This document shows positions 1 to 64,000 of a DNA stretch of 64,000 nucleotides, in pieces. The DNA comes from Candidatus Hydrogenedentota bacterium (GTDB taxonomy: Bacteria > Hydrogenedentota > Hydrogenedentia > Hydrogenedentales > JAJRTN01): assembly GCA_024278275.1 (NCBI GenBank), contig JAJRTN010000118.1, positions 24,263 to 88,262 on the forward strand, read 5' to 3'. The notes beneath the pieces are model-generated. The model searched no databases, had not been told where the DNA came from, and saw only the letters and a program-made list of their open reading frames with translations. Numbering within the stretch: position 1 is the stretch's first letter; every line of letters starts with the position of its first letter. A program made the position numbers and the translations under genes.

Positions 1-1
1 G

Positions 2-3149
<3,148 letters not shown>

Positions 3150-3163
<14 letters not shown>

Positions 3164-4643
3164 AGCCCGAGGATTCATGACCTTTAAGCGCACCCTGGCC
3201 CGGAATGAACCGGTGGCGGAGCGCCTGGCCCATTACCGCGAATTTTCCCACCCCCTTCCCCAGGAAAAACTTCGCGAACAGGCCTACCGCTGCATGAATT
3301 GCGGCGTGCCTTTCTGTCACGACGGCTGCCCCCTGGGTAACCTGATTCCGGATTTCAACGACTGCGTGAAGGACGAGGATTGGGATGAGGCCCTGCGTAT
3401 CCTTCATTCCACGAATAACTTCCCCGAGTTCACCGGTCGTGTCTGCCCCGCCCCCTGCGAAAGCGCCTGCGTGCTGGGCATCAACGAACCGCCTGTAACC
3501 ATCGAGATGATTGAGAACGTTATCTGCGAACGGGGCTGGGAGGAAGGTTGGATCCAACCCGAACCCCCGGTCACGCGCACCGGCAGGCAGGTGGCCGTCA
3601 TCGGTTCGGGTCCCGCCGGTCTGGCCGCGGCGCAACAGTTGAACCGCGCGGGCCACACGGTCGTGGTTTATGAGCGTTCCGACGAGCCGGGCGGCCTGTT
3701 GACCTACGGCATTCCCGCTTTCAAACTGGACAAGTCGGTCGTGTTCCGTCGTATTGGCCAGATGAAGGCTGAAGGCGTGACCTTCCGGTGCAACGCGGAA
3801 GTGGGCAGGAACGTGCCGGTAAGTGAATTGGACGGATACGACGCCGTGGTGGTGGCCACGGGCTCCACCGTGCCGCGCACCTTCGAGGGCATGGACGTGC
3901 CGGGGTGGGATCTGAAGGGCATTCACCCGGCCATGGAGTTCCTGCCCCAACAGACGCGCCGTGTATTGGGAAAGCCCGTGGAAGGCGAGGACATCCTCGC
4001 CACGGGCAAGCACGTGGTGGTCATCGGCGGCGGTGACACGGGCTCCGACTGCGTCGGCACGAGCCTGCGCCAGGGCGCGAAATCGGTCACCACCCTGGAG
4101 CTGTTTCCCAAGCCCCCGGAAGAACGCGCGCCAACCAATCCCTGGCCGGAATACGCCTTTATCTTCCGCACCTCTTCGAGTCACGAAGAAGGCGGGGAAC
4201 GCCTTTACTGCATGAACACCAAGCGTTTCGAAGATGACGGACAGGGCCATGTGGTGGCGCTGCATGTCGTTGAAGTCGCATGGTCGGAGCCGGACGCGGA
4301 CGGCCGCCGCAAGATGACCGAAGTGCCGGGCAGCGAACGCCGCCTTTCCGCCGATCTCGTGCTCCTGGCCATGGGCTTCACCCAGCCGGAGACGGACACC
4401 TTCGTGGCGGAACTGGGACTTGAAGTGGAGCGCAACCGTTTTGGTCGGGCCATCCAGGCCGGCACGGAAAGTTATGCCACGAGCCGGCCCGGCGTGTTCG
4501 CCTGCGGCGATGCGCGGCGCGGGCAATCCCTGGTCGTCTGGGCCATCAGCGAAGGCCGCGAATGCGCTTACCACGTGGATCGCTTCCTCATGGGCGCCTC
4601 GGACCTTCCCCAACGAGACGCCCAGGGCTACGTCATGCGGTGA
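3150..4643 (+). CDS. gltD: Glutamate synthase small subunit
   Basis: [17 protein letters not shown] and [14 protein letters not shown] iron-sulfur motifs, two dinucleotide-binding GxGxxG motifs; ATG at 3150 overlaps gltB stop; RBS AAGAGGAGG. Confidence 0.96.
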
Positions 4644-4795
4644 TGCCGGGAAAAAGCGCTTTGGGAGCCAGTGGGGAGTGCGGGGGGGAAAGGCAGTGGC
4701 CATTCCAGGGCCTGAATGGGGGCGTGTGCAGATGCTCCGGAAGCCGTGCGGACTCGAAATCACGTCGGGGCAGGAATCCCTTTTTGAAAATGGTC

Positions 4796-4829
4796 GGGAC
4801 ACTCTCCGGATTGCTCCGGAGAGTGTCCC
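4796..4829. terminator. Perfect 15-bp inverted repeat, likely terminator/REP downstream of gltBD
   Basis: GGGACACTCTCCGGA-TTGC-TCCGGAGAGTGTCCC. Confidence 0.6.
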
Positions 4830-5579
4830 ATTTGGTGCTCCCCGCAAAGGGGGGGGGACGGGGAGCGGGGTGGATGGGGGCTATGAGGGATAACGGTGTG
4901 TATGCTTGTGGTGCTTGATTACTTGGAACGTGGCCCCGTGTGACGATATGTTTTTCCGGGCCCTGGCGGTCTTGACCCGACGTACAAAACGGTCATGGCG
5001 CACATAGGTCCCCGTCATACCGGGTCTCCTTGTTCAGGCTGTCGGCGCTGCCCGTACGGGAAGTACGGCCGGACTATTGCTCAAAGGAGTGAGCATATCC
5101 CATGCCAAGAAACAAGAAAACCCCACGTTGCCAAAACAAGCGGCTTTGGCCGCCTGGTCCAACCGGTTCGTTCCATGGGCAAAGACTCTTACCATCGTGG
5201 TGGACAGGAATTGACCAACCACGGCCTTCCTGGCTCCGACCGGGTTGCTCCATGGTTTTCGGGAATGGTTTGCCGCCATCCCGGGGCCGACCCCGTATCA
5301 TCCTGATTTTCATCCCCACGGGCACGGGCTCCATGCCCTGCCCATGCGTTGTGGTTCCATGGCCGTGGATTCCCGCTTTCGGGGGTGTCGATGAATGGGT
5401 GAATTCACGACAGATAGCGGCCCTCTTGTACAGCTCCCGCACGCGCCCGGTTTCAACGGCAAGGGCCGCCCGTTCCCCTTGGAAAGGGCGACCCTGGTGG
5501 CATGCTTCCATGCCGATCCCGGATGGAACGCGCCTGTTACGCGGTCCTGTTGCCGATCCTTTTCACCTGCCGGTCGTAC

Positions 5580-6281
5580 TCAGTGGTGTTCCTGTCCGTT
5601 GTCATGCTTCGCACCGGATCCGGAATGGGGGGCCATACCGGTGCCTCCCCCCGCTTTTTCAAGCGCGGACAGGTATTTGGCCGGATCACTCCTGAGTTTC
5701 TTGACACAGCCCTTGCAGCAGGTACGAAACAGCCGGCCGGCGATGACCGCTTCCACCGGATCGCCCATGGCGCCGCCCAGTTTTTCCCCGGACACCAGGC
5801 AGGTATCCAGGGGATAGGCGGCCCGTTGCGCGGTTGTGGCGGCTTCATCGAGCTTTTTCATGACCGCTTCGGCATGGTCGGCAATCTTGCTCTTGCATTC
5901 GGGACAACAGAGCTTGACAAGGCGATTGTTGAGGACATAATCGACGGTGTCCCCCATGGTCCCCAACTCATGTCCGGTAATGGGACAGGTGCTGAGTGGA
6001 TAATAGGGGGCCTGTCCGGCCACGATGGCCGCATCGATTTTTGCCAGGTAGGTTGTGCGGGAGGCCTCGAACTTTTGCGGACAAGATTTGCAGCAGAACC
6101 GGATTTCACGGCCCTCTACGACCTTGATAACGGGTTCTCCCATGGTGCCAAGCTTCATGCCCGAAACGATGCAGGTGTCCAGGGGATAGGGATCCCCCGT
6201 CGCCACCGGCTCCGTCCAGCCGGAAACCGGCAAGATCACCATCGTCAAGACCAGTGCGGTTGCCCAAGGCAGAATCTTCAT
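5580..6281 (-). CDS. Secreted protein with three tandem Cys-rich (putative metal-binding, TRASH/YHS-like) repeats and His-rich C-terminus
   Basis: Signal peptide MKILPWATALVLTMVILPVSGW; three repeats YPLxTCxxxGxxLGxMGxxV...R...CCxxCxxK; C-terminal HDNGQEHH. Upstream GTG at 6290 is an alternative start. Confidence 0.75.
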   Translation of the reverse strand: MKILPWATALVLTMVILPVSGWTEPVATGDPYPLDTCIVSGMKLGTMGEPVIKVVEGREIRFCCKSCPQKFEASRTTYLAKIDAAIVAGQAPYYPLSTCPITGHELGTMGDTVDYVLNNRLVKLCCPECKSKIADHAEAVMKKLDEAATTAQRAAYPLDTCLVSGEKLGGAMGDPVEAVIAGRLFRTCCKGCVKKLRSDPAKYLSALEKAGGGTGMAPHSGSGAKHDNGQEHH

Positions 6282-6417
6282 GTGTTTCACGTTTCCATTT
6301 CCTTTCTTGTTCGGGATCTTTGTGAAATCGAAGCTCTCTTTCACCTAGCATCCCACCCACGGTAGGCCCATTGATAAGCAATTCCCGTGCCATATGATTC
6401 GGGCGGGCGGTATAGCC

Positions 6418-6473
6418 CCTTACCCGCGAAGTTCCGTACCCATGGTCAGGGAAATGGGTCTTTGCCCCTCCCT
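6418..6473. repeat. Dispersed intergenic repeat copy (block B)
   Basis: CCTTACCCGCGAAGTTCCGTACCCATGGTCAGGGAAATGGGTCTTTGCCCCTCCC resembles 43731-43790. Confidence 0.6.
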
Positions 6474-6511
6474 GCGTCATGTCCGGACGGCGGGAATCCA
6501 CCCCGCCCGTC

Positions 6512-6531
6512 ATTCCCGCGCACGCGGGAAT
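6512..6531. repeat. REP-like palindrome
   Basis: ATTCCCGCG-CA-CGCGGGAAT inside CCCGTCATTCCCGCGCACGCGGGAATCTGCG. Confidence 0.7.
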
Positions 6532-6912
6532 CTGCGTTCATCTGCGCCATCCGCGGATACATTACATGGAGGCCGTTCTTCCAGGGGAGACGGTTTCGTC
6601 GTCAAGGTTTCCGTCTTGGTGGGCCAAGGCCCACCCTGCGTATTACCCGCCATGCCCTGCGTTTAGGCAAAAGCGTACTTCCCCTATCGTGCAACGGATC
6701 GTTTTTCGCCGCGTATCTCGCCATGCCGGACGGGGAGGGCTGTTGTAAAGGGCTGCTTGAAACCATGTAAATCCGGGGGAGGGTCTTGGTGATACGGGTA
6801 TGGTCTCGGCCGCCTCGTGAAATCCCTCCCCGGCAACAGTCGGGATCAGGAAGTCCCAACGTGGTACAATCGCCGCCAACCCCGTCAAGAACCGTTGGTT
6901 GAAAGGAGTGTC

Positions 6913-7722
6913 GTGTTCTTCGACCTGATGATTCTACTTGGCTGCGCCCTGGTTACGGTGGCCGCCGTCCGGCTGCTGGTGATCCGGGGCATCGAGCGCC
7001 TCAGCGAGGCCCTTCACCTTTCCAGCAAGACGAAGGGGCAGATAATCGGTTATGCCACGAGCACGCCGGAATTGGTGGTACTGGTGGCATCGGCGTTCGC
7101 GGGCGTTTTCAAAGCGGGTTTCTGGAACATCGCTTCGTCCAATATCATCAACATATTTCTTTTTCTCGGCGCCGTGCTGGTGTACCGGCAGCAGATGAAG
7201 CTTTTCAGCCTGCGTTTCCTGGACGAAGTTTTTTTCGGCATCTGCTCTGTTGCGGCTCCGCTGGTGCTGTTTTGGGCCGACACGCCCTTGACCCCCTTCG
7301 TGGCGTTAGGACTGCTGGCGGCGTTCTTCGTCTACAAGGCGGGCGACCGGCTCTTCAACCAGAAACCCGGCGCTGAGACGGCGCCCGCACCGGTAAGAGG
7401 CAGCGTGACGCTGGGCATCCTTTACCTCGTTCTGGGACTGGCGTTGATCATCGTCGCGGGCCGCTACCTGGGCGACAGTGCCGGCACGCTCGTGAAGGAG
7501 GCGGGAACGCCTCCCTGGCTGGTCGGCTGGGTACTCGGACTCATCACCTCCATACCGGAAATGGCGTCCTTCTTCGAAATCTTCCGCCTGTCCAAAAAGC
7601 GCCAACAACTGCACCTCAAGGAAGACATGCAGCAGGCCCTCGACGCCCTTGTCGCGTCGAACATGTGTAACCTGGGAATCATCCTGGCGGTGGGGATATT
7701 GGTCTACACCTTTTTCGGCTAA
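6913..7722 (+). CDS. Sodium/calcium exchanger (CaCA) family membrane protein
   Basis: Alpha-repeat-like motifs (IGYATSTPELVVLVASAFAGVFKAGFWNIASSNIINIF; GLITSIPEMASFFEIF...ALVASNMCNLGIIL); GTG start with RBS AAAGGAG. Confidence 0.75.
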   Translation: MFFDLMILLGCALVTVAAVRLLVIRGIERLSEALHLSSKTKGQIIGYATSTPELVVLVASAFAGVFKAGFWNIASSNIINIFLFLGAVLVYRQQMKLFSLRFLDEVFFGICSVAAPLVLFWADTPLTPFVALGLLAAFFVYKAGDRLFNQKPGAETAPAPVRGSVTLGILYLVLGLALIIVAGRYLGDSAGTLVKEAGTPPWLVGWVLGLITSIPEMASFFEIFRLSKKRQQLHLKEDMQQALDALVASNMCNLGIILAVGILVYTFFG

Positions 7723-7796
7723 ACGGGACGGAGAAGGATTGAAGCACGGAGGCACAGGGGGCCCAGGGCGAAAGGCCAGGCTTTCATGGACGTAAT

Positions 7797-7832
7797 GGAC
7801 CCAGTGGACTGGTGTTTCAGTCCACTGGGTCC
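7797..7832. terminator. Perfect inverted repeat between convergent genes (bidirectional terminator candidate)
   Basis: GGACCCAGTGGACT-N8-AGTCCACTGGGTCC. Confidence 0.65.
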
Positions 7833-7886
7833 TGCACCGGTCATTTCGGGAATGCCGGCGAATCACTCGGGGTTTGCCCCGTTTCC

Positions 7887-9338
7887 TTACACCACGTAGG
7901 TCGAGGCCGCCGTGTCGCCGCCGCGGCCGGTCCAGTTGGTGTGGAAGAACTCGCCGCGCGGCTTGTCCACGCGCTCGTAGGTGTGGGCGCCGAAGTAGTC
8001 CCGCTGGGCCTGGAGCAGGTTCGCGGGCAGGCGTTCGCTGCGGTAACCATCGTAGTAGGCGAGGGCCGCGCTGATGGCGGGCACGGGAATGCCCATGTGT
8101 ATCGCCGCCACGACCACGCGCCGCCACGCGGCCTGGGCGTTCTCCAGCGCGTTCTTGAAGAAGGGATCGAGCATGAGGTTGACCAAGTTCGGGTCGTTGT
8201 CGAAGGCCTCCTTGATTTTGCCGAGGAAAACGGAGCGAATGATGCAACCGCCGCGCCACATGAGGGCGATGCCGCCGTTGTTCAGGTTCCAGCCGTAGGT
8301 TTCAGCGGCGGCGCGCATGAGCTGATAGCCCTGGGCATAGCTGACGATCTTCGAGGCGTAGAGTGCCTGACGCAGGTCGTCCACGAGCGCCTTCTTATCG
8401 CCGTCGAAACCGGGGGCCTGGGCCGTGAGCACCTTTGACGCCGCGACGCGTTCCTCTTTCAGCGCCGAAAGGCACCGCGCGAACACGGCTTCGCCAATGA
8501 GCGTGAGCGGTTGTCCCTCGTCGAGCGCCGCCATGGCGGTCCATTTTCCCGTGCCCTTCTGGCCCGCCGTGTCGAGGATGAGATCCACCGTGGCATTACC
8601 CTCCTCGTCCCGGTAGCCGAGAATGTCACGGGTTATTTCAATGAGATAGCTGTCCAGCTCGCCCTTGTTCCACTCCGCGAAAACCTGGTGCATCTCCTCG
8701 TTTGACAGGCCCAGGCCATGCTTCATGATCTGGTAGGTTTCGCAGATCATCTGCATGTCGCCGTACTCGATGCCATTGTGCACCATTTTGACGAAGTGTC
8801 CCGCGCCATCCTGGCCGACCCATTCGCAGCAGGGTTCGCCCGCCTCGGTATGGGCCGAGATGGCCTGGAAAATGGGCTTCACGTGATCCCACGCGGCTGG
8901 AGAACCGCCGGGCATGATGGACGGTCCGAGCAACGCGCCTTCCTCGCCGCCGCTCACACCGGTGCCGATGTAGAGCAGGCCCTTTTCCTCCACCAGCCTG
9001 GTCCGGCGGATGGTGTCGGGGAAGTGACTGTTGCCGCCGTCGATGATGATATCGCCCGCTTCAAGGTGGGGAATAAGCTGATCGATGAAGGCATCCACCG
9101 GCGCCCCCGCCTTGACGAGCATCATCACCTTGCGTGGACGTTTGAGACTGGCGCAGAGTTCCTCGATGCTGTGGCAGCCGTGAAAGTTCTTGCCCGCGCC
9201 CCGGCCGGTGATGAAAGCATCCACTTTCTCCACCGTCCGGTTGTACACCGCCACGGAAAAGCCCTTGCTCTCCATGTTCAGCACCAGGTTTTCACCCATC
9301 ACCGCAAGGCCGATAAGGCCAATATCCATTTCCGGCAT
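7887..9338 (-). CDS. gnd: 6-phosphogluconate dehydrogenase, decarboxylating
   Basis: [76 protein letters not shown] before ATG at 9338. Confidence 0.97.
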
Positions 9339-9706
9339 GATGTTCGATTCTCCTTCCTGCTTGCGAACGTATCGCGCCACAAAGGCGCGGGAAACACGGG
9401 GGATCGGTAACCCGGTGATTCTAGCACGCATCAACCGTATGTCACCAGACGACAAATAGACGAAAGGCGCAATGACGCGGTACTCCCGCACAAGGAAGTG
9501 TGTAACCTTTCACGCCTTTCATAGCCCGTCATTGCGAAGGAGCCTCGGCGATCGTGGTAATCCGGGCATCCCAAAGACACGCCTTTACACCAGGTTGCCG
9601 TGTCACTGTACGCGTACCGCGCTTCCTTCCTCGCCATAACGGACAAGGAAGACCGTACAGGGCTGCGCGGAAGTGTTCCGGTGGTATTCGACCGAAAAGC
9701 GCCCGC

Positions 9707-10882
9707 TCAATCTTCCTGGAGGCGCTTTTTCTCTTCGCCTTTGAGCAGGGCGTGGGCCTCGGCCAGGGCGGCGGGGATTTGGGCCGCGTTCGGGGAATCG
9801 CGAAGGCATTCCGCGAGGTCCCGCGGATCCAGGTCGCCGGCCTGCTGGCCGGGGAACCAACTGCCGCCATTGCCGAGCAGGTTGTAGCGCATCTTGCCGT
9901 ATTCCACCATGTCGAAGGCCACGGCGAGATTGCGCAGGCGCAAGATCATGGGGATGTTGACCTCGCCGGGCGTATCTTGCCATTCGGGCAGTCCGTCGCG
10001 CCAGGTGCGTGCCCATTCCACGCCGAGGGCTTCTTCCATGGCTGTGTTCAACCGGGCCACAATGGGGGCCACGAGTTCGGCGGCCTGCTCGGGGGATTCG
10101 AGGCGGTCGGCCATCTCGACCTGGGGGTCGAATTCGGCGGGAACGGCAATACCGCAACTGAGGGTGTGTACCTCGGGGTGGGAGAGGCAGAACAGCCCGT
10201 TGAAAACGAGCGGATGCAGGGGCGCGCAGCATTGGGAGAACTTCTCCGTGGGCCTGAAAAGCATGCCGCCTTTCTCATTGGGGCTGATGATGAACACGCC
10301 CATGTCGCGGGCCGCGGCCGCCTGCACGGCGGGCCAGTTCTCCTGGTAGATCCAGAAGTAGTGGAGGTTCACATACTCGAAAAGATCCGTTTCGATGGCC
10401 CGGATGATGTCGGCGCACGCGCCATGGGTCGAGAAACCGATATGGCGTATACGGCCCGATTTCTTCCATTCCGCCGCTTTGTCATAACATTTCAGCGTTC
10501 GCTCCAGGGATTCGGCGTCGTTGATGCCATGAAAGGCGAAGAGGTCGATGTAATCCAGGTGGAGCAGGCTCATGGAACGCTCAAAGGCTGCCTCGAAAGC
10601 GGCGACATCATCGTTGGGGCCAACCTTGGTCTGAACGATGATTTCATCGCGGGGGAGTTGGGGCAGGATCTTTCCGAGCTGATACTCGCTGCATCCATAG
10701 CCGCGGGCGGTCTCGATGTGGTTGATACCAAGATCGAGGGCGCGGCGAATGCAGGCTTCGACGTTGCGCTGGCTTTCCTCGGAAACTTCCTCCACGTCTT
10801 CCCACTTCTCCTGATAGCGCATGCCGCCACAACTCACGACGGGAATCTGTAGTTCGGTCTTGCCAAATCGACGGTATTTCAT
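9707..10882 (-). CDS. Aldo/keto reductase family protein
   Basis: MKYRRFGKTELQIPVVSCGGMRY...LDLGINHIETARGYGCSEYQLGKIL...VQTKV...LLHLDYIDLFAFHGIN. Confidence 0.88.
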   Translation of the reverse strand: MKYRRFGKTELQIPVVSCGGMRYQEKWEDVEEVSEESQRNVEACIRRALDLGINHIETARGYGCSEYQLGKILPQLPRDEIIVQTKVGPNDDVAAFEAAFERSMSLLHLDYIDLFAFHGINDAESLERTLKCYDKAAEWKKSGRIRHIGFSTHGACADIIRAIETDLFEYVNLHYFWIYQENWPAVQAAAARDMGVFIISPNEKGGMLFRPTEKFSQCCAPLHPLVFNGLFCLSHPEVHTLSCGIAVPAEFDPQVEMADRLESPEQAAELVAPIVARLNTAMEEALGVEWARTWRDGLPEWQDTPGEVNIPMILRLRNLAVAFDMVEYGKMRYNLLGNGGSWFPGQQAGDLDPRDLAECLRDSPNAAQIPAALAEAHALLKGEEKKRLQED

Positions 10883-10990
10883 GGTCACTCCTGAAAAATC
10901 GGCTTCCTCAATCACATCACACAACACGCCCCGAAGGAACCACCATATTGCCCCATGTCGGTGGTAAACGCAAGTCACCGGCGGAAAGGT

Positions 10991-12130
10991 TTATCCCCCC
11001 TCTTCTCGCTTGTGAGCCGCCATATAGGCTTCATAATCCTCCGGGCGGTTGAGGTTACGGGGCCAATCGGTCTCCGGCAGGGGGAAATAATGGATGAGGG
11101 CGTCTTTGAAAACACTTCTTACCTTGCCTTCGCCGGCGGACAGGGCCGCCTCCATCCCGGGAAGCAAACGCCTGCGGTAGAGGGCGAAAAGGGGCTCCAG
11201 GCGGCCTTTCTCCGTTGTGGGCACCACGGCGTCGAACCCGTCCGACGCCCGGAGCATCCCGCGAAGGGCCCGCATACTCGGGTTGGGTATGTCACAGGCC
11301 ACCACCAGGTTCAAGTCGTGATGGGAGGCTTTGAGGGCGGAGGCGATGCCCATGAGCGGCCCCTGTCCGGGGAGGGCGTCCACCACGAACTCCGCATCCA
11401 ATTCCCCATGCTTTCCGGGGTCGTTGGTACTCACCAGGAGCTGTCGCACCCAGGGGCGCAGGACGTTGCAGAGGCGCGCCGCCATGGGTACGCCCTGGAT
11501 GGGCAGGAGGCTTTTGTCGCGTCCCATGCGGGTGCTCTCCCCGCCCGCGAGGATGATGGCGGCGGCGTCTTCCCGCAGTACCCACCGGTCATCGAGCAGG
11601 TCCAGGTCGGCCAGGGCCCGGGCAAAGGCGTCGCTCCGTGAGATGACCAGGCGATCCACCTGCTTGAGAACGCGTGCCGCGGAGTCTTTGATGGGCGCGG
11701 ATGCGCGGCGCTTCATCATGACGAACAAACCGGGTTCCAGCACCGTGCGAAGGCTGTTGGATTCGCAGACGATGGGGATGCCCGCGCTGATCATGGCGAG
11801 CACGGCGTCCATGCCTTCCACCAGGTGATCCCGAAGCACGCGGAGCCAATAGACCCGGGTGGCCCCGGCGTCGAGGAGACGCATCGTGTCTTTTTCAGGC
11901 CCCGCGTGGGTCTCTTCCGTGATGAGATAGGGACCGGTCAGGGAGGAACAGACCCCGCACCCCGCGCCACCACGTGGACAAGCGCCGTCCGCCTTGTCCA
12001 CGGCGGTTACCTTGAGACCAACAACGGGGCCTTGCGGGGCGAACTTACGGATCACGGCGGTGGCAAACTCGGTTTTGCCCACGTTTCGGCCGGTGGACCC
12101 GATCATCAGCATATTCGGGGCGTAGCGCAT
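10991..12130 (-). CDS. MobB-like P-loop NTPase fused to MobA-like molybdenum cofactor nucleotidyltransferase
   Basis: N-terminal GSTGRNVGKTEFAT P-loop; C-terminal AAAIILAGGESTRMGRDKSLLPIQGVPM, a MobA nucleotidyltransferase signature; directly abuts the ABC transporter ATPase gene. Confidence 0.8.
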   Translation of the reverse strand: MRYAPNMLMIGSTGRNVGKTEFATAVIRKFAPQGPVVGLKVTAVDKADGACPRGGAGCGVCSSLTGPYLITEETHAGPEKDTMRLLDAGATRVYWLRVLRDHLVEGMDAVLAMISAGIPIVCESNSLRTVLEPGLFVMMKRRASAPIKDSAARVLKQVDRLVISRSDAFARALADLDLLDDRWVLREDAAAIILAGGESTRMGRDKSLLPIQGVPMAARLCNVLRPWVRQLLVSTNDPGKHGELDAEFVVDALPGQGPLMGIASALKASHHDLNLVVACDIPNPSMRALRGMLRASDGFDAVVPTTEKGRLEPLFALYRRRLLPGMEAALSAGEGKVRSVFKDALIHYFPLPETDWPRNLNRPEDYEAYMAAHKREEGG

Positions 12131-12131
12131 G

Positions 12132-13184
12132 TTAATCCTTGATAAACCGGGCCGCGGCCGGGGCGAAAGCCACCCATACCCGGTCACCCGGAACAAGCTT
12201 CGGGCTGCCGGCCCTCCCGTGGGGCAGGAGCGCGGAAATCTCGACACCGGTATCCACGATGACCTCGTCACCCTCCGGCGCGGGGATCAGGTCCACCACG
12301 GTTCCGGGCAGGGCGTTCGTCCCGTGTGGCGGTTCCGTGCGCGAAAGCGACACGTCCTGGCCGCGCAGCACCACGTGACCCGTGCCCGCCGTGTCCTCCG
12401 TGGTAATCACGAAGGTGACGCTTTGGGTGACAAAAACCGCTTTCCCATGGCCCGCGTCCTTTGTCAGGCGTCCGGCAAAACAATTCCGGAAGCCGGTAAA
12501 CCGGGCCACGAAGGGCGTTTTTGGATCCTGAAAGACTTGCCGGGGTGATCCTACCTGAACCATGCGTCCGGCCTCCAGGATCCCCACGTGGCTCGCCAGG
12601 GAGATGGCTTCTTCGTAGTCGTGGGTCACGTGGATCACGGTCAAACCTTTTCGCTTCACTTTTCGCAGCAGGGACCGCATGGCCGCGCGGGCTTCGCCAT
12701 CGAGGGCGACCAGCGGCTCGTCGAGGAGGAGGCAACGGGGCTCCACGGCCAGGCATCGCGCCATGGCGACCCGTTGCGCCTCACCGCCGGAGAGCGTGCC
12801 CGGATAGCGGGTGAGGAGGTGATCCGCCCCGGCTTCAACGGCCAGGCGGCGCACCCGTTCCGTGATCTCGCGGCGGCTCAGGTTCCGGCCATGAAGTCCG
12901 TAGGCGATGTTCCGCGCCACCGTCATGTGCGGGAAAAGCGCGGGGTCCTGGAAGACTGCGGCCATGTTTCGGTGCTGCATGGGCGCGCGGGTGATATCCA
13001 CGCCGTCGAGGAAGATGCTTCCCCGGGCGGCGGGGGTGACGCCCGCGAGAATCTCCATGAGCACGGATTTTCCCACGCCGGATACGCCCAGCAGCACGAA
13101 GTAATCCCCCGTATCGACATCGAAGGAGACCTCCCTCAACGCGAAGGGGCCGATTGTCTTGGCGATGTTCCTAACGCTCAGCAT
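12132..13184 (-). CDS. wtpC: Tungstate/molybdate ABC transporter ATP-binding protein (WtpC/ModC-like)
   Basis: Walker A GVSGVGKS, signature LSGGEAQRVAMARCL, Walker B CLLLDEPLVALD, C-terminal TOBE-like domain; operon context. Confidence 0.82.
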   Translation of the reverse strand: MLSVRNIAKTIGPFALREVSFDVDTGDYFVLLGVSGVGKSVLMEILAGVTPAARGSIFLDGVDITRAPMQHRNMAAVFQDPALFPHMTVARNIAYGLHGRNLSRREITERVRRLAVEAGADHLLTRYPGTLSGGEAQRVAMARCLAVEPRCLLLDEPLVALDGEARAAMRSLLRKVKRKGLTVIHVTHDYEEAISLASHVGILEAGRMVQVGSPRQVFQDPKTPFVARFTGFRNCFAGRLTKDAGHGKAVFVTQSVTFVITTEDTAGTGHVVLRGQDVSLSRTEPPHGTNALPGTVVDLIPAPEGDEVIVDTGVEISALLPHGRAGSPKLVPGDRVWVAFAPAAARFIKD

Positions 13185-13974
13185 CGAGACGATCCCGCGC
13201 CAGAAGCCGCGCCACGAGAAAGATCAGCAGGCAGACCCCCACGAACAGGACCGACGCCGGGCGGGCGTAGCGCAGCCCCCAGGCGCCAAAGCGTTCGTAG
13301 ATAAGGACGGGGGTGATCATGGGGTGGTAGGCCACCATGACCACCGCCCCGAATTCGCTCAGGCCCCGTGCCCACATGAGCACCAGCCCGGAGAGAATGG
13401 ACCGCCAGGCGAGGGGCATGGAAATGGTCAGGAATACACGCAGCGGCGAGGCACCGAGTGACCGGGCGGCCTTCTCGTAGCGTTCCGGCACGGCGCTGAA
13501 ACCATCGCGGGCGGCATTCACCAGGAAAGGCACGCTCACGAAGGCCATGGCGACCATGATTCCGGGGGCGCCGCCGACAAAGGGTATGCCCGCGCGGTCC
13601 GCCACGCCGCCGATCAGGCTGTCGCGGGACAGTACGCCCAGCAGGGCGATGCCGGCCGCCGTGTGGGGGATGACGATGGGCAGATCGACCACGGCGAGAA
13701 TGAGGCGTTTCAGCGGGAACGTTAGGCGTGCCAGGAGATAGGCGAAGGGTATGGCGCACACCGCCAGCAGGAGGGTGCCCGCCAGGGAAGTCCAAAGGGT
13801 GAGGAGGATGCTCCGCCGCATCTCCGGGTCGGCGGCGGTATCGGCCAGGTCCGCGACGGGCGTGTGGAACGCCATGCCGACGAGGGGGGCCAGGATGAAC
13901 AGCAGGACCACGCCTCCCAGGAAGGAGAAGACGAGGTGCATCGGATCGGGGCTGCGCCAGCGACCGGTCATCAA
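13171..13974 (-). CDS. wtpB: Tungstate/molybdate ABC transporter permease (WtpB/ModB-like)
   Basis: Polytopic; EAA-like loop RYEKAARSLGASPLRVFLTISMPLAWRSI...WARGLSEFGAVVMVAY; overlaps wtpA by 4 bp and wtpC by 14 bp. Confidence 0.82.
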   Translation of the reverse strand: MMTGRWRSPDPMHLVFSFLGGVVLLFILAPLVGMAFHTPVADLADTAADPEMRRSILLTLWTSLAGTLLLAVCAIPFAYLLARLTFPLKRLILAVVDLPIVIPHTAAGIALLGVLSRDSLIGGVADRAGIPFVGGAPGIMVAMAFVSVPFLVNAARDGFSAVPERYEKAARSLGASPLRVFLTISMPLAWRSILSGLVLMWARGLSEFGAVVMVAYHPMITPVLIYERFGAWGLRYARPASVLFVGVCLLIFLVARLLARDRLDAER

Positions 13975-14972
13975 GGCCGTTCCTCCCGCGCGAAACGTTT
14001 CAGGGCTTCGGGGAGATGGGCGTAGGTGGCACTGGGCGAGGTCACGAGCGAAGGTTGACCGTGGCGCTCCAGGATGGGCATGCCCTTCCGCGGATCCAGC
14101 AGAAAGGACACGAACGCCAGGGCCATTTCCGGGTCGGGCGCATTGTTGGGAATGGTGACCCCATACACCATGGGCTCGCCGGCCTTGGTGACCGTCTCAC
14201 CCGGGTTCTTTCCCGAGATGTCCACGGTAACGGTACGGTAGTGCTCCGCCAGCGCGGGGTCCTGAAGATTGATCTCCCCTGGAAGCGTCAATATCTCCAA
14301 TCCATGTTGAACCGCAACGGACCGGTAAATGAAGACATAATCGATGTTGTGCGTTTCGAGCAAAGCCAGCAGGTCGGTTTCCTTGGGACGGATGTTGCGG
14401 CGGTTCTTGGCCAGCAAGGCGGCGGCCAAGCCTTCCCGTTCATAGTATGCTTCCGCCAGCTTGATGGTCAGCACAGTCCGGTAACCGCAGGGGTCGGAAT
14501 CGGGCTCGGAACGGCCGTAATCCACTTGCTCATCCAACAGTATGGCCGGCCAATTCTCCCGGTTTATCTCACCCCCCCGGCGTGATGTTTTCGTGTAGGC
14601 GATAACCATCTCGTTCCCCGCGAATTTAATGCACCATGGGGCAAACTCGGGAACAAGGAGGGTATTGATCACCGTGTAATCCGCCGAAGCGAAGACATCG
14701 CACCCACGGCCCAGTTCTGAAATCTTCCGCGCGCATTCCCGGCTTCCGGCCGCTTCCATGAGTACCTTCACGTTCGGGTAGGTCAAACGAAAAGCCGCCA
14801 CCACGTCCTTCATGGGCACGGTCAAGCTGCCGGCATGGAAGATGGTCAGGGAACGTTCCTCCGGGTTGCCCGCGACATCGGGTCGGCACGCCAGGAGCAG
14901 GGCCGTCAGGCAACAAGTCATGAGTACACACAACCCAGGCAGGGTCGTGCGTGGCCGGGGGCGGGTTATCAT
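13971..14972 (-). CDS. wtpA: Tungstate/molybdate-binding lipoprotein (WtpA-like)
   Basis: Lipobox-like LTALLLAC; LTIFHAGSLTVPMKDVVAAF...EAAGSRECARKISELGRGCDVFASADYTVI typical of the WtpA family. Confidence 0.85.
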   Translation of the reverse strand: MITRPRPRTTLPGLCVLMTCCLTALLLACRPDVAGNPEERSLTIFHAGSLTVPMKDVVAAFRLTYPNVKVLMEAAGSRECARKISELGRGCDVFASADYTVINTLLVPEFAPWCIKFAGNEMVIAYTKTSRRGGEINRENWPAILLDEQVDYGRSEPDSDPCGYRTVLTIKLAEAYYEREGLAAALLAKNRRNIRPKETDLLALLETHNIDYVFIYRSVAVQHGLEILTLPGEINLQDPALAEHYRTVTVDISGKNPGETVTKAGEPMVYGVTIPNNAPDPEMALAFVSFLLDPRKGMPILERHGQPSLVTSPSATYAHLPEALKRFAREERP

Positions 14973-15322
14973 GAAACGCTTCTTCCGAGGGTTAAACCAG
15001 CCGTTCAAAGGCGGCATGCCGCGCATATTACCCCACGGCGCCCCACGGAAGAAAACGAACGGAGCCGTCCTGCTTTCTTGGAGCAGGAAAGCGTGCTTCC
15101 GCCTTCGCTTTTGGCGGCTCCCCGCCACGTTCCACGAGAAGCGGCATGGATGGAGTGGACAGGGTGGACAGGAACGCCCGTCCACTATACTGCTAACCCC
15201 CAAGATTGCTAAACCTGTTTGCCCTTTTCGTGGGGAATGGGTCTAAATCATTGTGCCGTAACCTGTTGTCCGTGATGGCAAAGAAGGCGTTTCCGGCAGA
15301 GCCGAAGGCTGTTCTCTTAAGT

Positions 15323-15347
15323 TCCACAGCCGAGGGCGGCTGTGCCA
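15323..15347. repeat. Small hairpin CACAGCC-GAGGGC-GGCTGTG
   Basis: Inverted repeat in non-coding DNA upstream of wtpA. Confidence 0.45.
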
Positions 15348-15519
15348 CATTCAATAAAACCTCTGTGCAGTGAACGGTTTTCACTTCCTCGGGTTGCGGC
15401 CAAACCGTCGCCCTATGTCCACTCCGTCCAGGGGGCCAGACCCCGGCATCCTGATGAATGCAGGCGGAATATCTGTGTCTTGCATGCTTGCGGAGGGGGA
15501 TTGAGAAATCAAGACGGCC

Positions 15520-16026
15520 CTACCCGTCCTCGTCTCCATCCGCTTTGTCGTGAGGCAGGTTGGGTATTCTGGACAGGGCCGAGGTCAGCAGGTCGATGAT
15601 CAATTGTGTTTGCGTGGTGCCTTCCCCCCTGGCGGCAAGGCGAAGCGCGGTGTGGAGTTCCGTGGGTATGCGCAGGGTGATTTTTGTCGTGTCGAAGAGG
15701 TCCTCTTTGGGAAAGGGTAAGGGCGCCGCCGGGCCGGATGCTTCCTCTTCCCCGAACAGGTCCCCCTGACTGGGCGCTTCCGTGACGATTCCGTCCTTCG
15801 CGTCTTCGGGGAAGCAACGGGCGAGGATGGTCGTGTTGCTCATGCCCGCTTTAATCCATTCCACCAGCCGTCCCCGTCCGCCCATGGTTCGCAGATGGCG
15901 GGCAATACCGGCGGTGGTCATGGCGAATCCTGCCTGGTGGAGAAACGCCACGGCCGTCTCTCCCTCCAATCCCCGCCGGACGGCTTCCACGATTCGCTCT
16001 TGTTTCACGCGTGTGTTTCGAACCAT
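15520..16026 (-). CDS. Hypothetical protein with C-terminal ribbon-helix-helix-like segment
   Basis: TTKITLRIPTELHTALRLAARGEGTTQTQLIIDLLTSAL resembles RHH/CopG domains; longer start at 16125 possible. Confidence 0.55.
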   Translation of the reverse strand: MVRNTRVKQERIVEAVRRGLEGETAVAFLHQAGFAMTTAGIARHLRTMGGRGRLVEWIKAGMSNTTILARCFPEDAKDGIVTEAPSQGDLFGEEEASGPAAPLPFPKEDLFDTTKITLRIPTELHTALRLAARGEGTTQTQLIIDLLTSALSRIPNLPHDKADGDEDG

Positions 16027-16175
16027 AATGGTGCCGAGCCTCTTTCGTGCTTGTACTGTTGGCGAAAGAATGATTTTCGGCGCGATCGCCACGAAATATC
16101 CGTGTGTGGTGGTTCTCCCGGTCACAACATGTTGTATGGCACGTTCAAAGGTTCTCGATTTGTAATGCCTTGTGC

Positions 16176-16203
16176 TTGAATTCGGGCCGCATTATGCTAG
16201 AAT
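16176..16203 (+). promoter_or_regulatory. Sigma70-like promoter upstream of hpf
   Basis: TTGAAT-N16-TAGAAT. Confidence 0.45.
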
Positions 16204-16787
16204 TGGATGTAGAGGACAGGATCAGTATAGTAAACTCTTGACTGATTGGCAAGGAGGTGCTACAAAAGAAGTCTGAGAGGACCGGTGGAACGTGCCCATG
16301 GTATTCCGGGCCGGGAGAAACACCACGCCGACATCACGGTTTTACATCGCGTTGCGAAACAACATGGTCACTCGCCCCTTGAGCCGCATCAATGCGGAAA
16401 GGGGGGGTGGCTTTTTGTGTGTTTGGCATCAACAGGATGACAGGATATATGGGTGGCACCATAGGCCGGTTAGACCTTTCAAGGCATTGGCGAACTCAGT
16501 GAGTTTTTTGCGTGCCATCCATTCGGATCGCCTTCGTTCCTGTATGCCTTCCAATCGCTTGTGTCAGCATAGTGCACAGTCGATGGAGCGCGGAACCAGC
16601 GGGCTGTTTCCGGTCCCCAAAAACACGAGGTATGGAGCAACGTCATCACGCCACGGGAAACTGCCCCTGGGTTTCACAAGTCTCATGGTGGTGAACCCGG
16701 TTGCCTGCCATGGTGGCATGGCGCCAAGGGTGGTGACTAACGACGCGCGGAAGGTGGGAGCACCTTCCCATGGAGGCACAAGAAGCC

Positions 16788-17357
16788 ATGAATATGACGA
16801 TTACTGGACGTCACATGGAGATGACCGATGCCCTCAAGGCCTATGTCGAGGGAAGCCTCGAACGGGTCGTGGAGCATTTTGACAAGGTAATCGACGTCGA
16901 TGTGGTGCTGGAGGTCCAGAAACACCGGCATATCGCGGAAGTCAATCTTCACGCCAATGGGATTCGAATACACAGCCGGGAATCCTCGCCGGATATGTAT
17001 GCCTCCGTTGACACGGCCATGTCGAAACTGGACAAGCAGATTCGCAAGTACCGTGACCGAATCAATAATCATAAACCGAGACGGGCGAAGGAAAAGCGCG
17101 ATTTTGAACATGCCATTATTGCCATGGGCGAGAGCAATGGAGAAGAGCACGACGACCAGGAGCACGAGGCGGCCCACCGCGTGGTACGCCGCGAGAAACT
17201 GTCCATGAAGCCGTTGAGCCTCGACGAGGCGGTCATGCAGCTTGAGCTGGTGAACGACCCCCCCTTCCTGGTGTTCCACAACGCCGACACGTCCGAGGTG
17301 AACGTGCTTTGCGCGCGGGAAGACGGCACCTTCAGTTTGCTTGAGCCCAAGTTCTGA
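16788..17357 (+). CDS. hpf: Long-form ribosome hibernation promoting factor (HPF/RaiA)
   Basis: MNMTITGRHMEMTDALKAYVEGSLERVVEHFDKVIDVDVVLEVQKHRHIAEV...; C-terminal KPLSLDEAVMQLELVNDPPFLVFHNADTSEVNVL...DGTFSLLEP. Confidence 0.93.
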   Translation: MNMTITGRHMEMTDALKAYVEGSLERVVEHFDKVIDVDVVLEVQKHRHIAEVNLHANGIRIHSRESSPDMYASVDTAMSKLDKQIRKYRDRINNHKPRRAKEKRDFEHAIIAMGESNGEEHDDQEHEAAHRVVRREKLSMKPLSLDEAVMQLELVNDPPFLVFHNADTSEVNVLCAREDGTFSLLEPKF

Positions 17358-17521
17358 TACGGGTTTGCCGCGGCGTGGGTGTCCCGGGACGGGTCGCCCA
17401 CGCCGTTTTTCCAACGCCCTACCGCGACCCGGCCGGGCAGGGTTCGCGGTGTGCCATGGCATGTCGTTGTCTTGCGACAAGGGGATAAGCCGGGTTTCTG
17501 CGAAGGCCGAATGGGGAAAAC

Positions 17522-18490
17522 ATGGATACCAAGAACCTGCCGATCAACCGGAAAAGCAGCATTGCGGTGGCGCGTTTGATGGACTGGATGTCCCATGATT
17601 TGCAATTCAAGGTGCTCGGCGGGTACCAGGGCTTCGGTCGCCCGGTGATGACCTCGGACATCAACCGCCCGGGACTGGCCCTCAGCGGCTACCTCGAGTA
17701 TTTCGCCAACGACCGCGTTCAGATTCTTGGCAACACGGAAATCCACTTCATGGAGCGTCTGCCGGCGGCCCGGCTGATGGAGCGTCTCGACGGGATGATG
17801 TCTTTCGAGATTCCCGCTTTCGTGTTGTCCCGCAATCTTGATCCACGCAGTCTTTTCCTCGACATGTGCAACCGCCGGGGGATACCCGTGTTGCGGTCGG
17901 CCCGCAGTACGGATGAAGTGATCAGCCGCATCATTCTGTTTCTCGCCGAGGAGTTCTCCCCGGAAACCGTGGTCCATGGCACGGCGGTGGATTGCTATGG
18001 CGTGGGCTGCCTCATCGTGGGAGATGCCGGCGTGGGCAAGAGTGAGACGGCCCTTGAGCTGGTGGAACGGGGTCACCGGCTGGTTGCCGACGACGTGGTG
18101 GCGCTGAAACGCCATCGTGATGACACCCTGTACGCGGAAACCAATCCGATTGTGGAACATCACATGGAAATACGCGGCGTGGGCATCGTTGACGTGAAGT
18201 CGGTTTTCGGGGTGGGTCGCGTGCGCAACCGGAAAACCATCGGCCTGGTGGTGGAACTGGAGGAATGGCGGCAGGACAACACCTATGACCGAACGGGCCT
18301 GAAAGAGGAATTCGTCGAGATTCTCGGCGTGCCCATACCCTATCTGCGAATCCCCGTTCGCCCCGGCCGGAACATTGCCATCATCATCGAGGTGGCCTCC
18401 CTCAATCACCGCCTCAAGGAACTTGGGGTGAATCCCGCCGAACAATTCAACAATCGAATCCTGAATATCATGGAAGAGAAGTCGTTGTGA
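17522..18490 (+). CDS. hprK: HPr kinase/phosphorylase
   Basis: P-loop GDAGVGKSETALELVERGHRLVADDVV; EIRGVGIVDVKSVFGVGRVR. Confidence 0.95.
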   Translation: MDTKNLPINRKSSIAVARLMDWMSHDLQFKVLGGYQGFGRPVMTSDINRPGLALSGYLEYFANDRVQILGNTEIHFMERLPAARLMERLDGMMSFEIPAFVLSRNLDPRSLFLDMCNRRGIPVLRSARSTDEVISRIILFLAEEFSPETVVHGTAVDCYGVGCLIVGDAGVGKSETALELVERGHRLVADDVVALKRHRDDTLYAETNPIVEHHMEIRGVGIVDVKSVFGVGRVRNRKTIGLVVELEEWRQDNTYDRTGLKEEFVEILGVPIPYLRIPVRPGRNIAIIIEVASLNHRLKELGVNPAEQFNNRILNIMEEKSL

Positions 18491-18556
18491 AGGCGGTTCG
18501 CCGCGCCCGTCGGTCCATAACCCCACGATATGGGAAATGCAGGAGTCCAATACCGC

Positions 18557-20701
18557 ATGAAGCGTATTAATTTCATCCTGGGTTGCCATTCACACCAGCC
18601 GGTGGGCAACTTCGACTTCGTTTTCGAGGAAGCCTATGAAAAATCCTACCTTCCATTTATCAATGTGTTGGAGCGGTATCCGGCCGTCAGGATGACGCTC
18701 CATTACACGGGACCGCTCTGGGACTGGTTCCTGGCCCACCGGCCCGAATACATCGAGCGGATTGCCGCGCTGGTGACGGCCGGCCAGGTGGAGATCATGG
18801 GGGGCGGGTACTATGAGCCGCTCCTGTGCGCCATACCCGAGCGCGACGCCATCGCGCAAATCCACCGCATGCAGGACTTCTGCCTGGAACACTTCGGGGA
18901 AAAGCCCCGGGGCATGTGGCTCACCGAACGGGTGTGGGAGCCCGGCATGGCAAGCACCCTCGCCCGGGCGGGGGTTGAATACACGGCGCTGGATGACGCC
19001 CACTTCATTTGCAGTGGCGTGCCCAAGGAGAAGCTCTTTGGATACTACATGACCGAAGACGAGGGGCATACGCTCAAGCTCTTTCCCATCCTCGAGCCTC
19101 TCCGGTACTATGTGCCGTTCCACCCGGTGGAGGAAACCATCGCGTACCTGCGGGAACACGCCACGGAGGATGGACGTGGGTGTGCCGTACTCCACGACGA
19201 CGGCGAGAAATTCGGCGTGTGGCCGGGCACGTATCACAGCGTTTATGAAGAGGGTTGGCTTGAGGCCTTCTTCCAGGCGCTGACGGACAACCGGGAATGG
19301 CTCCGGTGCCGGCGCTACGGCGACTACGTGGACGAGCAGCGGGCCGTGGGGCGCGCCTACATCACCTGTGCTTCCTACGCCGAAATGATGGCTTGGGCGC
19401 TGCCTTCGAACGCGCAACGCCAATTGCATGCCCTTGAATGCGAGTTGAAGGAAGACGAAAACAAGGCCCGCCGGTATGGCCCGTTCATTCGCGGCGGATT
19501 CTGGCGGAACTTTCTGGCGAAATACGAAGAAAGCAACAACATCCAGAAGCACATGTTGCGCGTCAGCAATCGGATCGAGCGCCTTCGCGGGGAACATGGC
19601 CGGACTTCTTCTTTCCAGGCGGCCGAGAAAAATCTCCACCAGGGGCAGTGTAACTGTGCTTACTGGCACGGTGCTTTTGGCGGCCTTTACCTCAACCACC
19701 TTCGCACGGCCCTGTACGAGCGCTTTATTGCCGCGGACCGTTGCCTGGATGCGCTGGAGGGGCGTGACCAGGAGTGGCTTGCCGTCGAGGTGACGGACTT
19801 CGACGCGGACGGCAATGAGGACGTTATCCTTGAGAATCGTCATCTCGCCCTCTTTTTGAACCCCGCGGACGGGGCGACGCTCTTTGAGCTTGACTACAAG
19901 GACAAGCCCTTCAACTTCGGCAACACCCTGACCCGGCGCGATGAACCCTATCATGACGCGCTGCGCGAGGGAACCGTGCAGTTGGGCGAGGAGCCATCGG
20001 GCGGTGAAAGTATCCACGACGCGGTACGGGCGAAGGAGAGCGGCCTGGACGGGTTCCTCGTCCAGGACCCTTACCGCCGCGTGTCCCTGCGCGATCATTT
20101 CTTTCGCGGCCCTATCTCGGCCGACGCCCTCTGGGCGGGGGAATTCGATGAATACGCCCATTTCGCCACCGGTCCCTGGCGAATGGAGCCCCTGGAAGAC
20201 GGCGTGCGGTTTACGCGGGAAGCCCCGATCCATGGGGAACGCAACGGGACGCTGCACGTCAGCAAGCGCATTCGCCTTCGTCCGGGTGAATCCGCCTGTC
20301 AAATCCGGTATGATATTGGCCACAAGGGCGAGGCAGCCTTTGAAGGGCTGTTTGGAACGGAGCTTGCCGTCAATCTGCTCACCGGATCGGCCCATGACCG
20401 GTATTACCGGTCGGATGATCGCTATTTGAAAGGTGTTTTGCTGGGCGAAAGGGGTTGTGACGAGCATCTGTCGCATTACGCCTTACGGGATGATTGGCAG
20501 CAGGTTGAATGCGGATTCCGCTTCTCCCGGCCCGCCGTGGTTTATCGCTTCCCCATCGAGACCGTAAGTCAATCGGAGGGTGGCCAGGAGCGGGTATATC
20601 AGGGCAGCGTGGTGACGCCGTGCTGGCCTGTCCGGTGTGCGCCCGGCGAAACCGTGCGTCTCACGATTGACCTTGAGATTGTGGATACGGCGGATTTGTA
20701 G
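18557..20701 (+). CDS. Glycoside hydrolase family 57 amylase/4-alpha-glucanotransferase-like
   Basis: MKRINFILGCHSHQPVGNFDFVFEEAYEKSYLPF; MWLTERVWEPGMASTLARAGVEYTALDD; C-terminal DUF1925/1926-like region. Confidence 0.88.
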   Translation: MKRINFILGCHSHQPVGNFDFVFEEAYEKSYLPFINVLERYPAVRMTLHYTGPLWDWFLAHRPEYIERIAALVTAGQVEIMGGGYYEPLLCAIPERDAIAQIHRMQDFCLEHFGEKPRGMWLTERVWEPGMASTLARAGVEYTALDDAHFICSGVPKEKLFGYYMTEDEGHTLKLFPILEPLRYYVPFHPVEETIAYLREHATEDGRGCAVLHDDGEKFGVWPGTYHSVYEEGWLEAFFQALTDNREWLRCRRYGDYVDEQRAVGRAYITCASYAEMMAWALPSNAQRQLHALECELKEDENKARRYGPFIRGGFWRNFLAKYEESNNIQKHMLRVSNRIERLRGEHGRTSSFQAAEKNLHQGQCNCAYWHGAFGGLYLNHLRTALYERFIAADRCLDALEGRDQEWLAVEVTDFDADGNEDVILENRHLALFLNPADGATLFELDYKDKPFNFGNTLTRRDEPYHDALREGTVQLGEEPSGGESIHDAVRAKESGLDGFLVQDPYRRVSLRDHFFRGPISADALWAGEFDEYAHFATGPWRMEPLEDGVRFTREAPIHGERNGTLHVSKRIRLRPGESACQIRYDIGHKGEAAFEGLFGTELAVNLLTGSAHDRYYRSDDRYLKGVLLGERGCDEHLSHYALRDDWQQVECGFRFSRPAVVYRFPIETVSQSEGGQERVYQGSVVTPCWPVRCAPGETVRLTIDLEIVDTADL

Positions 20702-20973
20702 TATCGCCGCCCTCTATAGGCATCACAAAACCGGTATATTGGCTGCATGCCATCGGGAAGAGGCAGGTAGGGAGTTGAGGACCTTTTTTCCCGCCCTCCG
20801 CGGAGCCGCGTATTCGGTTCCCGTTCCTGGTCTATGGGGCGGTCTTTCCGAGAAGCAGTTTTGTCGCAAGTGGCATCGGCATGGCGTGGTACGGAAAACC
20901 ATGACCAATCGGGTCGCGCGGCGATTTCGCCGAGAGTTGTTTTTTTCAACAGTAACATCGGGTAGTGGATCTT

Positions 20974-21246
20974 ATGGCGGAAATCACCGAAGACGTGTTG
21001 GTTGTCAACAAACTGGGCATACACGCGCGGCCGGCCGCCGCGCTGGTGCAGAAAATGCTTGTCTTCCAAAGCGATGTCTTCATCACCTTCGAGGGCAACC
21101 GCGTAAACGCGAAAAGCATCATGGGTCTCTTGACCCTGGCAGCCATTCGCGGAAGCCACCTCACGGTCACGTGTACCGGTGATGACGCGGAAGAGGCTAT
21201 GGCGGCGGTTAAAGAACTATTCGCCTCGGGATTCGGAGAGGACTGA
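20974..21246 (+). CDS. ptsH: Phosphocarrier protein HPr
   Basis: LGIHARPAAALVQ (active His) and VNAKSIMGLLTLAA (regulatory Ser); HprK in same cluster. Confidence 0.95.
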   Translation: MAEITEDVLVVNKLGIHARPAAALVQKMLVFQSDVFITFEGNRVNAKSIMGLLTLAAIRGSHLTVTCTGDDAEEAMAAVKELFASGFGED

Positions 21247-23016
21247 GTGGAAAAAACGCTTCGCGGTATAGGCGTATCCCCGGGGATCGCGATTGGGCCG
21301 GCGCTGGTCTTTGATGTGGGCCGCTTCGAGGTGCCCGAATACCGGATTACGGATACGAAAGCCGAATGGGCGCGGCTCGCGCGTGCCATGAGTGCCGCCC
21401 GTGTCGAGTTGGAGGAGTTGCACCGGCGTACCTCGAAAGAACTGGGAGAAGTCCATGCGGGCATTTTCAATGCGCACCTGATGCTGCTTGACGATGTCAT
21501 GGTTCTTGACCAGGTCAAGGAACAACTCGAATCCGAAAAACTCAATATCGAATGCCTCCTGGCCCGGGTCACGCGCCAGTTCCAGCAACAGATGGAGCAG
21601 ATTGACGAAGCCCGGTTCCGCGAGCGGGCCGCGGACCTGGTGGATGTGACGGATCGGGTGTTGCGGCATTTACTGAAAACCGAACACCCCGACCTCGGCC
21701 AGGTACGCACCGCGTGTGTCGTGGTTGCCCATGATCTTTCCCCTTCCGACACCGTTTCCATGGACAAGGAAAACACGGTGGCGTTGGCGGTTGATTCGGG
21801 AAACGTCACCTCGCACACCGCTATTCTGGCCCGGGCGCTTGAAATCCCGGCGGTCATGGGGCTGCTTAACGCAAGCAACCACGTCCAACCGGACACCATG
21901 ATGATCGTGGACGGAACGCTGGGCATTGTGATTGTCGATCCCTCCCGGGAGACCCTCGCCCGTTACGAGGCCGCGAAGCAGGCCTACAGCGAGGAGCAGG
22001 TCCGTCTGCGGCACGCGCTCGAAACAACACCGGGCAAGACCCGGCACGGCGTGCCCATCGAAACGCAAGCCAACATAGAACTCCCCATCGAATTGGCCCA
22101 CAGCCGCAGGGCCGGCGCCCACGGGGTGGGCCTTTACCGAACGGAGTACCTCTTCCTCAATCGAGGCACGGTCCCCACGGAGGACGAGCAATTCGAGGCG
22201 TATGCCGACGCGGCCCGGGCACTTGTCCCCTTTCCCGTGACCCTGAGAACCATGGATATTGGGGGCGATAAGTTCGTGGCGCACCTGCAAATCTTCAAGG
22301 AGGACAACCCCCAGTTGGGTTTGAGGGCGGTGCGGTTCTGCCTGGAGCGCCCGGACATTTTCAAGACGCAATTGCGGGCCATGCTTCGGGCGACGGTCCA
22401 CGGTAACGTGCAGATCATGTTCCCCATGATCAGCGGCGTACAGCAAATGCGCGAGGTGAAAGCAGTGCTCGCGGAAGTCATGGATGAATTGCGCGAAGCA
22501 GGGATTCCCTTCGATGCGAAAGTCCCCGTCGGCTCCATGATCGAGGTGCCTTCCGCGGTGATGCTCACCGACCTGCTGGCCAAGGAATGCGACTTTTTCA
22601 GCATCGGCACGAATGACCTTATTCAGTATTCTCTCGCGGTGGACCGGGTGAATGAGCGTATTGCCCACCTCTATGAACCTGCCCATCCCGCGGTGCTTCG
22701 CATGATCGACATGACGGCCCGGGCCGCGAAGAAGGCGGGTATTCCCTGCAAGCTTTGCGGTGAAATGGCCGGCGATCCGCTGTACACGGAATTGCTCTTG
22801 GGACTCGGGGTGACTTCGCTGAGCATGTCCGCCGTTTCCCTGCCGGTGGTTCGGGCCGAGATTTCGCGTATCCATATGGGAAAGGCCCGGAAAATGGCGC
22901 GGAAGGCGGTCAACCTGGCGACCGCCTCGGATGTTCTCCAACTGCTTGACAAACACGCCGGTGAACGAAGATCCATCCATCCTTCCGCCCGCGACGGAGC
23001 CTCTCATGGCCTCTAA
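21247..23016 (+). CDS. ptsI: PTS enzyme I (phosphoenolpyruvate-protein phosphotransferase)
   Basis: GTG start immediately after ptsH stop; GNVTSHTAILARALEIPAVMG; VGLYRTEYLFLNRG; FFSIGTNDLIQYSLAVDR; CGEMAGDP. Confidence 0.96.
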   Translation: MEKTLRGIGVSPGIAIGPALVFDVGRFEVPEYRITDTKAEWARLARAMSAARVELEELHRRTSKELGEVHAGIFNAHLMLLDDVMVLDQVKEQLESEKLNIECLLARVTRQFQQQMEQIDEARFRERAADLVDVTDRVLRHLLKTEHPDLGQVRTACVVVAHDLSPSDTVSMDKENTVALAVDSGNVTSHTAILARALEIPAVMGLLNASNHVQPDTMMIVDGTLGIVIVDPSRETLARYEAAKQAYSEEQVRLRHALETTPGKTRHGVPIETQANIELPIELAHSRRAGAHGVGLYRTEYLFLNRGTVPTEDEQFEAYADAARALVPFPVTLRTMDIGGDKFVAHLQIFKEDNPQLGLRAVRFCLERPDIFKTQLRAMLRATVHGNVQIMFPMISGVQQMREVKAVLAEVMDELREAGIPFDAKVPVGSMIEVPSAVMLTDLLAKECDFFSIGTNDLIQYSLAVDRVNERIAHLYEPAHPAVLRMIDMTARAAKKAGIPCKLCGEMAGDPLYTELLLGLGVTSLSMSAVSLPVVRAEISRIHMGKARKMARKAVNLATASDVLQLLDKHAGERRSIHPSARDGASHGL

Positions 23017-24178
23017 CCCCGGCGGCAAACGGCGTATTTCCATCTTGGGCGCCACGGGCTCCATCGGTCGAAGCGCGCTCCGGGTGGTACGGCACTATTC
23101 GGACCTCTTCGATGTGGTGGCGCTCAGTGCCCACGCCAACGTGGACTTGCTCGCCGAGCAGATACGTGAATTTCGTCCCCGCCACGTGGCGGTGAGCGAT
23201 TCCGCGGCGGCGACGCGCCTTCGGGCGCTCGATCCGCCCTGCACGGTCCACACGGGCGAGGGGTGCCTCGACACCGTGGCCGGGCTCAATGTGGACGTCG
23301 TCCTGTGTGCCATGGTGGGCGCGGTGGGGCTGCGCCCCCTGCTCGCCGCCATTGAGGCGGGAAACCGTGTCGCCGTCGCGAACAAGGAGCCCTTTGTCAT
23401 GGCGGGCCGCCTCGTGATGGAGCACGCGAAACGGCACGGTGTGGAGGTGCTTCCCGTTGATAGCGAGCACAACGCTATTTTTCAGTGCATTCACGGACAT
23501 GACCAGGCCCGGGTGCAATGTATTCACCTGACGGCATCGGGCGGCCCTTTCTATGGACGCCGCCGGGATTCGCTGGCCGGGGTAACCCCCGAGCAAGCCA
23601 CCCAACATCCCACGTGGGACATGGGCGCCAAGATCAGCGTCGATTCCGCCACCCTCATGAACAAGGGCCTTGAGATTGTGGAAGCCATGTGGCTTTTCGA
23701 TCTCCCGCCCAACCGCATCGATGTGGTCATCCACCCCCAAAGCACGATTCACAGTCTTGTCGAGTTTACCGATGGGAATATCCTCGCCCACCTGGGGGTC
23801 ACGGATATGAAGTTCCCTATTTTGTTCGCACTGACCTACCCGGAAAGGGTAGAATCTCCCATGGCGAGGCTGGACCTGACGCGGCTGAAGGCGTTGACCT
23901 TCGCGGCGCCCGATTTTCGCGAGTTCCCTTGCCTGGCCTATGCGCGTGCGGCGGCCGAGACGGGCGGCACGGCGCCCGCGATCCTCAACGCGGCGAACGA
24001 GGTGGCCGTGGCGGCGTTCTGTCAGGGGCGTATCCCCTTCCTGGCCATCAGCGAGGTGGTGCGCGGGGTGATGGAAACGTGTGAAGCGGTTCAGGATCCC
24101 GGCCTGGAGACCATCTTCGCGGCCGACGCCGACGCGCGGGAAAAGGCGGAAACCCTGGTGACAACCCGCACCGTCTAA
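23006..24178 (+). CDS. dxr: 1-deoxy-D-xylulose-5-phosphate reductoisomerase
   Basis: RISILGATGSIGRSALRVV; ANKEPFVMAG; PVDSEHNAIFQC; TASGGPFYGR; overlaps ptsI end. Confidence 0.96.
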   Translation: MASNPGGKRRISILGATGSIGRSALRVVRHYSDLFDVVALSAHANVDLLAEQIREFRPRHVAVSDSAAATRLRALDPPCTVHTGEGCLDTVAGLNVDVVLCAMVGAVGLRPLLAAIEAGNRVAVANKEPFVMAGRLVMEHAKRHGVEVLPVDSEHNAIFQCIHGHDQARVQCIHLTASGGPFYGRRRDSLAGVTPEQATQHPTWDMGAKISVDSATLMNKGLEIVEAMWLFDLPPNRIDVVIHPQSTIHSLVEFTDGNILAHLGVTDMKFPILFALTYPERVESPMARLDLTRLKALTFAAPDFREFPCLAYARAAAETGGTAPAILNAANEVAVAAFCQGRIPFLAISEVVRGVMETCEAVQDPGLETIFAADADAREKAETLVTTRTV

Positions 24179-24227
24179 AAAGACATCCATACATTGACGC
24201 AAACTCCGCAAAAGGACATTTCCAAGC

Positions 24228-25928
24228 ATGTTTGTAGATGTGCTCCTGTTTCTTCTTGTTCTCAGCGCCCTTATCTTCTTCCACGAACTGGGCCACTTCC
24301 TTGCCGCCAAGGCCTGCGGAATCTACGTGGACCGTTTCAGCGTGGGGATGCCGCCCCGCCTGTTCGGGGCCAGGCTGGGCGAAACCGACTATTGCCTTGG
24401 AGCATTGCCCATCGGCGGGTTCGTCAAAATGGCGGGCCAGGAAGACGCCCCGCTCAGCGAAGAGGAACGGAAGACCACCTACGGCCACGTACCGCCGGAG
24501 CGGTGGTTCAACAACAAGCCGGTGTGGCAACGTTATATCGTCATCCTGGCCGGCCCGTTCATGAATCTCGTTTTGGGGGTGGTGCTTTACATCGGCGTGG
24601 CGGCCCTGGGCGACCACGTGCCCGAGTGGGAAGTCGTGGCCCGGGTAGGGCTTGTGGAGGAAGGGTCCGCGGCCGCGAACGCGCCCCTTTTCGTGGAACA
24701 GCCGGGGGCCGGCCTCGTGGACTATTCGGGCACACCGGACGCCGTGGGCTGGCAGACCGGCGATTACCTGGTGAGCATCGACGGAAAGCCGGCGGAAAAC
24801 AACACGGATTTGGCCATGGCCGCCGTGCTGGGGGGAAAGAAGCAGCAGCACCTGGTGATACTTGAGCGGCCTTTACCCGACGGCACGCGGAAGCGTTTCG
24901 CTTCGCCCATCACGCCCACGGTGCGCGCGGGCGAGGAACGCCCGAGCTTCGGAGTATGGCCTTTCAAGACCGCGGTGGTGAAGGAGGCGCTGCCCGGTAT
25001 GCCGGCGGAATTGGCGGGCCTTCAGCCCGACGATGTTATTGAACGGGTGGACGGAAAACCCGTGTGCGTCGCCACCATGATCAAGTACGTTGAATCGATC
25101 CCGGACGGCAACGAGGTGAAACTGGATGTCCTGCGCGACGGTAAGCCCGTCAGGCTCACCATGAAACCCAAAACCATCGGCCGCATTCGTGACCTGGGCA
25201 TTCGAGCCGAGGAGCCGGATACGGAAAACCCCGGGAAGAGCCGGCCGGCCGTGCTCAGCATCACCGAGGAATTGAAGGAAGCCACGGGCTTGCAGCGAAA
25301 AGACGTGATCGTCGAGGTGAACGGACAACCGGCCACGGTGGACCTGTTCAGGGAACTGGAAAAGATTTCGCCCGAGGGCACGCTGCACCTGGCCCTGGAA
25401 CGGCCGGCCGTGCTCTTCGGGCTGGTGCAACAGGCCGGCGCCTTGGAAGTTGACGTGCCCGTGAACGCCGTGCGTGCCATCGGGATCTCCTTCGCCCCCA
25501 AAACGGTGTTCGTGAAAGCCGCTCCGGCGGAGATTCTTCCCGTGGCCTTTCGCGAGAGCTACAAAGCGGTGTCCATGGTTGTGGGCACGGTGTACGCCCT
25601 GGTCACGGGCGCGGTGAGTCCGAAAGAAATGGGCGGACCGGTGCTAATCTTTCAGCTTACGGCGGCCGCGGCCGACGAAGGTGTCCGGTGGCTCTTGAAA
25701 ATCGCCGGGTTCATCAGCGTGAATCTCTTTATCTTCAACCTGCTGCCCATACCCGTGTTGGACGGTGGCATGCTGGTAATGCTTGGGCTGGAGGGCGTGC
25801 GGCGCAAGCCGCTCAGCGAAAAGTTTCAGGAACGTTTCCAGTCTTTCGGCCTGATGTTGATTGTGGGGCTCATGGTTTTCGTTACCTGGAACGACGTGGT
25901 GCGCTGGATCACCAGCATCAAGCCGTAG
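24228..25928 (+). CDS. rseP: RseP-like site-2 intramembrane metalloprotease with two PDZ domains
   Basis: FFHELGHFLAAKACGIYVDRFSVGMPP; C-terminal NLFIFNLLPIPVLDGGML; two PDZ-like segments. Confidence 0.93.
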   Translation: MFVDVLLFLLVLSALIFFHELGHFLAAKACGIYVDRFSVGMPPRLFGARLGETDYCLGALPIGGFVKMAGQEDAPLSEEERKTTYGHVPPERWFNNKPVWQRYIVILAGPFMNLVLGVVLYIGVAALGDHVPEWEVVARVGLVEEGSAAANAPLFVEQPGAGLVDYSGTPDAVGWQTGDYLVSIDGKPAENNTDLAMAAVLGGKKQQHLVILERPLPDGTRKRFASPITPTVRAGEERPSFGVWPFKTAVVKEALPGMPAELAGLQPDDVIERVDGKPVCVATMIKYVESIPDGNEVKLDVLRDGKPVRLTMKPKTIGRIRDLGIRAEEPDTENPGKSRPAVLSITEELKEATGLQRKDVIVEVNGQPATVDLFRELEKISPEGTLHLALERPAVLFGLVQQAGALEVDVPVNAVRAIGISFAPKTVFVKAAPAEILPVAFRESYKAVSMVVGTVYALVTGAVSPKEMGGPVLIFQLTAAAADEGVRWLLKIAGFISVNLFIFNLLPIPVLDGGMLVMLGLEGVRRKPLSEKFQERFQSFGLMLIVGLMVFVTWNDVVRWITSIKP

Positions 25929-25999
25929 TGTTTTTCCCACCGGAAATCAGAAGTCCATACGTACGTGGGCTTCGCCATAACCCCGGAGGAAAGTGAAGC

Positions 26000-26035
26000 A
26001 TGGATAATCCGATGCAGGACGCGCCTGTGTCCTAA
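26000..26035 (+). promoter_or_regulatory. Candidate 11-codon upstream ORF (MDNPMQDAPVS) with strong SD, upstream of lysC
   Basis: CCGGAGGAAAGTGAAGC-ATG...TAA; followed by imperfect hairpin and T-rich stretch at about 26097-26132. Confidence 0.3.
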
Positions 26036-26184
26036 CGATCTCGTCCCTCTTTTTACACGGTCACATAACGCGAATATGTTCAAACGCGGGAGGTCTCTTC
26101 CCGCCCCGAAAGCAGGAATCTTTTTGTTGTTCCCTTTGTCACCATTTTGAGCCAGTAAAGCACTAAACAGGAGCACAGCCAGTC

Positions 26185-27495
26185 GTGAGCGGAATTACAT
26201 GTAAGTTTGGCGGTTCTTCTCTTGCGGATGCCACGTGCATTCGGCAGGCGCGGACCATCATCGAGGCCGATGAAAACCGTCGTTTCGTCGTCCCGTCGGC
26301 GCCGGGCAAACGAAATGCCGGCGACCGGAAAATTACCGACCTGCTCTATGCCTGGCACCGTATCGCCGCCGAAGGACTGGATGCCTCGGACCCACGGCGG
26401 ATCATCGCGGATCGCTTTGCCGAACTCGCGGAACAGTTGGATGTGCAATTCGACATCCTCGGTCTGCTGGATGAAATCGCCACACAGGCCGGCCGGGGCA
26501 CGGCGGACTACATGGCGTCACGCGGCGAATATCTCAACGGACGTCTTATGGCGGAGGTGCTGGGTGCTACCTTCGTGGATCCCGCCGAGTGTATTTTTTT
26601 TAAGGCCTCGGGCCATTTCGATGAACGAAGCTATGCGGTGCTTGGAGAGAAACTCCGGGGCGAGGGGCGTTTCGTGGTGCCCGGTTTCTACGGCAGTCTG
26701 CCCGATGGGCGGATCAAGACTTTTTCCCGCGGCGGCAGCGATGTAACGGGCGCCATCGTGGCGCGGGCCACCGCATCGGACCTTTACGAGAACTGGACCG
26801 ATGTGTCGGGCTTCCGCATGACCGATCCGCGTATTGTGCCGGAGGCGCGGCGCATCGAAGAGATTACCTACCAGGAATTGCGGGAGCTTTCCTACATGGG
26901 CGCCACGGTTCTCCACGACGAAGCCATCTACCCCGTGCGGGCCACGGGCACGCCCATCTGCATCAAGAACACCCATGAGCCGGAGAATCCGGGAACACGC
27001 ATCGTGGCCGAGCGAGAGAGTGACCGGCCCGTGTGCGGTATCGCCGGCCGGGCGGGGTTTTCCATGATCAGCATTGAAAAGGCGCTGATGAACAAGGAAA
27101 AGGGCTTCGGACTGCGGATTCTGTCGGTGCTGGAAGAACACGATGTGAGCTGGGAGCACATGCCCACGGGCATCGACACCATATCGCTCATCGTCCGCAC
27201 GGAAGACCTGGACGGCAAGACCGAGGATATCCTGGCGGCCATTCGCGAGCGGTGCCGGCCGGACAGCCTGGGTGTCACCGAGAATCTCGCCATGATTGCC
27301 ACGGTGGGCCAGGGCATGAATCACCACATCGGCGTGGCCGCCCGGCTGTGCGGCGCCATGGCCGAGGCCAAGGTGAACCTGCGCGTCATCGACCAGGGCT
27401 CCTCGGAGATGAACATTATCATCGGCGTGGAGGAGGAAGACCTCGCCACGGCGGTGAAGGCCATTTACCATGCCTTCGCGGACTGGGATTGCTGA
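26185..27495 (+). CDS. lysC: Aspartate kinase
   Basis: CKFGGSSLADATCIRQA; GFYGSLPDGRIKTFSRGGSDVTGAIVA; two C-terminal ACT-like repeats; GTG start. Confidence 0.93.
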   Translation: MSGITCKFGGSSLADATCIRQARTIIEADENRRFVVPSAPGKRNAGDRKITDLLYAWHRIAAEGLDASDPRRIIADRFAELAEQLDVQFDILGLLDEIATQAGRGTADYMASRGEYLNGRLMAEVLGATFVDPAECIFFKASGHFDERSYAVLGEKLRGEGRFVVPGFYGSLPDGRIKTFSRGGSDVTGAIVARATASDLYENWTDVSGFRMTDPRIVPEARRIEEITYQELRELSYMGATVLHDEAIYPVRATGTPICIKNTHEPENPGTRIVAERESDRPVCGIAGRAGFSMISIEKALMNKEKGFGLRILSVLEEHDVSWEHMPTGIDTISLIVRTEDLDGKTEDILAAIRERCRPDSLGVTENLAMIATVGQGMNHHIGVAARLCGAMAEAKVNLRVIDQGSSEMNIIIGVEEEDLATAVKAIYHAFADWDC

Positions 27496-27709
27496 TCGCA
27501 AGCATGGGGTGGCGACAGGACACAAGACACAAGACCATTGGATCTTGCTAACGATTCATGGCCTATAACACCGATGAAATCAGGTGTTCCCGACGCTGAG
27601 CGTCCAACAAGGACCGAGGTGCATGAAGAACAGGTGCGCTGAAGCACACCCTGCTGGATTCCATGAACGCCTGCATTCCATACAATGAGACCGTTGAATC
27701 GGATGAACC

Positions 27710-28486
27710 ATGAACGATTCCCCGACTCACAGCAATGAAGTACAAGCGGACTGGTACGCCAGTGCCTTCGACGCGCTCTATCCCGTAGTCTACGCTCATC
27801 GTACCGTCGAAGCGGCGGCCCCCGAGGCGGCCTTCGCGCTGAAGGCCCTCGAAATCACTTCGCGGGACGTGGTGCTCGATCTGTGCTGCGGCAACGGCCG
27901 GCACATGGTCCACCTCGTGCCCCACGCGCGCCGGGTGATCGGCCTGGATTACTCGCCCCACCTGCTCTGCCTCGCCCGAAGGAGCCTGGGCGGAAAGGGG
28001 CTGCTCCTGCGCGGTGACATGCGTTCGCTGCCTTTCCCCGAAACCTTCGACGTGGTGACCAACTTTTTCACCAGCTTCGGCTATTTCATGGACGAGGCGG
28101 AGAACCGGTCCGTGGCCCGGGGGATAGGTCGGGTACTCCGTCCGTCCGGGCGCTTCCTGGTGGACTACCTCAACGCCGATTACGTTGAGGCCAACCTGGT
28201 GCCCGAGTCGCAACGGGAAAGCGCCGGCTACCGCATCCACGAGCGGCGGTGGATCGATTCCGCCCTGCGGCGCGTGAACAAGGTCATGGAAGTTTCCCGC
28301 GGGGGCAGGATGGTGAGCCGCAGCAGCGAGTCCGTGCGGCTCTACACGGTTCGGGAGATGACCAACCTGCTCGGCTCGGCGGGACTTGAGGTGACCGCGC
28401 TCCATGGGGACTACGATGGAACACCCGTGGCGAACACCCGGCCCCGGGTCATCCTGGTGGGCCGAAAGCCGGCCGGCCATGGCTGA
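27710..28486 (+). CDS. SAM-dependent methyltransferase linked to bsh genes (candidate N-methyl-bacillithiol synthase, NmbA-like)
   Basis: VVLDLCCGNGRHMVHL motif I; overlaps bshC start. Confidence 0.8.
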   Translation: MNDSPTHSNEVQADWYASAFDALYPVVYAHRTVEAAAPEAAFALKALEITSRDVVLDLCCGNGRHMVHLVPHARRVIGLDYSPHLLCLARRSLGGKGLLLRGDMRSLPFPETFDVVTNFFTSFGYFMDEAENRSVARGIGRVLRPSGRFLVDYLNADYVEANLVPESQRESAGYRIHERRWIDSALRRVNKVMEVSRGGRMVSRSSESVRLYTVREMTNLLGSAGLEVTALHGDYDGTPVANTRPRVILVGRKPAGHG

Positions 28487-29996
28487 GCTCTTCACCGACT
28501 ATATCGCCCAGGACCCGGCGCTGTTGGCCTTCTACGCCAAACCGGCGCAGGCACTCTTCGCCTCTCCCCCTCCCGCCGCTTCGTGGCCCGAAGCGGTGGC
28601 GCGGGAAATGGGTGCGCGGGGCGACGAAACGGTGATCGTCACGGGGCAGCAGCCGGGCCTCTTCACCGGACCGCTCTACACGATCTACAAAGCCATCACC
28701 ACCATCCTGGCCGCGGAGCGGCTCCAGCGCGAACAGGGTGTGCCCTGCCTGCCGGTTTTCTGGGTGGGCGGCGACGACCATGATTTTGAAGAGGTGCGGT
28801 CGGCCCACATTCTCACGCGCCGCCACACGGTCGAGACACTGCGCTACGAGATGGGCGAGGACATGGAGGGGCGCAGCATGTTCCGCCTTCCCCTCTCGCA
28901 AGAAGCACATTCCCTGGTGGAGACCGCGGAGGCCCTCGCCACGGGGTCCGAGTACGCACCGGAGGTGGCGGCCTTCCTCCATGAATCACTGGATGAAGCG
29001 GCCTCCTTTTCCGACTGGATGGCACGCATCATGGCGCGTCTTTTCCAGGGAACGCCGTTGCGGATCTTCGCCCCCGACGGGAGCTCCGCGCGCCGCGCGG
29101 CCGTGCCGGTTTTCGCGCGGGAACTCACGGATCCGCTGGCCACAACCCGCGCCGTGAACGCGGCGGGGGAACGCCTGGAGGCCCTGGGTTATGGCGCACA
29201 GGTGGTGAAAGGCGAAAGCGAGTGCGCCTTTTTCCTCGAGGTGGCTCAACGGCGGTGCAAGGTGCTTTTCGAGGATGACCGCTTCGTTCTGCCGGAGACG
29301 GGGGTTGCCTTCACCCGCGAAGAAATGGCGGCCATGCTCGAAGACACGCCCGGGCGCTTCACGGCGAACGTGGCCCTGCGGTGCGTGGTGCAGCAGGCGC
29401 TTTTCCCCGTGGCGGCCTACGTGGCCGGGCCCGGCGAGTTGGCCTACTGGGGACAACTCAAGGATGTCTTCGCCCGGCACGGACAGTCCATGCCGGTGGT
29501 GTACCCGCGCCTTCGCGCGGTGCTGACCCATGGGAAGTTGAACAAGCTGCGCCGAAAGTATGGGTTTGACCTGGCCGATCTCGGCCGCCCCGAGGCGGAA
29601 CTGGTGGAGCGCGCACTACGGACGGCGGCGGCCGGTCCTTCCCTGTCGGTGTTCGCCGGGCAAAGTCCCGGGGTGCGCGAAGCGGCGGCGGCACTTCGGG
29701 AAAGTCTGGCGCAAGGGGAGAAGGCCGCCGCCGACCTGGCGGTCGCCTTCGAGCGGCAGATTACCGGTGCCCTGCAACGCTTGGAACGGGGCCTGCTCTA
29801 TCTCGACCAAACGCGCGCGGACACGGTGCGCCGCCATGTGGCCCGGCTCACGGCCTCGCTGGCGCCGGGGCGAAAGCCCCAGGAACGGGTGTTGAACGTG
29901 CTTTCCTTCCTTTTCGAGCATGGCTGGGATCTGGTTCCGCGTCTCATGGGTGGTCTTACGCTCGATGATTTCAGCCTTCAGGAGATTGAATTGTGA
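28479..29996 (+). CDS. bshC: Bacillithiol biosynthesis cysteine-adding enzyme BshC
   Basis: ETVIVTGQQPGLFTGPLYTIYKAITTI...VFWVGGDDHDFEEV...HILTRRH. Confidence 0.93.
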   Translation: MAELFTDYIAQDPALLAFYAKPAQALFASPPPAASWPEAVAREMGARGDETVIVTGQQPGLFTGPLYTIYKAITTILAAERLQREQGVPCLPVFWVGGDDHDFEEVRSAHILTRRHTVETLRYEMGEDMEGRSMFRLPLSQEAHSLVETAEALATGSEYAPEVAAFLHESLDEAASFSDWMARIMARLFQGTPLRIFAPDGSSARRAAVPVFARELTDPLATTRAVNAAGERLEALGYGAQVVKGESECAFFLEVAQRRCKVLFEDDRFVLPETGVAFTREEMAAMLEDTPGRFTANVALRCVVQQALFPVAAYVAGPGELAYWGQLKDVFARHGQSMPVVYPRLRAVLTHGKLNKLRRKYGFDLADLGRPEAELVERALRTAAAGPSLSVFAGQSPGVREAAAALRESLAQGEKAAADLAVAFERQITGALQRLERGLLYLDQTRADTVRRHVARLTASLAPGRKPQERVLNVLSFLFEHGWDLVPRLMGGLTLDDFSLQEIEL

Positions 29997-30709
29997 GTAT
30001 GGATGTACTGGCGGTGGGGGCGCACCCCGACGATGTGGACCTGGGGATTGGCGGTCTCATGCACAAGCTCGCGCTATCGGGCTACGCCACGGCCATCCTC
30101 GACCTTACGCAAGGCGAGATGGGAACCCGTGGCACGGCGAAGGAACGTTTTGAAGAAGCGACGGAAGCGGCCGTCCGTCTGGGTGTATCCGTCCGGGAGA
30201 ACGCCGGGCTTCCCGATGGACGGCTGGAAAACGGACACGACCAGCGCCTGGCATTGATTCCCTTCATTCGGAAGTACCGGCCCGGGATTCTGCTTGCGCC
30301 CATGACCCCGGACCGTCACCCCGATCACGCCGCGGCCCACGACCTCGTGCGCGACGCCAACTTCATGGCGGGGCTGGCTCGTATTGAAACGGGGCAGGAG
30401 ACGTGGCGGGCGCCCACGATTTACCACTACAGCCCCTACCACGACCCGGCCGGGGCACCGGCTTTCGTGGTGGACATATCGGGGCATTTCGAGGCGAAGC
30501 TCCATGCGCTCCGGGCCTTCGCCTCCCAGTTCCACAATCCGGATTACGACGGCAAACCCACGCTTATTGCCTCGGAAGGTTTCTGGAACAGCATTGAAAC
30601 CCGGGCCGTCTATTGGGGCAACCGCATCGGTGTATCCCACGGCGAGCCCCTGTACACCCACGAACCCGTGAAGCTGGACCTCCTGCCGGGGTTCGCGATG
30701 ACCGGATAG
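29993..30709 (+). CDS. bshB1: N-acetylglucosaminyl-malate deacetylase BshB1 (LmbE/PIG-L family)
   Basis: VLAVGAHPDDVDLGIGGLMHKL; DLTQGEMGTRGTAKERFEEA; PDRHPDHAAA; GTG start overlapping bshC stop. Confidence 0.93.
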   Translation: MSMDVLAVGAHPDDVDLGIGGLMHKLALSGYATAILDLTQGEMGTRGTAKERFEEATEAAVRLGVSVRENAGLPDGRLENGHDQRLALIPFIRKYRPGILLAPMTPDRHPDHAAAHDLVRDANFMAGLARIETGQETWRAPTIYHYSPYHDPAGAPAFVVDISGHFEAKLHALRAFASQFHNPDYDGKPTLIASEGFWNSIETRAVYWGNRIGVSHGEPLYTHEPVKLDLLPGFAMTG

Positions 30710-30719
30710 GGCGCAACGC

Positions 30720-32171
30720 ATGAAATTACGATGGGCGGGAGCGATGGCCTGGGGCCTCAGCGCGATGGGGCTGTTGGCCTGTGTGGCGGGTCTGCGGGCC
30801 ATCGCGCCCCGCTTCACCTATGGAAGCGAGATGACGGAGCGGCCCATCGTCTGGCTGACCGCCCTGCTCATGGCGGGGGCACTGCCCTATCTTTACGCCG
30901 TCTTCCTCGCCCGGCGCTTCGGCGAGGGACGGGGACGCCTCGCCGTCATCATTGCCGTGGGCCTCGCGCTGCGCCTGCTCATGGCCCCCGCCCAGCCCAT
31001 GCTGGAGGATGATTTCTACCGATACCTCTGGGACGGCGCCATGGTGTCCCACGGCTACAATCCTTTTGTCCATATTCCCGAGGAAGTCCAGGAGGGCGCC
31101 GAGGGCGTGCCGCCGGAACTCGTCGCGCTTGGGGCTGAGGCCGGAATCATCCTCGAAAGGGTGAACCATCCCCACCTGGCAACCATCTACCCCACCGTGG
31201 CCCAGGCCGCTTTCGCCGCGGCGCATTGGCTGCGCCCCTGGAGCCTGGCGGCCTGGAAGCTGGTGCTGTTCTACTTCGATGCTGTCACGCTGGCGCTGCT
31301 GCTGCTCCTCCTCCGTCAATTCAAGCTGCCCCTGGCGCTGTGCGTGATCTATTGGTGGAACCCCTTGCTCATCAAGGAAACCTACAACAGCGCCCACATG
31401 GATGTGCTTATCCTCCCCCCGTTGATGGGGGCACTGCTCCTCTCCGCGCGGCAACGTCCCGTGGGGGCCATGGTGTGCCTGGCCCTGGCGGTCTGCACGA
31501 AGTTGTGGCCCGTCCTTCTCGCGCCCCTGCTGCTCTGGAAATACCGCCACGCCCCCAAACGCTGGGTCCCGGCGCTGCTTGTCTTTGCCTTCCTGACCGC
31601 CGGGCTGTTATGGCCGCTTTATGCCGCGCATGAGCTGGGCGACGACAGCGGTATCGTGGCGTACAGCGAGTCCTGGGAGATGAACGACGCTCTGTACATG
31701 GTCCTGCCGTGGAGCGCGGAACGGTTGTCGGGGCTCTTTGGGGCGCGCCCCACGAAGGAACAACTTCATCTCATCGCACGGGGGACCATCCTGCTGCTCC
31801 TCGGGGGCCTGGTGCTCTGGGTCACCATCCGCCACGGCGATGACGCCCGCTCGCGGTGCGGCGCCGCGCTGGCCGTGGTGGCCGCCCTGTATCTCATCAG
31901 CCCGACCCAGTATCCGTGGTATTCCCTTTGGCTGCTGCCCCTGCTCACCGTGCGTCCCACCTGGTCCCTTCTGGGGTTTACCCTCACCTTACCGCTCTAC
32001 TATCTCAAGTTCCACTACGCCGCGCGCGACAACGTCGATTTCTTCCACTATCGCGTCGTGTGGATCGAACACGGGCCTGTTCTGCTGCTTCTGGCGGTGG
32101 AGCTGGCCCTCCAGGCAAGGCGCGGACGCACACGGACACTCACGGACCGGCACGGACAACCGGCGGGCTGA
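30720..32171 (+). CDS. Polytopic membrane glycosyltransferase (GT-C/GT87-like)
   Basis: About 10 hydrophobic segments; MLEDDFYRYLWDGAMVSHGYNPF; YWWNPLLIKETYNSAHMDVL typical of polyprenyl-phosphate sugar mannosyltransferase-like proteins. Confidence 0.75.
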   Translation: MKLRWAGAMAWGLSAMGLLACVAGLRAIAPRFTYGSEMTERPIVWLTALLMAGALPYLYAVFLARRFGEGRGRLAVIIAVGLALRLLMAPAQPMLEDDFYRYLWDGAMVSHGYNPFVHIPEEVQEGAEGVPPELVALGAEAGIILERVNHPHLATIYPTVAQAAFAAAHWLRPWSLAAWKLVLFYFDAVTLALLLLLLRQFKLPLALCVIYWWNPLLIKETYNSAHMDVLILPPLMGALLLSARQRPVGAMVCLALAVCTKLWPVLLAPLLLWKYRHAPKRWVPALLVFAFLTAGLLWPLYAAHELGDDSGIVAYSESWEMNDALYMVLPWSAERLSGLFGARPTKEQLHLIARGTILLLLGGLVLWVTIRHGDDARSRCGAALAVVAALYLISPTQYPWYSLWLLPLLTVRPTWSLLGFTLTLPLYYLKFHYAARDNVDFFHYRVVWIEHGPVLLLLAVELALQARRGRTRTLTDRHGQPAG

Positions 32172-32300
32172 TTTTTCCTTGGCCGTGTTGGTCCGTGTTT
32201 GACCATGAGCCGCCCGGCTTTCACGCACCCGCCGCACAAAGGTACAATAGCCACTGGCAGCCGTTCCCCTTGTCCCCTCTCACCACAGGAGTATTCCCCC

Positions 32301-33617
32301 TTGTCCCGATCTTGGAACGACATCCCTTTCGCGCCCCGCCGCATGCCTTTCTTCTATGGCTGGGTCGTTGTGGCCGTGGGTACCGTGGGCACCGTGGCCA
32401 GCATCCCCGGTCAGACCATGGGCGTGGGGGTGTTCAATGATTACCTCACGGATGTCCTCGGCCTCAACGCCACCTGGTTGAGCGGCGCTTATGCCGCGGG
32501 CACCATCACCAGCAGCTTCTGTCTGCCCTTCGCGGGCAATCTCCTTGACCGGTTCGGCGCGCGCGCCATGGTCGTCTTCGCCTCGGCGGGCTTGGGGCTG
32601 AGCATGTTGCTCCTGTCCCAATGTGACACCATCGCCGGTTTTGGCGGCCCGCCCTCCTTCGCCGCCGCCGTCATCACCATCGGTCTGTGTTTCCTTGCCA
32701 TGCGCTTCTTCGGCCAGGGCTGCCAGACCATGGTGCCGCGCGTCATGATCGGCCGCTGGTTCGAACGGCGGCGTGGCCTCGCCACCGGCGTGGCGGGCGT
32801 GTTCACGGCCTTCGCCTTCACCAGCGGCACCTACGTGTTGAATCGCCTGGTACACATGATCGGATGGCGCGGCACCTGCCTCGTCCTGGCCGTGGGTGTG
32901 GGCATCGGCATGAGTCTCCTCGGCTGGCTGCTTTACCGCGACAATCCCGAAGCCTGCGGTCTGCGTCCCGATGGGGATGAGGAAGGCAGTCCCCACGCCG
33001 CCGTCACGGCCTCGGACACGCCCCCGCGGGAATTCACCCGCGCCGAAGCGGTCCGCACCGTGGCCTTCTGGGCCTACTCCCTCGCCCCCGCCAGCCATGG
33101 TCTCGTGTCCACGGCCTTCTTTTTCCACCTGAGCGCCATCGGCGCGGAACACGATATTTCCCGCGCCGAGATCTACGAACTGGTCCTCTACTTCCCTCTT
33201 TTCAGTGTCACCGCCAACCTGACCGCCGCCTGGCTCAGCGACCGTATCAGCATGCGCTATCTTTTCTTCTCGCTCCTCATCGCCGAAACCGCGGGCACCC
33301 TGGGAATGGTTTTCCTCGGATCGACTGTCGGCCTTTGGATGCTCGTGGCAGGCTATGGCACCGCGGGCGGGATCTTCGTTGTCCTGCTTACCGTGGCTTT
33401 TCCCCAATTCTTCGGTCGCGCCCACCTGGGCGCCATCGCCGGACTTAACACCTCCGTGATGGTTTTCGCCAGCGCCATCGGTCCCATTCTCTTCGCCCTG
33501 GGCCGCAACATCACCGGCGACTTCAGGGCCGTCACCATCGCCTGCGCCCTCATGCCCCCGGCCATCGCCCTGCTCGGGATTTGGGCGAAGCACCCGCAGC
33601 GATTGGCACGAACATAA
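32301..33617 (+). CDS. Major facilitator superfamily transporter
   Basis: MPFFYGWVVVAVGTVGTVASIPGQTMGVGVFNDYLTDVLGL and about 12 TM segments; TTG at 32301 with AGGAG upstream chosen, ORF extends to 32199. Confidence 0.85.
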   Translation: MSRSWNDIPFAPRRMPFFYGWVVVAVGTVGTVASIPGQTMGVGVFNDYLTDVLGLNATWLSGAYAAGTITSSFCLPFAGNLLDRFGARAMVVFASAGLGLSMLLLSQCDTIAGFGGPPSFAAAVITIGLCFLAMRFFGQGCQTMVPRVMIGRWFERRRGLATGVAGVFTAFAFTSGTYVLNRLVHMIGWRGTCLVLAVGVGIGMSLLGWLLYRDNPEACGLRPDGDEEGSPHAAVTASDTPPREFTRAEAVRTVAFWAYSLAPASHGLVSTAFFFHLSAIGAEHDISRAEIYELVLYFPLFSVTANLTAAWLSDRISMRYLFFSLLIAETAGTLGMVFLGSTVGLWMLVAGYGTAGGIFVVLLTVAFPQFFGRAHLGAIAGLNTSVMVFASAIGPILFALGRNITGDFRAVTIACALMPPAIALLGIWAKHPQRLART

Positions 33618-33705
33618 ACCGAAGATTCCCGCGCCAATCACCGGGCAACGTTTTGTTTGACACCACGGGCAAGACCCCCAAAAAACCGGCACATGCCATG
33701 GGAAA

Positions 33706-33736
33706 TTGGCAACACAACACCCCCCTTTGCTACAAT
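33706..33736 (+). promoter_or_regulatory. Putative promoter of tRNA-Ser
   Basis: TTGGCA-N19-TACAAT just upstream of the tRNA. Confidence 0.5.
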
Positions 33737-33749
33737 TCACGCTCCATGC

Positions 33750-33840
<91 letters not shown>

Positions 33841-33947
33841 CCCGCTGTTCTGCCCGGCCCCTGTTGCATCCCCCCATGGCCCGCCAAAGGGGACAGCGCC
33901 ATGCCCACGTTCGACAGGCCAGGGCACCCTGTCCTTCAGGCAACCAT

Positions 33948-35468
33948 TCAAAAAATGCCGCGATTGTCCCGCGCGTGATTGCGCAGGTGTTCGGGGGGGA
34001 CCTGCACGTTCAGGCGGCCCAGATCAACCGCCTCGAAGTCGGGAATACTGTCGACGTGGTCGAGAAAACGCTTTCGCTCATCGGGCGGAACCAGGCCCTC
34101 CGTCAGGTGATTGAACTTGCGTATGTAATCTTCCCGTTCGTAGGGATGTTCGCCGAGGGAGTGGGCGTCGGCGATGGTTTTCTCGTCCCAGATCTCCTGG
34201 CCGTCTTTCATGCGAATCTTGACGCGGCCCCCGAAGGCCTTTTCGCCGGGATCGCTGGAATGGAAACGGCGCGTCCAGTTCTCGTCCTCCACCGTGCGGA
34301 TCTTGTGCCATAATTCCACCGTGTCGGGCCGGGATGCTCGTTCATCGGCATAGCTGGCATGGTGATGCCAGATCCCGTCCTGCAAGGCCACGGCGAAAAC
34401 GTACATGATACTTTGTTCGAGGGCTCTGCGGCTGGCGCGGGGATTCAGTTTTTCAGGGTCTTCCGCGCCCGAACCGATACGCCGGTGGGTGGAGCGGCTG
34501 GTGTGGATGACGATCTCCTCGATATCGCGCAGGTGCGGAATCTTTTGGCGCACGCTGAAGGCCAGGTCAATCAGGGCCTGGCTCTGGTACTCGGCGGCGT
34601 GTTCCTTGGTGTAAGACTCCAGAATGGCACGGCAGGGTTCGCCGGGTTCGGGCAAGGAGACATGATAGGCCACGCCCGGGCCGGCCAGGAGCCGCTCCAA
34701 GACGCCGTCCTCGCCTTCGTAAATCGGTGAGGGCCCTTTCTCGCCCCGCATGGCGCGATCCACGCACTCCATGGCCAGCTTGGCGCAATGGGCGGGCGCA
34801 TAGGTCTTCCAACTGGACATGGAGCCGCGTCGCGCCTGCCGGGTGGTGAAGCTCACGTGAACCGCCTGCTGCACCGCCTGGTAGATGGTTTCCACGTCGA
34901 GTCCGAGCAATGCGCCGATGCCGGCGGCCTGGCCCGGACAGAGGTGGGCGATATGGTCAATGCCGTGCTCATGCAGACAGATACCTCTCACCAGCGCGAT
35001 GTGGACTTCGTAGGCCACCAGGATGCCCCGGATGAGGTCCTCGCCGCTAAGCCCGTGACTGTTGCCGCATTGCTGGGCCACGGCCAGCACGGCGGGGATA
35101 TTGTCGGCGGGGTGCGCGTAATCGGCACCGAGGAAGGTGTCGTGCATGTCGAGTTCGCGGACGGCCGCACAATTGGCATAAGCGGCCCATTCCGCCTCCA
35201 CGGTGGTCTCGCCGGGCATGCCGAAAAGAGTGGCGCCGCCGGTGCGCGGGTGACACAAGGCCTGGCTGCGGGCATTGGCCACCGGGAGCTGGTTGATGCC
35301 GCCGATGGCCACGGCGGCATTGTCGATAATACGGTTGACGACCATCTCGCGGGCATGGGAATCGACGGGAGGCCGGTCCGCGGCCACCCGGGCAATGCAA
35401 TGGGCCAGTTCCATTTCCCTGTCCGGCGTATCCCCGGGCGCTTGAACCTTGACTTCATGCGTTTCCAT
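33948..35468 (-). CDS. MmgE/PrpD family (2-methylcitrate dehydratase-like) protein
   Basis: AHCIARVAADRPPVDSHAREMVVNRIIDNAAVAIGGIN...ELDMHDTFLGADYAHPADNIPAVLAVAQ; RSTHRRIGSGAEDPEKLNPRASRRALEQSIMYVFAVALQDG. Confidence 0.88.
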   Translation of the reverse strand: METHEVKVQAPGDTPDREMELAHCIARVAADRPPVDSHAREMVVNRIIDNAAVAIGGINQLPVANARSQALCHPRTGGATLFGMPGETTVEAEWAAYANCAAVRELDMHDTFLGADYAHPADNIPAVLAVAQQCGNSHGLSGEDLIRGILVAYEVHIALVRGICLHEHGIDHIAHLCPGQAAGIGALLGLDVETIYQAVQQAVHVSFTTRQARRGSMSSWKTYAPAHCAKLAMECVDRAMRGEKGPSPIYEGEDGVLERLLAGPGVAYHVSLPEPGEPCRAILESYTKEHAAEYQSQALIDLAFSVRQKIPHLRDIEEIVIHTSRSTHRRIGSGAEDPEKLNPRASRRALEQSIMYVFAVALQDGIWHHHASYADERASRPDTVELWHKIRTVEDENWTRRFHSSDPGEKAFGGRVKIRMKDGQEIWDEKTIADAHSLGEHPYEREDYIRKFNHLTEGLVPPDERKRFLDHVDSIPDFEAVDLGRLNVQVPPEHLRNHARDNRGIF

Positions 35469-35502
35469 GTACTTCTCCCGAGCGCAAGGCCAGCGGCGGT
35501 TC

Positions 35503-36348
35503 CTATCCTCGAACCTCCTCGATCAGCCTCATCAAACGCCTTCCATATTCGGTGTATGTTTCATAAAGTTGCGCGGCGTTATCGGCTTTTTGACCGGTGT
35601 GAATGATGGCCGCGAGGTGGGGCTCGATGGAAAACCCGCCATCGTAGCCCGTGGCCAATAGATCCGCGATGATTTCCCGAACATGTCCCTCGCCCTCACC
35701 GCAGTAGCAGTACTCGTCCTCGCCATCCACCACCTTGATATCCTTGACATGAACATACACGATGGATTCGCGGACAGTTTTATAATAGTCCCACGCATCC
35801 TGACGATAGCTCACCGGATTGCCCGTATCGAAGACCACCTTCAGAGCCGGACTGTCCACCTCGCCGAGAAGAATGTTGCTGTTTTCCGCCGAGAGCCCGC
35901 CCCAACCGCTGCAATTCTCATGGACGAGGGTGATGCCCCCATCCTCGGCCATTTTGGCGAGGCTTTTCACGCGCCTGATGGCCTCCCGCCGCCATTCCCC
36001 TTCGGACAGGGGATTCTCCTTGTCGTTCGGGTAGCTCATGATGCGGATGAACTGTGTGCCGAAGCGTTGCATGCGCGGAATGGCCCGGGCGAGGTCGTCC
36101 ACGTCCACCCGCGCGTCGCAGGTGATGGGGCGCGCCCAGTTGGCGATGCCGCTGCCGAAGCACGACACCTTCATCCCCGCTTCGGTGACTTTGCCATGGA
36201 CCACGTCGAAGGCTTAATCGGAGAGTTCGGTGAGATTCGTGCCATCGATCAGGCGCAATTCAAGATACTCCCAACCCAGCTCACGGTGGGCTTTGATCTG
36301 CGTGTCGATGGCCTGGCCTGCTTCGTCGGAAATGCCGGAGAAAAACAT
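35503..36348 (-). pseudogene. Sugar phosphate isomerase/epimerase (xylose isomerase-like TIM barrel) interrupted by an in-frame TAA
   Basis: Frame reads MFFSGISDEAGQAIDTQIKAHRELGWEYLELRLIDGTNLTELSD*AFDVVHGKVTEAGMKVSCFGSGIANWARPI...; stop at 36214-36216; RBS GAAGGAAG before ATG at 36348. Confidence 0.85.
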
Positions 36349-36526
36349 GGTGACTTCCTTCTCAATTCGTGGGAGGACAACATGACCTGGGCCATGAGGT
36401 TAGCACGAAAGGGCACGGCCGGGCCAGCCCGCGGGCGCCGGCCAGGCCACGGACTTTATGCAACTTGGGAGTTTACTCATCTCGAACATACCCGTGAGTG
36501 CTTTGAGTCCGGTGGCTTTACTGGCT

Positions 36527-37966
36527 TCAGCCAGGGGAGCGATGAGGGATCGCTGCGGCGGCTTGCTCCATTTGTCCGGGAGTCATCTCCCTCCTACGCC
36601 ACAGCCAAAAGAACAGTGCGGAACCATCCTCGAAGGCCATTCCCCCCTCGAACAGGGCGAACCAGGTATCGAAGGGGACGTAGACAAGCCGCATCGTTCT
36701 TGTGCGTTCGCCGAGTGATTGCCCGCCTCTTTCGTTCGCCAGTTCATCCAGGGAGTCCGGAAACCGGCCCCGCTCGCGTTGATATCGTTCGATGAGCAAT
36801 CCGGTCTTGACACGCTCCAAAAGGGCCAAGGCCGCGTCGTTCCTGAAGTAGAGAGCGTAAATGGAACTCGCGGAGTACTTGGTGCTGTGATACAAGACGG
36901 ATAGGTCGTCTGCCTCGGACATGATCTCAGACATCCGATTGAACTTTTGATCCCTCGGAAGACGCAATGCCTCAATAACGTTGGTGTACAAATTGACGAC
37001 CCCTTCCTGATCCCGGTTCGACAGCGGCGCGCAAAGCGGGCTTACCCACAGATAGTTCCGGGTTCCCCAGTAAAGCCCCCTGTCTTGAACCCATTCGGAG
37101 AGCGTCCTCCGCCGCCATGACTTTCGGTAATGAAGGAGCAACGCTAACTGGCTGCTGAGCGTTGTCCCCATGTCGGGAACGGCGCGTGTGGCCTCAACAG
37201 CCGCCAGCAGCGTGTCGTATTGCGTCAAGGTGAGTGAATCCCAAGTCGAAATCGAGTACAGCGCTTGTTCCGCAATTCTCACCCACTCACCGTGAAGCTC
37301 AAGGCCCGTGGGCAATGGAATGCCGGCCATAACGTCGGCGCCATGGAACAGGAGCGCAACATCACGAACCGCACGGGGCAGGTCGCTCTGCCGCACTGAA
37401 ACGCGCGCATCCGCCGCCAGGAGAAACGGCAGATTCAAGAGCGTAATCCGGTACTCATCCAGTTGACGCAGCTTGACCAAGCTCGTTTCCAGGTCAACAA
37501 TAATGACCGGTCCACCGCAAGGGAGAAGTTCATGCAGTCGCTGAATCAGCGACGCCCCCGCCCGAACGACCTGCCGATCCAGTGCGATAAGATTTTCTTC
37601 GGTGCTTGCCGTATCGACCGGCATGAACATCGGGGGAAACAAGAGGGCCATCTGTTTCTCCTTGAATGTCACCCAAAGGTCGTTACCGAAAAACACGCGG
37701 GCCTCTTCCAACAACGCCGCATAGGCGCGGACGCGGGCGAGTTCATCGGGACAGTCGCCTTCCACCGAAGGCGTCTCTTCCTCCACGGGGGTTTCGCGCA
37801 GTTGGCGGGCAAGTTCCCGGTGGTGTTCGAGGATGGGCGGAATCTCCACGCGGGCAACCGCCGCCAAGCGCCGTTGCTCCGTCAGGGTGCCCAGCACCGA
37901 CCAGGCGAATCCACCGGCCACGACAAACGACAAAGTGGTCAACGCGAATGTGTGACGCCGCTTCAC
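36527..37966 (-). CDS. Hypothetical membrane-anchored/exported protein
   Basis: 479 aa ORF with N-terminal TM (TFALTTLSFVVAGGFAWSVL) and C-terminal YQRERGRFPDSLDELA segment. Confidence 0.65.
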   Translation of the reverse strand: MKRRHTFALTTLSFVVAGGFAWSVLGTLTEQRRLAAVARVEIPPILEHHRELARQLRETPVEEETPSVEGDCPDELARVRAYAALLEEARVFFGNDLWVTFKEKQMALLFPPMFMPVDTASTEENLIALDRQVVRAGASLIQRLHELLPCGGPVIIVDLETSLVKLRQLDEYRITLLNLPFLLAADARVSVRQSDLPRAVRDVALLFHGADVMAGIPLPTGLELHGEWVRIAEQALYSISTWDSLTLTQYDTLLAAVEATRAVPDMGTTLSSQLALLLHYRKSWRRRTLSEWVQDRGLYWGTRNYLWVSPLCAPLSNRDQEGVVNLYTNVIEALRLPRDQKFNRMSEIMSEADDLSVLYHSTKYSASSIYALYFRNDAALALLERVKTGLLIERYQRERGRFPDSLDELANERGGQSLGERTRTMRLVYVPFDTWFALFEGGMAFEDGSALFFWLWRRREMTPGQMEQAAAAIPHRSPG

Positions 37967-38038
37967 ATGTTATCCCTCGTGTTGTCATGGTCCCGGATCT
38001 CAATAAACGGGTCGAGACGGGCCGGGATTCTCTCGGGC

Positions 38039-38323
38039 TTAAGGCGTCGGTCGACGCTCATCGCTCATCGCCATGCACCGGCCTTCAGGCCCCGTGGCCA
38101 GATCAGGATGACGCAGCAGGTATTCCATCATCCACGTGTGACAGATGTCATAAGCGAACTTCTTGGTATTCGCCCTCAACGATGGTGTGGGCGCAACGAT
38201 TCTTGTCCTGACGAAGCTTGTCGAGGAAGCAAGAGCGATGGGCCAAACCGCAGTCCTTAGCCGGCCGGCGATGCCGCCCAACACGACGACCAGCAGGATG
38301 AGGCCGACCGCGATGAATGACAT
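38039..38323 (-). CDS. Small hypothetical membrane protein
   Basis: MSFIAVGLILLVVVLGGIAGRLRTAV single TM; no family recognised. Confidence 0.35.
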   Translation of the reverse strand: MSFIAVGLILLVVVLGGIAGRLRTAVWPIALASSTSFVRTRIVAPTPSLRANTKKFAYDICHTWMMEYLLRHPDLATGPEGRCMAMSDERRPTP

Positions 38324-38504
38324 GAAAAAGGACACGGATTTCTCCTCCAGGCATTGGCAGCACGCCGCGCGGAACGCAGCCATACTACCGGGAACATCCC
38401 CACATTATTCAACCGCAAGGAATCGAGTTAAGGGCACTGAGTCTAAAATGGTGTTGCATGGCGCCGGCGCAAGTTCGATGGTTCATTCAATCGCCAAGAA
38501 AACA

Positions 38505-38532
38505 GCCGGGCGTTCCTGGTGGAACGCCCGGC
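38505..38532 (-). terminator. Rho-independent terminator of the cytochrome genes (minus strand)
   Basis: GCCGGGCGTTCC-loop4-GGAACGCCCGGC followed on minus strand by TGTTTTCTT. Confidence 0.8.
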
Positions 38533-38566
38533 GCTTCTCTGCTGGATGTCAACACCGCGTCCGGGG

Positions 38567-40510
38567 TTACTCGTCTTCCGGGTCGGGGTTGGCGGGGGTG
38601 CCCATTTCGCGCTCCCACTGAAGGGGGTGGTGTTCGCGGAACTCCTTCTCCGTAATGTGCCCCGTGAGCCACGACCAGTTCATGGGATAGGCCGAAGGGT
38701 CGAAAGCGACGTGATACCAGTGCCAGATGATGATGGTGCCCGCGGCCAACCATGCCTCATAGTAGTGTATGAGGGCCGCCACGTCGAGCGCCAGTTTGGG
38801 GAAGTACTGCATGAAGTTTTCGGGGAACCACATGCAGAATCCCGTGACGATCATCACGAAAGAACCCCACCACAGGCCCCAGTATTCAAGCTTCTCGGCG
38901 TAGCTGTACCGGTCAAAGCGGGGCGGGGTGTGGTGCAGACCCACCACATACGCCAGGTTCGCGAAGATGTCTTTCACGTCCCGGAGGGTGATGATAAAGG
39001 CGACCACATCTTTTCGTGCCTGGCGGCTCACGATAACATAAATGATATTGCCCGCCGTGACGGCGATAAGGGCCACGGCCGCGATGCGGTGAACGAGACC
39101 GCGGACCTCAAGTCCCATATCCCCCCAGAACAGGAGCCTGGCCCACCAGGCGTCGGGATAGCGCAGGGCAAAACCCGACAGAACCAGCACGATGAAAGAG
39201 GTGGCCAACACCATGTGCCCCAGGATTTGCACCCCGTTGAAACGCCGGTAGGTGTCGGGGCGACTGGCCTTTTCGTGGGCGTATTTGCGCAATGCGCGTC
39301 GGATCATGAACAGGGCGTTATGTAATGCCATGCCGCCCAGGGTCAGCACGATAAGCCAGATATAAACGACCCGCACCAGGCCCAACACCCATTGATCGGG
39401 CGCGGTGGGCATGATATGTACCTTGCCGACGGCAAAGTTCTCGTTGGCGCTTTCATGACACTTACGGCAGGTCTCCACCCGGTTCGCGGGATTCACGCTG
39501 GAGTTGGGATCCTCCGGCGGCAGGATGTCATGTACGCCGTGACAGCTCGTGCAACTGGCCACCACATTGCTCCCCGCTACCCCGGCCATGCCGTGGAAGC
39601 TGTCCATGTAGCTCGCTTCGCGCATGGTTTCAATGCCGAACTTGGACATGATCCGCGTGTCGTTGTGGCACCGCGGGCAGGTGGATTCCGAGATTTGGGC
39701 CTTTGAGACGGGAGAGTCGGACTCGTCCCGGGGCGCGATGGCGTGTTCACCGTGACAATCGATGCAGGTGGGCGCATCCTGTACCCCCGCCGCCAGGGCC
39801 TGGCCGTGAATACTCTTGTCGTATTCGGCCAGCGTGTCGGCGTGACATTGGCCGCAGGTCTTCGGGATATTGGCCCGGTAAATGGGCGACTCAGGGTCTT
39901 GCAGGGGCAGGATTCGGTGTGTGCCGTGGCAGTCGTTGCAGGTGGCGGCCTCAAGATTGCCCCCTTCCCGCATGGCCTTGGAATGAACGCCCTTTAGGTA
40001 GCCCATGGTGGGATCGATCAATGGCATCATGTGGCGTTTAGCCAAATCGGCATCGTGATGACACTTGCCGCAGGTTTCGGGCAAGTTCAAAGGATAGGTG
40101 GATGACAGGGGATCACTGCCGGGCCGGATACCATGTTTACCATGGCAATCACCGCACCCTGTCACATCGCCGCCGCCATTGATCAGATCACGGCCATGAA
40201 CACTTTCGGCATACTCCTCCGGCTCCAGGTGACAGGTGCCGCAATCCACCGGCTCAAGATCCTCGGCGTGGGGAATATCAACAATGTCGGCATGACAGCT
40301 AATACAGCCATTCGGCTCGTGAATACCCGCGTCATACGTCTCTTTGTCTATATAAAGCGACACCACCCGCCCGTCGTCGAGGGTTTTGGTCAGGTCCGGT
40401 TCGCCATGGCAGAAAAAACATTCACTGTCTTCCTGTCCCCGGGCAGGTAGATTCGCGAACGGCAGCAGTCCAAGGACAACACACATCACAACAATACATC
40501 TCATACGCAT
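38567..40510 (-). CDS. Multiheme cytochrome c (11 CXXCH) fused to C-terminal membrane cytochrome b domain (CbcL-like)
   Basis: Signal peptide; 11 CXXCH motifs counted; several hydrophobic helices with His (HMVLATSFIVLVLSGF, HRIAAVALIAVTAGNIIYV, HYYEAWLAAGTIIIWHWYHV). Confidence 0.9.
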   Translation of the reverse strand: MRMRCIVVMCVVLGLLPFANLPARGQEDSECFFCHGEPDLTKTLDDGRVVSLYIDKETYDAGIHEPNGCISCHADIVDIPHAEDLEPVDCGTCHLEPEEYAESVHGRDLINGGGDVTGCGDCHGKHGIRPGSDPLSSTYPLNLPETCGKCHHDADLAKRHMMPLIDPTMGYLKGVHSKAMREGGNLEAATCNDCHGTHRILPLQDPESPIYRANIPKTCGQCHADTLAEYDKSIHGQALAAGVQDAPTCIDCHGEHAIAPRDESDSPVSKAQISESTCPRCHNDTRIMSKFGIETMREASYMDSFHGMAGVAGSNVVASCTSCHGVHDILPPEDPNSSVNPANRVETCRKCHESANENFAVGKVHIMPTAPDQWVLGLVRVVYIWLIVLTLGGMALHNALFMIRRALRKYAHEKASRPDTYRRFNGVQILGHMVLATSFIVLVLSGFALRYPDAWWARLLFWGDMGLEVRGLVHRIAAVALIAVTAGNIIYVIVSRQARKDVVAFIITLRDVKDIFANLAYVVGLHHTPPRFDRYSYAEKLEYWGLWWGSFVMIVTGFCMWFPENFMQYFPKLALDVAALIHYYEAWLAAGTIIIWHWYHVAFDPSAYPMNWSWLTGHITEKEFREHHPLQWEREMGTPANPDPEDE

Positions 40511-40615
40511 TACGTAATCCTCTACTGACCCATGTCAACGCCAAGCCATACCTTTCATGGCGAGGCATTTCCTGCCATCCGCCTGAAACGTTCCAGGCCG
40601 TGCGGCAACTCCCTG

Positions 40616-43387
40616 CTATTTGTAACCAAACACCATCGACCAGATAATGAACAGCACCAGGCCGAAGCCAATCACCAGGGCCGCCATGCCCAAAGCGGCA
40701 GCCCAGAAACGGAATTCCTTTGGCGATTCGGTGGTGATACGTTTTTCCAACTCGCCGCTTTCCACCAGTTCCCGGTAGTAGCCGGGCCGTTCTTCCTTCA
40801 GTTCCTCGACGGTCATGCGCCCGGTGAACATCACCATGTCCATGGGAAACTTCTCGGGACGGAAATGGGTGTTGAAAAAATGAACCGTGAAAATGAACCC
40901 GGTCGCCAGCAGCGCCTCGTCACTGTGAATGATGGTGGCCACGTTGATGAACCATCCCGGCATGAAGCGCGTGGCAAACTCGGGAAACCATAAGATCATC
41001 CCCGTGGATCCGATGATCGCAACGCCCCAGAAAACCGCGAAGTAATCGAATTTCTCCCAATAGGTCCAGTGACCATACTGCGGACGGGGGCCGCGGCGGA
41101 CAAACCATTTCACGGTGGCGATGAAGTCCCTGACGTCGCCTAGGTTGGGCACGAGTGATGCCGGTCCCGCCAGGAGCTGCAACCAGGATTTACCGGACTT
41201 ATGTTTCCGGTTCACCACGACGAGCAGGTGGATGCCGAACAGGATCAGCAGTATGACGGCACAAACGCGGTGAATTACCCCCGCGGAATGGGTGCCGCCC
41301 AGCATGTCCGCCAGCCATTGCGCCCAGGGCATGTAGGAGAACTTGAGGGTCATGCCCGTGATGGCAAGTCCGAAGAAGGAAAGGATGAGCACAAAGTGAA
41401 GTTGCCGTACAATCGGATCGAAACGCAGGAAAATACGCTCGTCCGGCTTTTCTTCCTCGCCGTTTCGTTCCTTGAGTTTTTCCCGGAGGGAATGGGGGAA
41501 CCAGGCAATGGTGTGCAGTCCAAAGAAAACAAACGTTCCCGTCAGCAGGGCGGTCATGGCCCAGAAAGTGAAAAACAGCACGGGATACTTTTTCGGGTCG
41601 TGATGGGTGGCATGGGTGAGATAGCCCGCGAAGCGCCGATGCGATCCCTCGTGGCACTTGCCGCACGTTTCGACGATGTTTTCCCGGCTCAGATGGGATT
41701 TCGGGTCGGTCGGCGGCAGCACGTCATGTGCGCCGTGGCAATCATGGCACTTGGCCGAAATGTCCGAACCCAGTTTTGATACCTTTCCGTGATAGGTATC
41801 GAAATAGGTTTCCGCCACTTCCTCGTGGCACTTGCCACACGTTTCGATAATCTCCAGTTTGAACGTTCCGGCGTCCGTGCGACGGATACTGTGGGCGCTG
41901 TGGCAACTGCTGCAGACCGGAAGCTCCTTGTCCCCTTCGTAGACCAGCGGGGAATGGATACTTGTCAGAAACTTCTCTTCGATGCCATGGTGGCAGACAC
42001 CGCAGGTGTCGGGGATGTTCGACGGATTGACACTGGACTCCGGGTCGGAGGCGGGCAGGGGGGAGTGGGCACCATGACAATCGATACAGGTCGCGGTCAC
42101 GGTCAGTCCGCTTTCAAGCAATCCCTTGCCATGGATGCTCATGTCGTAATTCTGAACCACCTCATGCTGGGAACTGTGATTGCGCACGGCCGCCGCCTCG
42201 CCCTCCCGGTGACATCGCCCGCACAGGTCGGGGATATTCTGTGAAAAGGTTGGGGAGAGCGGATCCGATTTCGATTGCGTTCCATGCCCCGCGTGGCAGT
42301 CCAGGCAGGCCGGGGCATCCGGATCGCCCCGCTCCAGCAGTTGCCCATGAATGCTTTCCCGGTGCGCGTCCACTTGTTCCGCGTGACAGATGGAGCAATC
42401 CACCGTGTCCATGATGGGTTCGCAGGGACGCTGCAAAGCCGGGTCGGCGCCGGTGTGACACTGGGCGCAACGCACGCTGGCGTGGGTGGAACCCGCAATC
42501 GCCACGGGATCCACCGCGGCAAGGGTGCGGCCCGTCGCTTCGACGGGTTCCGCGTGGCAGGCCATACAGTCCTTGTCGCTCACGCCCTGGTCGTAATGGA
42601 CCTTGCGCGCCTCATGGGGTTGGTGGCAATCGACGCAGATGGGAATCTTGTGAGGCTCCGATTCCCAGAGCGCCCCGTCAATTACCTTTCGGTGGACTTG
42701 TTCAATCAGGGCATGGCATTGCGTGCAGGTGCCCACCACGTTATCGCGGTTAATGGTGGACTCGGGATCGGTGTGGGGGAGCACGCTGTGGGCCGTGTGG
42801 CAGCTTGTACACACCGCCGTCACGGTAAGCCCTTTCTTCAGAACGCCTTCCCCGTGGATGCTCTGTTCATAGTTCTGAAGAATGTCGTGCTGACTGATGT
42901 TCCGCGCTTTGGCCACCGGCGCGTTTTCCGCATGGCAACTGCCGCACGTCGCAGGGATATTGATGTTATTGGTGGACGACTTGGGGTCGCCGGCGCGGCG
43001 GATATCATGTTTGGAGTGGCAATCATAGCAGCTTGGAGCCAGGGGGTCGCCGTGTGCCAGGGCCTGCCCATGGAGACTCATGGCGTAGACTTCGCCTTCA
43101 TCGTGGCACATTTCACAGGAAACCGGCTCCAGCTTTTCAGCGTGGGGAACCTCGATGATGTCGGCGTGGCAACTCACACAGCCGTTCTCGGCATGCACCG
43201 TCTCGCCATAGGTTTCTTCATTCACGTAGAGCGAACGAGTCGTCCCATCGTCCAACGCTACGGAGAATTCGGGATCGCCGTGACAGAAGAAGCACTCCTC
43301 ATCCTCTTGCGCGGCGGCGGAAAAGCAACACAGGCACGCCACGATCCATGCGGAAAAGCAACCGTTTATCACCATCTTGATGTTCAC
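40616..43387 (-). CDS. Multiheme cytochrome c (19 CXXCH) fused to C-terminal membrane cytochrome b domain (CbcL-like)
   Basis: Signal peptide-like MVINGCFSAWIVACLCCFSAAA; 19 CXXCH motifs counted; C-terminal helices HFVLILSFFGLAITGMTL, HRVCAVILLILFGIHLLVVV; GTG at 43387 (SD CGGAG) or ATG at 43375. Confidence 0.9.
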   Translation of the reverse strand: MNIKMVINGCFSAWIVACLCCFSAAAQEDEECFFCHGDPEFSVALDDGTTRSLYVNEETYGETVHAENGCVSCHADIIEVPHAEKLEPVSCEMCHDEGEVYAMSLHGQALAHGDPLAPSCYDCHSKHDIRRAGDPKSSTNNINIPATCGSCHAENAPVAKARNISQHDILQNYEQSIHGEGVLKKGLTVTAVCTSCHTAHSVLPHTDPESTINRDNVVGTCTQCHALIEQVHRKVIDGALWESEPHKIPICVDCHQPHEARKVHYDQGVSDKDCMACHAEPVEATGRTLAAVDPVAIAGSTHASVRCAQCHTGADPALQRPCEPIMDTVDCSICHAEQVDAHRESIHGQLLERGDPDAPACLDCHAGHGTQSKSDPLSPTFSQNIPDLCGRCHREGEAAAVRNHSSQHEVVQNYDMSIHGKGLLESGLTVTATCIDCHGAHSPLPASDPESSVNPSNIPDTCGVCHHGIEEKFLTSIHSPLVYEGDKELPVCSSCHSAHSIRRTDAGTFKLEIIETCGKCHEEVAETYFDTYHGKVSKLGSDISAKCHDCHGAHDVLPPTDPKSHLSRENIVETCGKCHEGSHRRFAGYLTHATHHDPKKYPVLFFTFWAMTALLTGTFVFFGLHTIAWFPHSLREKLKERNGEEEKPDERIFLRFDPIVRQLHFVLILSFFGLAITGMTLKFSYMPWAQWLADMLGGTHSAGVIHRVCAVILLILFGIHLLVVVNRKHKSGKSWLQLLAGPASLVPNLGDVRDFIATVKWFVRRGPRPQYGHWTYWEKFDYFAVFWGVAIIGSTGMILWFPEFATRFMPGWFINVATIIHSDEALLATGFIFTVHFFNTHFRPEKFPMDMVMFTGRMTVEELKEERPGYYRELVESGELEKRITTESPKEFRFWAAALGMAALVIGFGLVLFIIWSMVFGYK

Positions 43388-43730
43388 ACCGTAACTCCGA
43401 GTGGTTGGCTGTCCGGGTGCCAGTGGCTTCCCCCGGATACAGCTCTGTTTGCTCACGTAGGGGACTGCTTCACGGCGCGACGGCGGAGAAACAGACAGAG
43501 CTATGGTGCCGGTCCGAAGAACTGACGCAAATAGACGACCACACCGCATGTTCCGCCGCAACACGCGGGGAGATTGTAACAGAAACAAAGCGGGAATTTC
43601 TGCTTTTGTGAGCGGTACATTCCGGGAAAAATACTTATAAAGCCGATTAAATGGAGTATGATTGTCGTTTCCGGGGCGCACCAGGAAAAACGGCCCTTCC
43701 GGGGGGGGAGGCCGTCATGGATGGATGGTT

Positions 43731-43790
43731 CCTTACCCGCGCAGTTCGGTTCCCATGGTCACGAAAAGGTGTTTTTGCCCCCGGTCATGG
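43731..43790. repeat. Dispersed intergenic repeat copy (block B)
   Basis: CCTTACCCGCGCAGTTCGGTTCCCATGGTCACGAAAAGGTGTTTTTGCCCCC resembles 6418-6473. Confidence 0.6.
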
Positions 43791-43812
43791 TCCGCGGGGA
43801 TGACAATAGTAT

Positions 43813-43857
43813 AAAAGCGGCTTCCAGCCACTTTTGGAGAGGCTGGAAGCCGCTTTT
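43813..43857 (-). terminator. Strong terminator hairpin downstream of aconitase
   Basis: AAAAGCGGCTTCCAGCC-N11-GGCTGGAAGCCGCTTTT. Confidence 0.8.
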
Positions 43858-43875
43858 ACTTTGCTTCGAAACCAC

Positions 43876-43917
43876 GGTTCTCCGCGGAGACGATTCTTGG
43901 TTCCGGCCAAGCCGGCC
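43876..43917. repeat. Dispersed intergenic repeat copy (block C)
   Basis: GGTTCTCCGCGGAGACGATTCTTGGTTCCGGCCAAGCCGGCC resembles 59054-59097. Confidence 0.6.
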
Positions 43918-43944
43918 AGGGGGTGTTACTCCATAACGGGTCCT

Positions 43945-46212
43945 TCAGCCCGAGGCTTCCATGCGAATCAGGTTCAGGGCGGAGCCGGCCCGGTACCAGG
44001 CGATCTGCGCTTCGTTGTAGGTGTGATTGACCTCAATTGTATCCTGTGTGCCGTCACCATGGTGAAGCACAACCTGGAGGGGAACACCAGGCCGGAAGTC
44101 GTCCAGACCGAGTATGTCGAAGGTGTCGTCTTCGAGAATCTTGTCATAGTCCGCCGGGTCCGCGAAGGTCAAGGCAAGCATACCCTGCTTCTTCAGATTG
44201 GTTTCGTGGATACGGGCGAAGCTTTTGACCAGTACGGCCTTCACCCCAAGGTGGCGTGGTTCCATGGCGGCGTGTTCGCGGGAAGAACCTTCGCCGTAGT
44301 TCTCATCCCCCACGACCATGCAGCTTATTCCCGCCGCCTTGTAAGCACGGGCCGTCGCGGGCACCTCGCCGTAGGTGCCGGTCAACTGGTTCTTCACCTT
44401 GTTGGCCTCGCCGTTGAAGGCGTTGATGGCCCCGATGAAACAGTTGTCGGAGATGTTATCCAAATGCCCCCGGAAACGCAGCCAGGGCCCGGCCATGGAG
44501 ATATGGTCGGTGGTACACTTTCCCCGCGCCTTGAGCAGGAGTTTGAGGCCCTTCACGTCGCCACTGTTGGGGGGGAAGGGTGTAAGTAACTGAAGCCGCT
44601 TGGAATCGGGCGCGACCACCACTTCGATCCCGCTGCCGTCCTCGGCGGGGGCCTGGTAGCCCGGGTCCTCGCAGGCGAAGCCCTTTTCCGGCAGTTCCAC
44701 GCCGGAAGGCGGGTCCAGCTTCACGGCCTGTCCCGCTTCGTTCACGAGGGTGTCGGTGAGGGGATTAAAGGTCAGGTCACCCGCCAGTGCCAGGGCGGTC
44801 ACCAGCTCGGGAGATGCCACGAAAGCGTGGGTTTTGGGGTTGCCATCGGCCCGCTTGGCGAAGTTACGGTTGAAGGAATGAACGATGGCATTGGTTTCCT
44901 GCGCGTCACCGTCCCGGTAACGCGCCCACTGGCCGATGCAGGGCCCGCAGGCGTTGGCGAGCACCACGCCGCCAATGGCCTCGAAGTCTTGCAGCAACCC
45001 GTCACGGGCCACCGTGTAGCGCACCTGTTCGGAGCCCGGGGTAATACTGAACCTGGCCTTGGCTTTCAGCTTCTTTTCCCCGGCCTGACGCGCCACGGAA
45101 GCGGCGCGGGTCATGTCTTCGTAGGAAGAATTGGTACACGATCCGATAAGGCCCACCTCGACCTTCGTGGGCCAGCCGTTCTCTTTCGCCACTTCCTTCA
45201 TCCTGGATACCGGGGTGGCGCGGTCGGGGGTGAAGGGGCCGTTGAGATGGGGTTCCAGCGTATCGAGATCAATTTCGATGACCTGGTCATAATAGGCCGA
45301 GGGATCCGCGTAGACTTCCGGGTCGGGCCGCAGGTAGTCCTGCACGGCCCGGGCCGCCGCGGCAACGTCCGCCCTGTTCGTCACTTCAAGATAGCGCGCC
45401 ATGCTTTCATCGAAAGCGAAGGTGGAGGTGGTGGCGCCCACCTCGGCGCCCATGTTGCAGATGGTGCCTTTGCCCGTGCAGGACATGTTTTCCGCGCCCT
45501 CGCCGAAATACTCGACGATACAGCCCGTGCCGCCCTTGACCGTAAGCAGGCCCGCCACCTTGAGGATCACGTCCTTCGGCGCGGCCCAGCCATTGAGTTT
45601 GCCCGTGAGGTGAATGCCGATGAGTTTGGGAAACTTCAACTCCCATGGCATGCCCGCCATCACGTCCACCGCGTCCGCCCCCCCCACGCCAATGGCCACC
45701 ATGCCCAGGCCGCCGGCGTTGACCGTATGCGAGTCGGTGCCGATCATCATCCCACCGGGGAAAGCGTAGTTCTCCAGCACCACTTGGTGGATAATCCCCG
45801 CGCCCGGTTTCCAGAAGCCGATGCCATACTTGTTCGACACGGAAGCCAGGAAGTCATAAACCTCCCTGTTGGTTATCTCGGCTTCGGCGAGATCCTTTTT
45901 CGCGCCCTGTTTCGCCTGGATCAGGTGATCGCAATGCACCGTGGACGGCACGGCCGCCTTCGCCTTGCCGGCCTGCATGAACTGAAGCAATGCCATCTGC
46001 GCCGTGGCATCCTGCATGGCCACGCGGTCCGGCGCGAAATCCACGTAATCTTCGCCACGGCCAAATACCCTGTCCGGCGTACCATCCCACAGGTGGTTAT
46101 AGAGGATCTTCTCCGAAAGCGTCATGGGCCGCCCGAGTAATTTCCGCGCGGCATCGACCCGCTCGGCCATGCGCGCATAGACGCCCTGGATCATGTCAAA
46201 ATCAAAAGCCAT
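43945..46212 (-). CDS. acn: Aconitate hydratase (mitochondrial-type aconitase)
   Basis: [78 protein letters not shown]. Confidence 0.97.
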
Positions 46213-46455
46213 GGCTGTGTTTCCTTTCTTTGGCAACCATTGGGGAGGGTGAAATCACTTCCTGGAAGTCCAGGAAACCCCGCTGATGATACGAAAGCGG
46301 ACCGCAAGTCCGCAAACGGTGGGACGTATGGGACGCATGAACAATGACCTCTTCCTTGTGCCACGGTCCACCGTGGGAAGGGATGGCGCGGGTGTTTCTC
46401 CCCAACCGTCATTCCCGAGAAAGCAGAATCCACGAAAAAGGTCGATCACCCCAGG

Positions 46456-48240
46456 TTAGAACCCGGTATTCCCATCGCACTTAATCGTCCCCTTGTCGCA
46501 TCCCGGCCCCATCTTGAAGGCCGCTTCGCAGGGGGCGCCCTGATTTTCCTTTTCCACACGGTTTCCCGCGAGGGTGACATTCCGGCTGCTTCGAATGTAG
46601 ATGGCGTTGTGTCCGTGCTTCCGGGTGGGCATGGCGCACGCGCCCTCGATGGCGTTGTTCTTGATGACTACGTTCTCCGTGCCCGCCAGGTAGATGGCAC
46701 AGTTATCCGCCTGGCGGATGGTGTTGCCCTCAATGACGATGTCCTTGAAGACGCCCGGCTTGGGGGGCGGCGCAAAGCCCTTGAGGTAGGCAAAAGCCCC
46801 GACCACGGCATCGCCCAGGGGGCCGCCGTAGTTACAGTTATCGAAGGTATTGTTCCGAATCACCACGTTCCGCGCGGGGATGCACTCGAAGAAGTGGGTC
46901 ACCTCGGCGAGCACCCAGACCCCGCCACTGGTGATGTCCTTAAACGTGCAGTTCTCCACGACGACGCCCCGGGTCTGTACGAGGATGCCCCGCGCCCGGT
47001 TGCGGGAGAAGGTGCAGTTACGGATCTCGAAGTTGGCGCACCGCGTGGCATTGCCCAGCAGATCACCAAGGGCCAGGCGCTCCGGCAGGTCTTCCTTGAA
47101 CACCAGGCGGTGGGTCTTGCCGTCTGCCAGCACCTCGCACGAGGCGACCGTCGCGGTGCCGTAGGGAATCAGCGTGTCCGGCGGCGTCAGTTCCATCACG
47201 TCGCCCGGGGCACGGGGATCGCGCATGTCAAGGTTATGACGGGCCAGCACGGTTCGCGCATCCACCTTTTCCGTCACCCCCAGGTAAAGCCCCGCTTTCG
47301 CGTTGATGGCGTCGTCACCCTGCCCCTCGAAGACGCAATCCTCCATGCGGATCAGTCCCGTGCAGCCGCTGAAATGGGAGCCGTCGGCATTGGCCGAGAT
47401 CATGCGCCGCGTGCCGGGCTTGATGAGCACCTTGAAACGGCGGATGTTCATGTTATGGCACTGCCCCGCCGTCAGCGCCATGCCCGGCACGTGGTAGACC
47501 GTCACGTCTTCAACGGTGACGTCCTTGCAGCCATGAAAACTGAAGCCGTTGAAGCCGTAGGTCTGGTGACGCAGCACGGCCAGGAAGCCCACCTTCATGT
47601 CGAAGGGGCGCTGAGTGAAGACACGCAACACTTGCGGCGCCACCAATTCCGTCTTGGACACACTCCAGTAGCCGTCCATCCCGTGACGCCGTGGCAGGTG
47701 GGTTTCCGGGTTGTAATCCATGAAGGAATCGACCTTTTCCCCGCCCTGGACCGGGAACTCGTCGAAGGCCTTCACGTCGAAGTATTCCGGCGTGGAGGCC
47801 ACCACCTCGCCCACCGTGATAAGGGGTTTCTCCCAGTCGATGGTCATGTTGCGGAGGGTGATGTTCTCGCAGGCGGCGAAGGAAAAGGGCTGGGTGCGGC
47901 CGTGGAAGATCAACACCGCGCCCTGTCCGTCGATGACCACGTTCTTCAACCCGCCGATGGCCATGCTGACCTTGTATTGGTCGGAATCGTTCTCCGCGTG
48001 AAAATCGTAGCGGCCCGGCGGAAAGAGCACGCCTTTCGCGCCCCTTGTCCGGCACTGCTCGAAGGCCGCGCGAAACGCGGTCGTGTCATCCTGTCCATCA
48101 CCAGGACCGGCGCCGAAATCACACACGTTGATCAGGGTCATATCGGTGGCTCCCGCCCGAATCGCGGGGACCGTCAGCAGCAATAGGACCGCGATTCCCC
48201 GGAACAGGCCATGATTCTTCAAGATGGGATCTCCTCGCAT
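46456..48240 (-). CDS. Secreted right-handed parallel beta-helix protein (GH110/pectin-lyase-fold-like)
   Basis: Signal peptide; NVCDFGAGPGDGQDDTTAFRAAFEQC...GVLFPPGRYDF; repeated (V/I)xIxxNxI rungs; GDDAINAK motif. Confidence 0.8.
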   Translation of the reverse strand: MRGDPILKNHGLFRGIAVLLLLTVPAIRAGATDMTLINVCDFGAGPGDGQDDTTAFRAAFEQCRTRGAKGVLFPPGRYDFHAENDSDQYKVSMAIGGLKNVVIDGQGAVLIFHGRTQPFSFAACENITLRNMTIDWEKPLITVGEVVASTPEYFDVKAFDEFPVQGGEKVDSFMDYNPETHLPRRHGMDGYWSVSKTELVAPQVLRVFTQRPFDMKVGFLAVLRHQTYGFNGFSFHGCKDVTVEDVTVYHVPGMALTAGQCHNMNIRRFKVLIKPGTRRMISANADGSHFSGCTGLIRMEDCVFEGQGDDAINAKAGLYLGVTEKVDARTVLARHNLDMRDPRAPGDVMELTPPDTLIPYGTATVASCEVLADGKTHRLVFKEDLPERLALGDLLGNATRCANFEIRNCTFSRNRARGILVQTRGVVVENCTFKDITSGGVWVLAEVTHFFECIPARNVVIRNNTFDNCNYGGPLGDAVVGAFAYLKGFAPPPKPGVFKDIVIEGNTIRQADNCAIYLAGTENVVIKNNAIEGACAMPTRKHGHNAIYIRSSRNVTLAGNRVEKENQGAPCEAAFKMGPGCDKGTIKCDGNTGF

Positions 48241-48405
48241 TATAGTGACACCAGGGAGCCTATCATGCTTGTCTAACCAAGGGCGAATAGTTCCCGGCTC
48301 GATTGCTTCATGCCCGGGGTTATTTTATACTGGATCAAGGAAGCGGCGGCCGGAATGTGCGGTCGCGGCGTGGCAACATCGGATAATACAGCGAGGATCT
48401 GACGA

Positions 48406-49023
48406 ATGAGGAAAAAGCAATTCCATATGGCGCTTGCCGGCGTGCTTTGTCTCGGGCTCGCCCTGACGGGCTGTCAGACGAAAGGTCAATCCGCGGGCGG
48501 CGGCGCCCTGTTGGGCGGACTGGTCGGCGGGATTATGGGACATCAATCAGGACGCACCTGGGAGGGCGCCGCCATCGGCGCCGCGGTGGGCGGCCTGGCC
48601 GGGCTCGTGGCCCACGATTACAAGACGCGCCAGAAGAGCAGCGCCGCCGATACGGCGTCACATTACAACTATACGCCCGATCAGGGGGTGCGGATGGAAT
48701 TGCGGCAACTCTTTGTCGAACCCAAAACGGTTGAGCCCGGCGACCGGGTCACCTTCACCGTCGAATACGCCACCCTGGGTACCGGGGACGGCATCATGGT
48801 CGAGGAAAACAGTATCCTCAAGTTCGCCGGTGATTCCTTGTCAAAACTGGACCAGCGCAGCGTGAAGCGTACCGATGGCACGTGGGTCAACACGGTTGTC
48901 TTTGAAGTGCCCAAGGACGCGGAACTGGGTGACTACATGGTGGCCCAGGAGCTGAAAATGGGAACCATCGTCACCACGGGGCAGGCCAGCTTTGAGGTGG
49001 TGCAGAAGGTTGCCGGTCGCTGA
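48406..49023 (+). CDS. Glycine-zipper lipoprotein
   Basis: Lipobox LALTGC; glycine-zipper GGGALLGGLVGGIMGHQSGRTWEGAAIGAAVGGLAGLVAHD; beta-rich C-terminus. Confidence 0.8.
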   Translation: MRKKQFHMALAGVLCLGLALTGCQTKGQSAGGGALLGGLVGGIMGHQSGRTWEGAAIGAAVGGLAGLVAHDYKTRQKSSAADTASHYNYTPDQGVRMELRQLFVEPKTVEPGDRVTFTVEYATLGTGDGIMVEENSILKFAGDSLSKLDQRSVKRTDGTWVNTVVFEVPKDAELGDYMVAQELKMGTIVTTGQASFEVVQKVAGR

Positions 49024-49136
49024 TGCGAGACGTGGACCGTGTAAAAAACGGCCCCGCTCTTCAAAAGCGCTCTTGTAACCATGCCCGCGTTTCCGGAATC
49101 TTTCGCGGCGATTCAGATGGTATGAGGGCGGTATCG

Positions 49137-49187
49137 CCGGAACCAGGCGTCACAACCGTCGTTCCTGCCACGCCCCCCCGTCATCCC
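49137..49187. repeat. Dispersed intergenic repeat copy (block A)
   Basis: CCGGAACCAGGCGTCACAACCGTCGTTCCTGCCACGCCCCCCCGTCATCCC resembles 58750-58800. Confidence 0.65.
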
Positions 49188-49205
49188 CGCGAAAGCGGGG
49201 GTGAC
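49180..49205. repeat. REP-like hairpin
   Basis: GTCATCCCCGC-GAAA-GCGGGGGTGAC. Confidence 0.7.
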
Positions 49206-49277
49206 GGAAGGAAGGGCAAGCCCGTTTTCGCTATAATCACGCCCGTAATTTGCGAAATAAACCACCGGAGAACTTCC

Positions 49278-49925
49278 ATGTATATTGGACGCATCGTATC
49301 CGTCGCCATGACCACGGAGGGGCGCTTGTGTGCCCTTTACCGGGTTTCCAGCCGATCCTTTCCCAACCGTACCGCCGTGGTGGGGGAAGGCAGGGTGAGT
49401 ATCGTGCCCAAGGCGGGCCACGAGGGCGACATCCACAAGAATCCCTACATCGCCTACCATTGCGTGCGTGTCGAATGCGACGGGGCGGTGGCGGTGGTGA
49501 CGAACGGAAGCCACACCGATCCCATCGCGGAAAAGATTGCCCAGGGCATGCCGGTGCGGGATGCGCTCGTCGTGGCCAACATGGCGCTGGACTATGAAAA
49601 GGACGACTACAACACGCCGCGCATCAGTTCCGTGGCGGATACGCGGGATGGAACGGCATGGCTGGCCATCGTTCGTGAAGACGGCCTGGAGGTCCGCCGA
49701 ATGGACCTTGCGCCGGGTCGATTCGCCTACGTGGCCACCTATGAAGAGAACCACATTGACGCGGCCCGGGGCGGTGATTACACGGGCAGCAGTGCGGAGG
49801 ATGCGTGCGATTTCATTCTGGGCCAGGGCGTGTTCGCCGAGCGCACGAACCCCGTGGCGGCCGTGGCCGCGGTTGCACGGGACGACGGGTTTGAATTGGT
49901 CGCCAAGGACGCCCCGCAAAGCTGA
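49278..49925 (+). CDS. purO: PurO-type (archaeal-type) IMP cyclohydrolase family protein
   Basis: MYIGRIVSVAMTTEGRLCALYRVSSRSFPNRTAVVGEGRVSIVPK...NPYIAYHCVR...VTNGSHTDPI; RBS GGAG. Confidence 0.8.
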   Translation: MYIGRIVSVAMTTEGRLCALYRVSSRSFPNRTAVVGEGRVSIVPKAGHEGDIHKNPYIAYHCVRVECDGAVAVVTNGSHTDPIAEKIAQGMPVRDALVVANMALDYEKDDYNTPRISSVADTRDGTAWLAIVREDGLEVRRMDLAPGRFAYVATYEENHIDAARGGDYTGSSAEDACDFILGQGVFAERTNPVAAVAAVARDDGFELVAKDAPQS

Positions 49926-50088
49926 ACATGACGCTGCATTTCATAGCCGAGGTGGACAAACTTACTCGCCCACGGCACGCCATGCTTCGTGTCGTGACGT
50001 GGAAAAAGAAGCGGGCGCACCGTTTCACCGCCTGGATTCGGGAGCAAGAGGAACCGCTGTTCCAACACTTGGGCGGGGTTCGTTCCTG

Positions 50089-51105
50089 ATGTGCTTTGGA
50101 TGGATGGTCATGGTCATGATGGCGGGTACAATGATTTCGGCGCAGGGGGCCGCCCCTCCGGGAAATGCGGCGCGGCTTGAGACGCCCCTGCTCAAGGGGG
50201 ATCCGGTCCCAAAGGCCGGCAAGAAGCGCAATGGTGGTTGGCGCCTTCCCTGGCACCTTGCACCTGTCCATTTCCTCGCGGAATACGTGATGGGCCTCCC
50301 CCCCGTCACGATCAGCGGGGAACGTATTCGCGTCGCCCCCGCACGCTTTCGGGACCTGCCCGCTCTTGACCTCGTTGTGCCGCACCCGCTTGGCCATATT
50401 ACCGCGCGTTACCGCAAGGAACTGGGCTACGACATCACCGCGCCCCTGGGCGTAGCGGTGGAAGTGGAAGCGCCGGAAGGCGTGTCCGTTCGTGTTCGGA
50501 ATGCCTTGTCCCACCGTGTCCCTGTATCGACCACAGAGACCGCGGCATACCTGAAACGGATGGGCTGGAAAGAGCGCGTGGGTGATGGATCAGGCGTGTG
50601 GGTCTCGATGGAGAAACAGGTTTTGTGGCTGATCGAAGGCGGTGAACCGGTATGGCAGGCGCGCTGCGCCACTGCCACCAACGGCACGGGGTCGGAATCG
50701 GGCAGTATGAAAACGCCCCTCGGATGGCATGGTGTGGCCGAGGCCATCGGCGAAGGCGCGCCGTGGGGGCAGGTGTTTCGCGCACGCAGGGCCACGAACG
50801 AAATATGGAAGCCCGGCGACAATACGGCGGAAGACCTCGTGCTGACGCGGGTGCTCGTGCTGGGCGGGGAGGAACCGGGTAAGAACCAGGGGCGCAACGC
50901 CGCCGGGGTGAACGTGGATTCCCGCAATCGCTGCATCTACATTCACGGCACCAACGACGAGTCCCGCATTGGCACGCCGTCGTCCCACGGCTGTATTCGG
51001 CTGTTGAACGACGACGTGATGGTACTCTTCGACCGCGTGGCGGTGGGCACGCCCGTGTTGATTACGGAACGCTTTCCCCGGGACGAACACCGACGGTCCA
51101 AGTGA
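50089..51105 (+). CDS. L,D-transpeptidase (YkuD domain) protein
   Basis: IYIHGTNDESRIGTPSSHGCIRLLNDDVMVLFDRVAVGTPVLI catalytic motif; N-terminal hydrophobic segment. Confidence 0.88.
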   Translation: MCFGWMVMVMMAGTMISAQGAAPPGNAARLETPLLKGDPVPKAGKKRNGGWRLPWHLAPVHFLAEYVMGLPPVTISGERIRVAPARFRDLPALDLVVPHPLGHITARYRKELGYDITAPLGVAVEVEAPEGVSVRVRNALSHRVPVSTTETAAYLKRMGWKERVGDGSGVWVSMEKQVLWLIEGGEPVWQARCATATNGTGSESGSMKTPLGWHGVAEAIGEGAPWGQVFRARRATNEIWKPGDNTAEDLVLTRVLVLGGEEPGKNQGRNAAGVNVDSRNRCIYIHGTNDESRIGTPSSHGCIRLLNDDVMVLFDRVAVGTPVLITERFPRDEHRRSK

Positions 51106-51236
51106 CCCCGCGCGCATGACCGCAACGGGAACAACAGCCCGTGGGCTGCCCTTGAGCGCACTGTTCGACGACAAACGGAACCGGGGTGACCGGTCCGGTT
51201 GCGCGAAGGTTCGACCGGGGACGGTCGGAAGAGGCA

Positions 51237-51258
51237 TTCCCACGGGGGACCGTGGGAA
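51237..51258. terminator. Perfect hairpin downstream of L,D-transpeptidase
   Basis: TTCCCACGG-GGGA-CCGTGGGAA. Confidence 0.5.
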
Positions 51259-51288
51259 CGAGTATTATTGGGGTTGTCCGAGCGGGGT

Positions 51289-51317
51289 TTGAAACCTCGA
51301 AATGGTTGAGCTATACT
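51289..51317 (+). promoter_or_regulatory. Sigma70-like promoter for ppdK
   Basis: TTGAAA-N17-TATACT. Confidence 0.65.
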
Positions 51318-51581
51318 AAAGTCGTATAGGTCAGGGCTTGCCGTGCGTGGCGGAGCTGGTAAGCACCGCGGGAACGCTTCATTAGGCCATGGTGGGGGTT
51401 CCTGGCGGAGGACAAGCAAACACCTCAGAAACGGGTAGGCATGTGTCGTGCCGCTTGTGTACCGGTTTATGGTGTTGGTGTGTTGCGTCGGCATGTTCAC
51501 GTTTCCTCCGAATCCGGGGGCTGTTCCCCAAGGTGCGATGGAAGCATGCGGTCAATCAACGGTTAAGGAGCGATTGGAGAA

Positions 51582-54347
<2,766 letters not shown>

Positions 54348-54372
54348 CCGCGCCATCCACGAAAAAACCGTC

Positions 54373-54403
54373 CCGGGGCCGGAGATTCCGGCCCCGGTTT
54401 TTT
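54373..54403 (+). terminator. Rho-independent terminator of ppdK
   Basis: CCGGGGCCGGA-GAT-TCCGGCCCCGG-TTTTTT. Confidence 0.9.
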
Positions 54404-54532
54404 CATGCCCCGTTTAACCTGTCAGTTTCTGCCGTGCATGGGATATGTCTCGTTTCGGAAAACCGCAACGTACCCGGCCATGTGTGACGGCTTCGCTTGA
54501 AACCGCTTCTTTCGCAAAAGACACCCGGACGG

Positions 54533-56635
54533 TCACGGCGGATTCGGACAGAACCGATCCTCCCCTTCGGCGCAGGGGGTATACCCTTCCGCACGGGAGA
54601 GTTGGATGGCACGAAGCACCTCGGAAAGATTGATGCGCCAGTCGGGGCCCGGGGCCAGATAATCGCTGTCATCGGCCGCGCAGCTCCGGTCTCCCGGGCC
54701 GGCCCCGTAGCCGTCAACCGTGCCGGGCTGACAGTGCAACGCGCCGGCGTTGTGAAACTGGAGGACACGGAGCAACTCCGCCGTATCAATCCGGCCGTTT
54801 CGATCCGTGTCGGCGCTGTGATTCGCCCGTTTGGCGTATCCGAAGCTCATGGGCGGCGCCGGGAAGGTTCCCGTTCCGTCGGCAGGCACGGTGTATCCCG
54901 TTTCGCGGTCGCCCGAGATCGTGTCTTCCGTGTAGACATGCACTTCATCCACCGGGAAATGGACCAGTCTCACGTCCACGGCGCGTGTGCCCGGGTTCAC
55001 CCAGAACAGGGTATCCCCCACCACGGCCCCCTTCGCGTACGTGGGATGACTGGACTCGCAACGCACGGCCCGGTCGCCGGCTTCAGTGTTGCGGCATAGA
55101 TTGGCGATGGCGTGGTAGACGGGACGCACCGCCCAATCCCGGTTCCGGTAATTCCACAAGCCGTAATTCATGAAGCCGTTGCCGGGATAGTAGACCTCGT
55201 GCAGGCACCAGATGGACATGCCCGCGACGCCACGATTAAGCCCCTGGATACAGAAGTCCGTGGTCCATACGGCGTAGGCGTATTCCTCCATCAGGGGATT
55301 GACCAGCGTGCCGGATCGTTCATCCTGGAAGCCGAATTCGCCGACCACGAAGGGGCGCGCTACCTCCTGCTCCGCCAGCAGGGACAGGCGGTCGCCGAAA
55401 AAATAGGGGATAAGCGGCTGGCTTCCGTTCCGGAAATAGCGATGCGAGGAGTAGAGATCCACCGTGGCATGGTAATCGGGATTCAGAACGCAGTCCCGGA
55501 ACCAATCCACGTTCTGTGCATCGTCGCTGCCCACGATACGAATGTCGAGACCCCGTGCATCAAAGGCTTGGCGCACGAGTTGGTACATTTTCACGAAGCC
55601 GGCGAAATCGCTTCCCTGCGTGAGAAAGCCCAGGTTCGGTTCGTTGGTCAGGGTCCAGTATTGAATGCACGTGTACCCCCTGGAGACAATGAGGTGTTCC
55701 ATGAGCGCGCCGATGGCGTCCGCGGCGGACGCCAAATCGGCATAGGGCGCGGTCATGCCCCATTCCACGTTGGTCACGTTTACCTTGGCGCCAATACGCT
55801 GATAGAGGTCCAGCGTGCGATAATGGCTTTCCATATTGTCGCTGTCGAAAGTGAAGGTTTCCCAATCCTGGCTGGGATTCCAGTCCTTGTACCAGAAGAA
55901 CATGCGGACCCAATCGGGGTCCATCCATTCGATACGCCCCTCCCGAAGCGCCGCGTCGGCTTCGGACAAGCCATGGGCGGCGTTTTCGGCGTTATAGAAC
56001 CAACCGTCGTCCTCGAAGCCGAACCCGACAAGCGATTCGACGGTCACCGTGTCGCTCACCGTAAGCACCACGGGGCCCTCCGGCGGGTCCGCGCCGGCGC
56101 TGCCCAGCTTGTGAAGCATCACGTTGTCAAACCAGGCGTCCCCGTGGCCGTTGAGGAGAAGTGCGACACTCATCCGAACCGACGCGGCGGGAACCACGCC
56201 GCGAAAGTGCAATGTTTCCCATCCCGAGTCACCGCTCATTCCCCGGGACTGCTCGAAGCTGATGCGTTGTCCGTTCGCGTCGAAATAATCGAAGGCGGCA
56301 TAGACGCCGTAGCCATCACGCACCCCCCTGCTTCGCGCCTCGACCATGCACTCCAGAACGTCCCCCGGCGTCACGTCCAGGTACTGGCGCATGTTGGGCC
56401 ATGCAACGGGATCTCCCGGGGGCACGCCCAAATGCGCCACGGTGCGGTCCTCCACCGTAATGACCTCCGCCAAGCCGTTCGGTGAGGGCTGAATCTCCCA
56501 ATGGGCCCGCCCGTCATCAAAGCCCGGATTGCTCAACAGGTTGACCGGCGTTTCCGCACCGGCCGGCTCCGCGGCGAAGAAGGCGCCCGCGAAGGCCAAG
56601 ATGGTGAAAATCGGCTTTATGAATGGAATCATCAT
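54533..56635 (-). CDS. Secreted clan GH-A-like glycosidase with N-terminal carbohydrate-binding-like domain and C-terminal dockerin-like tail
   Basis: Signal peptide; LLSNPGFDDGRAHW CBM-like; YWTLTNEPNLGF acid/base motif; VGEFGFQDE; tail DTDRNGRIDTAELLRVLQFHNAGALHCQ...DWRINLSEVLRAIQLSRAEGYTPC. Confidence 0.8.
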   Translation of the reverse strand: MMIPFIKPIFTILAFAGAFFAAEPAGAETPVNLLSNPGFDDGRAHWEIQPSPNGLAEVITVEDRTVAHLGVPPGDPVAWPNMRQYLDVTPGDVLECMVEARSRGVRDGYGVYAAFDYFDANGQRISFEQSRGMSGDSGWETLHFRGVVPAASVRMSVALLLNGHGDAWFDNVMLHKLGSAGADPPEGPVVLTVSDTVTVESLVGFGFEDDGWFYNAENAAHGLSEADAALREGRIEWMDPDWVRMFFWYKDWNPSQDWETFTFDSDNMESHYRTLDLYQRIGAKVNVTNVEWGMTAPYADLASAADAIGALMEHLIVSRGYTCIQYWTLTNEPNLGFLTQGSDFAGFVKMYQLVRQAFDARGLDIRIVGSDDAQNVDWFRDCVLNPDYHATVDLYSSHRYFRNGSQPLIPYFFGDRLSLLAEQEVARPFVVGEFGFQDERSGTLVNPLMEEYAYAVWTTDFCIQGLNRGVAGMSIWCLHEVYYPGNGFMNYGLWNYRNRDWAVRPVYHAIANLCRNTEAGDRAVRCESSHPTYAKGAVVGDTLFWVNPGTRAVDVRLVHFPVDEVHVYTEDTISGDRETGYTVPADGTGTFPAPPMSFGYAKRANHSADTDRNGRIDTAELLRVLQFHNAGALHCQPGTVDGYGAGPGDRSCAADDSDYLAPGPDWRINLSEVLRAIQLSRAEGYTPCAEGEDRFCPNPP

Positions 56636-57004
56636 CACAGTTTCTCCGAGGTCGCCTGCTGAAATCACTGGAGACGCGAAGCGGCCGGTGTCATCACCGT
56701 TGACCTTCCGCCCTTTTCAGGGTCCCGGGTTTTCCTGGCGCTGACCGTTCACGATTTTCGTTTCAGGGCCGTGGATTCCCGCCTTCGGGCCTGTGAAGAG
56801 GCTTATGTCCCAAGAATGAGATCCTACCACATCGCAGGTGTCCGCGATTAAATCACGACGAATCGAAGCAGCCCTTTCGCGGGTATGGCGGGTCGTGGTG
56901 TGTAAGGCATAAAACGGGTTTTCGCCGATGTGGCGAACTTTTATGTCGCGGTGCCGTCCGATTCCCAATGACACCCGTGCGACTGATACCATGGAGCCGA
57001 CACG

Positions 57005-57598
57005 ATGGATACCCCTTCGACCACCAACACATGGAACCGCAGTACAATGGAAAAAAGGAATTACCGGGTCGAGGTCAAGCTCAGGCCCGAAGACTATATG
57101 GCCCTCATGCGTTTTTGCGACCGGTCCACGCCCGGCGGCCGTGCCCGTATGCGGCGCCTCTATCTCATGGGCGGCGCCTGTTATTTCATCGTTGCCGGTT
57201 TTGCCTTTTTCGACGAAAATCACGGTGTGTCCGACCCCGGGCAATTCGGCATTTACCTTGTTTCCTCCGCCCTCTTTGTGGGGGCGCTGTACTACGTGTT
57301 TCTCGCGTGGCTTCGCCCGACCATGATCCGCGCCTCCCTCGTGCGCGGGTCGCGCAGGCAACTTCTCGCGCCCACCACGCTCACCTTCGAGGAGGAGCAA
57401 CTCGTCCTGGAAAATGAGCACGGCCGGGGTACCATGTCTTGGAGGCATCTGCAGGACGTGGCCGAGACGGAGGAGTACCTTTTCCTGGTCGTGGGACGAA
57501 TCAACGCCATCGTTCTGCCCAAGCGGTGCTTCGAATCGGAGGACGCGAGAGAAGCCTGTATTCGCTTTGTCAAGGACAAGGCCGCGGTGACAGGGTAA
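57005..57598 (+). CDS. YcxB-like membrane protein
   Basis: Two TM segments then LTFEEEQLVLENEHGRGTMSWRHLQDVAETEEYLFLVVGRINAIVLPKRCFES. Confidence 0.7.
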   Translation: MDTPSTTNTWNRSTMEKRNYRVEVKLRPEDYMALMRFCDRSTPGGRARMRRLYLMGGACYFIVAGFAFFDENHGVSDPGQFGIYLVSSALFVGALYYVFLAWLRPTMIRASLVRGSRRQLLAPTTLTFEEEQLVLENEHGRGTMSWRHLQDVAETEEYLFLVVGRINAIVLPKRCFESEDAREACIRFVKDKAAVTG

Positions 57599-57636
57599 GC
57601 CGGTGTGTTGAAGCGCACCTTACGGCGCTGTTGCCA

Positions 57637-58674
57637 TCAATCCACGGAAGCCGCCTTGATGGGTTCAGGTTCCTCCGTTTCCGGCTCTTCCTCGGTAATC
57701 GGAACGGGCGCCGGCTTTCGGCCCAGGCGTTTCTTGAGCCACGCCAAAATCGGCGCGGGGTGAAAGCGGGCGTACCACTTCACCGGCGTCTCGGCGGCGA
57801 TACGCCTGGCTTCCTTGAGCGCCTTCCGGCGTTCCTGGTGCAGGTTATAGATACGCAGCAATTCCTTGTGAAAATCCGCCGCCGTGGCAAAACGCTCTTC
57901 CCGGTCGAAGGCCATGGCTTTTTCGAGAAAGGCGTCACATTCCGGCGGGAGATCGGGCCGCAGCTCGGAGAACTTGTGCTTGTTATCGGGAAGATGCCCC
58001 GTCAGCATTTCATAAAACATTACGCCCAACGGAAAGATGTCCGCCCGATGGTCCACGTCGGCCGCATTCGTCCGTTGTTCCGGCGCGTTGTATTGCAGCT
58101 TGCCCAGGTTCATCCCCACGATGGTAAGTCCCTCGTTCGCGTCATCCAGTTTGGCCAGGCCGAAATCGAGGATGCGAACGCTGCCATCGCGCAGGACCAT
58201 GATGTTTTCCGGCGAGATATCGCGATGGATGGTCACCTTGTGCGCGTGTTGAAGGGCATGCGCCACCAGGCACAAGACCCGCACGACCGCGCTGAAACGA
58301 AGCCGCCCCCGCTCGATGCGCCACTGCCGCAGGCTTTTCCCCTTGATATACTCCATCGTGTAATAGGTCAGGTCATTGTAAGTATCCGCATCAAATATCT
58401 TCACGATGCAGGAATGATCGAGTTGCCGAACCGTCTCGATCTCGCGGCGGAACCGCGCCACGATCTTGTCGTTCTGCTGATACCGGGACCGCAGCATCTT
58501 AAGCGCCAGCGTTTGGCCGGTCTCAAGATCCTTGACCAGGAACACCTTCCCCATACCCCCACGCCCGATGGGGCGCAAGATTTCGTAGCGCTTGGCGAAG
58601 ATCTGCGGCTTCGCGTCTGGCGTACTCTCGGCGCTCGTGTCATCAGGCATGGGCCGGCTTTCCACTTGGATCAT
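57637..58674 (-). CDS. Hanks-type serine/threonine protein kinase
   Basis: IGRGGMGKVFLVKDLETGQTLALKML; HRDISPENIMV; ILDFGLAKLDD; APEQR. Confidence 0.93.
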   Translation of the reverse strand: MIQVESRPMPDDTSAESTPDAKPQIFAKRYEILRPIGRGGMGKVFLVKDLETGQTLALKMLRSRYQQNDKIVARFRREIETVRQLDHSCIVKIFDADTYNDLTYYTMEYIKGKSLRQWRIERGRLRFSAVVRVLCLVAHALQHAHKVTIHRDISPENIMVLRDGSVRILDFGLAKLDDANEGLTIVGMNLGKLQYNAPEQRTNAADVDHRADIFPLGVMFYEMLTGHLPDNKHKFSELRPDLPPECDAFLEKAMAFDREERFATAADFHKELLRIYNLHQERRKALKEARRIAAETPVKWYARFHPAPILAWLKKRLGRKPAPVPITEEEPETEEPEPIKAASVD

Positions 58675-58749
58675 CCCATAGCAATGTTATCACACTTTTC
58701 GGATAACCGTCACGACACAGAACGAACCGGCAAATTCAACCGGGCAAAA

Positions 58750-58800
58750 CCGGGACCAGGCATCGCCACCGTCGTCCGTGCCGTGCCCCACCGTCATCCC
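58750..58800. repeat. Dispersed intergenic repeat copy (block A)
   Basis: CCGGGACCAGGCATCGCCACCGTCGTCCGTGCCGTGCCCCACCGTCATCCC resembles 49137-49187. Confidence 0.65.
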
Positions 58801-59053
58801 AACACGACGGCGGGGCTCCATGAGTTGGGGTGACGCCCTGTCCTTCCCCGTGGATGCCTGCCTTTGCGGGAAAACGTGGGGTGGCCAAGGCCCACCATGA
58901 TATGGAACAAATAAATCCGCCATCCCTCACGAAGGCGGGGCTCCACGGGAAAGGGCAAGGACTTGCCCCGTATCATGGTTCCCTGCTTTCATGGGGATGA
59001 CGGCAAGGTAGAAACGACGTCCAGCCGCTTCTATTCTCCCGCGGAATCACGGC

Positions 59054-59097
59054 GGTTCTCCGTGGAGACGATTCCGGTTATGCCGGGTTAGACCGGC
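59054..59097. repeat. Dispersed intergenic repeat copy (block C)
   Basis: GGTTCTCCGTGGAGACGATTCCGGTTATGCCGGGTTAGACCGGC resembles 43876-43917. Confidence 0.6.
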
Positions 59098-59118
59098 TTT
59101 GATTACTCTTGTGAAGGA

Positions 59119-59577
59119 TTACAGGATCTGCTGATTGCTCATGCTCTGGATGGGCAATTCATCGAACTCGCCGAATTCATCGTCATCCTCGGTCACTTCA
59201 AAACTGCTTACGGCCAGGACCGCGGCGTCTTTGAAAAAACTGCCTTTGACGGTGACGGTTTTGTCCCGGTTCTCCTTGCCCATCAAAAGCGCCATGGAAG
59301 CCTTGTTGGGCAGGTAGTGGAGGGTTTTCCCGGCAAGTTCCTCAATGACCTCGCCGTCGGCGTCCTTTGCCTCGGTGACCTTGAGGGCGTTCAGGGCGGC
59401 ACACGTCTTGTCTGCCCCGTCCACTTGGTCCTTGGCAAGGGTGACCAGCAGACCGTAGTTTACACCGGTCACGGTCACGGGAACCGCTTCCGGGGCGTCC
59501 TGGGCCAGGACCTGCGAGGCACCCAGGGTCAACACGATAGTCACGGCAAGAGTTGCGGTGAAAAGGAACTGCTTCAT
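59119..59577 (-). CDS. Hypothetical secreted protein
   Basis: Signal peptide MKQFLFTATLAVTIVLTLGASQVLAQ; acidic C-terminus; no family recognised. Confidence 0.65.
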   Translation of the reverse strand: MKQFLFTATLAVTIVLTLGASQVLAQDAPEAVPVTVTGVNYGLLVTLAKDQVDGADKTCAALNALKVTEAKDADGEVIEELAGKTLHYLPNKASMALLMGKENRDKTVTVKGSFFKDAAVLAVSSFEVTEDDDEFGEFDELPIQSMSNQQIL

Positions 59578-59698
59578 TATGCTGGTCTCCCTTTGAGAAA
59601 ATGTTAGCGCGGCGTTGGATTGCGGCAAGTACCCGCGCATACCCCGGCAAGTATACAATCTGACGGTCCATGGCTTCCAGATATTTCTTGTGGGGAAT

Positions 59699-59727
59699 TT
59701 GCGCAGGGGTAATCCATATTGTATACT
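59699..59727 (+). promoter_or_regulatory. Sigma70-like promoter of the leu leader
   Basis: TTGCGC-N17-TATACT about 20 bp upstream of leader ORF. Confidence 0.55.
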
Positions 59728-59745
59728 ACGATCAAAGTGAGTGCC

Positions 59746-59835
59746 ATGTATACAAATTCGAAGCATAACCCCAACCTGCTGCTCCCACTCCTCCTCGTGG
59801 AGGAAAGCAGGTTCGTTGTGCCTCGAATTTCCTAG
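59746..59835 (+). CDS. leuL: Leucine leader peptide (29 aa)
   Basis: MYTNSKHNPNLLLPLLLVEESRFVVPRIS; codons CTG CTG CTC CCA CTC CTC CTC GTG; followed by terminator and a leuA-type gene. Confidence 0.85.
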   Translation: MYTNSKHNPNLLLPLLLVEESRFVVPRIS

Positions 59836-59904
59836 CGATTTACCCCGATAACGGGTTAACCCTATTGGAGGCCACGGACCGAAAGGTCCGTGGCCTCTTT
59901 TCTT
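59773..59904 (+). promoter_or_regulatory. Leucine transcription attenuator
   Basis: Hairpin AACCTGCT(59773-59780)/AGCAGGTT(59806-59813) with inner CCTCC/GGAGG overlapping the Leu codons; possible antiterminator GTGCCTC(59818-59824)/GAGGCCAC(59868-59875); terminator 59870-59904. Confidence 0.8.
59870..59904 (+). terminator. Attenuator terminator
   Basis: GGCCACGGACC-GAAA-GGTCCGTGGCC-TCTTTTCTT. Confidence 0.92.
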
Positions 59905-60036
59905 ACGCGTTCCGTTCGAAAAGGAGGTGATGTTTTATGGATTTGGGGCTCGTGTAGTTCAAATCCACCCGCTTCTCCCCATGCGTATCCATCCGTGAAC
60001 CTTTCCATTTATCCAAACGCATGAGGAGACCGCACC

Positions 60037-61206
60037 ATGAATCCGAGGATTCGCATTTTCGATACAACCCTGCGCGACGGGGAACAGACCCCCGGCGTCC
60101 ATTTCAGCGCCGAGGACAAGGAGGCCATCGCCCAAGCCCTGGAGGCTTTCGGCGTGGACACTATTGAAGCGGGTTTTCCCGCCTCGTCACCGGGTGACTT
60201 TGAAGCCGTGCGGCGGGTGGCCGCCGTGGTTCGCCACGCCGGGGTGGCGGCCCTGGCCCGATGCCGTCCCGCCGACGTGGCCGCCGCGGTGGAGGCCCTC
60301 CGCGATGCCGCCCATCCCGTTCCACACCTGGTGATGAGCGTGTCCGACGTCCACCTGAAGCACAAGGTGCGCATGAGCCGTGCCCGCGCCGTTCGGGCCA
60401 TCCACGAGAGCGTCATGGAGGCGAAACGCCACATGGAAGAAATCGAGGTAAGCCTGGAAGACGCCACCCGGGCCGACCCTGTTTACGTGCGCCAGTGTGC
60501 CCAGGTCGCCGTGGAGGCCGGCGCCACGCGCATCAATATCGCCGATACCGTGGGCGCGGCCCTGCCCGACGAGTTCGCCGCCCTGATCGCCGGGGTGGTT
60601 GCCTTCTTGCCCCCGTCCGTGCTGGTTTCGGCCCACTGCCACAACGATATGGGACTGGCCACGGCGAACACCGTCGCCGCCGTGCAGGCCGGCGCGGACC
60701 AGGTGGAAGTCACCGTCAACGGCATCGGAGAACGGGCGGGCAATGCCGCCGTGGAGGAGGTGGGCATCGTGCTGGCCGCGAAGGGCATCGCCGCGACCGG
60801 GCTCGACATGACACGAGTCCAGAAGGTGAGCGCCCTGGTGGCCGAACGAAGCGGCATCGCCGTGCAAGCCAACCACCCTGTCGTCGGCGCCAACGCCTTT
60901 GCCCACAGTTCCGGCATCCACCAGGACGGCATCCTGAAGCACGCCGCCAACTACGCCTGGATTACGCCGGAAATGGTTGGGGCCAAGGGACACCGCATGG
61001 TGCTCACGGCACGCTCAGGCCGCAAGGCCGTCTTCCACGTGGCCCGCGCCATGGGGATGCCCGTTGCCCCGGAAACCGGCGAAGCGCTTTACAGCGCCTT
61101 CCTCCGTCATGCCGACCGGGCGGACGGCCCCGTCACTCCCGAAGCCCTGGCGGGCATCATTCACCGCCTGGCCCCGAAACCCGCTCGACAGACCATGCAC
61201 CCCTAG
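60037..61206 (+). CDS. leuA: 2-isopropylmalate synthase-type enzyme lacking the C-terminal regulatory (LeuA dimer) domain
   Basis: RIRIFDTTLRDGEQTPGVHFSAEDKEAIAQALEAFGVDTIEAGFPASSPGDFEAV; SAHCHNDMGLATANT; HSSGIHQDGILKH; 389 aa only. Confidence 0.85.
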   Translation: MNPRIRIFDTTLRDGEQTPGVHFSAEDKEAIAQALEAFGVDTIEAGFPASSPGDFEAVRRVAAVVRHAGVAALARCRPADVAAAVEALRDAAHPVPHLVMSVSDVHLKHKVRMSRARAVRAIHESVMEAKRHMEEIEVSLEDATRADPVYVRQCAQVAVEAGATRINIADTVGAALPDEFAALIAGVVAFLPPSVLVSAHCHNDMGLATANTVAAVQAGADQVEVTVNGIGERAGNAAVEEVGIVLAAKGIAATGLDMTRVQKVSALVAERSGIAVQANHPVVGANAFAHSSGIHQDGILKHAANYAWITPEMVGAKGHRMVLTARSGRKAVFHVARAMGMPVAPETGEALYSAFLRHADRADGPVTPEALAGIIHRLAPKPARQTMHP

Positions 61207-61217
61207 GCCGTGGCAGC

Positions 61218-61249
61218 GCCCCGGAGCGCGGAATCCGACGCTCCGGGGC
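61218..61249. terminator. Hairpin downstream of leuA
   Basis: GCCCCGGAGCG-N10-CGCTCCGGGGC; no T-tract. Confidence 0.5.
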
Positions 61250-61381
61250 AAGGCCCATGTCCCGCGCGGAACGCTCAACGGACAGCCCGCTGTCCGTCAC
61301 ATTGACACACCGACCGTGCATCCCGGACAATGACGGCACCGCGAACCGGGGGCATTCCACCGGTGTAGGGAGAACAGGGTT

Positions 61382-62914
61382 TTGCTTGCTCGTGTGAAAT
61401 CGTGTGCCGTGTTCGGCATTGACGCCCATGCCTTGGCCGTCGAAGTGGACACCCGTCCGGGTTTTTTCAAGGTGCGCATGGTGGGCCTGCCCGATGCCGC
61501 GGTGAAGGAAAGCGAGGACCGCGTCTGTTCGGCCATTCGGAACTCGGGCTACCGCCTGCCCCGGGGTAACGTGGTGATCAATCTCGCCCCCGCCGACATG
61601 CGCAAGGAGGGCAGCGCCCTTGATCTGCCCATCGCCATCGGGATGCTCGCCGCGAGCGACCAGGTGGACGGCGGGCGGCTGGGCGACTACCTCATCGTGG
61701 GCGAGCTGGCCCTGGACGGCAGTCTGCGGCCCGTGGCCGGGGCGCTCTGCACCGCCTTGACCGCGCGCGACCTGGGGCTGCGCGGCGTGGTGCTGCCCCG
61801 GGCCAACGCCGAGGAAGCCGGGGTCGTGCGCGGGGTGGACGCCATTCCCGTGGCGACTCTTCAAGAGGCGGTTGATTTCGTGGGGGGCAAGGCTGAAATC
61901 GCGCCCCACCTGACGGACGTGGAGGGCCTCTTCCATGACGCCTCTGCCCACGTGCCCGACCTCAACGAGGTGAAGGGCCAGGCCCACGTGAAGCGTGCCA
62001 TCACCGTGGCCGCGGCGGGCGGGCACAACCTGCTCATGGTGGGACCGCCGGGCACGGGGAAAACCATGCTCGCCTCGCGCCTGCCCGGCGTGCTGCCCGA
62101 CATGACCTTCGAGGAGGCCCTGGAGACCACCCGCATTTACAGCGTGTCGCCCATGGTGTCCCGCGACGGCGCGCTCATCGTGCGGCGGCCCTTTCGCAGC
62201 CCCCACCACACGGCGACCACCGTGGCCATTTCGGGCGGCGGCCAGGGCCAGGCCCGGCCCGGCGAGGTAAGCCTGGCCCACAACGGCGTGCTTTTCCTCG
62301 ACGAACTGCCCGAGTTCAGCCGCGCGGCCCTGGAGGTGCTGCGCCAGCCCCTCGAAGACGGCCAGGTCCACATCCGCCGCGCCGGTTACTCCGTCACCTT
62401 CCCCAGCCGTTTTACCCTGGTGGTGGCCATGAACCCCTGCCCCTGCGGGTACCGCACCGATCCGCGCCGCCCATGCCGTTGCTCCCAGGGCGAGGTCCAA
62501 CGCTACCGCGCGCGCCTCTCCGGGCCGCTGCTGGACCGCATCGACATTCACGTGGATGTGCCCGCCCTGCGTTTCGACGAGCTCGCCGACAACCGGCCCA
62601 GCGGTCCCTCCTCCGCCGAGGTACGGAAGCAGGTCCAGGCCTGCCGCAACCTCCAGCGCGCGCGCTACGGCACCCGCTACGCCTGCAACGCCCACCTTGA
62701 CAGCAAGGCGGTGCGGAAGTACTGCCGAATGACGGAAGGGGCGAAAGGCGTCCTGGAGAACGCCATGGAACGCCTCGGCCTCAGCGCCCGCGCCTACGAC
62801 AAAGTCCTGCGCGTGGCCCGCACCCTCGCCGACCTGGAACAGCAGGAGGTCTTGAGCGAACAGCACGTCGCGGAAGCCGTGCAATACCGCAACCTTGAAC
62901 AGACGGGGATGTAA
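61382..62914 (+). CDS. comM: ComM/YifB family Mg-chelatase-like AAA ATPase
   Basis: GFFKVRMVGLPDAAVKESEDRVCSAIRNSGYRLPRGNVVINLAPADMRKEGSALDLPIA; GPPGTGKTMLASRLPGVLP; MNPCPCGY. Confidence 0.94.
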   Translation: MLARVKSCAVFGIDAHALAVEVDTRPGFFKVRMVGLPDAAVKESEDRVCSAIRNSGYRLPRGNVVINLAPADMRKEGSALDLPIAIGMLAASDQVDGGRLGDYLIVGELALDGSLRPVAGALCTALTARDLGLRGVVLPRANAEEAGVVRGVDAIPVATLQEAVDFVGGKAEIAPHLTDVEGLFHDASAHVPDLNEVKGQAHVKRAITVAAAGGHNLLMVGPPGTGKTMLASRLPGVLPDMTFEEALETTRIYSVSPMVSRDGALIVRRPFRSPHHTATTVAISGGGQGQARPGEVSLAHNGVLFLDELPEFSRAALEVLRQPLEDGQVHIRRAGYSVTFPSRFTLVVAMNPCPCGYRTDPRRPCRCSQGEVQRYRARLSGPLLDRIDIHVDVPALRFDELADNRPSGPSSAEVRKQVQACRNLQRARYGTRYACNAHLDSKAVRKYCRMTEGAKGVLENAMERLGLSARAYDKVLRVARTLADLEQQEVLSEQHVAEAVQYRNLEQTGM

Positions 62915-62929
62915 TGAAAGATTAGCGCC

Positions 62930-63790
62930 ATGATAAGGAAAAATCCGTCCATGCCCACCACGAATCAGCATCCCATCCTTCGTGCCGCGGGGCGCATGGC
63001 CTTCCTGGTGGGGCTGGTATTCGCCGGCCTCTACGCGGTGTTCTTCTTCGCCCAAACCGGAATGATCTTCCGGGGGGATTCCGTTATCCGCGAGACCCCG
63101 GAGCAATGGGGCTGGACCTATGAAGACATAAAACGGCCGGTACCGGGGGGAGAGACCCGCGGCTGGTTTATCCCCGTGGAAAACGCGCGGGGGGTCGTGC
63201 TTTTTTCCCACGGAAACGAAGGCAACATGAGCACGCGCCTGGAGCAGGTCCGGCGGTTGCGCAACCACGGGCTGTCGGTGCTGATCTATGATTACGGCGG
63301 CTATGGTCTCAGCACGGGACGCCCCTCGGAAAAACGCTTCTATGCCGATGCGCGTGCCATGTGGGACTACCTGGTCGAAACGCGCGGTGTGGCACCCCAC
63401 CACATCGTACTCTACGGAAAATCCCTGGGCGGTGGCCCTACCTGTGAATTGGCGCGCCAGGTGAAGCCCGCGGGCGTGGTGCTGGAGAGTACCTTTACTT
63501 CCATGGCCGAAGCCGCGTTTCGGGAGTACCCCTGGTTTCCCGCATCGCTCTTTGTGCGCCACCGCTTTGATAACAGGGCCAAGGTCGGTGAAATATCCGT
63601 CCCGCTGCTCGTCATTCATAGCCGAAGCGACACGCTCTATCCCTTTGCGCAAGGTCAAGCGCTGTTCGCGCTGGCCCGCGAGCCCAAGCAATTCCTTGAA
63701 GTCCAGGGTGATAACGGCGAAGGCGCCGCGGCCTCGCCCCGCCTCTACGACCAGGGATGGGAGGATTTTCTCGCGCGGGCGCTGCCTTAG
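62930..63790 (+). CDS. Alpha/beta hydrolase (ABHD13/Bem46-like)
   Basis: GVVLFSHGNEGNMSTRL; YDYGGYGLSTGRPSE; YGKSLGGGPTCELA; IHSRSDTLYP; N-terminal TM. Confidence 0.85.
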   Translation: MIRKNPSMPTTNQHPILRAAGRMAFLVGLVFAGLYAVFFFAQTGMIFRGDSVIRETPEQWGWTYEDIKRPVPGGETRGWFIPVENARGVVLFSHGNEGNMSTRLEQVRRLRNHGLSVLIYDYGGYGLSTGRPSEKRFYADARAMWDYLVETRGVAPHHIVLYGKSLGGGPTCELARQVKPAGVVLESTFTSMAEAAFREYPWFPASLFVRHRFDNRAKVGEISVPLLVIHSRSDTLYPFAQGQALFALAREPKQFLEVQGDNGEGAAASPRLYDQGWEDFLARALP

Positions 63791-64000
63791 CCAACTGAAG
63801 TGCCATTTCCCTGGATTTCACTTTTCCAGGTTTGCATTCTTGTCAATAATTACTTCATACTTAGAGCCTGTCCCAAAAAGGTGAATTTCTATGTCTCCTT
63901 GCTTCCGCGGTTGCCTCGCGGTTAGTCTTCCTTCGTCCGGCAGCGGGTTTTGTTGGTTTTTCGCGGTATTTGATTTGGCGAGGCACAGTTTTTCTGGGAG

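Follow-up and report, generated by a model that had tools for sequence, protein, structure and literature searches.

The window, the 64,000-nucleotide stretch of Candidatus Hydrogenedentota DNA analyzed here, carries a compact series of putative regulatory features on the plus strand, arranged ahead of a gene of the leuA type:

59699-59727, plus strand: sigma-70-type promoter, from sequence (TTGCGC at 59699-59704, N17 spacer, TATACT at 59722-59727)
59746-59835, plus strand: leader peptide ORF of 29 codons (ATG at 59746, TAG at 59833-59835; product MYTNSKHNPNLLLPLLLVEESRFVVPRIS)
59755-59829, plus strand: highly conserved three-tier protector hairpin P1-P3 (alignment, RNAalifold, covariance model)
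59755-59761 with 59823-59829, plus strand: P1, AAUUCGA.GCAU/AUGCCUCGAAUU type, with outer stem AAUUCGA/UCGAAUU
59773-59780 with 59806-59813, plus strand: P2, nested 8-bp helix AACCUGCU/AGCAGGUU
Between the P2 strands, plus strand: P3, CUCCUC..GGAGGA
59818-59824, plus strand: antiterminator 5' strand GUGCCUC, shared with the P1 3' strand; pairs with 59868-59875 in a helix that covaries
59842-59856, plus strand: small hairpin ACCCCGAUAACGGGU (CCCCGAUAACGGGG type) in the antiterminator loop (predicted fold; CCC/GGG kept in most relatives)
59867-59904, plus strand: intrinsic terminator with 14-bp stem, GAAA loop and U-rich tail (fold, sequence)
59920-59966, plus strand: second conserved element, comprising a Shine-Dalgarno-like sequence, a mini-ORF and a hairpin, between the terminator and leuA
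59920-59931, plus strand: Shine-Dalgarno-like 12-nt sequence AAAGGAGGTGAT
59937-59957, plus strand: mini-ORF MDLGLV
59939-59945 with 59960-59966, plus strand: mini-ORF hairpin GGAUUUG/CAAAUCC
60037-61206, plus strand: short leuA-type gene, 389 amino acids, HMGL-like and HCS_D2 (NCBIfam, Pfam)

Most of this arrangement had been described in the original prediction, and the promoter-like hexamers, the eight-position Leu-rich run of the 29-codon ORF (LLLPLLLV: six Leu, one Pro, one Val), the perfect nested 8-bp helix, the bulged pairing that would sequester the terminator 5' arm and the LeuA-type identity of the downstream product can all be read at these coordinates. The predicted perfect 11-bp GNRA terminator with a T-rich tail stands as regards the terminator, its GAAA loop and the tail, but its stem is longer, at 14 bp including one G-U. 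Three features had been overlooked: the outer P1 stem AAUUCGA/UCGAAUU, the small hairpin in the antiterminator loop, and the element at 59920-59966.

A minus-strand ORF at 59119-59766 crosses the leader; we did not accept it as a gene there, and its likely start lies near 59577. The remaining minus-strand frame (59119-59577) diverges from the leader and encodes a protein of ~150 amino acids that begins like a signal peptide and has no NCBIfam match.

A conserved promoter-like site and leucine-rich leader ORF

The six Leu codons of the leader ORF are clustered at codons 11-17. The maximum number of Leu codons per eight is six in frame 0, as against two and zero in the other frames, a value reached in 0 of 1000 shuffles. 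A frame-0 cluster is present in all 30 leaders scored, divergent ones included, with maxima of 4-7 Leu per eight codons in ORFs of 26-32 codons; this maximum is matched by 0-2% of shuffles in 29 leaders and by 8% in G032, in which a second frame has an equal maximum. Hairpin indels, found in eleven sequences, are multiples of three in 8 of the 11, and the frame-breaking ones (G048, G028, and G032) all lie 3' of the Leu run. Upstream, a TTGN3-N16-18-TAN3T promoter-like site occurs within 65 nt of 27 of 31 leaders, compared with 1.0 expected from shuffles.

Mutually exclusive terminator and antiterminator helices

The terminator stem (59867-59880/59885-59898) consists of 13 perfect pairs and one G-U, followed by a U-rich tail to 59904. 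It was called by script in 30 of 31 relatives, weakly in G018 (-7.4 kcal/mol) and not at all in G008, and the stem covaries among relatives. Its 5' arm, GAGGCCAC, is also the 3' strand of the antiterminator, in which GUGCCUC (59818-59824) can form a helix with GAGG(C)CAC (59868-59875), leaving a single C bulged. Folding without the terminator 3' arm yields the antiterminator, enclosing the small hairpin, and folding with the 3' arm yields the terminator.

Compensatory changes are apparent in the antiterminator, from GCCUC:GAGGC to GCGUC:GACGC (G063), to GCCUU:AAGGC (G016), and from U-A to C-G (G009/G059). When the helix (B:C) was fixed at five pairs across 18 distinct sequences, 92.2% of cells were paired, with changes on both sides in three of the five pairs; the outermost pair fails in six of the 18, and slid registers are only 14-59% paired. 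The covariation score is 0.237, compared with 0.150 ± 0.019 for shuffles, of which 1 in 500 reaches 0.237, a count that is not a probability because the 18 rows were extracted and registered by hand with hand-guided patterns and kinship between the sequences was left in. The fixed five-pair count replaced a broader test of duplex energies in 28 genomes, in which native and swapped B:C windows did not separate (-10.42 versus -10.37, p 0.42) because GGCC of the terminator arm finds pairing partners in many places and one of the windows had been set wrongly. Support for the antiterminator comes from the five-pair helix only.

A predicted leucine attenuator

Clustered end-product codons, a terminator before the gene, an exclusive and covarying antiterminator and a gene of the matching pathway thus occur together at this locus. 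We consider it very probable that the leader is a ribosome-mediated, leader-peptide transcription attenuator that senses leucyl-tRNA and controls the short LeuA; expression and termination are predicted, and the sequence itself establishes which parts are present, in what order, how they are conserved, and that the antiterminator covaries. The architecture originally proposed is thereby supported: relatives compared for lost Leu codons or compensatory changes retain clustered Leu codons and a covarying antiterminator helix.

On this model, RNA polymerase would start near 59734 and a ribosome would load on the leader ORF. With ample charged tRNA-Leu, the ribosome would reach the stop codon at 59833 and cover 59818-59824, allowing the terminator at 59867-59898 to form and transcription to end near 59904. 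With scarce charged tRNA-Leu, it would stall in the Leu run (59776-59796) and keep P1-P3 open, so that GUGCCUC could pair with GAGG(C)CAC and polymerase would read through into leuA. In the absence of translation, P1-P3 would sequester the antiterminator strand, again leading to termination.

Conservation of the protector hairpin

RNAalifold recovers P1, P2, and P3, with changes on both sides in the inner P1 pair and mostly in P2. The region has a predicted minimum free energy of -77.3 kcal/mol, compared with -46.4 ± 3.9 for shuffles (z -8.0). In an alignment of 22 relatives, 33 of 85 hairpin columns are invariant, and the motif CUCCCAC 5' of P3 is conserved although it is unpaired in the consensus. 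At the sequence level, the hairpin is conserved beyond what its codons account for, a property overlooked previously. Such strict nucleotide conservation exceeds what attenuation requires and counts against the attenuator reading.

An alternative reading takes the hairpin for a riboswitch, a T-box or a leader bound by a protein, the Leu codons then being fortuitous. In its favor, this degree of conservation is unusual for leader peptides, and the actinobacterial LEU element 5' of leuA presents a comparable doubtful case (PMC1262725). However, the Leu codons outlast sequence divergence, and an Rfam search returned no Leu_leader or other family above the gathering threshold, with only a tRNA found within the window. 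Weaker matches were terminator-like or chance; the best of them, to the Burkholderia sRNA ncS54 (23.3 bits versus 43), was rejected because the alignment covers nothing beyond the small hairpin and the terminator. We regard this explanation as improbable.

A short LeuA lacking the leucine-binding domain

The 389-residue protein lacks the allosteric, leucine-binding LeuA_dimer domain (PF08502), which is present in the second, canonical LeuA of the same genome. Its best models are those of 2-isopropylmalate synthase; because the scores fall below the model cut-offs, the exact reaction is one that we infer, the product probably resembling 2-isopropylmalate synthase in function but being devoid of the leucine feedback domain. 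The short LeuA proteins form a group separate from canonical LeuA in our tree, in which some rows are very long-branched. A short LeuA gene lies 3' of the leader in G000 and 17 relatives. Inspection by eye upstream of the canonical leuA revealed no Leu leader, only a tRNA-like stretch.

A second conserved element between terminator and leuA

The pattern AGGAGGTGRTGTNNNATGGANNNGGGGCT, representing the element at 59920-59966, occurs in 17 of 68 genomes of the phylum, once in each and only at the leader locus; looser versions bring the total to 24 sequences. The mini-ORF keeps M[DE]xxL, and its length is not conserved, spanning 6 to ~70 codons. A 7-bp stem with the usual 14-17-nt loop is present in about half of the 24 sequences and is not significant in the rest. 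The element accompanies LeuA, degenerate forms included, and none was seen at orphan leaders without LeuA, apart from a degraded copy beside a duplicate leader in G033. As a guess, the mini-ORF and hairpin probably add a translational layer to the control of leuA. Pairing of the Leu run (CUCCUCC) with the Shine-Dalgarno-like sequence was rejected as a general cause of conservation, since divergent leaders without CUCCUCC, examined by eye, nevertheless keep that sequence.

Distribution in Hydrogenedentota

Of 68 genomes of the phylum, 26 have a hairpin match to a covariance model (R1) built from 22 sequences; with blastn, the leader turns up in 24 of 60 relatives, the window's own genome counted, two of them by a 32-nt terminator match only. 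In five further genomes that the model does not match (G020, G009, G059, G016, and G002), the same gene is preceded by a divergent Leu-rich leader with a terminator; G010, which the model matches weakly, has one as well. These six share a Leu-codon cluster, an ORF of 26-29 codons, a stop 10-14 nt past the antiterminator strand, and a terminator. Such a leader lies upstream of every near full-length short LeuA (16 genomes), and also in two genomes in which the gene has an internal deletion or truncation.

A GTDB-wide pattern scan returned 18 stretches, 16 of which are titled Candidatus Hydrogenedentota or Hydrogenedentes, one "uncultured bacterium" and one "Rhodothermaeota". The latter two appear to correspond to G008 and G028, both in the window's own order. 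The scan pattern was strict and some known members escape it, so that absence of the leader elsewhere is not proven by this result. The stretch titled Rhodothermaeota, L067 (VFKU01000513.1), appears to be identical to G028 and groups with Hydrogenedentota; its title is probably a mislabel.

Leaders with degenerate or absent leuA

The hairpin also persists in seven genomes with a degenerate leuA and in five with none. In six of the former (G036, G012, G039, G044, G050, and G008), the downstream frame encodes 251-329 amino acids, stops early and lacks RDGEQ along with other conserved motifs; in G007, a 104-residue LeuA fragment follows. The LeuA-like ORFs of L035, L049, L052, L056, and L046 (G036, G044, G050, G012, and G039, respectively) are ~300 amino acids long, still open, and have lost their C-terminal part. 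For G044/G050, dN/dS is 0.36, as against 0.10-0.25 for intact pairs; by this sequence measure, constraint is weakened, not absent. No LeuA was found 3' of the leader in G017, G018, G003, G032, or G065, and in G028 the contig ends. Leaders without leuA in G017, G028, and G032 (L057, L048, and L055) have what are apparently the same two upstream opposite-strand genes, which suggests long persistence in place. In G033, a second copy of the leader (L126, G033:C35), with terminator and degraded second element, precedes an unrelated gene.

That several genomes have no intact leuA 3' of the leader speaks against the attenuator reading. Hairpin identity is nearly equal within genomes with intact, degenerate, and no LeuA (0.78, 0.77, and 0.72, the last for four orphan genomes), and in four genera of a single family the promoter, hairpin, and terminator are retained with no LeuA found downstream (with the G028 contig ending). 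This persistence hints at a role of the hairpin's own. Together with the conserved, unpaired CUCCCAC, it raises the possibility that the hairpin, although descended from an attenuator, now acts chiefly in trans, as an RNA or peptide in its own right, with control of leuA having become secondary or been lost in many lineages, as for rnTrpL/peTrpL of Sinorhizobium. We hold this candidate role to be rather unlikely: the orphan leaders of G018 and G065 look decayed, and the remaining orphans retain GCCUC:GAGGC-type pairing and Leu codons. Moreover, leaders of other families with intact LeuA have lost the conserved sequence and kept the attenuator. Only tentatively might the attenuator RNA now be an independent, Leu-codon-bearing regulatory RNA or peptide, selected after leuA became a non-catalytic relic or disappeared, with the leader and not the enzyme being the conserved part of the locus.

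The decayed-looking orphans of G018 and G065 and the G033 duplicate without leuA would also fit an unregulated remnant of a lost gene, consisting of a constitutive promoter, a short ORF, and a terminator. Conservation across families, and a covarying helix that competes with the terminator, make this very improbable. Leader-peptide attenuation remains our preferred reading.

Discussion

Attenuators of the leu, ilv, his, and trp operons of Proteobacteria, such as E. coli leuL, combine codons for the regulated amino acid with a protector/antiterminator/terminator series and a biosynthetic gene downstream. The Hydrogenedentota leader resembles leuL-type attenuators in its cognate-codon ORF, its helix series, and the gene that follows. 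It differs in having no Rfam match, in belonging to another phylum, and in preceding a single gene and not leuABCD; it has in addition a second mini-ORF and hairpin before leuA and a hairpin sequence conserved across families. The kind of regulator is already known, whereas the lineage, the second element, and the evolutionary persistence are new. The locus goes beyond a textbook attenuator in its short LeuA beside a canonical one, its second conserved element, and a hairpin that outlives leuA.

The actinobacterial LEU element is described as a pseudoknot in which Leu codons and the leuA Shine-Dalgarno box together form the base stem, and which classical attenuation does not account for (PMC1262725). 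Both systems have a Leu-codon leader ORF 5' of leuA and a CU-rich Leu run able to pair with a Shine-Dalgarno sequence, but the leader described here has a conserved terminator and a covarying antiterminator. For rnTrpL/peTrpL of Sinorhizobium meliloti, action in trans has been shown (PMC7298713). That system, in which an attenuator RNA is likewise made from its own promoter and terminated, may provide a precedent for a trans role, which here is suggested only by conservation without leuA.

A 2010 survey noted that no amino-acid leader peptide had previously been shown outside Proteobacteria and Actinobacteria, and added Firmicutes (PMC2965389). Our search of literature naming Hydrogenedentes or Hydrogenedentota, conducted mostly outside subscription papers, found no report of attenuation, in agreement with the original remark that such a system is not usually described in this lineage.

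If correct, our interpretation would extend leader-peptide attenuation to a phylum for which the literature searched holds no such description. Its pairing with a LeuA that lacks the leucine feedback domain would mean that control has moved from the enzyme to transcription. The leader alignment offers compensatory changes in competing helices, and the genomes in which the target gene is intact, degenerate, or gone would provide a natural series for testing the fate of a regulator after gene loss.
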